Below, piece after piece: positions 1 through 37,061 of a stretch of DNA of 37,061 bases (within the stretch, counting starts at the first letter, position 1; each line of letters opens with the position of its first letter). The position numbers and the translations under genes were made by a program. The DNA is from Solirubrobacterales bacterium (lineage in GTDB: Bacteria > Actinomycetota > Thermoleophilia > Solirubrobacterales > Solirubrobacteraceae), in NCBI GenBank assembly GCA_027306855.1, contig DAHUYZ010000018.1, positions 1 to 37,061 on the forward strand. Reading direction: 5' to 3'. The notes beneath the pieces are model-generated. The model did no database searches. It saw only the letters and a list, made by a program, of their open reading frames with translations, and was not told the DNA's origin.

Positions 1-35
1 TGCGGTCCGCGTTTCAGGCCGCTAATGGGCCACTA

Positions 36-69
36 GCCGGGCGTGAGCGCGTAAACGCCCACGCCGGGC
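36..69 (-). terminator. Possible terminator hairpin after the export operon
   Basis: Positions 36-45 and 60-69 form inverted arms with 9 of 10 pairing positions and a 14-base loop, just beyond the stop of the last gene of the minus-strand operon. No T-run follows, so a factor-independent terminator is only a possibility; the placement is the main support. Confidence 0.3.
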
Positions 70-84
70 CATGCCGACTCCTTG

Positions 85-744
85 TCAGCCCCCGGGGTGC
101 GGGCGCACGCCCGCGCGGAAGGTGCCGAGCAGAGCGCCGCGACACTTGGCCGTTGCGGCCTTGAACTGGGGGCTTGCGGTGTTGATGCCCTTCGTGCTGA
201 AGATCGGCCCGTTGCCTGACGTGTTCGGCGTCGGGACGTTCACCCCGTTCTGGCGCAGGCAGGTTGCGAACTTGGCGAGCACCTGCTTGAAGGCCGGATT
301 GCGAAAGCCTGGCGATCCTTGGCGCAGGAAGTGCCCGTGGTCGGGAGCGCACTTCTGCAGCGCCGCCTGGAATTGCGCGCGCGTCACGCCCTTGGGAAGC
401 TGCCGGTTGAGGAATATGCCGGCGCCCGGATATCTGTTGGGTCCACCTGCGGGATTGGGCAGCGTGATGCCGTTCTTCTGGAGGCATTCGCGCACCGCCC
501 CGAACCGTGGATGCGTAACGGTGCCCGCTTTTGAGCCGGCCTGAACGGCTGGGCCGCCCGCCGACGTTTGCGAAGAAGACGTCGATGCGCTCGTGTTGCT
601 CGTCGAGGCCGCATTCGTCGGTTTGGGGGAGGAGCTTCCGCACGCGGTCAGGCCGAGGCTGCCGAGCGCCAGGGCCGCAAGGACGCCTACCGTCGTCGCG
701 TGGACGCTCCGGACCGGTCTGCGGGATGGGTCGATCGTGGACAT
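85..744 (-). CDS. Putative lipoprotein with two copies of a Cys/Asn-Gly/Pro motif
   Basis: Product of 219 residues. The N-terminus has Arg residues, a hydrophobic stretch and a lipobox LTAC, so it is probably a lipid-anchored surface protein; a Ser/Thr-rich linker follows. The rest carries two similar units, one around VRECLQKNGITLPNP and one around FATCLRQNGVNVPTPN, each followed by a Phe-Lys/Gln-containing helix and a second Cys, which suggests an internal duplication with paired cysteines. The ATG at 744 is chosen because AAAGGGAG lies just upstream; an ATG ten codons earlier has no such site. It is the last gene of the export operon, 43 bases after the preceding gene. Function unknown; it may be a partner or substrate of the ABC exporter. 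Confidence 0.75.
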   Translation of the reverse strand: MSTIDPSRRPVRSVHATTVGVLAALALGSLGLTACGSSSPKPTNAASTSNTSASTSSSQTSAGGPAVQAGSKAGTVTHPRFGAVRECLQKNGITLPNPAGGPNRYPGAGIFLNRQLPKGVTRAQFQAALQKCAPDHGHFLRQGSPGFRNPAFKQVLAKFATCLRQNGVNVPTPNTSGNGPIFSTKGINTASPQFKAATAKCRGALLGTFRAGVRPHPGG

Positions 745-787
745 TGAGCTCCCTTTCGATGACTGTGTGCACATGACTCTGGCAGGT

Positions 788-1438
788 CTACTTTCCGAAC
801 AGCGCCGGTCCGCCGCCTGAGCCGCCGAGTCCGCCGCCGAAGCCGCCCGCTTCGCTGACCCGAATCGATTCGGCGGCTATCGATCCGTTTGCGCCCGGGC
901 TGCCCGTTACGACGACGGTTTCGCCGGGATGAATTGCGTGCACGCTCGAGCTGACCGTCTTTGAGACTGTCGAGGCGGCTGAGGTGGTGACCTTGACGGT
1001 GTTGCCTTCTAGGGTGCTCACGTACAGCGTTCGCCCCGAGATGTAGGCGACCTGGCCGATCGTCGCGCCCCCAGCCCCAGGGCCGCCGGCTAAAGCGCCG
1101 CTACCGCGCCCGGCGAACAGGCTGCCACCACCGCTTTCGCGCTCGGCGAGAAGACCGCTTCCGCCGCTTCCGCCGCCACCGGCGGCCGAACGCAGGGAGG
1201 CCAAGCGCGACGCAAAGCCGCCAGAAACGCTCGATGAGGAGGAAGAGCCTTGGCCCTTCTCGACGAGCACGCCGGCGATGAATCCGATTGCGATCAGCAG
1301 CACGGCCGGCATCGCCAGCTGTCGAGGGTCTCTGCTCGCCCCGAGCAAACGGCGGCGGGGTCTGGGAGGCAGATCGAGGCCGCCAGGCTCGCCCGGCCAG
1401 TCCGTCTGTTCCTCGATTGTTGCCTGTTCGTTTGTCAT
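788..1438 (-). CDS. Membrane-anchored Gly/Ser-rich protein with an OB-fold-like domain
   Basis: Product of 216 residues. A charged, Pro-rich cytoplasmic N-terminus (about 1-42) is followed by one membrane segment (about 43-60), a Ser/Gly/Ala-rich linker (about 65-120) and a compact beta-rich domain (about 125-195) whose pattern resembles DUF5666-type OB folds. The C-terminus is Gly-rich and ends GPALFGK, a style shared with the MacA-like protein of the same operon. An AGGAG site six bases before the ATG at 1438 supports the start. It lies 27 bases after the permease gene. An accessory extracytoplasmic role in the exporter is inferred from position only. Confidence 0.7.
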   Translation of the reverse strand: MTNEQATIEEQTDWPGEPGGLDLPPRPRRRLLGASRDPRQLAMPAVLLIAIGFIAGVLVEKGQGSSSSSSVSGGFASRLASLRSAAGGGGSGGSGLLAERESGGGSLFAGRGSGALAGGPGAGGATIGQVAYISGRTLYVSTLEGNTVKVTTSAASTVSKTVSSSVHAIHPGETVVVTGSPGANGSIAAESIRVSEAGGFGGGLGGSGGGPALFGK

Positions 1439-1465
1439 GGCTGCTCCTGTAGGGGTCGCGGGTCC

Positions 1466-2686
1466 TCACTCGAAGCGAAGCGCCTCGATTGGCCGAAGCG
1501 CAGCGGCGCGAGCGGCTGGATAAGTGCCGAAGAAGAGGCCTGACAGGGCCGCCGCCCCGAAGGCGAGGAAGATCGAGTAGGTGGCGATCTCGGGATGTAC
1601 GCCCGCGATTTCGAACTGGCTACCGAGGATCCCGGCGAGCACGCCGGTTAGACCGCCGATGAGCGAGACGAGCACCGCCTCGGTCAAGAACTGCGTGAGG
1701 ATGTCACTGCGCCGCGCCCCGATCGCCTTGCGGATGCCGATCTCGCGCGTGCGCTCGGTGACGGAGACGAGCATGATGTTCATCACGCCGATCCCTCCGA
1801 CGAGCAGCGATATCGCCGCGACCTCGCCGAGCAATGTCGTGAACACGCTGCTGGTCGAGTTCGAGGTTTCGAGCAGAGAGCCTTGGTTGAGCACGCTGAA
1901 GCCCGGTTCGAGCGTGTTCTTGATTTTGTGGCGTTCCTCGATGACGGTCGAGACCTCGGCTTCGGCGGCATTCAAGACCGACTCGGACTTCGCTTGGACG
2001 GTAATCGAGTCGATTGAGCCGGCGCCGGTGATGGAGATCTGCACCGTCGTGATCGGGGCGACGACGACGTCGTCCTGGTTGGCGAGTCCGTTGGACCCCT
2101 TCGAGGCGAGCACGCCTACGACTTCGTAGTTGCCGCCGTCGACCTTCACGTTCTTCCCGATGGGACTCTGGCCGGCGAACAGTTCTTGAAGGACCGTCTG
2201 GCCGATCACCGTTACCCGTCTGTGATCTTGGACGTCCGCCTGCGTGAAGGAGGCCCCTTCGGCGATCTTGTAGTTGTGGGCGGCCAGATATGAAGGGGTG
2301 GTGCCGACGAACGACGACGGTTCGTAGCTGGAGCTTCCGGACACGAGCTTCACGGCGGTGGCATTGACGACGGGAGACGCGCTCTTGACATCAGGCGCAA
2401 GGCTTTGGTCTTCGAGTGCCTGGGCGTCCTGCTTGGTCAGCGAGATGCTCGTGGTACTCCGCGCTCGGGCGCCGCCGCGAGAGCCGCCCGCGGACTGCAC
2501 TACGAGGACGTTGGTGCCGAGGCTCTGGATGCGCGACTGGACCGCCTGGGAGGAGCCGTTGCCGACGGCGATGAGCACGATCACCGACGCGACCCCGATC
2601 GTCATCCCGAGAATCGTCAGCCCGGAGCGCAGCTTGTTCGCTGTGATGCCGCCCCAGGCGATCCGGAGTGTCCCTGGTCCGATCAT
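1466..2686 (-). CDS. MacB/FtsX-type ABC transporter permease
   Basis: Product of 406 residues with the usual layout of this family: one N-terminal membrane helix (about 20-45, with the RSGLTILGMTIGV signature), a large extracytoplasmic MacB_PCD-like domain (about 50-270), then three helices at the C-terminus (about 285-400). The motif TERTREIGIRKAIGA precedes helix three and the protein ends in PIEALRFE, both typical of MacB/FtsX permeases. These proteins use ATP hydrolysis in the cytoplasm to drive work outside the membrane (mechanotransmission), often peptide, lipid or drug export. The ATG at 2686 overlaps the stop of the ATPase gene by four bases (ATGA), indicating coupled translation. Substrate unknown. 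Confidence 0.92.
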   Translation of the reverse strand: MIGPGTLRIAWGGITANKLRSGLTILGMTIGVASVIVLIAVGNGSSQAVQSRIQSLGTNVLVVQSAGGSRGGARARSTTSISLTKQDAQALEDQSLAPDVKSASPVVNATAVKLVSGSSSYEPSSFVGTTPSYLAAHNYKIAEGASFTQADVQDHRRVTVIGQTVLQELFAGQSPIGKNVKVDGGNYEVVGVLASKGSNGLANQDDVVVAPITTVQISITGAGSIDSITVQAKSESVLNAAEAEVSTVIEERHKIKNTLEPGFSVLNQGSLLETSNSTSSVFTTLLGEVAAISLLVGGIGVMNIMLVSVTERTREIGIRKAIGARRSDILTQFLTEAVLVSLIGGLTGVLAGILGSQFEIAGVHPEIATYSIFLAFGAAALSGLFFGTYPAARAAALRPIEALRFE

Positions 2687-3567
2687 GGTCGGCCCTCTTT
2701 GGCGCCTGCGGAGAATGCTCGATGCGAGGACTTCTGGGCGTGGACGACGGGTGGACGGTCGTGTACGTTCGTGGTGCGCCGGTCTTCGACCACTTCTCCG
2801 TCGCTGAGGCGCACCAGCCGCTTTGCCTGTTCGGCCACGTCTGGCTCGTGGGTGATCAGGACCACTGTTCGTCCTTGCGCGTTGAGCGCAGCGAAGATCT
2901 CGAGTACGTCTTCTGTGGAGTGGGAGTCGAGGTTGCCGGTCGGCTCGTCCGCGAGGATCAGGGAGGGATTCGTGACGATCGCGCGAGCTATGGCTACGCG
3001 TTGCTGCTGGCCGCCGGACAGCTCGGAGGGGAGATGGTGAGAGCGGTCGGCGATCCCCATCGCTTGGAGCGCCGCGAGCGCATGCTGGTGACGCTCGGAA
3101 CGGGGCAGCCCGGCGTATGCGAGCGGCAGCTCGACGTTGGCGATCGCGCTCGTGCGCGGGACGAGGTTGAAGTTCTGAAAGACGAAGCCGATCTTGCGGT
3201 TGCGCAGGTCGGAGAGGTCGTCCTCGTCCATCTCGCTGACCTGAACACCGTCGATCTCATAGCGACCGCTCGTCGGGATGTCGAGACAGCCGAGGATGTT
3301 CATCAGGGTGCTCTTGCCGCTGCCAGAGCTGCCCATGATCGCGACGAAGTCTCCTCGCTCGATCCGCAACGAGACGTTGCGTAGGGCGTCGACCCTGATC
3401 TGCCCCAGCTCGAACACCTTGCATACGTCGTGGACGTCGATGACGGGCGCGATACGACGGTCATCGCGCCGGCGGACCGCTCCACCCGGTGCCGCGCGCT
3501 CGTGAAGCGGCCGGCGGCGGGGCGCGCGCGCCTGACCCTTTCTGAGCGAGCGCAGCGGTTTGTGCAT
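2683..3567 (-). CDS. MacB/LolD-type ABC transporter ATP-binding protein
   Basis: Product of 294 residues. Walker A GSSGSGKST is at about 79-87, then a Q-loop (FQNFNLVPR), the signature LSGGQQQR, Walker B LILADEPTG and the H-loop region LITHEPDVA. This is the nucleotide-binding subunit pairing with the FtsX-type permease downstream. An Arg/Pro-rich extension of about 40 residues precedes the conserved domain, so the true start could be internal; the ATG at 3567 is taken because it overlaps the preceding stop (TGATG) and has a GGGGGGCGG stretch upstream. Genes on either side overlap it, showing one operon. Confidence 0.93.
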   Translation of the reverse strand: MHKPLRSLRKGQARAPRRRPLHERAAPGGAVRRRDDRRIAPVIDVHDVCKVFELGQIRVDALRNVSLRIERGDFVAIMGSSGSGKSTLMNILGCLDIPTSGRYEIDGVQVSEMDEDDLSDLRNRKIGFVFQNFNLVPRTSAIANVELPLAYAGLPRSERHQHALAALQAMGIADRSHHLPSELSGGQQQRVAIARAIVTNPSLILADEPTGNLDSHSTEDVLEIFAALNAQGRTVVLITHEPDVAEQAKRLVRLSDGEVVEDRRTTNVHDRPPVVHAQKSSHRAFSAGAKEGRP

Positions 3568-4970
3568 CAACCGCCCCCCCGGAAGAACACGGCGCCGCCG
3601 CCTCCTGCGAAGCCTGCGCTGCCGCCGCCGCCGATCGCCGCCCCGCCGAGACCGGTGCCGCGCAGGCGACCGCCGAGCCTGGAGGTGAGGCTCGTGGCGC
3701 TACCTGTGCTGGTCGCCTGCGGCAGAACGACCGTTTCGCCTGCCTTCAAGCCGCTGAGGATGATCGTGGAGCTGTCGCCGGCCAGCCCGGTCACGACCCG
3801 CCGGCGCACGTCCTTGCCGCCCCGCACGACAGTCACTGAGCCGCCGGAGATCGCGCTGGTGGGGACATTGACGCCTTCGGCCTGCTTCACAACGACTTCG
3901 GCTGTGGCGCTCATGCCGGGCTTCAGCCCCGCCTGCATCTGATCGAGTGTGAAGGTGACGTCGTAGCTGACGACTCCGCTGGAGCTCGTGGCCAGCGTCG
4001 CCACTTCGCTGACATGGGCGGCGAGCTTGCGGCCTTCGAAGGCTTCGAGAGTCACCGTCGCGATCTGCCCGACTTTGACGCTCGAGATTTCCGATTCGCT
4101 GACAGCCACGACGAGCCGCATCGAGGAGAGGTCGCTGAGCACCGCGAACGCTGAGCCAGAGGAAGAGGACGCTCCCGAGCCCGATGACCCGGAGTTCGAT
4201 GACCCGGAGCCCGAAGAGCCCGCGCCGGGGCGGCCCGTCCCGGATCCGCCGACCCCGCCGGAGGCGCCCGAGCCGGACGAGCCGGACGAGCCGGAGGAGC
4301 CGGAGGAACTGGACGCCCTGGTCGTGCCGCTCGCGGAGACGACTTCGCCGACCTGGCCCGACAGCGAGACGATCGTGCCGTTCTCGGGCGCATACAGCCT
4401 GGTGTCCGCAATGTCCTGTTCGTCGCTTCGAACAGTCAGCTCATCGCTCTTGACGGTCGCGTGCGCCGACGCGAGGTTGGCTTCGCGGGTCGCGGCGCTG
4501 ATGGCCGTTTTTGCTTCAGTGCTCCCCGTCTTTCCGTTCTTGGTCTTTTCGTGCGGCGCTTCCTTGCCGGCGCCCGCAGCTGCGCCTTCGCCGTCGGTTT
4601 CCTGTTCTCTGGCAAGGCTCGCTTCGGCGGCCATCAGGGCGGCCTTGGCCTGTTCGAGGGTCACTTCGGCGCTCTGCGGGTCGAGCGTCGCCAGCAGCCG
4701 GCCCTGTGTGACCAGCTGGCCCTGGCTCACATAGATGTGGGTGACGGTGCCACTCGTCTTGAAGCCGAGATTCAGCTGGCTCGAGGGCTCGAGGTTGCCG
4801 CTGCCGGACACCGTCGACTGCACCACCCCTTCGGCGACCTTGGCGGTGCGGGTCGTGGCCGTCTGGCTGCTGGCGGGGGGTCCCACCACAAGGACGGCGA
4901 CGAGGATCGCGCCGAGGCACGTCAGGCCCAGCGCGTAGTGGAGCCAGGGACGTCCTGTGCGCTCGGTCAT
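3567..4970 (-). CDS. MacA-like periplasmic adaptor (membrane fusion protein) of the ABC exporter
   Basis: Product of 467 residues: N-terminal membrane anchor (about 10-32), biotinyl-lipoyl-like segment (GTVTHIYVSQGQLVTQG), a helical hairpin rich in Ala/Glu, a second lipoyl half (YAPENGTIVSLSGQVGEVV) and beta-barrel segments ending with a Gly-rich tail. MacA-type adaptors connect an FtsX-type permease to extracytoplasmic partners. About 50 residues of Ser/Gly repeats are inserted between the lipoyl half and the barrel (window 4150-4320), which is unusual and probably a flexible linker. The ATG at 4970 directly precedes the membrane anchor and is preferred to an upstream start that would add 65 non-conserved residues; an AGGA lies about 13 bases upstream. 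First gene of the five-gene operon. Confidence 0.88.
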   Translation of the reverse strand: MTERTGRPWLHYALGLTCLGAILVAVLVVGPPASSQTATTRTAKVAEGVVQSTVSGSGNLEPSSQLNLGFKTSGTVTHIYVSQGQLVTQGRLLATLDPQSAEVTLEQAKAALMAAEASLAREQETDGEGAAAGAGKEAPHEKTKNGKTGSTEAKTAISAATREANLASAHATVKSDELTVRSDEQDIADTRLYAPENGTIVSLSGQVGEVVSASGTTRASSSSGSSGSSGSSGSGASGGVGGSGTGRPGAGSSGSGSSNSGSSGSGASSSSGSAFAVLSDLSSMRLVVAVSESEISSVKVGQIATVTLEAFEGRKLAAHVSEVATLATSSSGVVSYDVTFTLDQMQAGLKPGMSATAEVVVKQAEGVNVPTSAISGGSVTVVRGGKDVRRRVVTGLAGDSSTIILSGLKAGETVVLPQATSTGSATSLTSRLGGRLRGTGLGGAAIGGGGSAGFAGGGGAVFFRGGG

Positions 4971-5045
4971 CGCAGCTTGATCCTGATGAGGGCTTGTAAG
5001 AGGGGGCGAAGAACCCGTAACGCGTGAGGAGAGCTGAACTGCGCA

Positions 5046-5211
5046 CTTAGGGCACGCGCCGAAATAACCACTTGTTGAGACGCCGAATGAGCTTCGCCTG
5101 GCGGCGTCCTCGGGGCTCGACTTAGCGCCATCAAGCCTTCGCCCCTGCGTCCTTGCCATGCTCACCCCTCGAACCCCTCAACCGCGCGCTTATTTCGGCG
5201 CGAGCCCTTAG
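5046..5211. promoter_or_regulatory. Divergent intergenic region with a long-spaced 22-bp inverted repeat
   Basis: The arms 5046-5067 and 5190-5211 are inverted copies with 20 of 22 positions matching, sharing the core CGCGCCGAAATAA, and are separated by 122 bases. They sit between the divergent starts of the MacA-like gene (4970) and the ROK kinase gene (5261). Such a pair could be two copies of one operator or promoter element facing outwards, one for each gene. No clear -35/-10 pair is assigned; a role in regulation is inferred from symmetry and position. Confidence 0.45.
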
Positions 5212-5260
5212 CGAGCGGCCTGGCGACCGATGCGTGCCTGGGGTGCGATCATCCGCGCCG

Positions 5261-6217
5261 ATGGCCACCTACGGAGGGCTCGATCTCGGCGGCACCAAGA
5301 TCCAGGCGGTGGTCGTTCGCGACGAGGATCACAAGGTGCTTGGGCAGGCGCGCCAGCTCACCCCGCACAGCGGCGGTCCAAGAGCGGTGGTGGATGCGCT
5401 CGTGCAGTGTATGAGCGATGCGGCGAAGGGCGCGAACGTGCCGGCCGAGCGGCTCGACGGTATCGGCGTGGGCGCGCCGGGTGAGGTCGACTCCCAAGCT
5501 GGAACGCTCGCGCGCGCGACGAACCTCTCCGAATGGGAGCACCCTTTCCCGCTTGCCGAAGCGCTCGCGGAGCGGCTCGGGCCGGCGGTGCGAATCGGCA
5601 ACGACGTGCGCGTCGCCACCAAGGCCGAGCTGCGGCTGGGCGCCGGGCGCGGCTCCAGTTCGATGCTGTGCGTCTTCTGGGGGACCGGGGTGGGCGGCGG
5701 CGTCGTGCTCGACGGAAAGCTGTGGCTCGGCCGCGGCGGAGCCGGGGAGATCGGCCACATGGTGGTCAAGCAGGATGGAGCTCGTTGTTTGTGTGGGCGG
5801 CGCGGCTGCATGGAGGCCTATGCGGGCCGCAGGGCGATGGAAGCCAGGGTCAGGCGGCTCGTCAAGCAAGGCCATGAGAGCGATCTGCTGGAGATCATGC
5901 GCGAGCGAAAGCGCCAGACGCTCTCTAGCGGCGTGTGGGCTCACGCGCTCGATCGTGGGGACCATCTCGCTCACGAGCTCATCGAGCGCGCGGTGCGCGC
6001 ACTGGGCAGCGGGATCGCCTCGGCGGTGAACCTGCTCGACGTCGAGCTCGTGCTGCTCGGCGGCGGGCTCGGTACGCGCTTCGGCGAGCCGATGCTCACC
6101 CGCATCGCGGACGCGATGAAGCCCCACCTGTTCAACGACACCCACCCGCCCGAGATGTGCCTTGCCGCGCTCGGCGACCTCGGCGGCGCGCTCGGGGCCG
6201 CGTTGCTGTGTGAGTAG
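5261..6217 (+). CDS. ROK family sugar kinase (glucokinase-like)
   Basis: Product of 318 residues. It shows the N-terminal phosphate-binding motif (GLDLGGTKI, about 6-14), the acidic catalytic stretch IGNDVRVATKAE, a second phosphate motif WGTGVGGG, and the ROK zinc site formed by GEIGHM and CLCGRRGCMEAYA. No helix-turn-helix precedes the kinase domain, so it is a kinase rather than a NagC/XylR-type repressor. Likely reaction: ATP-dependent phosphorylation of glucose or a related hexose in the cytosol; exact sugar unknown. The start at 5261 is chosen because the family begins at the MATYGGLD stretch; no strong ribosome site is visible. Confidence 0.9.
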   Translation: MATYGGLDLGGTKIQAVVVRDEDHKVLGQARQLTPHSGGPRAVVDALVQCMSDAAKGANVPAERLDGIGVGAPGEVDSQAGTLARATNLSEWEHPFPLAEALAERLGPAVRIGNDVRVATKAELRLGAGRGSSSMLCVFWGTGVGGGVVLDGKLWLGRGGAGEIGHMVVKQDGARCLCGRRGCMEAYAGRRAMEARVRRLVKQGHESDLLEIMRERKRQTLSSGVWAHALDRGDHLAHELIERAVRALGSGIASAVNLLDVELVLLGGGLGTRFGEPMLTRIADAMKPHLFNDTHPPEMCLAALGDLGGALGAALLCE

Positions 6218-6263
6218 GGCAAGCACTGCGCGGCGCGGTATGGTCCGAGTCGAGCCGTAACGT

Positions 6264-7532
6264 ATGAACGCCTTGTCACAGCCGGTAGTGCATCTTTCGG
6301 CGGTCTTGCATAGCCCGCTGCTCGACAGGGCGGGCGAGCGGCTGGGTCGCGTGCAGGACCTGATCGTGCGGCTCGCCGACCGCGGCTACCCGCCGGTTAC
6401 GGGCTTGAAGGCGAGGATTGGGGGGCGCGAGTTGTTCGTCCCGGTCGATCGCGTCGCCGAGCTCGAGCCTGGCGCGGTCAAGCTGGCGGGCGAGGTGCTG
6501 AGCTTGAGGCGTTTTGAGCGCCGCGCTGGCGAGGTCTTGCTCGGACAGGATGTGCTTGCCCGTACGCTCGTGGACGTCGAGGCCGAGCCGCCGGTGCTTG
6601 TGAGCGCCCATGAGATCGAGCTCGCTTGTATCGACGGCTGGTGGAGGGTTGTCGGCGTCGATCACAGCGCACGCGCGCGCTTGCGCAGGCGTTTGCCGCG
6701 CCCTTTCAAGAAGCGGATCTCGGATCGGCCGTTCATCGACTGGATGGAGCTCGAGCCGTTCGTCGGCCATGTCCCGACCGCGCGTCTTCGTTTTTCGCAC
6801 CGCAAGCTCGCGAACCTGCACCCGGCGGAGATTGCCGATCTTGTCGAGGCCGCTTCGCATGAGGAGGGAGAGGAGCTCATCAAGGCGGTCGGCCAGGATC
6901 GTGATTTGGAGGCCGATGTGTTCGAGGAGCTGGACGAGCACCATCAGCTCGAGTTCATCCGCGAGCGTCCCGACGATCAGGTCGCGTCGGTGATCGCGCG
7001 GATGGCGGCCGACGATGCGGCGGATCTGATCGTCGAGATCGACCAGGAGCGTCGCGCGCGCGTCCTTGTGCTGCTGCCGTTCGCCCAGCGCCGCCAGATC
7101 GAGAAGCTGCTCGGCTACAACCCTTCGACCGCGGGCGGGCTGATGAGCCCGGAGGTGATCGTCTTGCGCGAGGGGGAGTCGGTCGCCGCGGCCCTGGAAG
7201 CGGTGCGCTCCAGCGAGATTGCCGCTGCGACGCTGACGACCGTCTATCTGAAGGACGAGCAGGGCAAGCTGTGCGGTTCGGCGCCGGTCGTTGGCCTGCT
7301 GCGCAGCGATCCGGCCGCTCCGCTGTCTGCGATCGCCGACCATGAGCCGGTCTCGGTACCGACGGATGCCGACCTTCCCGACGTCGCGCGCACGATGACC
7401 GACTACAACCTCGCGATGTTGCCGGTCGTCGACGGGGACGACAGGCTCGTCGGCGCGATCACCGTTGACGACGTGCTGGAGCAAACGCTCCCAGCCGGCT
7501 GGCGACGGCGCTTTGGGCTCGCTCGGGATTGA
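6264..7532 (+). CDS. PRC-barrel, MgtE_N and CBS domain protein (no channel domain)
   Basis: Product of 422 residues. The first ~170 contain two PRC-barrel-like beta segments; residues ~180-290 match the MgtE N-terminal superhelical domain, ending in NPSTAGGLM, close to the AGGLM motif of MgtE; ~293-410 are two CBS modules. The transmembrane channel of MgtE is absent. In MgtE these N and CBS domains are the Mg2+ sensor that gates the pore, so this protein may sense Mg2+ or nucleotide and control a partner. The obvious partner is the Nramp-family transporter that follows. Such stand-alone MgtE_N/CBS proteins beside Nramp genes are, from general knowledge, common in Actinomycetota. It starts 46 bases after the ROK gene. 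Confidence 0.87.
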   Translation: MNALSQPVVHLSAVLHSPLLDRAGERLGRVQDLIVRLADRGYPPVTGLKARIGGRELFVPVDRVAELEPGAVKLAGEVLSLRRFERRAGEVLLGQDVLARTLVDVEAEPPVLVSAHEIELACIDGWWRVVGVDHSARARLRRRLPRPFKKRISDRPFIDWMELEPFVGHVPTARLRFSHRKLANLHPAEIADLVEAASHEEGEELIKAVGQDRDLEADVFEELDEHHQLEFIRERPDDQVASVIARMAADDAADLIVEIDQERRARVLVLLPFAQRRQIEKLLGYNPSTAGGLMSPEVIVLREGESVAAALEAVRSSEIAAATLTTVYLKDEQGKLCGSAPVVGLLRSDPAAPLSAIADHEPVSVPTDADLPDVARTMTDYNLAMLPVVDGDDRLVGAITVDDVLEQTLPAGWRRRFGLARD

Positions 7533-7632
7533 ACGGGCTGGCCAGGTGCTGTGAGCGCTCGGCGCCTCGACGGCGAGCGGCTCGATGCTAGGCTTGGGCG
7601 TCTCAGGCCCACCGCGCAGAAAGGAGACCGGC

Positions 7633-7701
7633 ATGGATCAAGACCTGCCGCGAAGTACCCAGCCGGTCGCGCGCTCGTCGGGCCCCCTTTCGCTGTCCTG
7701 A
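7633..7701 (+). CDS. Upstream ORF/leader peptide of 22 residues
   Basis: ATG at 7633 preceded by AGAAAGGAG with six to seven bases of spacing, a site as good as any in the window. The peptide starts MDQDLPRSTQP and stops at 7699-7701, about 177 bases before the transporter start. The early acidic residues followed by Pro recall the MgtL leader peptide of enteric bacteria, where acidic/Pro N-termini destabilise translating ribosomes at low Mg2+ and so control mgtA. Similarity is in composition and position only. Whether it is translated is unknown, but the strong ribosome site would be hard to explain otherwise. Confidence 0.5.
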   Translation: MDQDLPRSTQPVARSSGPLSLS

Positions 7702-7860
7702 GCTGAGGCCGTCAGGGCTGTTCTTTCGGCGCGCGACGTAGCGTTTGCGTGCCCTCCGTCTAAAGAGTGCGCAAGCAGCTGCCGTGGGGCGCTGCCTGTC
7801 GCCTCGCCACAGGGCCGGCGCGGCGATCGACGAGTTTGCCGGTCGAGCACGACGACGCAA

Positions 7861-7873
7861 AGAAAGGAGGTGA
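7861..7873 (+). promoter_or_regulatory. Full-length Shine-Dalgarno site deciding the transporter start
   Basis: AGAAAGGAGGTGA at 7861-7873 is complementary along 13 bases to the actinobacterial 16S rRNA 3' end (TCACCTCCTTTCT). A GTG at 7870 lies inside it and cannot use it; the GTG at 7879 is eight bases after AGGAGG. This fixes the start at 7879. Such an over-strong site is consistent with translational control by masking. Confidence 0.8.
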
Positions 7874-7878
7874 GAGAG

Positions 7879-9528
7879 GTGGCGCAGGACCTAGAGCAGG
7901 AACAGGCGGGCGAGGTCCGTCCTACCGGCGTGCCGCCCGTCCTCGATGAGGCCCACATCGGCGACATTAGGGGCGCGCTTGGAACGATCAAGCTGCACGA
8001 GACGGGTGCCCGGCATGGAGCTAAGGCGCGGATCGCGGCGCTGCTCGCGATCATGGGCCCTGGGCTGATCGTGATGGTCGGCGACAACGACGCGGGGGGC
8101 GTCTCGACCTATTCGCAGGCCGGCCAGAACTACGGTGTGAGCCTGCTGTGGACGCTCGTGTTGCTGATCCCTGTGCTGATCGTCAACCAGGAGATGGTGA
8201 TCAGGCTCGGGGCGGTCACGGGGGTCGGGCACGCGCGGCTCATCAACGAGCGCTTCGGGCGCTTCTGGGGGTGGTTCTCGGTCGGCGACCTGTTCGTCCT
8301 CAACTTTTTGACGATCGTCACGGAGTTCATCGGCGTGAGCCTGGCGCTCGAGCATTTCGGCGTGAGCGGGGACATCGCGGTGCCGGTGGCCGCGCTCACG
8401 CTGATCGCGATCACGTCGACCGGTAGCTTCCGCAGTTGGGAGCGGTTCATGTATGTGTTCGTGATCGCCAACTTCCTTGTGATCCCGCTGCTCGTGCTGG
8501 CCCACCCGCATGTGGGCACGGTCGTTGGCCATACCTTTGGGCTTGGCATTCAGGGCGGAGCGAGTTCGACGGCGGTGCTGCTCGTGATCGCGATCGTCGG
8601 CACGACCGTGGCGCCGTGGCAGCTGTTCTTTCAGCAGTCGAACATCATCGACAAGCGCATTACGCCGCGCTGGATCAACTATGAGCGTGCCGACACGGTC
8701 ATCGGGGCGTTCGTCGTCGTGATAGGGGCGGGCGCGCTCATGACGGTGACCGCTTTTGCTTTCGCGGGCACTCCTTATGCCGGCCATTTCAACGATGCCG
8801 CGACCGTGGCGAGCGGACTGTCGCACGAGCTGGGTGGCGCGGCCGGCGCGTTCTACGCGATTGTGCTGCTCAACGCGTCGCTGATCGGCGCGGCTGCCGT
8901 CACGCTGTCGACGTCATATGCGTTTGGGGATGTGTTCGGGACCCGCCACTCCCTGCACCATGGTCTGCGCGAGGCAAAGTCGTTCTATGCGAGCTTCAGC
9001 CTGATGGTGCTCGCCGCCGCCGCGATCGTATTGATCCCGGGCGCTCCGCTGGGGCTCATAACCACCTCTGTGCAGGCCCTTGCGGGAGTGCTGCTGCCAA
9101 GCGCCACGGTCTTCTTGCTACTGCTCTGCAACGACCGCGAGGTGCTTGGCCCGTGGTCGAACCCGCCGTGGCTGAACGCGGTCGCGAGCGTGATCGTAGC
9201 GGTGCTCGTCGAGCTGTCGCTGATTCTTGTGGCGAGCACGATGTTCCCTTCGCTCGATGTCGCGGCTCTGTTCGCTTATCTCACCGGCGGGGTGGTTCTC
9301 GCCTTAGTGGTCGTGGGCGCGCTCGCATTGCGAGGTCGGCGGGGCAAGGTAGCCCTCGCCGCCGGTGAGCAGAAGATCGACAGGGCGAGCTGGACTATGC
9401 CGCCGCTTGCTCTGCTCGAGCGACCGGTCTGGTCGCCGGGACGCAAGGCGGGCATGGCGCTTCTGCGTGGGTACCTGGTCGTGGCGATCGTGCTGTTGAT
9501 CGTCAAGAGCGTCCAGCTCGCGCACTGA
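7879..9528 (+). CDS. Nramp (SLC11) family divalent metal transporter, NRMT-like
   Basis: Product of 549 residues: hydrophilic N-terminus (~50 residues), then about eleven membrane helices. The first helix carries GPGLIVMVGDNDAGG at the place of the DPGN metal motif, and helix six carries VAPWQLFFQQS where Nramp Mn/Fe transporters have the MPH motif; the metal-coordinating Met is missing. Loss of that Met is described for NRMT proteins, the Nramp-related Mg2+ transporters known from bacteria such as Eggerthella. With the MgtE-domain protein just upstream, Mg2+ is a likelier substrate than Mn2+. Membrane protein; the start is decided by the ribosome site at 7861. Family assignment is firm, substrate is inference. 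Confidence 0.88.
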   Translation: MAQDLEQEQAGEVRPTGVPPVLDEAHIGDIRGALGTIKLHETGARHGAKARIAALLAIMGPGLIVMVGDNDAGGVSTYSQAGQNYGVSLLWTLVLLIPVLIVNQEMVIRLGAVTGVGHARLINERFGRFWGWFSVGDLFVLNFLTIVTEFIGVSLALEHFGVSGDIAVPVAALTLIAITSTGSFRSWERFMYVFVIANFLVIPLLVLAHPHVGTVVGHTFGLGIQGGASSTAVLLVIAIVGTTVAPWQLFFQQSNIIDKRITPRWINYERADTVIGAFVVVIGAGALMTVTAFAFAGTPYAGHFNDAATVASGLSHELGGAAGAFYAIVLLNASLIGAAAVTLSTSYAFGDVFGTRHSLHHGLREAKSFYASFSLMVLAAAAIVLIPGAPLGLITTSVQALAGVLLPSATVFLLLLCNDREVLGPWSNPPWLNAVASVIVAVLVELSLILVASTMFPSLDVAALFAYLTGGVVLALVVVGALALRGRRGKVALAAGEQKIDRASWTMPPLALLERPVWSPGRKAGMALLRGYLVVAIVLLIVKSVQLAH

Positions 9529-9544
9529 CCTCTGGCGCCGGCCA

Positions 9545-10468
9545 TCAACCCCCGGCGAGGCTCGTCGGGATCGGCTGGCCGTGTGGGGGCGGATCGTCGA
9601 GCAAGAGCTGGGGGACAGTTACGGGGCGCAGGCCGCGTGTGCGCAGGCCCTTGACGATCGCCGGAAGCGCCGCGATCGTCTGCGAGCGGTCGCCGCCGGC
9701 GTCGTGCATCAGGATGATCGCGCCCGGCTTGGCGCCGGCCAGCGCGCGCTGCACGATCGTTGGTACGCCGGGCATCGTGTAGTCGGCTGTGTCGACCGAC
9801 CACAGGATCATCAGGAGGTGCAGGTGGTGCAGCTCTCTGAATGTGGTCGCGTTGAACGACCCATATGGTGGCCGGAACAGGCGCGGGCGTGGCCCTAGCA
9901 GCTCGATGTGGGCCATCTGTTCGAAGAGCTCTTCGTGCTGGTCGTGCGGGGAGAGCGAGGCCATCATTGGGTGCGTCTCGGTGTGGTCGCCGACGATGTC
10001 GCCAGATCGCAGCTCGTCGAGCGTCCCCTGCGAGAAGTAGCGCTCCTGGCTTCCGACCGCGAAGAACGTCGCCTTGACGTGCAGCCCGTTGAGCGTCGCT
10101 ACGAGCCGTTCGGTGTATGGGCCGGGGCCGTCGTCGAATGTCAGCGCCACCTCGTTGCCCGTGGGGCCGCCGCTTACGACCGCGGGTGTATAGGCGAGCA
10201 CCGAGTCGATCGCTTGGCTCTCCTTGCGCAACAGCTGAGCCTGCTGTTCGGCTTCGCTGGGAGAGGGCGCCGGGACCTTGATGAGGGCGGCACGGTGCGA
10301 AGCGTGGTTGGGGCCGCTGTGAGATCCGAACATCGCGATCAGCAGCGCGATCGCCGCCACCGCGATCGCGGCCGCCGCCGCGCGACGGCGGCGGAACACT
10401 TGCTCTGAGTCCCGTGATCGCGGCGCGCGTGGCGAGGAAGGAGGCGGAGCGGTCTTCTCCGGTGCCAT
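9545..10468 (-). CDS. Membrane-anchored polysaccharide deacetylase (NodB domain)
   Basis: Product of 307 residues. Pro/Arg-rich cytoplasmic tail, one membrane helix (about 30-48), then a NodB homology domain from about 105: motif 1 TFDDGP (110-115), motif 2 HTETH (162-166), motif 3 RPPYGSF, and the later LWSVDTADY and ILMHDAGG motifs. These provide the catalytic Asp, the Asp-His-His metal site and the catalytic His. Members remove acetyl groups from cell-wall glycans (peptidoglycan or GlcNAc polymers) outside the membrane. The ATG at 10468 is 11 bases after the rmuC stop, so the two genes are probably co-transcribed. Its 3' end faces the Nramp gene with a 16-base gap. Confidence 0.9.
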   Translation of the reverse strand: MAPEKTAPPPSSPRAPRSRDSEQVFRRRRAAAAAIAVAAIALLIAMFGSHSGPNHASHRAALIKVPAPSPSEAEQQAQLLRKESQAIDSVLAYTPAVVSGGPTGNEVALTFDDGPGPYTERLVATLNGLHVKATFFAVGSQERYFSQGTLDELRSGDIVGDHTETHPMMASLSPHDQHEELFEQMAHIELLGPRPRLFRPPYGSFNATTFRELHHLHLLMILWSVDTADYTMPGVPTIVQRALAGAKPGAIILMHDAGGDRSQTIAALPAIVKGLRTRGLRPVTVPQLLLDDPPPHGQPIPTSLAGG

Positions 10469-10479
10469 GCGGCCCAAGC

Positions 10480-11739
10480 TTACGCGAGCTCTGTCGCCCT
10501 CGTCTCAGGCTCGCTCTGGGTCGCCGGGACGCCCTCTTGCAGCGCGGCGACGAGCTGCCGTGGACTGGACTCGATCGACGCCGGCGCGGTCAGCTCGCGC
10601 TCGGACTTTGCGCCTGCGTCCTCCATGCGGCGCAGCTGGGGGACGACCCTGCTTTCGAATGAGCCGACCGCCTCGTTGTAAGCGCCGACGGCGGAGCCGA
10701 GCTGGCGGCCGATCTTCGACAGCGGCTCGATGAAGCGGCCGAGCCGGCGATGCAGCTCGCGGGCGGTCTGCGCTATCTCGCGCGCTGAGCGAGCGATCAG
10801 CTCTTGGCGCCAGCCGTAGTGGACGGCGCGTAGGAGCCCGATCAGTGTCGTGGGGGTCGCCATCAGGACCTGCTGATGGACTCCGTATTCGATCAGTGCG
10901 GGGTCTTGTGAGAGGGCGGCGTGGTAGATGCCGTCGGAGGGAACGAACATGACGACCAGTTCGGGCGTTGAGTCGAACTGGCGCTGGTAGCCCTTGGAGG
11001 CGAGCTTGGTGATGTGGTCCCGGGTCTGCTTGGCGTGCCTTGACAGGTGCATAGCGCGCTCCTCGTCGGATTGCGCCTCTAGGTGGGCTAGGTAGGCGTC
11101 GAGCGGCACCTTGGAGTCGACGACGATGACCTTTTCGCCGGGCAGCTTGACGAGCACGTCTGGGCGCAGCTGGCCGTCCTCGGAGGAGATCGTGCTCTGC
11201 TCGAGGAAGTCGCAGTGCTCGATCATGCCTGCCATCTCGATCACGTTGCGTAGCTGGATCTCGCCCCACGATCCGCGCGTGCTCGGCCGCTTTAGGGCAG
11301 AGACGAGATTGTTCGTCTCTAGGCGCAGGCCGCCCACGCCCTCGTGCAGCTGGCGGATCATGTTCGCCAGTTCGCCTTGGGCCTGCTTGCGCTCGCGCTC
11401 TAGGCGCGCGATCTCGTTCTCGACACGACCGAGCTTGTCCTTCATCGGGGTCATGAGCCCCTTGATCTCCTCGGCTCTGCGCGCCATCTCGCCGGCGGCT
11501 CGCTCCTCCTCGGAGCGGCGCTGGTCCGCGAGCCGCTGGGCGAGCGAGTCTCCGGTTTGCTTGAGCACGTCGGCGGAGATCGCCTTCATTTCGTCGCGCA
11601 GGCGCTCGCGTCCGGCCCCGGAGATCGCCTCGATCTCAGCGCGCAGGCGCTCGCGACTGGAACGGGCGAAGGCAAGCGCGGCGCCGGCGCCTGCGAGCAG
11701 CCCGATGATCAGGCCGATCATCAACAGGAGGGTCGTCAT
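10480..11739 (-). CDS. rmuC: RmuC family DNA recombination protein
   Basis: Product of about 419 residues: N-terminal membrane segment (about 2-24), a long charged coiled coil (about 25-130), then the RmuC nuclease-like domain with RGSWGEIQLRNVIEMAGM, DVLVKLPGEKVIVVDSKVPLDAY and a later LIGLLRAVHYGW stretch, all hallmarks of the family. RmuC limits inversions/rearrangements at repeats in E. coli. Length is close to the family norm. The ATG at 11739 precedes the membrane helix; no good ribosome site is seen, so the start is uncertain by a few codons (a TTG 11 codons upstream is possible). Confidence 0.9.
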   Translation of the reverse strand: MTTLLLMIGLIIGLLAGAGAALAFARSSRERLRAEIEAISGAGRERLRDEMKAISADVLKQTGDSLAQRLADQRRSEEERAAGEMARRAEEIKGLMTPMKDKLGRVENEIARLERERKQAQGELANMIRQLHEGVGGLRLETNNLVSALKRPSTRGSWGEIQLRNVIEMAGMIEHCDFLEQSTISSEDGQLRPDVLVKLPGEKVIVVDSKVPLDAYLAHLEAQSDEERAMHLSRHAKQTRDHITKLASKGYQRQFDSTPELVVMFVPSDGIYHAALSQDPALIEYGVHQQVLMATPTTLIGLLRAVHYGWRQELIARSAREIAQTARELHRRLGRFIEPLSKIGRQLGSAVGAYNEAVGSFESRVVPQLRRMEDAGAKSERELTAPASIESSPRQLVAALQEGVPATQSEPETRATELA

Positions 11740-11803
11740 AGAGGTGGGGGTCCCATGCTTGGAAGACCACAAATTGACAGCTCGTGCGGACGCTGGGCGC
11801 CGC

Positions 11804-13213
11804 TTATTTCGCTGCGGGCGTGCCTGCGCCGGGCGGTTCGGGTTCCGTCGTCAGCGGGGAGCTCTGCCTGTCGACTTCGCCGCTGAGCGCGTCTTTCTGG
11901 TCGATGCCGCCTGATCCGCTCGAGCCGCCCGATCCGTCGGAGCCACCTGAGCTGTCCGAGCCGCTTGGGGTGCCCGAGCCGGCCGAGCCGCCGGAGCCGC
12001 TTGGGTCGCTCGAGCCGCCGCCGGTCTGCGTGCCTGTGTCGCCGCTGCCGTCGGCTTCTTTTTGAGTTGGGTTTCCGCTCGAAGATCCCAGCGAGCTGGA
12101 GTTGTTTGAGCCGGTCGTTCGATCCCCGCTGGATTCGCTCGGGTCGCCGCTGTGGTGAGCTTGCCCGGTCTGGTCTTCGCCCGGGTGTGCACCTGCGCCG
12201 TCGTGGTGTTCGGGCGCGCGGAAGTCGTGATGCGGCGCGGTGACACTGAACGCCGGAGAGGGTTCGGCCGGGTCGTGGGGAGGCGTCGCGATGACAAGCA
12301 TTTTGGGCCCGCGCGAACGATCGTGGCCGGTGGTCGGTTGGGGATGGCTGTGAAGGGGTTGGGATGCGTAGGCCGCGTCGGTGACCGTTGTGGAGATCGA
12401 GGGCGCGGATAGTGTCGCGGGTGCAGCGTTCGAGACCTCGGTTGCATGGTCATGTGGTCGTGTCAGCGCGGGTCGTCGTGCGTGCCCGACGATTCCGGTC
12501 GCGAGGGTGCCGGCGGTGACGACGACGGCGCCGCCCTTGAGGGCGAGGCCCGCGAGCCCGGCCGAGCTGCTGCCTGCGCCGGCCCCGGCGAGACGCTGCG
12601 CAAGCGGCGCGGTGCGTGCGCCGGTGGTGAGCGCCCAGCCGAGTAGAGGCGGGGGAGTGATCGCGGTGGCGGCGGTGCGAAGGGCGCAGCGCGCGCGGTA
12701 GACGAGTCCGCGCAGAGCGGTCTCGCTGACGCCGAGGTCGCGGGCCGCTTGGGCGTGACTTGCTCCTTCGACGGCCGTGCGCAGCAGGGCTTCTCGTTGC
12801 ATGGAGGGCAGCGCGGCAAGTCCTGCCAGGGCCTCGCGTACGGCTATGCGGCGGTCGAGATCGGCTTGGGGGGCGTCCGCGCCGGAGAGGCTCTCGCTGA
12901 GCGTGCAGTAGTCGTAGCCGGAGACGCGCAGCATGTTGAGCGCGGCGTTGTGGACGATTCGGTACAGCCATGACCTCGCATCGAGGACCTCGACTCCGCG
13001 TTGGAGCGCGAGCCACGCCTGCATAAGCGCCTGCTGGAGCGCGTCTTCGGCTCGCTCGTCGGGGAGCAGCAGGCGGCGGCAGTAACGCAGGAGGGGGCGC
13101 CGGTAGCGCTGAACGAGCGCCTCGAAGGCCCGTTCGTGACCGTCGCTGGCCAGTGCGACGAGACGAGCGTCGCTCTGGGTGAGCAGCAGGCGAACGGAGA
13201 CGGATGGGCTCAT
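11804..13213 (-). CDS. ECF-type RNA polymerase sigma factor with membrane segment and long disordered tail
   Basis: Product of 469 residues. Region 2 spans about 25-95 (ERAEDALQQALMQAWLAL, then RSWLYRIVHNAALN) and region 4 about 130-182 (the helix-turn-helix AARDLGVSETALRGLVYRAR). After that comes a hydrophobic stretch (about 218-244) that could cross the membrane, then ~220 residues of Ser/Pro/Gly/Asp low complexity ending in Gly-Ser repeats. Typical ECF factors stop near residue 190. If the hydrophobic stretch is membrane-inserted, the sigma domain would be tethered with the tail outside, so regulation by the tail, in place of a separate anti-sigma protein, is an attractive guess. It follows the secreted protein gene by 57 bases. 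Confidence 0.85.
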   Translation of the reverse strand: MSPSVSVRLLLTQSDARLVALASDGHERAFEALVQRYRRPLLRYCRRLLLPDERAEDALQQALMQAWLALQRGVEVLDARSWLYRIVHNAALNMLRVSGYDYCTLSESLSGADAPQADLDRRIAVREALAGLAALPSMQREALLRTAVEGASHAQAARDLGVSETALRGLVYRARCALRTAATAITPPPLLGWALTTGARTAPLAQRLAGAGAGSSSAGLAGLALKGGAVVVTAGTLATGIVGHARRPALTRPHDHATEVSNAAPATLSAPSISTTVTDAAYASQPLHSHPQPTTGHDRSRGPKMLVIATPPHDPAEPSPAFSVTAPHHDFRAPEHHDGAGAHPGEDQTGQAHHSGDPSESSGDRTTGSNNSSSLGSSSGNPTQKEADGSGDTGTQTGGGSSDPSGSGGSAGSGTPSGSDSSGGSDGSGGSSGSGGIDQKDALSGEVDRQSSPLTTEPEPPGAGTPAAK

Positions 13214-13270
13214 GGAGATGAGGCGGGAGACGACTTTACGCCGCCTCCCGTCTCTATCGGCTCGGTCGGC

Positions 13271-13954
13271 CTATTTCAAGACCAGCACTAGGCTCTCGAA
13301 TTCGGAGCCTGACGGGCCGATGCGAAGCTCCGCCGAGCGCACGACAGTGCCGGCCGTCAGGTCGGTCGTGTCGCACACCGGTTCGGGGGCGCTTTGCGGT
13401 TGGCCGTCGTCGTCGCTCTGGTCCTGACCGTCGCCCTGCTGTTCGTCTGACCCTGAGGACTGCTGGTCGCTGGGCTGCTGGTTCTGGTCGCCGCTCGACT
13501 GATCGTCGCCTTGGCCGTTGTCGTCGCCTGGACTCTGATCGGATGGCGAGCTGGTCGGCGCGGGCGGAGGCGTCGCGCTTTCCCGGATGCACTCGATCTC
13601 GGTGTTGCCGGTGACGTTGCCTTCGACCGTCGACTTGTTGCTCAGTTCCAGCTTGAGCAAACCTTTTTCGTAGGACACGACCGTGCCCGCGTTTTCGGGC
13701 GTGGTCGTGGTTGGGGTGGGTGTCGTCGGTCCGCTGCCGGTCCCGCTGGGGGCGCCTGAGCCTGTGCCCGGCGTGGTAGGTGCAGTGCTCGCGCCGAAGT
13801 GCACGAAGCGCACGCTGGCGTGGCGCGCCTTGCGCTTGGCGTGAGTCTTTGCGTGATGATGACCTTTGTGGTGGCCTTTGTGGGCGAGCGCTGCGCCCGG
13901 AACCGCCAGGCAGAGCGCCAGGATCCCGAGCGCGGCGAGCATTGTTCGTCTCAT
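13271..13954 (-). CDS. Secreted protein with OB-fold-like domain split by an acidic Gln/Asp/Ser insert
   Basis: Product of 227 residues. A clear signal peptide (about 1-24, cleavage after ALA) is followed by a His/Lys-rich segment (HKGHHKGHHHAK) that could bind metal, a Thr/Pro/Gly linker and a beta domain (GTVVSYEKGLLKLELSN...). The domain is interrupted by ~65 residues of Asp/Gln/Ser/Gly low complexity and resumes at VCDTTDLTAGTVVRSAELRI. One Cys lies on each side of the insert and could form a disulphide. The ATG at 13954 has AAGGAGG eight bases upstream. It probably shares an operon with the sigma factor gene that follows. Function unknown; perhaps an envelope signal input or target of that sigma factor. 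Confidence 0.75.
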   Translation of the reverse strand: MRRTMLAALGILALCLAVPGAALAHKGHHKGHHHAKTHAKRKARHASVRFVHFGASTAPTTPGTGSGAPSGTGSGPTTPTPTTTTPENAGTVVSYEKGLLKLELSNKSTVEGNVTGNTEIECIRESATPPPAPTSSPSDQSPGDDNGQGDDQSSGDQNQQPSDQQSSGSDEQQGDGQDQSDDDGQPQSAPEPVCDTTDLTAGTVVRSAELRIGPSGSEFESLVLVLK

Positions 13955-14083
13955 ACGGCGTTCCTCCTTGGATGCGCGGATGGGCGCGTTGATGTGCTGC
14001 TTGCCCTTCAGACACCGGATGCCCCGATTACTCACGCACGCATGCCCGCACCTAGAACATACGTCCAGGCGTCCTTTGGTCGC

Positions 14084-14097
14084 GTAGGCTGAGCTTC
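14084..14097 (+). promoter_or_regulatory. Possible leaderless-type -10 element
   Basis: TAGGCT ends about seven bases before the ATG at 14098, and no purine-rich ribosome site is visible. TAnnnT elements this close to a start codon are typical of leaderless transcripts in actinobacteria. Assignment is by pattern only. Confidence 0.3.
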
Positions 14098-15201
14098 ATG
14101 AGCGGCGCGTTTCGTTGCGTGGAAGCTGAGCGAACGATCGTGTTCGGGGTGGGGGCGCTTGGCGGGGCGGCGGACCTGGTGGGGGAGGGGTATGTGCTGA
14201 TGACGACCGAGCGGGCGCTCAGTGCGCTGAAGCGGCTGAAGGACGGCGCGGCCTTGGGGATCGATGTCCGGCAAGGAGAGGTCGGCAATGACGCCGGTCT
14301 GCTGGGTGAGGCGGCTTCGGTCGTGTACGTTCCGCCGGGGCCTGTCGACGAGGTCGCGGGCCGGCTGAGGGGCGAGGTGGCGGGAGTGCTGAGGAGCGCG
14401 GCGACGGGGGAGATGCGCGGTGTCGTCGGTGGCGAGCGTCTGGTGGCTTTTGGCGGCGGGCGCGTGATCGACGTGGCGAAGGCGCTTGCCGCCGTGGAGG
14501 AGCCGTGTGATGTCGTCGCGATTCCGACGTCGCTGTCGGGCGCGGAGATGACGGGGGTGCACCGCCACGTGGAGGGCGCTCCGCCCGATGCCGCTCGGGT
14601 GCGTCCGGCGGTGGTCGTCAACGATCCGAGGCTGAGCGCATCTCAGCCGGTTGAGGCGTTGGCCGCGAGCAGCGCCAATGCGTTGGGACACGCGATTGTG
14701 GCTGTGTTCAGCGATCGGGCGACGCCACTTTCGGAGGTCGTTGGGTGTGGGGCGATTGAGAAGCTGGCGGGTGGCTGGTCGGGCGATGAGCCGGATCGGA
14801 TGATGCTCGCGGAGGGCGCGCTGATGGCGGGTTGGGCCGTCGATCGCAGCGGCCTCGGGCCGCATCATGCGCTTACGCAGAGCGCTGTGCGGACGGCGTC
14901 GTTGGAGCACGCACAGACCAACGCCGCGCTGCTGCCTGCGACGATCGGCGCGATCAGGGCTCGCCGGCCGGCGGAGATGGAGCGGCTCGAGAGGAAGGTC
15001 GGGGTTGCGCTGGAGGCGGTGGCGGAGCGGCTACGCGATAGGGCGGGAGCGGGGTTGGGGGCGCTTGAGAGCGATCGGGAGCTGCTCGAGCGCACGGTCG
15101 AGGTGGCTGCGAGACGGCCAGAGCTGGAGCGGATCGAGCCGGCGCTCGATGAAGCGGAGATCTGGGCTATCTATCGTGCGGGGGGAGCGTATGGAGCTTG
15201 A
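14098..15201 (+). CDS. Iron-containing alcohol dehydrogenase family, maleylacetate reductase-like
   Basis: Product of 367 residues. The N-terminal dinucleotide-binding half holds FGGGRVIDVAKAL (118-130) and IPTSLSGAEMTG, and the C-terminal half has candidate metal ligands Asp176, His198 (NALGHAI), His256/257 (GPHHALTQ) and His271 (LEHAQTNAALLP). The PHHAL...LEHAQTNAALLP pattern is the maleylacetate reductase version of this superfamily. The expected reaction is NAD(P)H-dependent reduction of maleylacetate to 3-oxoadipate in aromatic degradation. Its last 11 bases overlap a ring-cleaving dioxygenase-like gene, which supports a catabolic role. Other substrates cannot be excluded. Confidence 0.82.
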   Translation: MSGAFRCVEAERTIVFGVGALGGAADLVGEGYVLMTTERALSALKRLKDGAALGIDVRQGEVGNDAGLLGEAASVVYVPPGPVDEVAGRLRGEVAGVLRSAATGEMRGVVGGERLVAFGGGRVIDVAKALAAVEEPCDVVAIPTSLSGAEMTGVHRHVEGAPPDAARVRPAVVVNDPRLSASQPVEALAASSANALGHAIVAVFSDRATPLSEVVGCGAIEKLAGGWSGDEPDRMMLAEGALMAGWAVDRSGLGPHHALTQSAVRTASLEHAQTNAALLPATIGAIRARRPAEMERLERKVGVALEAVAERLRDRAGAGLGALESDRELLERTVEVAARRPELERIEPALDEAEIWAIYRAGGAYGA

Positions 15202-16096
15202 CGGCATCCACCACATAACGTGCATTACGGCCGACGCGCCGAGGAACGTCGACTTCTATACGCGCGTGCTGGGGCTGAGGATGGTCAAGAAGACCGTCAA
15301 CTTTGATGCGCCTGACGTCTACCACCTCTACTTTGGGGACGGAAGCGGCGCCCCGGGGTCGATCTTGACCTTCTTCGAGTTTCCCGGGGCGGCGCAGGGA
15401 CGGGCGGGCGCCGGCATGATCGGACGGCTGCGCTGGCGTGTGGGCTCGAAGGGGGCGCTTGGGTTTTGGGCGGATCGTCTCGCTGAGGAGGACGTCGTTG
15501 TGGAGCCGGCGGAGGATGGGCAGGCGCTGAGGTTCTGCGATCCGGAGGGGCTGGGGCTGGAGCTTGCTGTGGTGGAGAGCGACGACGAGCCGTTGATCGC
15601 CGTCGCTGGGGGGATCGAGGCGGGATACGCGCTGGAGGGCTTTGACGGCGTGCGCGCATATGGCGTCCCGACGGAACGGCACGAGCGCTTGCTGGTGGAG
15701 ACGATGGGCTTCAGGCCGGCCAGCGATGGGCGGTATGCCTTGGAGGGTGGCAGGCGCAAAGCGTGGTACGCATATGAGGAGCCGCCGGCAGAGCTTGGAG
15801 CGCAGGGCGCGGGGACGGTGCACCACATCGCTTGGTGTACGCGCGACGAGGAGCAGGAAGCTTGGCGGGAGCGCATCCGAGCGGCAGGGGCGCGCCCGAC
15901 GCCGATCATCGACAGGCAGTACTTCAGGAGCGTCTACTTCAGGGAGCCGGCGGGTGTGCTGTTCGAGCTCGCGACCGCCGGCCCGGGGTTCGCCGTGGAC
16001 GAGCCGCTTGACCGGTTGGGCGAGCAGCTGCGACTGCCCCCACAGCACGAGCATCTGAGGGAGCGTTTGGAAAGAACCCTGACGCCCTTGCCGTAA
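15191..16096 (+). CDS. VOC family ring-cleaving dioxygenase (hydroquinone dioxygenase-like)
   Basis: Product of 301 residues with two vicinal-oxygen-chelate modules. Module 1 starts at GIHHITCITAD (His7/8), module 2 at VHHIAWCT (His211/212), and Glu259 in VLFELAT completes the His-His-Glu iron site expected for extradiol-type enzymes of the LinE/PcpA/MhqO group. These enzymes open hydroquinone-type rings between the hydroxylated and neighbouring carbon to yield maleylacetate-type products. The ATG at 15191 overlaps the upstream gene by 11 bases with GGGGGAG just ahead. The product would be the substrate of the preceding reductase, so the pair forms a plausible two-step pathway. Confidence 0.85.
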   Translation: MELDGIHHITCITADAPRNVDFYTRVLGLRMVKKTVNFDAPDVYHLYFGDGSGAPGSILTFFEFPGAAQGRAGAGMIGRLRWRVGSKGALGFWADRLAEEDVVVEPAEDGQALRFCDPEGLGLELAVVESDDEPLIAVAGGIEAGYALEGFDGVRAYGVPTERHERLLVETMGFRPASDGRYALEGGRRKAWYAYEEPPAELGAQGAGTVHHIAWCTRDEEQEAWRERIRAAGARPTPIIDRQYFRSVYFREPAGVLFELATAGPGFAVDEPLDRLGEQLRLPPQHEHLRERLERTLTPLP

Positions 16097-16153
16097 GGCG
16101 ACACCTGGAGGAGAAACCTTTAGAGCCCTCAAAGCGAGCCCGGTTCGAACCGC

Positions 16154-16897
16154 TCAGTCTCTCCCGCGAACGGCGGACACGTTTAGGCGCACATAGTCCA
16201 AGGGCATCTCCACGCGGGCGATGACGGTATCGGCGAACTGTTCGCATCGCTGCTCTGGCAGCCGCGCGAGATGCGCCGGCAGGATCGAGGTGCGCACGAA
16301 CGTGCCCATGTCCTCTGGATACGTAGGCTGCTCTTCGAGCCAGCAGCGGGCCTCGCTGAAGCCCGCCGTCCGCAGTCGTCGCTCTGTCTCGTCGGGCCCG
16401 GCGAACAGCCACGGCGAGAAGCCGACAAGCTCCGGAGCGGTTTCCCGCGCGGCCGCATCGATGGCCTCCCGAACGCGTTGAATGTTTCCCTCACCTCCAC
16501 ACTGGACCTCGAGCACGCCGCAGGGCGGCAACGCACTGCCGAGACGGTTCCAGAGGCGGTCATGGTCGGTCACCCAGTGCAGTGTCGCGGTCGAGACGAT
16601 CGCATCGACCGGCTCGTCCAGATCGAGATCGAGCACGTCCTGGCGCCATACCTCCGCCCGATCGCCGAGCCGTCCGCGCGCCACGTCCACCATGTCCTGA
16701 GAGGCGTCGATCGCCAACACGCGGCCCTCGGGAACGAGCGCCGGCAGCTCCTGCGTAACGCGTCCGGTGCCGCAACCCACATCCAGCACGCTCGCATCGG
16801 GCGCGATGCCCGACAACCGAGCGAGCACCGTAGCGCCCCACGCCTGCTGGGGAGCGCTCGAGGTGTCATACGTCGATGCGTCCCAGCGAGTCGCCAT
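16154..16897 (-). CDS. Class I SAM-dependent methyltransferase (trans-aconitate methyltransferase-like)
   Basis: Product of 247 residues. Motif I VLDVGCGTG (37-45), the acidic loop VLAIDASQDMV, and the motif IVSTATLHWVTD, which is typical of the Tam/UbiE-like group, are present. The C-terminal third resembles trans-aconitate 2-methyltransferases. A cytosolic small-molecule methyltransferase is likely; the substrate is unknown. The start at 16897 (MATRWDAST) fits family length; 29 extra in-frame residues upstream look unrelated. A TATACT on the minus strand at 16947-16952 could be its -10 box. It converges on the dioxygenase gene. Confidence 0.83.
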   Translation of the reverse strand: MATRWDASTYDTSSAPQQAWGATVLARLSGIAPDASVLDVGCGTGRVTQELPALVPEGRVLAIDASQDMVDVARGRLGDRAEVWRQDVLDLDLDEPVDAIVSTATLHWVTDHDRLWNRLGSALPPCGVLEVQCGGEGNIQRVREAIDAAARETAPELVGFSPWLFAGPDETERRLRTAGFSEARCWLEEQPTYPEDMGTFVRTSILPAHLARLPEQRCEQFADTVIARVEMPLDYVRLNVSAVRGRD

Positions 16898-17207
16898 CGA
16901 CTCAGCGGATACCGTCGTGCTCGCGAGAAAAGCAGGGCACGCTGCGAGTATATGAAGGCCAAACAGTGTGATTCTCCGTCGCAACCCCGGCAGCGCGATG
17001 GCGACTACGACGCGGGTGCAGTTGTGCGTCCAAGGGCAAACAGATCTTGCCCGCTGCGTCGCGGGGGCCTGAGGGCGGGTCGGTCGCTCGCGCGCCTCGG
17101 TCGCGATGCGTCTGGCGTTGGTCAGTCGGCGGAGTCGCAGCGCTGGAACGTATACCTACGAGCGCTAAACATACACCTAGTCCGGGCTTAGTAGTACGTT
17201 TAGCGGT
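16898..17207. other. Intergenic region between divergent methyltransferase and Fic genes
   Basis: These 310 bases show no gene I can support. They contain the possible TATACT box for the methyltransferase (16947-16952, minus) and, at the right end, the inverted repeat described separately. The middle (about 16980-17140) is GC-rich without recognisable features. Confidence 0.4.
17163..17205 (+). promoter_or_regulatory. Operator-like inverted repeat just upstream of the Fic gene
   Basis: CGCTAAACATAC at 17163-17174 and GTACGTTTAGCG at 17194-17205 are inverted copies with 11 of 12 positions matching; the symmetry continues weakly inwards to CTA/TAG. The right arm ends two bases before the GTG start. 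This is where an autorepressor would act; the C-terminal winged-helix-like region of the Fic protein itself is a candidate reader. No ribosome site is visible. Confidence 0.5.
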
Positions 17208-18263
17208 GTGAGCAGCTTTCGTGATCTGGCACGCCATTTTGGTGCGCTTGCACCCGACACGGTGACAGCGCTTACGAGCATCGCCGAGGCCAGGGGTAGG
17301 GCGGAGCTCTACCGGCAGCAGAACCCGGCCGGGCTCGAAACGCTGCGCAAGGTTGCGCTGATCCAGAGCACCGAGGCGTCGAACGCGATCGAGAACATAC
17401 GCGCCCCGCTCGCGCGCATCGAAGCGCTGGTCGCGGAGACGACGACCCCGCAGACCCGATCCGAGCAGGAGATCGCCGGCTACCGGGATGCCCTGGCGAC
17501 GATCCACGCCAACGGTGCCGACATCCCGTTCGAGCCCCGCTACGTGCAGCAGCTGCACGGCTATCTGCACAAGTACGTCGGCGATCGCGATGCGGGCAGG
17601 TGGAAGAGCATCGACAACGAGGTCCAGGAACGGCTGCCAGACGGCACGATGATGGTCCGCTTCAAGCCGGTGACTGCGGCCCTGACACCTGGGGCGATGG
17701 ACGACCTGCACAGCGAGTTTCGCCACGCGCTCGACACGGGCCCGTATCCGCCTCTGTTGCTGTGTGCCGCCTACGTGCTGGACTTCACGGTGATCCACCC
17801 GTTCCGGGACGGCAACGGTCGCATGTCGCGGCTGATCACGCTCTGGCTGCTCTACATCGTCGGGCACGACGTAGGGCGCTACATCAGCATCGAGAAGCTC
17901 GTCGACTCGAGCAGGGTCACCTATTACGAAGCGCTCGGCGGCTCTACTCGCGGTTGGCACGAGAGCGAACACACCCTGGAGCCTTGGACGAGCTACTTCC
18001 TCGGTGTCCTGCTCGCCGCCTATAAGGAGCTCGAGAGCCGCACCGGAGCGCTCGCCGGCAGGGGCTCCAAGCGGGCGCTGATAACGAGCTTCATCGACTC
18101 CCTCATGGTTGACGAGTTCGCGATTGCCGATGTCCGCCAAGCCGCACCCGGGGTGAGTGACGGGTACATCAACAGGGTCCTGGCCGACTTGAAGGGCCAG
18201 GGCAGGATCAGGTCGCTCGGCACCGGTAGAAGCGCTCGCTGGCAACGTCTGAGCAAAGACTGA
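17208..18263 (+). CDS. Fic family protein, class II autoinhibited type (putative AMP transferase)
   Basis: Product of 351 residues. Fic motif HPFRDGNGR at 197-205 is canonical, so transfer of AMP from ATP to a protein hydroxyl is expected. An inhibitory helix motif of the (S/T)xxxE(G/N) type lies N-terminally (Ser58 to Glu62-Asn63), marking a class II Fic with intramolecular autoinhibition. The layout, with a Fic_N-like helical region, Fic core and C-terminal winged-helix-like domain (about 285-350, ending in YINRVLADLKGQGRIR), is common in bacterial Fic proteins. GTG start at 17208 without a clear ribosome site. A long antisense reading frame covers it but has no protein-like features. Target unknown. 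Confidence 0.9.
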   Translation: MSSFRDLARHFGALAPDTVTALTSIAEARGRAELYRQQNPAGLETLRKVALIQSTEASNAIENIRAPLARIEALVAETTTPQTRSEQEIAGYRDALATIHANGADIPFEPRYVQQLHGYLHKYVGDRDAGRWKSIDNEVQERLPDGTMMVRFKPVTAALTPGAMDDLHSEFRHALDTGPYPPLLLCAAYVLDFTVIHPFRDGNGRMSRLITLWLLYIVGHDVGRYISIEKLVDSSRVTYYEALGGSTRGWHESEHTLEPWTSYFLGVLLAAYKELESRTGALAGRGSKRALITSFIDSLMVDEFAIADVRQAAPGVSDGYINRVLADLKGQGRIRSLGTGRSARWQRLSKD

Positions 18264-18345
18264 GCGTTCGGGTCTTATGTGGGCTCGCCCCAACCACGAG
18301 CCGAACGGCGCCCGCTCGTCGCGGGAGACCCGAGCGCGAGACCGG

Positions 18346-19275
18346 CTACCCCAGACCCTTGCGGAACCCCTCTCGCCAGCTTGCATAGTCTGGTCGCCAG
18401 CCGAGGTCGTGCTTGGCCTTGGCGTTGGTGGCGCCCTCGGCCTTTGTCATGACGAGCATGCCGTAGCCGCCGGCGACTGGGCGGGCGAGTAGTGCTGGTA
18501 GATGCATCGGTTTGGGCGCGCCGACGGCATCGCAGAACGCGGGGATCCACTCGCGTGTGGGCGCGGGCTCGTCGTCGACGATGTTGTAGACGCCGGGTGG
18601 ACCGTCGAGCGCGGCGAGCGTCGCCTTGGCGGCGTCATCGACGTGAATGAGCGGCCACACGCCCCCGCCGCCACCGACGATAGGCAACTGGCGTTTGCGT
18701 GCCTGCTCGGCCAGCGAGCCGTCCTTGGCGAGCGACGTGCCGGGACCGTAGAAGTAGCCGTAGCGCAGCACCGTCCCGTGCGCGTCCAGGGTCGTTCGCT
18801 CGAGCTGCTCGATCGCTTCGAACGTGCGCTTGAAGGCCTTGGGCGGGGATCGGTACAGGGGGTCCTCCTCGCTGTGGAGCTCGTCCCTGCCAGTCGGCTC
18901 GTAGACGAAGGCGACGCTTTGGGAGATCAGCTTGCTCGCGCCGGCGGCGCGTGCGGCTGCGATGAGATTGCGCGTGCCTTCGGTGCGCAGCTTGTTGGTG
19001 AGCGCGAAGTCGCGTTCGATCTTGCGCGGATCGAGCCGTCTGGGAATCGCGGTCAGCTGGTTGATCACGACATCGGGCGCGGCCGCGACGACACTCGCCC
19101 GGAGCGCTGCCTCATCGAGCGCGTCGCAGAGCACCGCCTCGGCGCCCCGTGCTCGCAGCGCATCGGCATTGGCAGTCGACCTCGTCATCCCGGTCACGTG
19201 GTGGCCCGCGGCCAGCAGGGTGGCGAGGAGCGGTTTGCCGATAGCTCCGGTCCCACCCGCTAGGAAAACCTTCAT
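18346..19275 (-). CDS. NAD(P)-dependent epimerase/dehydratase family (extended/atypical SDR)
   Basis: Product of 309 residues. The Rossmann motif is GGTGAIG at 7-13, followed by a DALRARGAEAVLCDALD pattern and a later LRYGYFYGPGT stretch typical of NAD-dependent epimerases/dehydratases. The usual YxxxK pair is not obvious: a Tyr occurs in LRYGYFYGP, so it may be an atypical SDR. It acts in the cytosol on a nucleotide sugar or unknown carbonyl compound. Start at 19275 is set by the Rossmann fold beginning at MKVFLAGG; the ribosome site is weak. Confidence 0.87.
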   Translation of the reverse strand: MKVFLAGGTGAIGKPLLATLLAAGHHVTGMTRSTANADALRARGAEAVLCDALDEAALRASVVAAAPDVVINQLTAIPRRLDPRKIERDFALTNKLRTEGTRNLIAAARAAGASKLISQSVAFVYEPTGRDELHSEEDPLYRSPPKAFKRTFEAIEQLERTTLDAHGTVLRYGYFYGPGTSLAKDGSLAEQARKRQLPIVGGGGGVWPLIHVDDAAKATLAALDGPPGVYNIVDDEPAPTREWIPAFCDAVGAPKPMHLPALLARPVAGGYGMLVMTKAEGATNAKAKHDLGWRPDYASWREGFRKGLG

Positions 19276-19457
19276 GGCGCCACGCCCGGCCGTGGTGGCG
19301 TCTGGGGTCTCAGCGCCCGCGTGATGTCCTCGCCTGGCACGTGGCCGGGAGCGAAGCGGATGCTCGACATGGCCATACCCTATCTTGCGGCGGACTAAAG
19401 AAATGCCGGGAAACGGGCGCCGGATATCGTGCTGAGCGTGCCCGACGGTTGGCGTGA

Positions 19458-19592
19458 TCGTGGACATGTAGTCGAGTACCTGTCGCGGGCCTGTGCGAGC
19501 AGCTCGACTGGCTGAAGGACGCCGGGTTCCAAACGGTCGATTGGCGCTTCAAGTGGATGGAGCTCGCGCTGATCGTCGCGGAGAAGCGGTGA
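19458..19592 (+). pseudogene. C-terminal remnant of a SAM-dependent methyltransferase
   Basis: The plus strand reads CEQLDWLKDAGFQTVDWRF and continues KWMELALIVAEKR before a TGA at 19590-19592. This is the standard ending of a widespread class I methyltransferase group (QLDWL, AGF, W-W/F-K-W, E-ALL pattern). No start codon or N-terminal two-thirds precedes it: a stop lies at 19455-19457 and only unrelated sequence reaches the epimerase gene. A gene fragment left by deletion is the simplest reading. The rest of the gap 19276-19457 shows nothing recognisable. Confidence 0.55.
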
Positions 19593-19607
19593 GGCGGAGG
19601 GTGCCCA

Positions 19608-19760
19608 TCAGACCCGTGACCGGCTCTTTTCAAAGCCAGGCGCAAAGTGATGAGGGTAGATCGCCAGACCGTGGTTGTAGGTCAGAGCGTGGGCGTCCAA
19701 GCCGGTGACTTCGACGGCGATCGCGAGATAGTCCGCGAGGTCGATGTACTGGACGTTCAC
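19608..19760 (-). pseudogene. Doc-like toxin N-terminal fragment
   Basis: From a GTG at 19760 the minus strand encodes 50 residues beginning VNVQYIDLADYLAIAVEVTG followed by LDAHAL. This closely follows the N-terminus of Doc (death-on-curing) toxins, which read YIDLADFLxIAExVxGxxAExL. The similarity then fades, and the frame ends before any Fic motif (HPFxDGNKR) is reached. The GTG overlaps the stop of the methyltransferase gene (GTGA). It is probably a truncated toxin gene, though a short functional peptide cannot be excluded. Based on remembered family pattern only. Confidence 0.45.
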
Positions 19761-20515
19761 TTCGCGAGCAGCTCTGCCGTAACGAGGCGTAGCCCGACAT
19801 CGAGCGTGTCGAGCGTGCGTAGATGGCCGAAGCGCCTGTCCCACTCGCCGTTGTCGAGGTCGTGGCGGAGTTGGTCCAAGCCGTTCTCGATGACGGCGGG
19901 TGGCAGTCGGTGCCAGGTCGATGAGGCGCGGCGAACGTGTGAGCCGAGGTGAGCCTCGGGTCGGCTCCAGAGCGCGACGAGGAACCCGTCGGTGCAGTCG
20001 GCCGGAACCGGGATCGTGTCGACCTGGACGTTGGGAAGGGTGGTTTGGAGGCGCGTGATCGTGGGGAATGCTTTGCGGTCATGCTCGATGATCTCGGGCA
20101 GGTAGTCGCGGCAGAGCCACATCAGTTCGGTCACGTCGAGATCGAGGGTTAGGAAGACGATCCGCTTGCGGGTGACGCGCAGGACCTCGGTGAGCCCGCA
20201 GTCGACGTCATCCCAATGCTGCATCGTGAAGACGCCCATCGTCGCATCCATGCTCTTGTCCTCGAGCGGAATGGCCTCTGCGACTCCTTGGATCGCCGGG
20301 GCAGAGCCCGCTGGGCGTTGGGCGATCATCACAGGAGAGGGCTCGACCGCGATGACATCGCGATCGGTCGGCTCGTAGGAGCCGGTTCCCGCTCCGATGT
20401 TCAGGACGGTGCGGGCGTCACCGAGCGCTTCCCATATCGCTGCCTCGATGCGAGGGTCGGCACGCCGGATGTCGCTGTAGTTGATGCCTATCTGGTCGTA
20501 AGCGGGAGCGCTCAT
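19757..20515 (-). CDS. Class I SAM-dependent methyltransferase
   Basis: Product of 252 residues. Motif I VLNIGAGTGSYEP (about 37-49), acidic loop VIAVEPSPVMI, then SMDATMGVFTMQHWDD, which is the post-I region of the UbiE/COQ5-like methyltransferases. Substrate unknown. The ATG at 20515 overlaps the stop of the TetR gene (ATGA), so the regulator and enzyme are co-translated. Its own stop overlaps the GTG of the Doc-like fragment. Confidence 0.85.
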   Translation of the reverse strand: MSAPAYDQIGINYSDIRRADPRIEAAIWEALGDARTVLNIGAGTGSYEPTDRDVIAVEPSPVMIAQRPAGSAPAIQGVAEAIPLEDKSMDATMGVFTMQHWDDVDCGLTEVLRVTRKRIVFLTLDLDVTELMWLCRDYLPEIIEHDRKAFPTITRLQTTLPNVQVDTIPVPADCTDGFLVALWSRPEAHLGSHVRRASSTWHRLPPAVIENGLDQLRHDLDNGEWDRRFGHLRTLDTLDVGLRLVTAELLAK

Positions 20516-21177
20516 CGTTTCGCTCGCTTGGAGTGGCTGGATCGTCTGGTGGAGTCCCCTTCGCGCTGCAGCGAGATGAGCAGCTCGACGAAGTCGCCGT
20601 AGAGGTCGTGGCGGACCGTGTCTGGACTGACGAGCGATTCGATCGCCAACCCGATACCGAGCGCGCGCAGAACGAGCGCGAGATCATCGACGCCCATCGC
20701 GAGCTTCATCCCAGCCTCTTGCTGGTAGTGGGCGATATAGCGGGCGACGGCCTCGCGCATCGCCATCGAGCGGGAGCCGAACCGTCGGGCAAGCTCGGGA
20801 TCCCGGTCGGCGTGGGCGATGAACTCCATATGCAGCGTCATGGACTCCCGGTCGCGTGCGAGCCTGTCCATCCACTGATCCGCGAGCGCACGAGCACGAG
20901 CCTCCAGAGGGGCGTCCTCGGGTAGGGCGGCCTGTGTCTCGGCCAGCTCACGTACCCGCTCGGCCATGTACTCCTCGAACACGGCAAGGAACAGGTCGGC
21001 CTTGCCGTCGAAGTTGGAGTAGACCGCGCCGTGGGAGTAGCCAGCCTCCTCGGCGATCTCCTCGACCCCCGCCGCTTGATAGCCACGTCGCGAGAATACG
21101 CGTGCTGCGGAGTCGATCAGACGGGCGCGGGTCTGGGCCTGCTGCTCGGCCCGGGTGAGTCGTCGTGCGCCAGCCAT
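20512..21177 (-). CDS. TetR/AcrR family transcriptional regulator
   Basis: Product of 221 residues. The N-terminal helix-turn-helix (about 20-66) has the family pattern: RARLIDSAARVFSRRGY, GVEEIAEEAGYSHGAVYSNF, GKADLFLAVFE. The C-terminal ligand domain is all-helical and unassigned. The start at 21177 is chosen from family length. It is coupled to a methyltransferase and divergent from a membrane protein gene across only 46 bases, so it probably represses both directions. TATGAT on the minus strand (21187-21192) nine bases before the ATG suggests a leaderless or nearly leaderless transcript. Confidence 0.92.
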   Translation of the reverse strand: MAGARRLTRAEQQAQTRARLIDSAARVFSRRGYQAAGVEEIAEEAGYSHGAVYSNFDGKADLFLAVFEEYMAERVRELAETQAALPEDAPLEARARALADQWMDRLARDRESMTLHMEFIAHADRDPELARRFGSRSMAMREAVARYIAHYQQEAGMKLAMGVDDLALVLRALGIGLAIESLVSPDTVRHDLYGDFVELLISLQREGDSTRRSSHSKRAKR

Positions 21178-21223
21178 GCCTGCATGATCATATCCATTCA
21201 GATTGTGATTATCATCTCGACTC
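21178..21223. promoter_or_regulatory. Compact divergent promoter/operator between TetR and membrane protein genes
   Basis: In 46 AT-richer bases there is TATGAT facing left (21187-21192) and TATCAT facing right (21210-21215), each eight to nine bases before its start codon. ATGATCAT (21184-21191) and ATTATCAT (21208-21215) form a near-palindrome with 7 of 8 positions matching. A TetR dimer bound here would cover both -10 elements. Pattern-based. Confidence 0.5.
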
Positions 21224-21856
21224 GTGGCCGTAACCGCCGCCGCCTCACGCCGATGGCTCCGGGTTCCTTTAGCCGACCGCTTCGAAGGCGCCGGCGGACG
21301 CCGGGCGCTGTGGCTGCTCGCGCTCGGGATGGTCCTGTTCGGGCTCGCCGAGCTGCCCGCGCTCATAACGATGGGCGCTCACGGCACCGGCGTGCTCGGC
21401 TTCGAGCGAGCAGGCACCACCCATCGCCTCGACGAGATCATGTCCACATGGGGCCCGCACGGGCGAGCAGCGGCAGAAGCTCACGTCTTCCTCGATCTCG
21501 GATTCATCGTCTGCTACGGCCTGCTCCTCACCGGAATGTGCATACGCCTACGGCGTCTCTACCAGCAATCAGACCATCTGCGTGTCGCACAGATCGCCAC
21601 TGCGTTCGCATGGGCGGCGCTCACCGCAGCCACCGCCAACGTCCTGCAGAAGGTCGTGTTGTGGCTCGAGCTGCACGGGCATACCGCCCAACCCCTCCCG
21701 ACCATCGCCTCGCTGTGCGCCGCGATCACGAGCCTGCTCGCGATAGCGGTCGTGCTCTTTTGCATCGCGAGCGCGTTCGCCCCACGCTTGATCGGACTCA
21801 GAGGCGCGCCGGTAGTGGAGACCGGTCTGCCCTCATTTCAGCGGAGAAGAGACTGA
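21224..21856 (+). CDS. Predicted four-helix membrane protein of unknown family
   Basis: Product of 210 residues with hydrophobic segments at about 27-50, 88-108, 122-146 and 158-186. A Gly/His/Glu-containing loop between helices 1 and 2 (TMGAHGTGVLGFERAGTTHRLDEI) and the pair His-Ala-Glu-Ala-His near helix 2 stand out, but I do not recognise the family. GTG start at 21224, very close to a possible -10 element. Probably the TetR target, perhaps exporting or sensing the TetR ligand; that is inference from divergent placement. Confidence 0.7.
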   Translation: MAVTAAASRRWLRVPLADRFEGAGGRRALWLLALGMVLFGLAELPALITMGAHGTGVLGFERAGTTHRLDEIMSTWGPHGRAAAEAHVFLDLGFIVCYGLLLTGMCIRLRRLYQQSDHLRVAQIATAFAWAALTAATANVLQKVVLWLELHGHTAQPLPTIASLCAAITSLLAIAVVLFCIASAFAPRLIGLRGAPVVETGLPSFQRRRD

Positions 21857-22090
21857 GCGCATAGCCGAGCAGGTGCCCGTCGTATGCGATGTCGCGGGAG
21901 CGGGTCGCGATCTCGTGAGCGCTGTGGCCTGACAGAACACGGCGCCTGCGCTTGCCAGCAGAACGCGTACGTCGTGCCGACCGTGGTGAGCGTCACCGCG
22001 AGCAGGAAGCAGAACAGCGCGAAGCCTCCGTAGCCGAGCAGCAGGCGGCAGGGATGAGTGGGCTTCGTTGGCGGCTCGCCCTCGGAGTCG
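21845..22090 (-). pseudogene. Possible frameshifted membrane-protein remnant
   Basis: On the minus strand one frame reads a credible membrane helix (LLLGYGGFALFCFLLAVTL then TTVGTTYAFCW, about 21950-22060), and after a frame change another reads HSAHEIATRSRDIAYDGHLL and GYALSLF (about 21845-21930). Neither has a start or family match I can name. It may be a decayed gene between the two membrane-protein genes, or chance. Confidence 0.22.
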
Positions 22091-22103
22091 GTAGTTTGCT
22101 TCC

Positions 22104-22466
22104 ATGACGCCGCTTGCGAGAAGGCGCTATGGCGCCGCTCTGTTCTGGGCCGTCGCGGGCGCGATGCACTTCGTGCGGCCGGGCTTCTATGAAGGGATCG
22201 TGCCGATGCCGCTACAGCGCTACAAGCGTCAAGTGACGGTCGTGAGCGGAATCGCTGAGCTGCTCGGCGCCGTGGCCGTCATGCCGACCAGAACGCGTCG
22301 CTTCGCCCGAGCCTGGCTGCTCGCGACGCTCGCCGCGGTGTATCCTGCCAACATCTGCATGGCTCTCGAACCCGAGCGCCATCGCCGCATCCCAAGGTCG
22401 CTGCTCTGGGCGAGACTACCGGTACAGGGGCTGTTTGCCTGGATCACCTGGCGCGGGACAGCGTAG
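22104..22466 (+). CDS. DoxX-like small membrane protein
   Basis: Product of 120 residues with four hydrophobic segments. The features AGAMHFVRPGFYEGIVP near helix 1, then GIAELLGAVAVM, ARAWLLATLAAVYPANICMA and a C-terminal helix, match the DoxX-like family of small quinone- or thiol-redox related membrane proteins. ATG at 22104; no strong ribosome site. Function in the cell not predictable beyond family. Confidence 0.78.
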   Translation: MTPLARRRYGAALFWAVAGAMHFVRPGFYEGIVPMPLQRYKRQVTVVSGIAELLGAVAVMPTRTRRFARAWLLATLAAVYPANICMALEPERHRRIPRSLLWARLPVQGLFAWITWRGTA

Positions 22467-22468
22467 AC

Positions 22469-22678
22469 CGGCGAGCGCTGACTACCCCGCTGACTGCTTG
22501 CCGGTCGTATTCGCCGAGGCTGATCGAGGTCGCTTCCAGGATGGGCGTGTCGGCGGGGCGGACGACGTCCATAAAACTCGGGGATTCGCGTGACATGGAT
22601 GCTGAAGATTCGCGACTTGACGCGATCCTGAGAGGGTCAGCCTTATACCCGCATCTTGCGGGCGATTCCCGGCGATAA
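22469..22678 (+). pseudogene. Possible methyltransferase remnant (DNA-methylase-like)
   Basis: The plus strand frame ending at TAA 22676-22678 reads YSPRLIEVASRMGVSAG, then TTSIKLGDSRDMDAEDSRLD and AILRGSALYPHLAGDSRR. This recalls the segment before the catalytic (TS)PPY motif of site-specific DNA methylases, which read SxxLGDARxM...VDAILTSPPYP. Here the catalytic motif itself is lost (RGSALYP). No start codon is evident upstream. A small hairpin (CCCGCA/TGCGGG, 22648-22662) lies inside. The remainder to 22749 shows nothing. Confidence 0.33.
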
Positions 22679-22749
22679 AGGCAGGGCTGCCTTTTCGCTT
22701 GGCCGCACACGTGAGGCCATTCGCCCCCTTGCGCCCGTGCTATCGAGGC

Positions 22750-22956
22750 TCAGGCGGTGCGGGCGGGCGCCGGCGACTCGCGGCTGGCTTCGCGACGCAT
22801 CTCGATGGCTCGCTGCGCCCCTTGTGAGAGCAGCATCGCGCTTTCAGCGACTTCGCGATTGACCTCGGGCGTCGTCTCGACGAGGCACCCTTTGCGGACC
22901 GTGTGCGGTCGATCGAGCGGCTGAAACCCATTGCTCATGCTTTGAGCGTAGCTCAT
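22750..22956 (-). CDS. Small protein coupled to the Fic-like gene (possible antitoxin or partner)
   Basis: Product of 68 residues starting MSYAQSMSNGFQPLD, with a helix-prone, charged middle (VNREVAESAMLLSQGAQRAI) and a Ser/Pro/Ala tail. The ATG overlaps the stop of the Fic-like gene by four bases (ATGA), the spacing typical of toxin-antitoxin and enzyme-partner pairs. It has no (S/T)xxxE(G/N) inhibitory motif, so it is not a standard Fic antitoxin of class I. Family not recognised. An internal ATG six codons in (22938) is an alternative start. Confidence 0.55.
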   Translation of the reverse strand: MSYAQSMSNGFQPLDRPHTVRKGCLVETTPEVNREVAESAMLLSQGAQRAIEMRREASRESPAPARTA

Positions 22957-23615
22957 GGCTGTGATCTTGGCGAATGTTCGGCGCGATCAGCGAGCAGCGT
23001 TGCAAAGGGCTCGACGCTCCCCTCCTTCGACGAGAGGGCCGAAACAAGGGCCTCATCGTGCGCTGTCATCTCGGCGTCCTCGTCAAACTCGACATTCGGC
23101 AGGCCAAGCGACCACAGCGCGGCGGATAGAGCGACGAATGCGGCTCGGTGGTTGCCGTCGGCGAACGGATGAACGCGCAGGATGCCTGCGTAGAGGACTG
23201 CCGCCGCGCGCGTGCGGTCGAGAACGCTTGCTGCATCCAGATCTCCGAAGGCGCCTACCTGACCATTGAATGCCGTACAGACGGTCGTCAGTTCGGCTCG
23301 AATCGCAAGTGGATCTGTGCCCGCCAGCTGCCGCATGCCGCCGTCGGGGGTCACGACACCGAAGAACGCGGGCGCAACGCGGAAACGCCCGCCGTCGTGC
23401 GGGAAGTGGCGCGCGAAGATCGCCCCGTGCCACCAGCGAACGCGCTCCGCATCCATCCGCAGCAGCGTTCGCCAGAAGGCGCGCTGCGCGTCGTCGAGAA
23501 CACGCGCCAGCTCGCCGCCGAGCGCCTGCCACGTCGCCTCGGGCGTCAAACCATTCGCACAAAAGAAGCGCGACTCCTCGCGGTCGCGGTAGCGGGGATG
23601 TGGGAGCGTGTCCAT
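22953..23615 (-). CDS. Fic/Doc-fold protein with atypical HPFADGNHR motif
   Basis: Product of 220 residues. The Fic core motif HPFADGNHRAAF is at 149-160: His149, the Asp-Gly-Asn turn and Arg157 are kept, but the residue between Asn and Arg is His where AMP-transferring Fic proteins have Gly and Doc kinases have Lys. Upstream, AELTTVCTAFN and RAAAVLYAGILRVHPF fit the Fic core helices. The ~100-residue N-terminal part (HPRYRDREESRFFCANGLTP...) is conserved-looking but unnamed. A start at 23615 (ATG) places the palindrome 23637-23654 in the promoter; a GTG at 23645 is possible. It is coupled to a 68-residue gene. A toxin role is likely from family and layout; chemistry (AMP or phosphate transfer) is open. 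Confidence 0.78.
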   Translation of the reverse strand: MDTLPHPRYRDREESRFFCANGLTPEATWQALGGELARVLDDAQRAFWRTLLRMDAERVRWWHGAIFARHFPHDGGRFRVAPAFFGVVTPDGGMRQLAGTDPLAIRAELTTVCTAFNGQVGAFGDLDAASVLDRTRAAAVLYAGILRVHPFADGNHRAAFVALSAALWSLGLPNVEFDEDAEMTAHDEALVSALSSKEGSVEPFATLLADRAEHSPRSQP

Positions 23616-23636
23616 CCCAGCGAGGATGTCAACTTG

Positions 23637-23654
23637 TTCGGACACTCGTCCGAA
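23637..23654. promoter_or_regulatory. Perfect palindrome upstream of the Fic-like operon
   Basis: TTCGGAC at 23637-23643 and GTCCGAA at 23648-23654 are exact inverted copies around ACTC. It lies 22 bases ahead of the preferred ATG at 23615, an ideal site for autoregulation as seen in toxin-antitoxin operons. A TTGACG on the minus strand (23661-23666) just outside could be a -35 element. Confidence 0.55.
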
Positions 23655-23691
23655 ACTAAACGTCAAGCCCGACAACAACGGAACCCTGCAA

Positions 23692-23765
<74 letters not shown>

Positions 23766-23931
23766 TTATGGCTCTGCTATGCGGTTTCTGCTGCCGCCAC
23801 CTTCGGCCTGCTGTGCCTGCATCTAACATCCATCGAACACACGGGGCAGCCGTCGGAATGGCGTCGGACTCGAAACACGCTGCATCACGCCGGTCATCGT
23901 AGCGTGCCGACGACCGGGTTGTGGCTGCGTC

Positions 23932-24230
23932 TCAGCCTCGTGCGGCGCGCGCTCGACGTGGCCGGAGCGAGTTGATGAGATCAACGAGGTCTTGGTCGGT
24001 TGTGGCTGGTCAAAGTCGTCGCAGCAGGGAAGCCGATCGGGTCGGGGTCGCCCGATGTCCGCGAGCTGCGGAATGTCCGCGGTACCGTCAACGTGGACGT
24101 TCTCGTCGCCACTGTGCCACCTCGCCAATGCCACCACGATGTGGTCGTGATCGCCGAATATCAGGTGCATCCGCCAGTCGGTATTTATGTTGAGATACCC
24201 TCGGTCGCCCGCGTTTGACGCCGCTGACAA
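23932..24230 (-). pseudogene. Broken gene of unknown family with a frameshift
   Basis: The minus strand reads a convincing protein (GYLNINTDWRMHLIFGDHDH, IVVALARWHSGDENVHVDGT, ADIPQLADIGRPRPDRLPCC, DDFDQPQPT). The reading then only makes sense after a one-frame change near 23995-24000, continuing DQDLVDLINSLRPRRARAAR to a TGA at 23932-23934. Staying in frame gives Arg/Thr-rich nonsense to 23823. The 5' end also looks cut off: in-frame stops lie just upstream of the TTG at 24230. Probably a degraded gene at the edge of the island; a sequencing error could explain the frameshift but not the truncation. The flanking 23766-23931 and 24231-24258 show nothing else. Confidence 0.5.
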
Positions 24231-24259
24231 CCAAGAGCAACTTTCGTTCAGGCGAGCAC

Positions 24260-24340
24260 GCCAACCATCAAGGTGGTCGTCTGATACGGTCCGTCGCTTT
24301 CCGTAGACGCCGACGACCCTGGGAGGTCCGTCGTGCAGCG
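24260..24340 (+). repeat. Twin leader copy A, upstream of the first secreted protein gene
   Basis: This 81-base block aligns with 25488-25569 with one gap and roughly 80% identity by hand. Shared cores include ATCGTCTGATA/GTCGTCTGATA, CTTTC-GTAGAC, CCGACGAC and the start TCGTGCAGCG. It carries a GGGAGG ribosome site and the GTG start. A duplicated promoter/leader is the simplest reading. Confidence 0.65.
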
Positions 24341-25469
24341 TTCAGCGCTTCTTTATCGTATCCGTCCACGGCTGTCGGGGTGGGCCGCGATTCTGGCCGG
24401 AGCGAGCTTGCTTGCGGGACCGTCAGCGGCACATGCGTCGAGTAGTTGGTCGGCGCCGCAGAAGGTCGATGCAACCGAAGAGCTGTATTCCCTGTCGTCA
24501 ACGGCGATCGCTGTTCAGGTCCCGGTCCAAAAGCCGCCGATTCGCGGCGCGGCGGCGTCCGCGCACTCAAGTCAGCGCGCTGCGTTGGTCCACGCAGTAG
24601 GCGAATTGTTGTTTGGCATGCTTGGGGGGTACGGGGGACTCGACCCGTGTAGGATTGCGACGCATAACGGCATTGCCGCGATACGCGAAGACGCGTGGCT
24701 TCAGGACGAAGGACTACCAACAACGACCCGGGTTCCCGGTGCTCCCCCGGAGAACGGCTTCCTTCCCACACTGGGTTGCAGAGATGCCGTCAACATCTCC
24801 AATTACAACCACGAAGAAGGAAGGCCCCCTCATTACCCTGCTGATCTTAATCAGTCTGGTCTGACCGTTCAGGCCATCCACATCAGCGGTCATCATGCAC
24901 GCGTTCGCGTAGCGCCCAACTGGCCGGTCTCAGGCCGTGGGGCGATCACCGGTGGCGAGCTCCCCGTCTCGACGAGTTGGCTGCTCCGAGGTGGCAGATG
25001 GCTCTTCGACGATAAGCCCACCGGTGTACTGAGCCGGGCCGGACAGAAGGCAGCCTCAAAGCTTCGCGCTGCCTTGATTGACCACACCGTAACGGTGACG
25101 GACATTGAGGGCTCAGTCACGACGCGCCGCGTGTATGGCCTCTGCGCTGACGGCACGTCCTCGTTGGTTACCACGTATGTCCTTCCCGGCCTACCCACGA
25201 CGGTCACCTCTCCACAGCCGGGTCTGTGGTACGTCGGGGGCGGGATACGAGGTGGCTCCGGGGGCCGGTTCGTGCGTGTCAGCTTCAATCCCCCGCAGGG
25301 CGTGCTTTTCAGCAACAACGAGTCGCAACTTGATGGTCCCCAAGCCAACGTCACGCTGGTTGGCGGGGCCATCAAGGTAGCGAGCTACCTGTTTGGTGAT
25401 GGCTCGACCACCACACCAACGACTGAATCGGTGACCGTGACGCTGACGCAGGGTGCGTCGGGCTGCTGA
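24333..25469 (+). CDS. Secreted protein of unknown function
   Basis: Product of 378 residues. GTG start at 24333 with GGGAGG six bases upstream. Signal peptide about 1-35 (hydrophobic AAILAGASLLAGPSAAHA). The mature N-terminus SSSWSAPQKVDATEELYSLS looks like the first unit of the WSxPxxVD-SVSC repeat proteins common in Actinomycetota secretomes, but no further units follow. The remainder contains four Cys and a segment with GELPVSTSWLLRGGRWLFDD and a beta-rich, Thr-rich C-terminus ending GASGC. I do not recognise the domain. GC is visibly lower than in the origin genes. It shares its upstream region with the next gene. Confidence 0.7.
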   Translation: MQRSALLYRIRPRLSGWAAILAGASLLAGPSAAHASSSWSAPQKVDATEELYSLSSTAIAVQVPVQKPPIRGAAASAHSSQRAALVHAVGELLFGMLGGYGGLDPCRIATHNGIAAIREDAWLQDEGLPTTTRVPGAPPENGFLPTLGCRDAVNISNYNHEEGRPPHYPADLNQSGLTVQAIHISGHHARVRVAPNWPVSGRGAITGGELPVSTSWLLRGGRWLFDDKPTGVLSRAGQKAASKLRAALIDHTVTVTDIEGSVTTRRVYGLCADGTSSLVTTYVLPGLPTTVTSPQPGLWYVGGGIRGGSGGRFVRVSFNPPQGVLFSNNESQLDGPQANVTLVGGAIKVASYLFGDGSTTTPTTESVTVTLTQGASGC

Positions 25470-25487
25470 CTAGGGTTCCGCGTGCCC

Positions 25488-25569
25488 GCCAACGATCAGG
25501 GTGATCGTCTGATAGAGTTTGCTGCTTTCTGTAGACTCCGACGACTGTGGGGGGGTCCATCGTGCAGCG
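25488..25569 (+). repeat. Twin leader copy B, upstream of the second secreted protein gene
   Basis: Near-duplicate of 24260-24340 (about 80% identical by hand, one gap). It carries the same cores and also ends at a GTG-CAG-CG start. The two genes that follow are not evidently homologous beyond their first residues (VQR), so the duplicated unit is the regulatory region rather than the whole gene. Confidence 0.65.
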
Positions 25570-26089
25570 TAAAGTAAGGCGTGTCGCGATGCGAACAGCC
25601 AACCATAGCGTTGTTCCAAGACTCGTCGCCGTCGTCGCCCAGGTGACGTTCCTTATCGCCATTCTTGCCAGCGACGCTCAGGCGGCGGGTTTTGGTCATC
25701 CCGCCGTGCGTGCTGTGACCGTCCAGTCTCAAACCTTCAAGCGGTTCGGATGCACGCTGGCCGTTGCGGAGCCGCAGGTGATCCCTTTGGGCATCATCAG
25801 TCGTGTGATGTTCAAGTGCAACAAAAAGGGCAGTCACAGCTTGGTTCTCGGATCAGAGAGATTCAATCCTCCGGGCACCTGGCCACCCGAGGCGCCGCGA
25901 ACGCTGCTGCCCGGAGCGGTCTTTATCAAGTCCCTTCCCGTGGCACGAAAAAGTGCCGTCCACGCCGAGGACCGGCCCTTTTCGTGTTCACCGGGAATAT
26001 ACGACACGTTTGTCGAATTCGGTCAGAAGCGCAAGGGCCAGGGTGCCACTGCCGTTTTCCGGACCTCAGCGGTGCAGGTCACCTGCTAA
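25562..26089 (+). CDS. Secreted or surface protein of unknown function
   Basis: Product of 175 residues. The GTG at 25562 is chosen because it matches the start of the twin-leader gene; a GTG five codons earlier is inside the ribosome site. An N-terminal signal sequence (hydrophobic VAVVAQVTFLIAILA, cleavage after AQA) is followed by a Cys-containing mature part (four Cys: FGCTLA, FKCNKK, FSCSPG, QVTC-end) with a beta-rich pattern and a final FRTSAVQVTC. Paired disulphides are likely. Family unknown. It ends 29 bases before the IS3-family element. Confidence 0.65.
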   Translation: MQRKVRRVAMRTANHSVVPRLVAVVAQVTFLIAILASDAQAAGFGHPAVRAVTVQSQTFKRFGCTLAVAEPQVIPLGIISRVMFKCNKKGSHSLVLGSERFNPPGTWPPEAPRTLLPGAVFIKSLPVARKSAVHAEDRPFSCSPGIYDTFVEFGQKRKGQGATAVFRTSAVQVTC

Positions 26090-26156
26090 CTGAGCCAGCC
26101 TGGGTTTGACGGAGAGCTTGATCTGCCCTGGTTTTCGTGGAGTCGGCGGTCTGGAG

Positions 26157-27020
26157 TCAGGCGGCGATTTGTAGTGGTTGGTGTTGGTTCTCGTATTCGG
26201 TTGGTGTGAGCATGTTCAGGGCGCTGTGGCGCCTTCGGGTGTTGTGCCAGATCTCGATGTAGTCGTGGATCGCGCTCGCGAGCTCGATCCTGGTCTTCCA
26301 GCGTTTGCGGTTGAGTAGCTCGACTTGCATGCGCGCCCAGAACGACTCGACCATCGCATTGTCGTAGGGAGCGCCGACGGCTCCCATCGAGGGCGCAAGG
26401 CCGGCGTCGCGGATCTTCTGGCTGAAGGCCCATGACGCGAACTGCACGCCCCTGTTGCTGTGAATGATCAACTCTCCCTCGGGTGTTCTGCGCTTGACCG
26501 CCATGCCGAGCGCGTTTGTGACGAGCAGCGCGGTCTGACCGGTGTCGATCGCCCACCCGACGACCATCCGGGAGAACGCATCGAGCACGACGCAACAGTA
26601 GACCTTGCCCTCCCTGGTGGGATGCTCGGTGATGTCCGTCATCCACAACCGGTCTGGTGCCGCGGCCGTGAAGTTGCGGCGCACGAGGTCGAGCGAGCTG
26701 GCCTTCGCGATCTTCGCGCCGCGTGGCAGTTTGCGTGTCGGCAGGCCACGGATCCCGAGACGGCGCATGAGCGGTTCCACCTGGTTGTGTCCGACGGTGA
26801 TCCCGCGACCGTAGCGCAGCTCAGCGGTCACACGCAGAGCGCCGTACGTGCCCGCTGAAGCCTTGTGGACATCAACGATCTCGTTGGCCAGCCAGGTATG
26901 CCTGAGCGTCCTCGCTGACGGCGGGCGACCCCTCCAGGCGTAATAGCCAGAGACGGACACGCCGAGCATCACACAGGCTCGCTGCACGTCGATCCCCTGC
27001 CCGGTCAGGGACTCGATCAC
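26157..27020 (-). CDS. IS3-family transposase OrfB (rve integrase core), altered DDE triad
   Basis: Product of 287 residues: HTH_21-like N-terminal region (GVSVSGYYAWRGRPPS), then the rve core. Catalytic residues should be Asp129 (WMTDITEHPT), Asp189 and Glu225 (NAMVESFWARMQVEL). Position 189 is Asn: the motif is IIHSNRGVQFAS instead of HSDRGxQ, encoded by AAC. The spacing from 189 to 225 is the classical 35 residues, so this is the catalytic position. A GAC-to-AAC change would abolish strand transfer. It is translated either from the GTG at 27020 or, more likely, by frameshifting from orfA. Confidence 0.93.
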   Translation of the reverse strand: MIESLTGQGIDVQRACVMLGVSVSGYYAWRGRPPSARTLRHTWLANEIVDVHKASAGTYGALRVTAELRYGRGITVGHNQVEPLMRRLGIRGLPTRKLPRGAKIAKASSLDLVRRNFTAAAPDRLWMTDITEHPTREGKVYCCVVLDAFSRMVVGWAIDTGQTALLVTNALGMAVKRRTPEGELIIHSNRGVQFASWAFSQKIRDAGLAPSMGAVGAPYDNAMVESFWARMQVELLNRKRWKTRIELASAIHDYIEIWHNTRRRHSALNMLTPTEYENQHQPLQIAA

Positions 27021-27313
27021 CGGGTAGAGGCTTTTGGGGAGAGATCTTGATCTAGGAAGACCTCATTGACCTTCCGCGAGACCGCCAGTTCGGTCTCCAG
27101 CTGACGAATGCGGCGCTTGGCCGCCGCGAGCTCCATCTGCCCCTCAGTGCTCAGGCCCGGAGCCTCCCCTCGATCGATCCTCTCCTGCTTCAGCCAGCTA
27201 TAGATCGTGGCCTGCGTCATCCCGAACGTCTCGGCGAGCTGAGCGACCCTCGTGCCCGCCCGCGCAAGCTCAACGACCTGCTTGCGCACCTCGGCTGGAT
27301 ACCTGCTCGGCAT
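27017..27313 (-). CDS. IS3-family transposase OrfA (HTH, leucine-zipper)
   Basis: Product of 98 residues: a helix-turn-helix (GTRVAQLAETFGMTQATIYSWLKQ, about 20-43) and a coiled coil (AAAKRRIRQLETELAVSRKV). It binds the terminal repeats and helps multimerise the transposase. The ATG at 27313 has AGGAGG five bases upstream. Four bases overlap orfB. Confidence 0.92.
   Translation of the reverse strand: MPSRYPAEVRKQVVELARAGTRVAQLAETFGMTQATIYSWLKQERIDRGEAPGLSTEGQMELAAAKRRIRQLETELAVSRKVNEVFLDQDLSPKASTR
27032..27038 (-). promoter_or_regulatory. Programmed -1 frameshift slippery heptamer in orfA
   Basis: On the minus strand C-CCA-AAA lies in the orfA reading frame (a perfect X-XXY-YYZ site) 18 bases before the orfA stop. 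A -1 slip gives PKSLYPVIESLTGQG, joining smoothly into OrfB as in known OrfAB fusion transposases of the IS3 family. Confidence 0.65.
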
Positions 27314-27393
27314 TGCGTCCTCCTGTCAGCACGCACCGCAGGATTCCAGAAACACAACTCCACCGAACCCAGGGCAGATCAGCTGGTTAGTCT

Positions 27394-27415
27394 TAACCGA
27401 CTGAGCTAATCGCCC
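27394..27415 (-). repeat. Partial tRNA-Ile copy: 22-bp direct repeat of the tRNA 5' end
   Basis: These 22 bases are identical to 23744-23765, the 5' end of tRNA-Ile through the D arm. The match stops abruptly on the inner side. The outer side is 14 bases from the parB stop. The pair frames 23766-27393, suggesting an attachment-type duplication, with the tRNA originally next to parB. Confidence 0.85.
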
Positions 27416-27429
27416 GCGAGGGGCCGATT

Positions 27430-28335
27430 CTAGACGTCTTGTCCGGAGCCTGCCCGCAGGCGCTCGGCGAGCGCAAACGCCTCCTCTTGGCTGGCGAAGG
27501 ACAGCTCCGCGTGGTAGCCGCTTGCGCTTGCCCGCACCCGCACCTCGGCGCCGAGGGCCTGGGCAAGCGTCTCCGAGATCGTCGCGATCGCCTCCTGCTG
27601 GTCCGGGTGCAGCTCGCCGCTTCGCCCACGCCCCGTCTTTGGTTTGGACTTACCACTTCGCTCGTTCGCCTCCCTCGCACGCGCTTCGGTCGTGCGCACC
27701 GACCAGCCCTCCTCCGCGGCGTCCCTCGCCAAGCGCCGTCTGACGGAATGGTCCTCGGCCAGCAACAGCGCCCTGCCGTGGCCCTCACTCAGCCTGGCCC
27801 GCTCGATCAGCTCGACCGCCTCATCTGGCAGGTCGAGCAGGCGCAACAAATTCGATACTGCTACGCGCCCACGTCCGACCCTGCGGCCGACCGCCTCGCG
27901 CGTCAGTCCCAGCTCCTCGACAAGCGCCGCGACGGCTCGCGCCTCCTCGATCGGGTTGAGGTCCTCGCGCGCCATGTTCTCGATCAGCGCGAGCTCCAGC
28001 GCCGCGGCGTCCTCGTGCATCCGAACGATCGCCGGGACCTGCTCGAGGCCCGCGATCTTCGCGGCCCGCCAGCGCCGCTCGCCCGCGACCAGCTCATACG
28101 AGCCGCCCGACTTCGGTCTGACGAGCACCGGCTGCAGCACACCTCGCTCCGACAGAGATCCCGCCAGCGCGTTCAGCGCGTCCTCGTCGAAGTGCTTGCG
28201 CGGCTGCTCTGGGTTCGGCTCGATCAGCTCGACCGGCAGCTCTCGCAGCTCCTCCTCCTGCGCGGAGCGCGTCTCCCGCGACACCGACAGGATCGCCTCG
28301 AGCCCTCGTCCGATGCCGGGCTTTGGCCTAGCCAC
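27430..28335 (-). CDS. parB: Chromosome partitioning protein ParB
   Basis: Product of 301 residues. N-terminal ParA-contact region (PKPGIGRGLEAIL), ParB/Spo0J core with the CTP-binding motif GERRWRA (85-91) and IENMAREDLNPIEEA (118-132), the DNA-binding helix-turn-helix (TREAVGRRVGRGRVAVSNLLRLL) and a C-terminal dimer domain. It binds parS and spreads as a CTP clamp. The GTG at 28335 is preferred: AGGAGG lies nine bases upstream and it overlaps the parA stop by eight bases. The C-terminus is normal despite the insertion events just downstream. Confidence 0.96.
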   Translation of the reverse strand: MARPKPGIGRGLEAILSVSRETRSAQEEELRELPVELIEPNPEQPRKHFDEDALNALAGSLSERGVLQPVLVRPKSGGSYELVAGERRWRAAKIAGLEQVPAIVRMHEDAAALELALIENMAREDLNPIEEARAVAALVEELGLTREAVGRRVGRGRVAVSNLLRLLDLPDEAVELIERARLSEGHGRALLLAEDHSVRRRLARDAAEEGWSVRTTEARAREANERSGKSKPKTGRGRSGELHPDQQEAIATISETLAQALGAEVRVRASASGYHAELSFASQEEAFALAERLRAGSGQDV

Positions 28336-29086
28336 GGGATGCGACCTCCTGAGCGAGCGCAAAATACGCCTCGGCGCCGGCGCTATGAGGGTCGTGGTGG
28401 GTCACAGGCAGCCCATAGCTCGGTGCCTCCCCCACCCTCACGTTACGGGGGATCACCGTATCGAAGACCAGATCCGGGAAATGCTCGCGTACCTCACGCT
28501 CAACGTCGCGCCCCAGTCGTGTCCTGGAGTCGTGCATCGTGAGCAGCATCCCGGCGATGGTCAACCTGGGGTTCAGCTCGCGCTGCACCAGCGACAGGGT
28601 GTCGAGCAGCCCCGCGAGCCCCTCGAGCGCGAAGTACTCGGTCTGCACTGGCACGATCACCCGGTCGGCGGCCACCAGCGCGCTCACCGTCAGCGGGCCG
28701 AGCGAGGGCGGACAGTCGAGCACGACGTACTCGAAGCGGTCCTTCACCGTGTCGAGCGCCTGCCTCAACCTCAGCTCGAACCCCTCCACGCGCGGAAGCT
28801 CCATGTTCGCTCCCGCCAGGCCCGGGCCCGCCGGAAGCAGCGTCAGCGCGGAGACGACGCTGTCAACGAGTGCCCGCTCCGCATCGAGCTCGCCGCACAG
28901 CACCTCATAGAGCCCAGGCGCCTGGCTTCTCGACAAGCCCAGCCCGACCGTCGCATTGGCCTGGGGATCCACGTCGACGAGCAGCGTCGCATAGCCGGCC
29001 TCCGCGATGCACGCCGCCACATTGACGGCCGTCGTCGTCTTGCCGACGCCTCCCTTCTGGTTTGCGATCGCGTAGACCTTGCCCAT
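28328..29086 (-). CDS. parA: Chromosome partitioning ATPase ParA (Soj)
   Basis: Product of 252 residues. Deviant Walker A KGGVGKTT (11-18) with the signature Lys, then VDVDPQANAT, and Walker B-like YVVLDCPPSLGPLT. Short ParA without an N-terminal HTH, the chromosomal Soj type. It works with ParB in origin segregation by ATP-dependent nucleoid binding. ATG at 29086 without an obvious ribosome site. It begins about 150 bases after rsmG. Confidence 0.96.
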   Translation of the reverse strand: MGKVYAIANQKGGVGKTTTAVNVAACIAEAGYATLLVDVDPQANATVGLGLSRSQAPGLYEVLCGELDAERALVDSVVSALTLLPAGPGLAGANMELPRVEGFELRLRQALDTVKDRFEYVVLDCPPSLGPLTVSALVAADRVIVPVQTEYFALEGLAGLLDTLSLVQRELNPRLTIAGMLLTMHDSRTRLGRDVEREVREHFPDLVFDTVIPRNVRVGEAPSYGLPVTHHDPHSAGAEAYFALAQEVASRG

Positions 29087-29235
29087 GATCGTTGGACGCT
29101 ACAGCCGCTCGCGGTCGGAGCGCGCGCACGTCCCTCCACGCGCCTCGTCAACCGCACGGTGCCGCTCATGCCCGTCCGGGCTCACCGCCACGCGCCGCAG
29201 TCGCACGCCCATGGGCAAGACCCTCAACCTCGACC

Positions 29236-29949
29236 TCACCCCGCAAGCGGCCTCTTGCGGGCCATTCCTGCTCGCCGGGGAAACCGCTCAGGCGTCTCCC
29301 GTACCTTCAAGTAGACGTGCAGATGATGGTCGTGCGCTCCCTCAAAGGGCTCGACTTCGCGAATCTCAACCAGTTCAATCCCCAATTGCTCGGCTGCATC
29401 GAGCGCGGCCTGCTCCTCGGTCCCATCCCTGCGACCGCGCCAGTCGACAAGAACGCCCTCCAGCTCGAGCAGCGGAGCCGCGTACTCCAACACGACCGCC
29501 GCAGGCGCAAGCGCCCGGGCGAGCACCGCTTCGTGCGTGCCTCTCCCCTCAGGCCACTCCTCCACCCTGCGCTCAACGACCTCCGCATTGTCGACCCCAG
29601 CCCCAGCGACCAGCCGCCGCAGGAACCGGCACTTCCTCGACTGGCTCTCCACCAGCCGTACCCGGCTCGTCGGCAACGCGACCGCCAGAGGCAAACCCGG
29701 GAAGCCGGCGCCCGACCCAATATCGGCGATTCTCCGGGCACTCCGCAGTCGATCGACCTCGAGCGCGACGAGCGAGTCCGCCAAGTGGACGTCCACGGCC
29801 AGCGTCGGATCGCGCACGCTCGTCGGAGCACGCTCGTCCTCGGCGACCGTCTCCAGGCTGCGCGCAAGCTGGTCGACCTGTTCATCTGAAAGGCGGTGGC
29901 GTGCAGCCAGCTCACCCAAGCGCTGCCGCACCAGGCTCTCAGTGGTCAT
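29236..29949 (-). CDS. rsmG: 16S rRNA (guanine-N7) methyltransferase RsmG
   Basis: Product of about 237 residues. SAM motif IADIGSGAGFPGLPLAVALP, with VRLVESQSRKCRFLR after it and an ARALAP motif, matches RsmG/GidB, which methylates G527 of 16S rRNA. Three start codons compete (29949, 29952, 29973); none has a good ribosome site, and the one giving MTTESLVRQRLGE fits the family best. It stands in the standard place between jag and parA. Confidence 0.93.
   Translation of the reverse strand: MTTESLVRQRLGELAARHRLSDEQVDQLARSLETVAEDERAPTSVRDPTLAVDVHLADSLVALEVDRLRSARRIADIGSGAGFPGLPLAVALPTSRVRLVESQSRKCRFLRRLVAGAGVDNAEVVERRVEEWPEGRGTHEAVLARALAPAAVVLEYAAPLLELEGVLVDWRGRRDGTEEQAALDAAEQLGIELVEIREVEPFEGAHDHHLHVYLKVRETPERFPRRAGMARKRPLAG
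29240..29261. terminator. Stem-loop at the 3' end of rsmG
   Basis: CCCGCAAG (29240-29247) and CTTGCGGG (29254-29261) form a perfect 8-bp stem with a six-base loop, overlapping the last codons of rsmG. No T-run follows in the direction of transcription. It may reduce read-through into parA or protect the mRNA end. Confidence 0.35.
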
Positions 29950-30020
29950 CATGCGTATTTCATGAGAGGTCATTACGCCGCGCACAGGACGCACCGAGCG
30001 CGCCAAACCGCGGTGACGAT

Positions 30021-30036
30021 GTTTTCCCGTGAAACA
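30021..30036. promoter_or_regulatory. Degenerate parS-like site
   Basis: GTTTTCCCGTGAAACA matches the parS consensus TGTTTCACGTGAAACA at 13 of 16 positions; the right half GTGAAACA is perfect, and the left half is off by an extra T. It lies between jag and rsmG, near the partition genes and about 2.6 kb from dnaA, where parS sites cluster. No other parS-like site was seen in the window. Confidence 0.4.
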
Positions 30037-30072
30037 CTCGCCCGCCTTCCCGCGGCTGTCCGCCGCCGCGTC

Positions 30073-30567
30073 CTACCCCTGAAGCGGCTCGACGACCAGG
30101 TACCGCTCGGGCTCCTGACCTTCGCTGTGGGTCTGAACGTCGCCGCGCTCGCGCAGGTACTCGTGCACGACGCGGCGCTCGGACGAAGGCATCGGGTCCA
30201 GCTCGACGGGTTGGCCGAGGCGCAGTGACTCTTCGGCGGCATCCAGCGCGATCGAGCGCAAGGTCTCAGCGCGGCGCTCACGGTAGCCGTCGACGTCGAT
30301 CACAACGCGCGCATCGGGCGATTCGCCGCGGAACACGATCCTCTGGGCGAGGTGCTGCACAGCATCGATCGTCTGCCCGCGACGCCCAATCAAGAGGCCG
30401 ACGTCCTCGCCTTCGATGATGCCCGTCAAGAGGCCGGGTGAGCGCTCGGCGCGGATCTCCACGTCAAGGCCCAGGCTGTCGGCCACCCGTTCCAGCAACT
30501 CTCGCAACACGAGGGCGCGCTCGTCCTCCTCCTGGCGCTCGCCCGACTGTGGATCCACAGCGCTCAC
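30073..30567 (-). CDS. khpB: KhpB/Jag RNA-binding protein (KH and R3H domains)
   Basis: Product of 164 residues. The KH domain is about 55-100 with the GxxG-type loop IGRRGQTIDAVQHL, and the R3H domain is about 100-160 (SSERRVVHEYLRERGDVQTHSEG). The N-terminal Jag_N domain of some homologues is absent. It binds RNA with partner KhpA and affects cell-wall growth in Firmicutes. GTG start at 30567 overlaps the yidC stop (GTGA), so translation is coupled. Confidence 0.93.
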   Translation of the reverse strand: MSAVDPQSGERQEEDERALVLRELLERVADSLGLDVEIRAERSPGLLTGIIEGEDVGLLIGRRGQTIDAVQHLAQRIVFRGESPDARVVIDVDGYRERRAETLRSIALDAAEESLRLGQPVELDPMPSSERRVVHEYLRERGDVQTHSEGQEPERYLVVEPLQG

Positions 30568-31556
30568 CGGCGCCTACCCGAGCGCTTCTTCTTCCTGCGA
30601 GGAGGCGGTGGCGGCGGAGCTTCGCGGCCCCCGCCTGTCAGCGCCGGCTGTGGCTGCGCCTCTTTGCCTCCAAGCAGCAGTTTCTTTACGCCCTCCGCGG
30701 CGCCTTGAGATGGGGACGACGGCGCGCTTCCATTCGATGGAGGCTTCACGACCGGGCCGATTCGTCGCCGTACGAACCACCCCTGGCCAATAGTCCACAG
30801 GTTGGAAGTGATCCAATAAACGAGGAGACCCGCCGGATAGCGGTAGAGAATGACCACGAAGAAGACCGGTAACGCCAGCATCAGCCGTCGCTGGTTGGGG
30901 TCGGCCGAAGCGGAGGTCATCAGCGTCGAGGCGACCATCGAGCCGACGTAGAGCACCAACAGCACGACGAGCGCCACGCCCGTCGCCTTGTTCGTGATGT
31001 CCGGGAGGAACAGGAATTTGCCCGAGCCGGGCGCCACCGATTGGCAGCTGGTCGATTCGATGTATTTACTCGGCAGCGCCCCTATCGCGGTTGCGTGGAG
31101 CACGTGATAGCCGGTCCGAGCCTGCAGGGACAGCGAGTTGTAGTGGCTGACCAGAGCATCGCCGCATATGTGCTTCTTCAGGTCGGTCCTCAGCATGTAG
31201 AAGAGCGAGATGAACACCGGCAGCTGGAGCAAGAGCGGCAGGCATGACGCGAACGGGTTGACTTTGTGCTCGCGATAGAAGTTCATGATCTCCTGCTGCT
31301 GGCGCTGCTTGTCGTCCTTGTACTTCTCCTGGATCGCCTTCAGCTCGGGGGCCAGCCGCTGGAGTTCCTGCATCGAGTGCAGCTGCTTGATCGTCAGCGG
31401 CACCAGTACAGCGCGGATCAGCACCGTCAGGCCGACGATCGCAAGGCCCCAGCTCCCGCCCACGAGGTCGTTGTGGACGAACACGAGCACCGATTCGAAC
31501 GCCGTTATTAGCGGCGAAAAGGCTTCCTCGATGAAGTTCGTCGCGAAGATCAGCAT
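30564..31556 (-). CDS. yidC: Membrane protein insertase YidC (Oxa1 family)
   Basis: Product of about 330 residues. The first insertase helix carries the conserved Arg of the hydrophilic groove (LTVLIRAVLVPLTIKQ, Arg47), followed by the coiled cytoplasmic loop (MQELQRLAPELKAIQEKYKD), NPFASCLPLLLQLPVFISLF, and later helices with NLWTIGQGW. The large periplasmic domain of Gram-negative YidC is absent; the C-tail is Pro/Arg/Lys-rich. A ~45-residue loop after helix 3 contains two Cys. Start at 31556 from family alignment. It inserts proteins into the cytoplasmic membrane alone or with SecYEG. Confidence 0.95.
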   Translation of the reverse strand: MLIFATNFIEEAFSPLITAFESVLVFVHNDLVGGSWGLAIVGLTVLIRAVLVPLTIKQLHSMQELQRLAPELKAIQEKYKDDKQRQQQEIMNFYREHKVNPFASCLPLLLQLPVFISLFYMLRTDLKKHICGDALVSHYNSLSLQARTGYHVLHATAIGALPSKYIESTSCQSVAPGSGKFLFLPDITNKATGVALVVLLVLYVGSMVASTLMTSASADPNQRRLMLALPVFFVVILYRYPAGLLVYWITSNLWTIGQGWFVRRRIGPVVKPPSNGSAPSSPSQGAAEGVKKLLLGGKEAQPQPALTGGGREAPPPPPPRRKKKRSGRRR

Positions 31557-31587
31557 TGGGCGGGTATGCCTGGATAGCGGCTGTCGC

Positions 31588-31845
31588 TCAGGCCGGAGAA
31601 CCGTGGCGTGGCCGGAACAGACGTTGAGCCGTGACCGGGTCGTACCCGCCATGGCTCCACGGATTGCACCTGAGCAAACGCCACGCCGCGAGCACGAGGC
31701 CTCTCAGTATGCCGTACTCCTCGATCGCCTGTGTCGCGTACGCCGAGCAGGTCGGCTCGTACTTGCAGCGGCGCGGGACCAAGGGCGAGACGAGGCGCCG
31801 GTAAGCGGTGATCGGGGCGATCGCCACAGTCCGCAGCCAGCTCAT
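31588..31845 (-). CDS. yidD: Membrane protein insertion efficiency factor YidD
   Basis: Product of 85 residues with the family motifs RRCKYEPTCSAYATQAIEEY and RLLRCNPWSHGGYDPV, including the three conserved Cys. Its ATG overlaps the rnpA stop (ATGA). It sits between rnpA and yidC as in most bacteria. Confidence 0.95.
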   Translation of the reverse strand: MSWLRTVAIAPITAYRRLVSPLVPRRCKYEPTCSAYATQAIEEYGILRGLVLAAWRLLRCNPWSHGGYDPVTAQRLFRPRHGSPA

Positions 31846-32234
31846 GCGGGGTCTCCTTCGCGATCCCCGTCCCTGCGCAGCCCCGACTTCTCCAGCAGCT
31901 CCCCAAGCGAGGACTCGATGCCGCTGAGCCCGGCGCTGTCGGCGAGCTCACGCGCCTCCGGCCGCGCGACGATCACGATGTCCTGTCCCTCGCCCAACTC
32001 GCCCGCGACACCGTCGAACGCCTCCCTGAGCAGGCGCTTGACACGGTTTCGCTCCACGGCGCCTCCCACCTTGCGCGAGACGGACAGACCGAGCCGAAGC
32101 TCCCCAGTCGACTCATTCGGGAACGAGTACAGCACGAGATGCCTGTTGGCGACCGACCGGCCCTGCCTGTACACGCGCTCGAACTCGGCGCTGCGCGAGA
32201 GGCGTCGACCGCGGCGTGAGGATCGCGCCGGCAT
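31842..32234 (-). CDS. rnpA: Ribonuclease P protein component
   Basis: Product of 130 residues. The signature RNRVKRLLREAF, an N-terminal FERVYRQGRSVANRHLVLY and LGLSVSRKVGGAVERN are diagnostic. It assists the RNase P RNA in 5' processing of tRNA precursors. It begins 11 bases after rpmH and overlaps yidD. The C-terminus is somewhat longer and more acidic than in most relatives. Confidence 0.96.
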   Translation of the reverse strand: MPARSSRRGRRLSRSAEFERVYRQGRSVANRHLVLYSFPNESTGELRLGLSVSRKVGGAVERNRVKRLLREAFDGVAGELGEGQDIVIVARPEARELADSAGLSGIESSLGELLEKSGLRRDGDREGDPA

Positions 32235-32245
32235 CGCGACCCGTC

Positions 32246-32380
32246 CTACGCCGAGAGGCGCTTGCGGCCCTTGCGTCGGCGCCGGCCCAGTGTCAGCCTG
32301 CCCGCGCGCGTGCGCATGCGAGCACGGAACCCGTGCGTACGGGCGCGCTTGCGTTTCTTGGGCTGATAGGTCCGCTTCAT
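32246..32380 (-). CDS. rpmH: 50S ribosomal protein L34
   Basis: Product of 44 residues, [20 protein letters not shown] followed by [20 protein letters not shown], the universal L34 sequence. Start at 32380 is fixed by family; 44 extra in-frame residues upstream are not conserved. First gene of the leftward rpmH-rnpA-yidD-yidC-khpB cluster. Confidence 0.98.
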
Positions 32381-32643
32381 CGGTTCACCGGGCGCGCTCG
32401 ATCTCCGCCGTACACACGCCCTCGCGCGCCTCGGACAAGATCTGGCTTCCGCCGAGCCGTCAAGTATAGGGAGTGACGTCCACCCGCGCTCGCATACGGA
32501 TTTTCTCGCCATTTGCGAGCATCGACGAGCATCCGCTGGCGGCGGAGAGCGCGCTGGGTTATATTCGGCCTACCGGGTCATCGCCGACCCCGAGCACATG
32601 ATTTCTGTCCACTTTCTCCCGCAAGGAGCAGGTTTCCGCTGCC
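32381..32643. promoter_or_regulatory. Divergent promoter region between rpmH and dnaA
   Basis: These 263 bases separate the two directions of transcription at the origin. TATATT at 32560-32565 is the best -10 candidate for dnaA. TATACT on the minus strand near 32465 is a candidate for rpmH. AAGGAG lies about 15 bases ahead of the dnaA GTG. No good DnaA-box cluster was seen here. Confidence 0.4.
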
Positions 32644-34167
32644 GTGAAGGCCGAGCTCGATCACGTCTTCTCCCAGATCCAAGCCGAGCTCGCCGAGACG
32701 GTCGATGAGCCCGTCTACCGTATCTGGCTCGAGCCGCTGCGAGCGGTCGAGCTCGCCGAGGACCATCTGACGATCGAAGCCTCCCCGCAGGCGTGCTCAT
32801 GGGTGCGTGACCGCTTCGGACGCATCATCCAGGCCTGCACCGCCGCCGTGCTCGGTCCGCACGTAAGCGTCTACGTAGTCGAAGCCGATCGCCACACGCC
32901 CATCGGTCCCTCTGGCTATCCCGGCCCTCCCCACCGTCCCGGGTCCACCAGCCCGGCTGGGCCTCTCGGCTCCACCGAGCCGGCCGGTCGTTCTGGATCT
33001 CCCGCTCTTGGCCCTACCGGCAACGCCGGCTCTCCCGGCCGTCCAAGCGCCCAGTCAGGTCCACAAGGCCCGATGCCGAGCACCGGCACGACAGGTCCAC
33101 CGGCGCAACCGGCGCTTGCGCATCCCAACACCAACCCGAAGTTGACGTTCGAGCAGTTCGTGATCGGGGACTCCAACCGGCTCGCCCACGCCGCCGCTCT
33201 CGCGGTCAGCGAGATGCCGGCGCAGGCCTACAACCCGCTGTTCATCTGCGGGCCGCCCGGCCTCGGCAAGACGCACCTGCTCGGGGCGATCGCCAACCTG
33301 CTCGCCGCGCACGACCACCGCCTCTCGATACGCCGTACAACAGGAGAGGCGTTCACGAACGACTTCCTACTCGCGCTCGGCTCCGGCGGGCTCGACCGCT
33401 TCAAGGCAAGCTTCCGCCATGTCGACGTGCTGCTGATCGACGACGTCCAGTTCCTGGAGCGCAAGACCAAAACGGAGGAAGAGTTCTTCCACACCTTCGA
33501 CACGCTGTATGAAGCGGGCAGCCAGATCGTGCTCACCTCCGATCGTCCGCCCAGCGACCTCCAAGCGCTCGAAGACAGGCTGCGCGAGCGGTTCGCCTCC
33601 GGGCTCGTCGCCGACATCCGCCCGCCAGACCTGCCGACCCGCCTTGCGATCCTGCGCAAGCGCGCCGCCTACGACGGGATCGACCTCGCCGACGAATCCG
33701 CGCTCCAGATCATCGCCGAACGGGTCTCCCTCAACGTCAGGGCGCTCGAGGGCGCCCTGATCCGCGTCGTCGCCTTCAGCTCGCTCACCGGCCGGCCCCT
33801 CACCGCCGAGCTGGCACGCGAGGTGATCGAGGGCCTCTACCCCGAGCCCCCGCGAGCTGTTCCCTCGATCGAACAGATCCTGCAGGCGACGTGCCAGCGA
33901 TTCGAGATCCCAAGCGACGAGCTCATCTCGCCTTCGCGGTCTCCACGCATCGCCGGCGCCCGCCAGCTCGCCATGTACCTCGCGCGCGAGCTGACCGACG
34001 AGTCGCTGCCTGCGATCGGTAGGGCTTTCGGCGGGCGCGACCACACGACCGTCCTACACGCGCTGCGCAAGACCGAGCAGCGTATCTCCACAGACGCCGA
34101 CCTTCGCCGCGCCGCACAGGAGTTGCGTGAGGGCCTATCCACAGGCGCTCCCGACCGGATCGCCTGA
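32644..34167 (+). CDS. dnaA: Chromosomal replication initiator DnaA with collagen-like linker
   Basis: Product of 507 residues. Domain I about 1-80; linker domain II about 87-160; AAA+ domain III with Walker [10 protein letters not shown] (203-211) and Walker [11 protein letters not shown]; domain IV with the DnaA-box-binding signature [14 protein letters not shown]. The linker is unusual: a Gly-Pro-Ser-rich run of GPx/GxP triplets reminiscent of collagen. GTG start at 32644; the AAGGAG upstream is far (about 15 bases), which may lower expression. Initiates replication by melting oriC. Confidence 0.97.
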
Positions 34168-34290
34168 AACACTTCCATGCGCTGCCTGCACAGCCTCCTG
34201 CACAGCCACTCTGCCGCGAACAGTCCACCCAACCTCACAATCCACAAATCCACAACTCCTACTGATCCTCTCCAAGGTAGAAACATTTAG
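34135..34290. other. Candidate oriC segment: DnaA-box-like repeats between dnaA and dnaN
   Basis: CTATCCACA at 34135-34143 differs by one base from the consensus TTATCCACA. CAATCCACA (34238-34246) and AAATCCACA (34246-34254) are tandem sites sharing ATCCACA, and CAGTCCACC lies near 34221. The spacer is only 123 bases and AT-richer than its surroundings. Position between dnaA and dnaN is the usual actinobacterial oriC. The boxes are weak, so this is a candidate only. Confidence 0.45.
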
Positions 34291-35397
34291 TTGAAGCTGT
34301 CCCTACCGACACCCGATCTGCTCTCCCAACTCCAGGCAGCCACTCGCGTCGCCTCCTCCCGTGCCGCCGTTCAGGCCCTCTCGGGAGTGATGATCTCGGC
34401 TGACGAGCAGGGCATCGTGCTGCTTGCTACCGACATGGAGATCGGGCTCCGCATCCCCCTCGCCGGCGAAGTTGTCCGTCCCGGCGCGGCGGTCCTGCCG
34501 GCTCGCCTGCTGCTCGAAGTCGTCCGCTCGTTGGCTGGGGACACCGCGACGCTCGAGCTGCACCCCGCCGAGCAGAATGTCGAGCTCGTCTGCGGCGCCT
34601 CAAAATTCCACCTGAGGACGCTGCGCTCAGAGGACTTCCCAAAGCTCCCCGAGCCGGCGGCAGACACTCGGATGACACTGCCCGTACACGAGTTCATCGA
34701 TACCGCGCTCGTCGTCTCGCGATCGGCCTCAAAAGACGAGACGCGTCCCGTGCTCACAGGCGTGCTCATCTCCGCGGCCGGCGGCGAGCTGCGCATGGTC
34801 GCAACCGACTCCTATCGCCTCAGCGTCAAGCTGGCCAAGCTCGACACAGGGCTGCAAGGGTCGATCGAGGCCAACGTTCCCGCGCGGGCTCTCCAGGAGC
34901 TTGCACGGATCGCCCAGAGCTCGGATCCCGCGGAGCTGACCGCAAGTCTCGGCCAGAACCAGATCGTCTTCGAGATCGGCCCGATCGTGCTCTCCTCACG
35001 GCTGATCGACGGGCAGTTCCCCAACTATCGCCAACTGCTTCCCGAGGCGGTCGAGCACGAACTGCGCCTGTCGGCCTCGGAGATAGCCGACGTCGTCCGC
35101 CGTGTCAGCCTGCTCGCCCAAAAGAACACCCCGCTGCGCATGAGCTTCCACGAAGGGGAGCTCGTCGTATCCGCCCAGACCCCCGACGTCGGCGACGCAA
35201 GCGAGGCGCTGCCGGTGCCCTTCTCGGGCGAGGCGTTTGAGATCGGGTTCAACCCAGAGTTCATCAGGGATGGACTGGAGAGCGTCGAATCCGATGAGCT
35301 AGTGCTCAAGCTGATCAGCCCGCTGCGCCCCGGCCTGATCGAGTCGCCGGACGGGAGCTTCGTCTACCTGATCATGCCCATAAGGCTCAGCGCATGA
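34291..35397 (+). CDS. dnaN: DNA polymerase III sliding clamp (beta subunit)
   Basis: Product of 368 residues with the three-fold clamp repeat; typical stretches include GVLISAAGGELRMVATDSYRLSV, QFPNYRQLLP and the C-terminal YLIMPIRL that ends in the canonical M-P-x-R-L. It tethers polymerase to DNA as a dimer ring. Start is TTG at 34291 with AAGGTAG about ten bases upstream; the family begins at MKLSLPTPDLL. Confidence 0.97.
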   Translation: MKLSLPTPDLLSQLQAATRVASSRAAVQALSGVMISADEQGIVLLATDMEIGLRIPLAGEVVRPGAAVLPARLLLEVVRSLAGDTATLELHPAEQNVELVCGASKFHLRTLRSEDFPKLPEPAADTRMTLPVHEFIDTALVVSRSASKDETRPVLTGVLISAAGGELRMVATDSYRLSVKLAKLDTGLQGSIEANVPARALQELARIAQSSDPAELTASLGQNQIVFEIGPIVLSSRLIDGQFPNYRQLLPEAVEHELRLSASEIADVVRRVSLLAQKNTPLRMSFHEGELVVSAQTPDVGDASEALPVPFSGEAFEIGFNPEFIRDGLESVESDELVLKLISPLRPGLIESPDGSFVYLIMPIRLSA

Positions 35398-35422
35398 GTG
35401 GAATGAGTGGGGCGCGACTGAC

Positions 35423-36526
35423 ATGCGAGTCCTCACCGTCGAGCTGCGCGAGTTCCGCACCTACGCCCGTGCCCGCGCCGATCTAGGCGACGGCCTGACA
35501 GTCGTCTATGGGGCCAACGGCGCAGGCAAGTCGAATCTGCTCGAGGCGATCTACTTCGGCTGCACCGGCTACTCTCCCCGCACCCGCAACGAACGCGAGC
35601 TGGTGCGCTTCGGAGCGGACTCGACGCGCGTCGAGCTGAGGCTGCTCGACGACGGACGCCATCACGAGCTGGCGGTCGGCCTGCGCCCCGGCGATGCCAA
35701 GCGGATGACGGCCGACGGGGCGCCGGTCGAGCGGCTGACCGATTTCGAGCACAGGCCGCTCGTCAGCGTCTTCTCGCCAGACCGACTCGAGCTGCTCAAG
35801 GGATCTCCCTCGCTTCGCCGTTCCCACCTCGACCAGCTGATAGCGGCCATGTGGCCGGCGCGAGCCTCGACACGACGCGACTACTCCAGGGCGCTGGCTC
35901 AACGTAACGCCCTGATCGCCGGCATCCGCGCCTCGCGGGCCTCACCCACCTCGCTCGCAGGCTGGGACCAAGAGCTCGCCCGCCACGCGATCGCGTTGCG
36001 CGAAGACCGCTCCTCGGTCTCTGCTCTGATCGCGGCGCCGTTCTCCCAAACCGCGTCCCAGCTAGGCCTCGCCGGCGAGCCGGCGCTCGAGTACCGCCCC
36101 CGTTCGCACGCCACCGACGAAGAGGAGTTCGTACGCGAGCTGAACGAACGGCTCGAGAGCGACCTACGACGCGGCTTCTCCACGCATGGACCTCACCGCG
36201 ACGAGCTGCTCTTTCTACGCGACGGACGCGACCTGCGCTCCTACGGATCCCAGGGCGAGCAGCGACTCGCCCTGCTCGCCCTGCTGCTCTGCGAGCGCGC
36301 CCTACTGGCCGCCGAGCGGGGCCGTGCTCCCCTGATGCTGCTCGACGACGTCATGAGCGAGCTCGACCGCGAGCGCCGCGAGCTGCTCATAACAGAGCTC
36401 TCAAGCGCCGGTCAGAGCGTGATCGCCACGACCGACCTCTCGCATGTCCCCCACGCCGGCAAGACATCCGTAGCGCGCCTGCTCATATCGACCGGCACGA
36501 TCGTCGGAGAGGCGATAGCGGCATGA
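35423..36526 (+). CDS. recF: DNA replication/repair protein RecF
   Basis: Product of 367 residues. N-terminal FRTYARA (the LxNFRxY motif), Walker A GANGAGKSN (30-38), an SMC-like signature region GSQGEQRLALLALLL and Walker B PLMLLDDVMSELD. It helps load RecA at gaps. ATG at 35423, 25 bases after dnaN, same operon by spacing. Confidence 0.96.
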   Translation: MRVLTVELREFRTYARARADLGDGLTVVYGANGAGKSNLLEAIYFGCTGYSPRTRNERELVRFGADSTRVELRLLDDGRHHELAVGLRPGDAKRMTADGAPVERLTDFEHRPLVSVFSPDRLELLKGSPSLRRSHLDQLIAAMWPARASTRRDYSRALAQRNALIAGIRASRASPTSLAGWDQELARHAIALREDRSSVSALIAAPFSQTASQLGLAGEPALEYRPRSHATDEEEFVRELNERLESDLRRGFSTHGPHRDELLFLRDGRDLRSYGSQGEQRLALLALLLCERALLAAERGRAPLMLLDDVMSELDRERRELLITELSSAGQSVIATTDLSHVPHAGKTSVARLLISTGTIVGEAIAA

Positions 36527-36608
36527 GCATCGGCGGGCGCAACGCCAATGAAGACGACCGTGGCGTGAGCGCGAGCAGGCACGAGCCCATAGCGGCGACC
36601 ATAGCGGC

Positions 36609-36914
36609 ATGACCAGGCGCGAGCGCAAACGACTTGGCCCGCGCAAGCTGTCGAGCGCTCTCGACGGGCTCACCGGCTCGCTCCAGCCGGCAAGTACGCT
36701 CGCGCGTGTACAGCGGGTCTGGGAGGACGCCGCCGGCCCTTCCCTCGCCGCCGCCGGGCGTCCGAGCGCAGAGCGGGACGGCGTCTTGACCGTCATCTGC
36801 GCCGACTCGGTGTGGGCGCAGGAGCTCGAGCTGATGGGTCCCGAGCTTGCCGAACGCCTCAACGGAGCGCTCGGCGAAGCGGCCATTACTCGGCTGCGCT
36901 GCCGCGCCGGCTAA
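36609..36914 (+). CDS. DUF721 (DciA-like) protein
   Basis: Product of 101 residues with the DUF721 pattern: LARVQRVWEDAAGPSLAAAG, LTVICADSVWAQELELMGPE, LAERLNGAL. DUF721 proteins include DciA, which helps load the replicative helicase, and are regularly found between recF and gyrB in Actinomycetota. Short (usual actinobacterial forms are longer at the N-terminus). The preceding 36527-36608 carries no gene. Confidence 0.88.
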   Translation: MTRRERKRLGPRKLSSALDGLTGSLQPASTLARVQRVWEDAAGPSLAAAGRPSAERDGVLTVICADSVWAQELELMGPELAERLNGALGEAAITRLRCRAG

Positions 36915-36964
36915 AAGATCGCGCTTCTTGGCGAACGCTCAACCGTGCGTCTGCCCATTTTTTG

Positions 36965-37061
36965 GTAAGCGTTCAGTGGGTCGGCTACTCAGCTGAGCAG
37001 TGGCACTGGGTCGCCGCGGGCGTGGGCGGCGATGGCGTCGGTGAGGTAGGCGAATAGCGAG
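36965..37061 (-). mobile_element. End of an IS66-family-like insertion sequence (continues outside the window)
   Basis: GTAAGCG at 36965-36971 is the characteristic outer end of IS66-family terminal repeats, followed by TTCAGTGGGTCGGC, which fits the family's GC-rich continuation. A transposase C-terminus runs up to it on the minus strand. The outer 36957-36964 would be one copy of the 8-bp target duplication; the other copy lies beyond the window. Identified by end motif and partial protein only. Confidence 0.55.
36989..37060 (-). CDS. Transposase C-terminus (IS66-like), partial
   Basis: The last 23 codons of a minus-strand gene cut by the window edge read SLFAYLTDAIAAHARGDPVP then LLS and stop at 36989-36991. 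This matches the usual end of IS66-type transposases (FAYL...AI/L..ARGDP.P). The stop is 18 bases from the proposed element end, the normal IS66 geometry. Confidence 0.5.
   Translation of the reverse strand, partial: SLFAYLTDAIAAHARGDPVPLLS

What the first reader, a model, noticed from the sequence alone, without database searches (positions are those of the whole stretch)
7533..9528. Possible Mg2+ sensing and import unit: acidic/Pro leader peptide plus NRMT-like transporter
Seen: a 22-codon upstream ORF with a near-ideal ribosome site, starting MDQDLPRSTQP, sits in a 346-base leader before an Nramp-family gene. The transporter lacks the canonical TM6 MPH motif (VAPWQ instead) and has DNDAGG in TM1; the gene before it carries MgtE_N and CBS domains. 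Known: NRMT members of SLC11 transport Mg2+ and lack the coordinating Met; enteric MgtL senses low Mg2+ through an acidic/Pro nascent peptide. Inference: this leader may control a Mg2+ transporter by ribosome destabilisation or stalling, a mechanism not well described in this phylum.
Basis: partly seen in the sequence, partly recalled or inferred. Interest (0 to 1): 0.72.

Follow-up and report, generated by a model that had tools for sequence, protein, structure and literature searches.

The report
Conserved leader peptide before magnesium transporter
A tiny gene encoding an acidic, proline-containing peptide sits just ahead of a likely magnesium importer and has been kept in many related soil bacteria, which suggests that the cell uses the act of making this peptide to control how much importer it builds.

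Summary
The uORF (7633-7701) and NRMT-type transporter (7879-9528) are as described, and the uORF is conserved: 42 of 67 orthologue leaders of at least 100 nt carry a uORF with [DE]..[DE]-x-P-x-S, against 0.33 expected from shuffles, 0 of 67 on the reverse strand and 0 of 67 inside the gene. The Ser codon is the rare AGT in 38 of 42. In 23 related leaders (not the window) the transporter's Shine-Dalgarno pairs with an anti-SD past the uORF stop (92.5% of cells), although a 13-leader alignment folded differently. Mg2+ is implicated indirectly: NRMT signature, M-box riboswitches before 4 of 58 orthologues scanned, and CorA in 1 of 15 relatives with the gene against 42 of 46 without. The mechanism (Mg2+-dependent ribosome destabilisation or pausing) is inferred; ribosome-blocked folding gave no consistent switch, and the nearest relative has lost the leader. 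Closest known: Salmonella MgtQ/MgtL and mycobacterial Rv1805A. Nine literature searches found no description of this uORF. Verdict: a new variant of a known kind.

The parts
6264..7532 (+). Upstream gene: soluble MgtE_N plus CBS protein without a match to the MgtE membrane domain
   Evidence: Pfam MgtE_N 6e-22 and CBS 4e-16; a homologue lies upstream of the transporter in most orthologue loci with enough contig, but not within the contig of L069 or L076
7586..7594 (+). Predicted extended -10 promoter element TGCTAGGCT
   Evidence: TAnnnT at -80..-12 of the uORF start in 32 of 39 curated leaders, 10.8 expected from mononucleotide shuffles; 25 of 39 have TGnTAnnnT. A sigma-70 consensus scan found none. 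Inference
7620..7626 (+). Shine-Dalgarno of the uORF (AAAGGAG)
   Evidence: sequence; similar in most of the 10 group A leaders aligned
7633..7701 (+). uORF, 22 codons, MDQDLPRSTQPVARSSGPLSLS
7648..7656 (+). Conserved core codons CCG CGA AGT (Pro-Arg-Ser); AGT is the rarest Ser codon in 13 window genes
7863..7870 (+). Shine-Dalgarno of the transporter gene (AAAGGAGG)
   Evidence: its counterpart pairs with a conserved anti-SD in related leaders, not clearly so in the window (p=0.095)
7879..9528 (+). NRMT-type (SLC11/Nramp-related Mg2+ transporter) gene, GTG start

Best explanation
The uORF is a cis-acting leader-peptide gene that controls translation of an NRMT Mg2+ importer. A ribosome starts on the uORF and, with Pro at codon 6 to 14, makes an acidic-x-acidic-x-Pro-x-Ser chain read through a rare AGT codon. 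When Mg2+ is low this chain makes the ribosome pause or fall off, which changes the fold of the leader and the accessibility of the transporter's SD. Shown here: conservation of the uORF, of its acidic/Pro/Ser core and of the rare codon; an anti-SD/SD helix in related leaders; the NRMT signature; near mutual exclusion with CorA, and M-boxes before some orthologues. Inferred: that Mg2+ is the signal, that ribosome destabilisation is the sensor, and that low Mg2+ gives more importer.
For: Pattern in 42 of 67 leaders against 0.33 expected, 0 of 67 reverse strand, 0 of 67 in-gene; Ser is AGT in 38 of 42, although AGT is 3.8% of Ser codons in 13 window genes and 2.7% in orthologues. The residue two before Pro is acidic in 20 of 21 group B and 8 of 9 group A uORFs, four before Pro in 16 of 21 and 7 of 9, with synonymous variation. 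C-terminal halves vary and lengths run from 18 to 38 residues. Anti-SD/SD helix: the only RNAalifold helix in 23 leaders; 92.5% of cells paired against at most 57.9% when slid, 3 cells changed on both sides; combined duplex energies over 39 leaders Fisher chi2 157.6 on 78 df. All 15 R1 hits in 399 class genomes lie directly upstream of an orthologue (several are training sequences, and only 8 candidates per genome were scored). DxxG/TxxA signature and best PDB match EleNRMT. M-box between the same two genes in L045, L047, L051, L084. CorA in 1 of 15 relatives with the gene and 42 of 46 without. Own genome (92% complete): no match to CorA, the MgtE membrane domain or the M-box. Salmonella mgtQ works this way in the same kind of place.
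Against: The nearest relative L032 (85% identical) starts its transporter within about 50 nt of the CBS gene and has no uORF. 31 of 98 orthologues have leaders under 100 nt, some on truncated contigs or with doubtful starts; 9 of the 67 longer leaders show no uORF of either type. Blocking a ribosome footprint at the core raised SD accessibility in 2 of 21 and lowered it in 2 of 21 group B leaders, and did nothing in the window (0.16 to 0.18). Duplex p is below 0.05 in only 8 of 39 leaders and 0.095 in the window. On 13 leaders RNAalifold paired the SD with the uORF core instead of the anti-SD. In one search the covariation term is 0, and the shuffle control is not exceeded. Downstream of Pro, group B shows hardly any coding signal (0.196 against 0.188 and 0.156). 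The own genome has P-type ATPase matches below the MgtA cut-off (best 356 of 610.75 bits) whose substrate is unknown. A related A. capsulatum NrmT rescued Mn2+ better than Mg2+.
Confidence: 0.55

Rival explanations
1. The uORF is a regulatory leader peptide, but the signal is not Mg2+: slow decoding of the rare CGA-AGT codons, proline or tRNA charging, EF-P state or another metal such as Mn2+ sets the pause.
For: AGT in 38 of 42 and CGA in all 30 group A and B uORFs, but in none of 9 others, is codon-level conservation. EleNRMT also carries Mn2+ and an A. capsulatum relative prefers Mn2+.
Against: Acidic residues two before Pro (28 of 30) are conserved as amino acids with free codon choice; M-box and CorA patterns point to Mg2+.
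Confidence: 0.25
2. The uORF encodes a small protein that acts in trans, for example on the transporter or on the MgtE_N/CBS protein.
For: Strong peptide conservation; such a role was proposed for the mycobacterial M-box uORF Rv1805A (PMC12810186, passages).
Against: Conservation is concentrated in the N-terminal part up to the core, length runs from 18 to 38 residues, and the anti-SD/SD helix just past the stop suggests a cis role.
Confidence: 0.12
3. The uORF sequence is kept only as an RNA element (hairpin CCGCG/CGCGG or anti-SD), with translation incidental.
For: Nucleotide-level constraint at CGAAGT; RNAalifold gave this hairpin on 13 leaders cut before the SD and paired the core with the SD on the same 13 uncut.
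Against: Synonymous variation at acidic and Pro codons; no such helix in the 23-leader fold; the window leader folds no better than shuffles.
Confidence: 0.06

Closest known systems
Salmonella MgtQ (mgtC-mgtB intergenic uORF), PMC8092293: outline and results parts 1 and 2 of 3 read
   Same: Short uORF with a strong SD in an unusually long gap before a Mg2+ transporter gene; Asp/Glu near the N terminus and one Pro; transporter RBS held in RNA structure
   Different: 8 codons, enterobacteria, transporter MgtB; no Pro-x-Ser(AGT) core known to me; here a separate promoter is predicted and the RNA switch is not reconstructed
MgtL of Salmonella/E. coli mgtA (recalled; here only named in search listings)
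   Same: Acidic/Pro N-terminal leader peptide before a Mg2+ transporter (recalled)
   Different: No homology testable at this length; Rho-dependent control recalled for mgtA was not tested here
Mycobacterial Rv1805A (uORF2 of the M-box pe20 leader), PMC12810186, passages
   Same: Conserved actinobacterial uORF in a Mg2+ leader with an anti-SD; Pro at position 7; in 6 of 7 M-box leaders of two Mycobacterium genomes a uORF with Ser(AGT) before Pro (Thr in one) at that place
   Different: Downstream of an M-box riboswitch, before pe/ppe genes; core order is Ser-Pro; function unknown
M-box regulated NrmT operons (Clostridium), PMC4072509, passages
   Same: NRMT plus a gene for an MgtE-like cytoplasmic domain, Mg2+-responsive leader
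   Different: Riboswitch instead of uORF; no M-box match in the window's genome

Membership tests
NRMT (SLC11 Mg2+ transporters) | DxxG in helix 1 | tested here: met
   NDAGG aligned with EleNRMT 7QIA; motif from PMC8806188, passages
NRMT (SLC11 Mg2+ transporters) | TxxA/T in helix 6 in place of A/CxxM | tested here: met
   TTVAPW aligned with TTIAPW of 7QIA
NRMT (SLC11 Mg2+ transporters) | Neighbouring gene for an MgtE-like cytoplasmic domain (reported for most members) | tested here: met
NRMT (SLC11 Mg2+ transporters) | Mg2+ transport | not testable with these tools
   only indirect: near exclusion with CorA, M-box before four orthologues
MgtL/MgtQ-like Mg2+ leader peptides (works like) | Short ORF with acidic residues and Pro near its N terminus, before a Mg2+ transporter gene | tested here: met
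   that it is translated is inferred from coding constraint
MgtL/MgtQ-like Mg2+ leader peptides (works like) | Alternative RNA structures that mask or free the RBS according to ribosome position | tested here: inconclusive
   anti-SD helix in 23 related leaders; other fold on 13; no consistent ribosome effect; weak in the window
MgtL/MgtQ-like Mg2+ leader peptides (works like) | Response to Mg2+ through ribosome destabilisation | not testable with these tools
   needs reporter and toeprint
M-box riboswitch (RF00380) | Match above gathering score in the leader | tested here: not met
Rv1805A-like uORFs | uORF downstream of an M-box with Pro at position 7 | tested here: not met
   no M-box match; Pro at position 6 in the window

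The most novel reading that the evidence does not exclude
Actinomycetota carry an old nascent-chain Mg2+ sensor: the acidic-x-acidic-x-Pro-x-Ser uORFs before NRMT genes, the bridging MxxxDSPxS type (L061, L065), the CTG-started ADRG[ST]P type (behind an M-box in four), and mycobacterial Rv1805A are variants of one leader-peptide strategy in which a short acidic chain with Pro, mostly beside a rare AGT codon, makes elongation Mg2+-sensitive, with or without an M-box upstream.
Probability: 0.3. Interest if true: 0.87.

Novelty: new variant of a known kind. Interest (0 to 1): 0.72.

Why it matters
Nascent-peptide sensing of Mg2+ is described for enterobacteria. A conserved uORF in a distant phylum, with a different core (acidic-x-acidic-x-Pro-x-Ser and a rare AGT codon) and before another class of Mg2+ transporter, would show that ribosome-based Mg2+ sensing arose or persisted more widely. 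It gives a sharp motif to mutate, and it may help to explain the conserved M-box uORFs of mycobacteria, whose role is reported as unclear.

Tried and rejected
A known riboswitch in the window leader: no match. A structured leader in the window: energy no better than shuffles. The uORF as a duplicated start of the transporter gene (MDQDL against MAQDL): rejected, since the eleven other orthologue N termini printed do not share MxQDL (nearest MADDL in L034), while 11 of these 12 loci, all but L032, carry the uORF. RNA switch by ribosome position: partition-function folding with the footprint blocked at Pro, at Arg and at the stop was mixed in 21 group B, 8 group A and 8 other leaders (L012 and L166, without a recognisable SD, were dropped), so I claim no direction. 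The hairpin CCGCG/CGCGG that RNAalifold gave on 13 cut leaders and the SD/core pairing on the same 13 uncut were not the consensus on 23. Intrinsic terminator in 7400-7900: none found. R2 matches weaker than E=1e-10 were treated as noise: 105 of 399 genomes match at E<=0.01, 6 were kept. In some searches the hits in L045 and L069 are probably chance.

Full report
What is there. Between a MgtE_N/CBS gene (6264-7532) and an Nramp-family gene lies a 346-nt leader. It holds a uORF, ATG 7633 to TGA 7701, with SD AAAGGAG at 7620-7626, encoding MDQDLPRSTQPVARSSGPLSLS. The transporter probably starts at GTG 7879; the ORF finder's start at 7870 begins inside the SD. Pfam gives Nramp (6e-73) for the transporter, MgtE_N (6e-22) and CBS (4e-16) for the gene before. 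The best solved structure is 7QIA at 1e-52, the next 6e-15; 7QIA is EleNRMT. The signature that separates NRMTs from transition-metal Nramps, DxxG in helix 1 and TxxA/T in helix 6 (PMC8806188, passages), is met by NDAGG and TTVAPW. EleNRMT carries Mg2+ and Mn2+.

Conservation. Orthologues came from relatives and named genomes. From 178 sequences held (window included), those with a tblastn score of at least 300 bits, a start codon and a distinct 140-nt stretch of the gene gave 98 orthologues, of which 67 have a leader of at least 100 nt and 31 a shorter one. Some of the 98 are close relatives (for example L068/L075, L013/L014), so counts are not independent events. A first scan asked for an acidic residue, then P-x-S with Ser as AGT: 42 of 67, 0.83 expected from dinucleotide shuffles. 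Because that fixed the Ser codon, I repeated it with any Ser codon and two acidic positions: again 42 of 67, 0.33 expected, 0 of 67 on the reverse strand, 0 of 67 in equal stretches inside the gene. Ser is AGT in 38 of 42, TCC in 3, AGC in 1 (L045, probably chance). AGT makes up 3.8% of Ser codons in 13 window genes (the rarest) and 2.7% in the orthologues, where TCT is as rare at 2.6%. Of the 25 misses, 6 are variants or doubtful cases (L033, L036 with a run of N, L039, L058, L079 with an ATC start, L099), 10 have the CTG-started uORF described below, and 9 show neither.

Coding evidence. I curated 39 uORFs: 9 of group A (window-like, Pro at codon 6-7), 21 of group B (Pro at codon 13-14), 9 others. 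AGT is fixed in this set by selection. The residue two before Pro is acidic in 20 of 21 group B and 8 of 9 group A members, written with GAG, GAA, GAC and GAT; Pro uses all four codons; the next codon is CGA in all 30 of A and B and in none of the 9 others. The share of synonymous differences in frame is 0.176 against 0.121 and 0.121 in the shifted frames for group B, and 0.296 against 0.145 and 0.142 for group A. In group B the signal lies before Pro (0.162 against 0.069 and 0.091) and is nearly absent after it (0.196 against 0.188 and 0.156). The N-terminal peptide is therefore selected, and the AGT codon is kept beyond that.

Leader architecture. In 23 leaders (group B plus L079 and L039) RNAalifold finds one consensus helix, ACCTCC just past the uORF stop with the transporter SD GGAGGT, with a covariation term of 0. 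For the seven-pair version GACCTCC/GGAGGTC, 92.5% of cells pair against at most 57.9% for slid versions; 3 cells change on both sides (L016, L165, L168). The column-shuffle control is not exceeded (139/500 for cells paired, 88/500 for the score), because the columns hardly vary. On an earlier alignment of 13 leaders RNAalifold paired the SD with the uORF core instead, and with the leaders cut before the SD it gave a hairpin over the core. Leader by leader the complementarity is modest: 8 of 39 below p=0.05, window p=0.095, combined Fisher chi2 157.6 on 78 df. A -10-like TAnnnT lies upstream of 32 of 39 uORFs (10.8 expected, mononucleotide shuffles), in 25 of 39 as TGnTAnnnT at -36 to -53 (-63 in L012) from the uORF start. 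The uORF and transporter may thus have their own promoter, at 7586-7594 in the window; a sigma-70 consensus scan found none.

Specificity. A model of the group B leader (R1) hit 15 of 399 genomes of the class, once each, and all 15 lie directly upstream of an NRMT orthologue. Several are training sequences, and the tool scored only 8 candidates per genome, so this does not exclude weaker copies elsewhere. The group A model (R2) gave six strong hits, all training sequences before the orthologue. 42 of 399 class genomes have a match to the transporter at E<=1e-120.

Link to Mg2+. Of 58 orthologue loci scanned with Rfam, four (L045, L047, L051, L084) carry an M-box Mg2+ riboswitch between the same two genes; in a fifth (L086) it lies behind the transporter. 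The 19 loci, all with the acidic-Pro uORF or a variant, have none. Among 61 relatives, with an orthologue defined as a match of at least 66% identity, CorA is found in 1 of 15 genomes with it and in 42 of 46 without (Fisher 1.9e-9); within the genus in 1 of 14 against 8 of 10 (p 0.0005); with only genomes of the genus at least 80% complete in 1 of 8 against 8 of 10 (p 0.015). The genomes are related and some incomplete, so these p-values overstate the evidence. The window's genome (92% complete) has no match to CorA, the MgtE membrane domain or the M-box. No genome of the 61 has an MgtA-type ATPase above the family cut-off, but 58 of 61 have weaker P-type ATPase matches (own best 356 of 610.75 bits), whose substrates are unknown. 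Against Mg2+, a related A. capsulatum NrmT rescued Mn2+ better than Mg2+ (PMC4072509, passages).

Mechanism. The nearest worked-out case is Salmonella mgtQ: an 8-codon uORF with Asp2 and Glu5 in the long mgtC-mgtB gap; its acidic residues lower its own translation and raise mgtB translation through alternative stem-loops over the RBS (PMC8092293, results parts 1 and 2 of 3). By analogy I propose that the acidic-x-acidic-x-Pro-x-Ser chain makes elongation fragile when Mg2+ is low, and that a ribosome lost or delayed there changes access to the transporter SD. Tests of the RNA half were mixed: a footprint at the core raised SD accessibility in 2 and lowered it in 2 of 21 group B leaders (2 and 0 of 8 in group A, 0 and 3 of 8 others) and left the window unchanged. 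The direction of control is open.

Other leaders. Eleven orthologues, four of them with an M-box, carry another uORF, started by CTG behind an SD of 4-6 matching bases, reading [SH][AT]DRG[STL]P in ten and a shorter HADGSP form in L062; in 6 of 11 no ATG, GTG or TTG lies in frame after the last stop. In two Mycobacterium genomes 6 of 7 M-box leaders (not L185) hold a uORF with Ser(AGT) followed by Pro (Thr in one) at position 7 (L183 read by eye from the printed sequence). This resembles uORF2/Rv1805A of M. tuberculosis, whose proline at position 7 is reported as conserved and whose role is unclear (PMC12810186, passages). Homology between such short peptides cannot be shown; the shared features are a lead.

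Novelty. Nine searches of the literature library gave no description of this uORF; most subscription papers are not held there. I file the system as a new variant of a known kind (Mg2+ leader peptides), not as a member of the MgtL or MgtQ family.

Noticed in passing
L042, L043, L045, L046, L047, L049, L051, L054, L056, L062, L084 (leaders): A second conserved uORF type with a CTG start (LSADRGSPHQP-like) before NRMT orthologues; four of the eleven also have an M-box upstream. A conserved CTG start is unusual.
   Followed up: partly
L178, L179, L182, L183, L184, L186 (after the M-box): Mycobacterial M-box leaders hold a uORF with Ser(AGT)-Pro (Thr in one) at position 7, resembling the NRMT leader peptides; L185 does not.
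   Followed up: partly
61 relative genomes: CorA and the NRMT orthologue almost exclude each other: CorA in 1 of 15 with the gene, 42 of 46 without.
   Followed up: yes
L086:4761-4934: An M-box lies downstream of the transporter gene instead of before it.
   Followed up: no
window 26157-27313, - strand: Two ORFs that look like an IS3-type transposase pair, by eye from the translations.
   Followed up: no
window 27430-36914: Replication-origin neighbourhood by eye: parA/parB-like, rsmG/jag/yidC-like, then dnaA, dnaN and recF-like ORFs.
   Followed up: no
L032, 2924-2976: The nearest relative (85% identity) lacks the leader; its transporter starts within about 50 nt of the CBS gene stop.
   Followed up: yes
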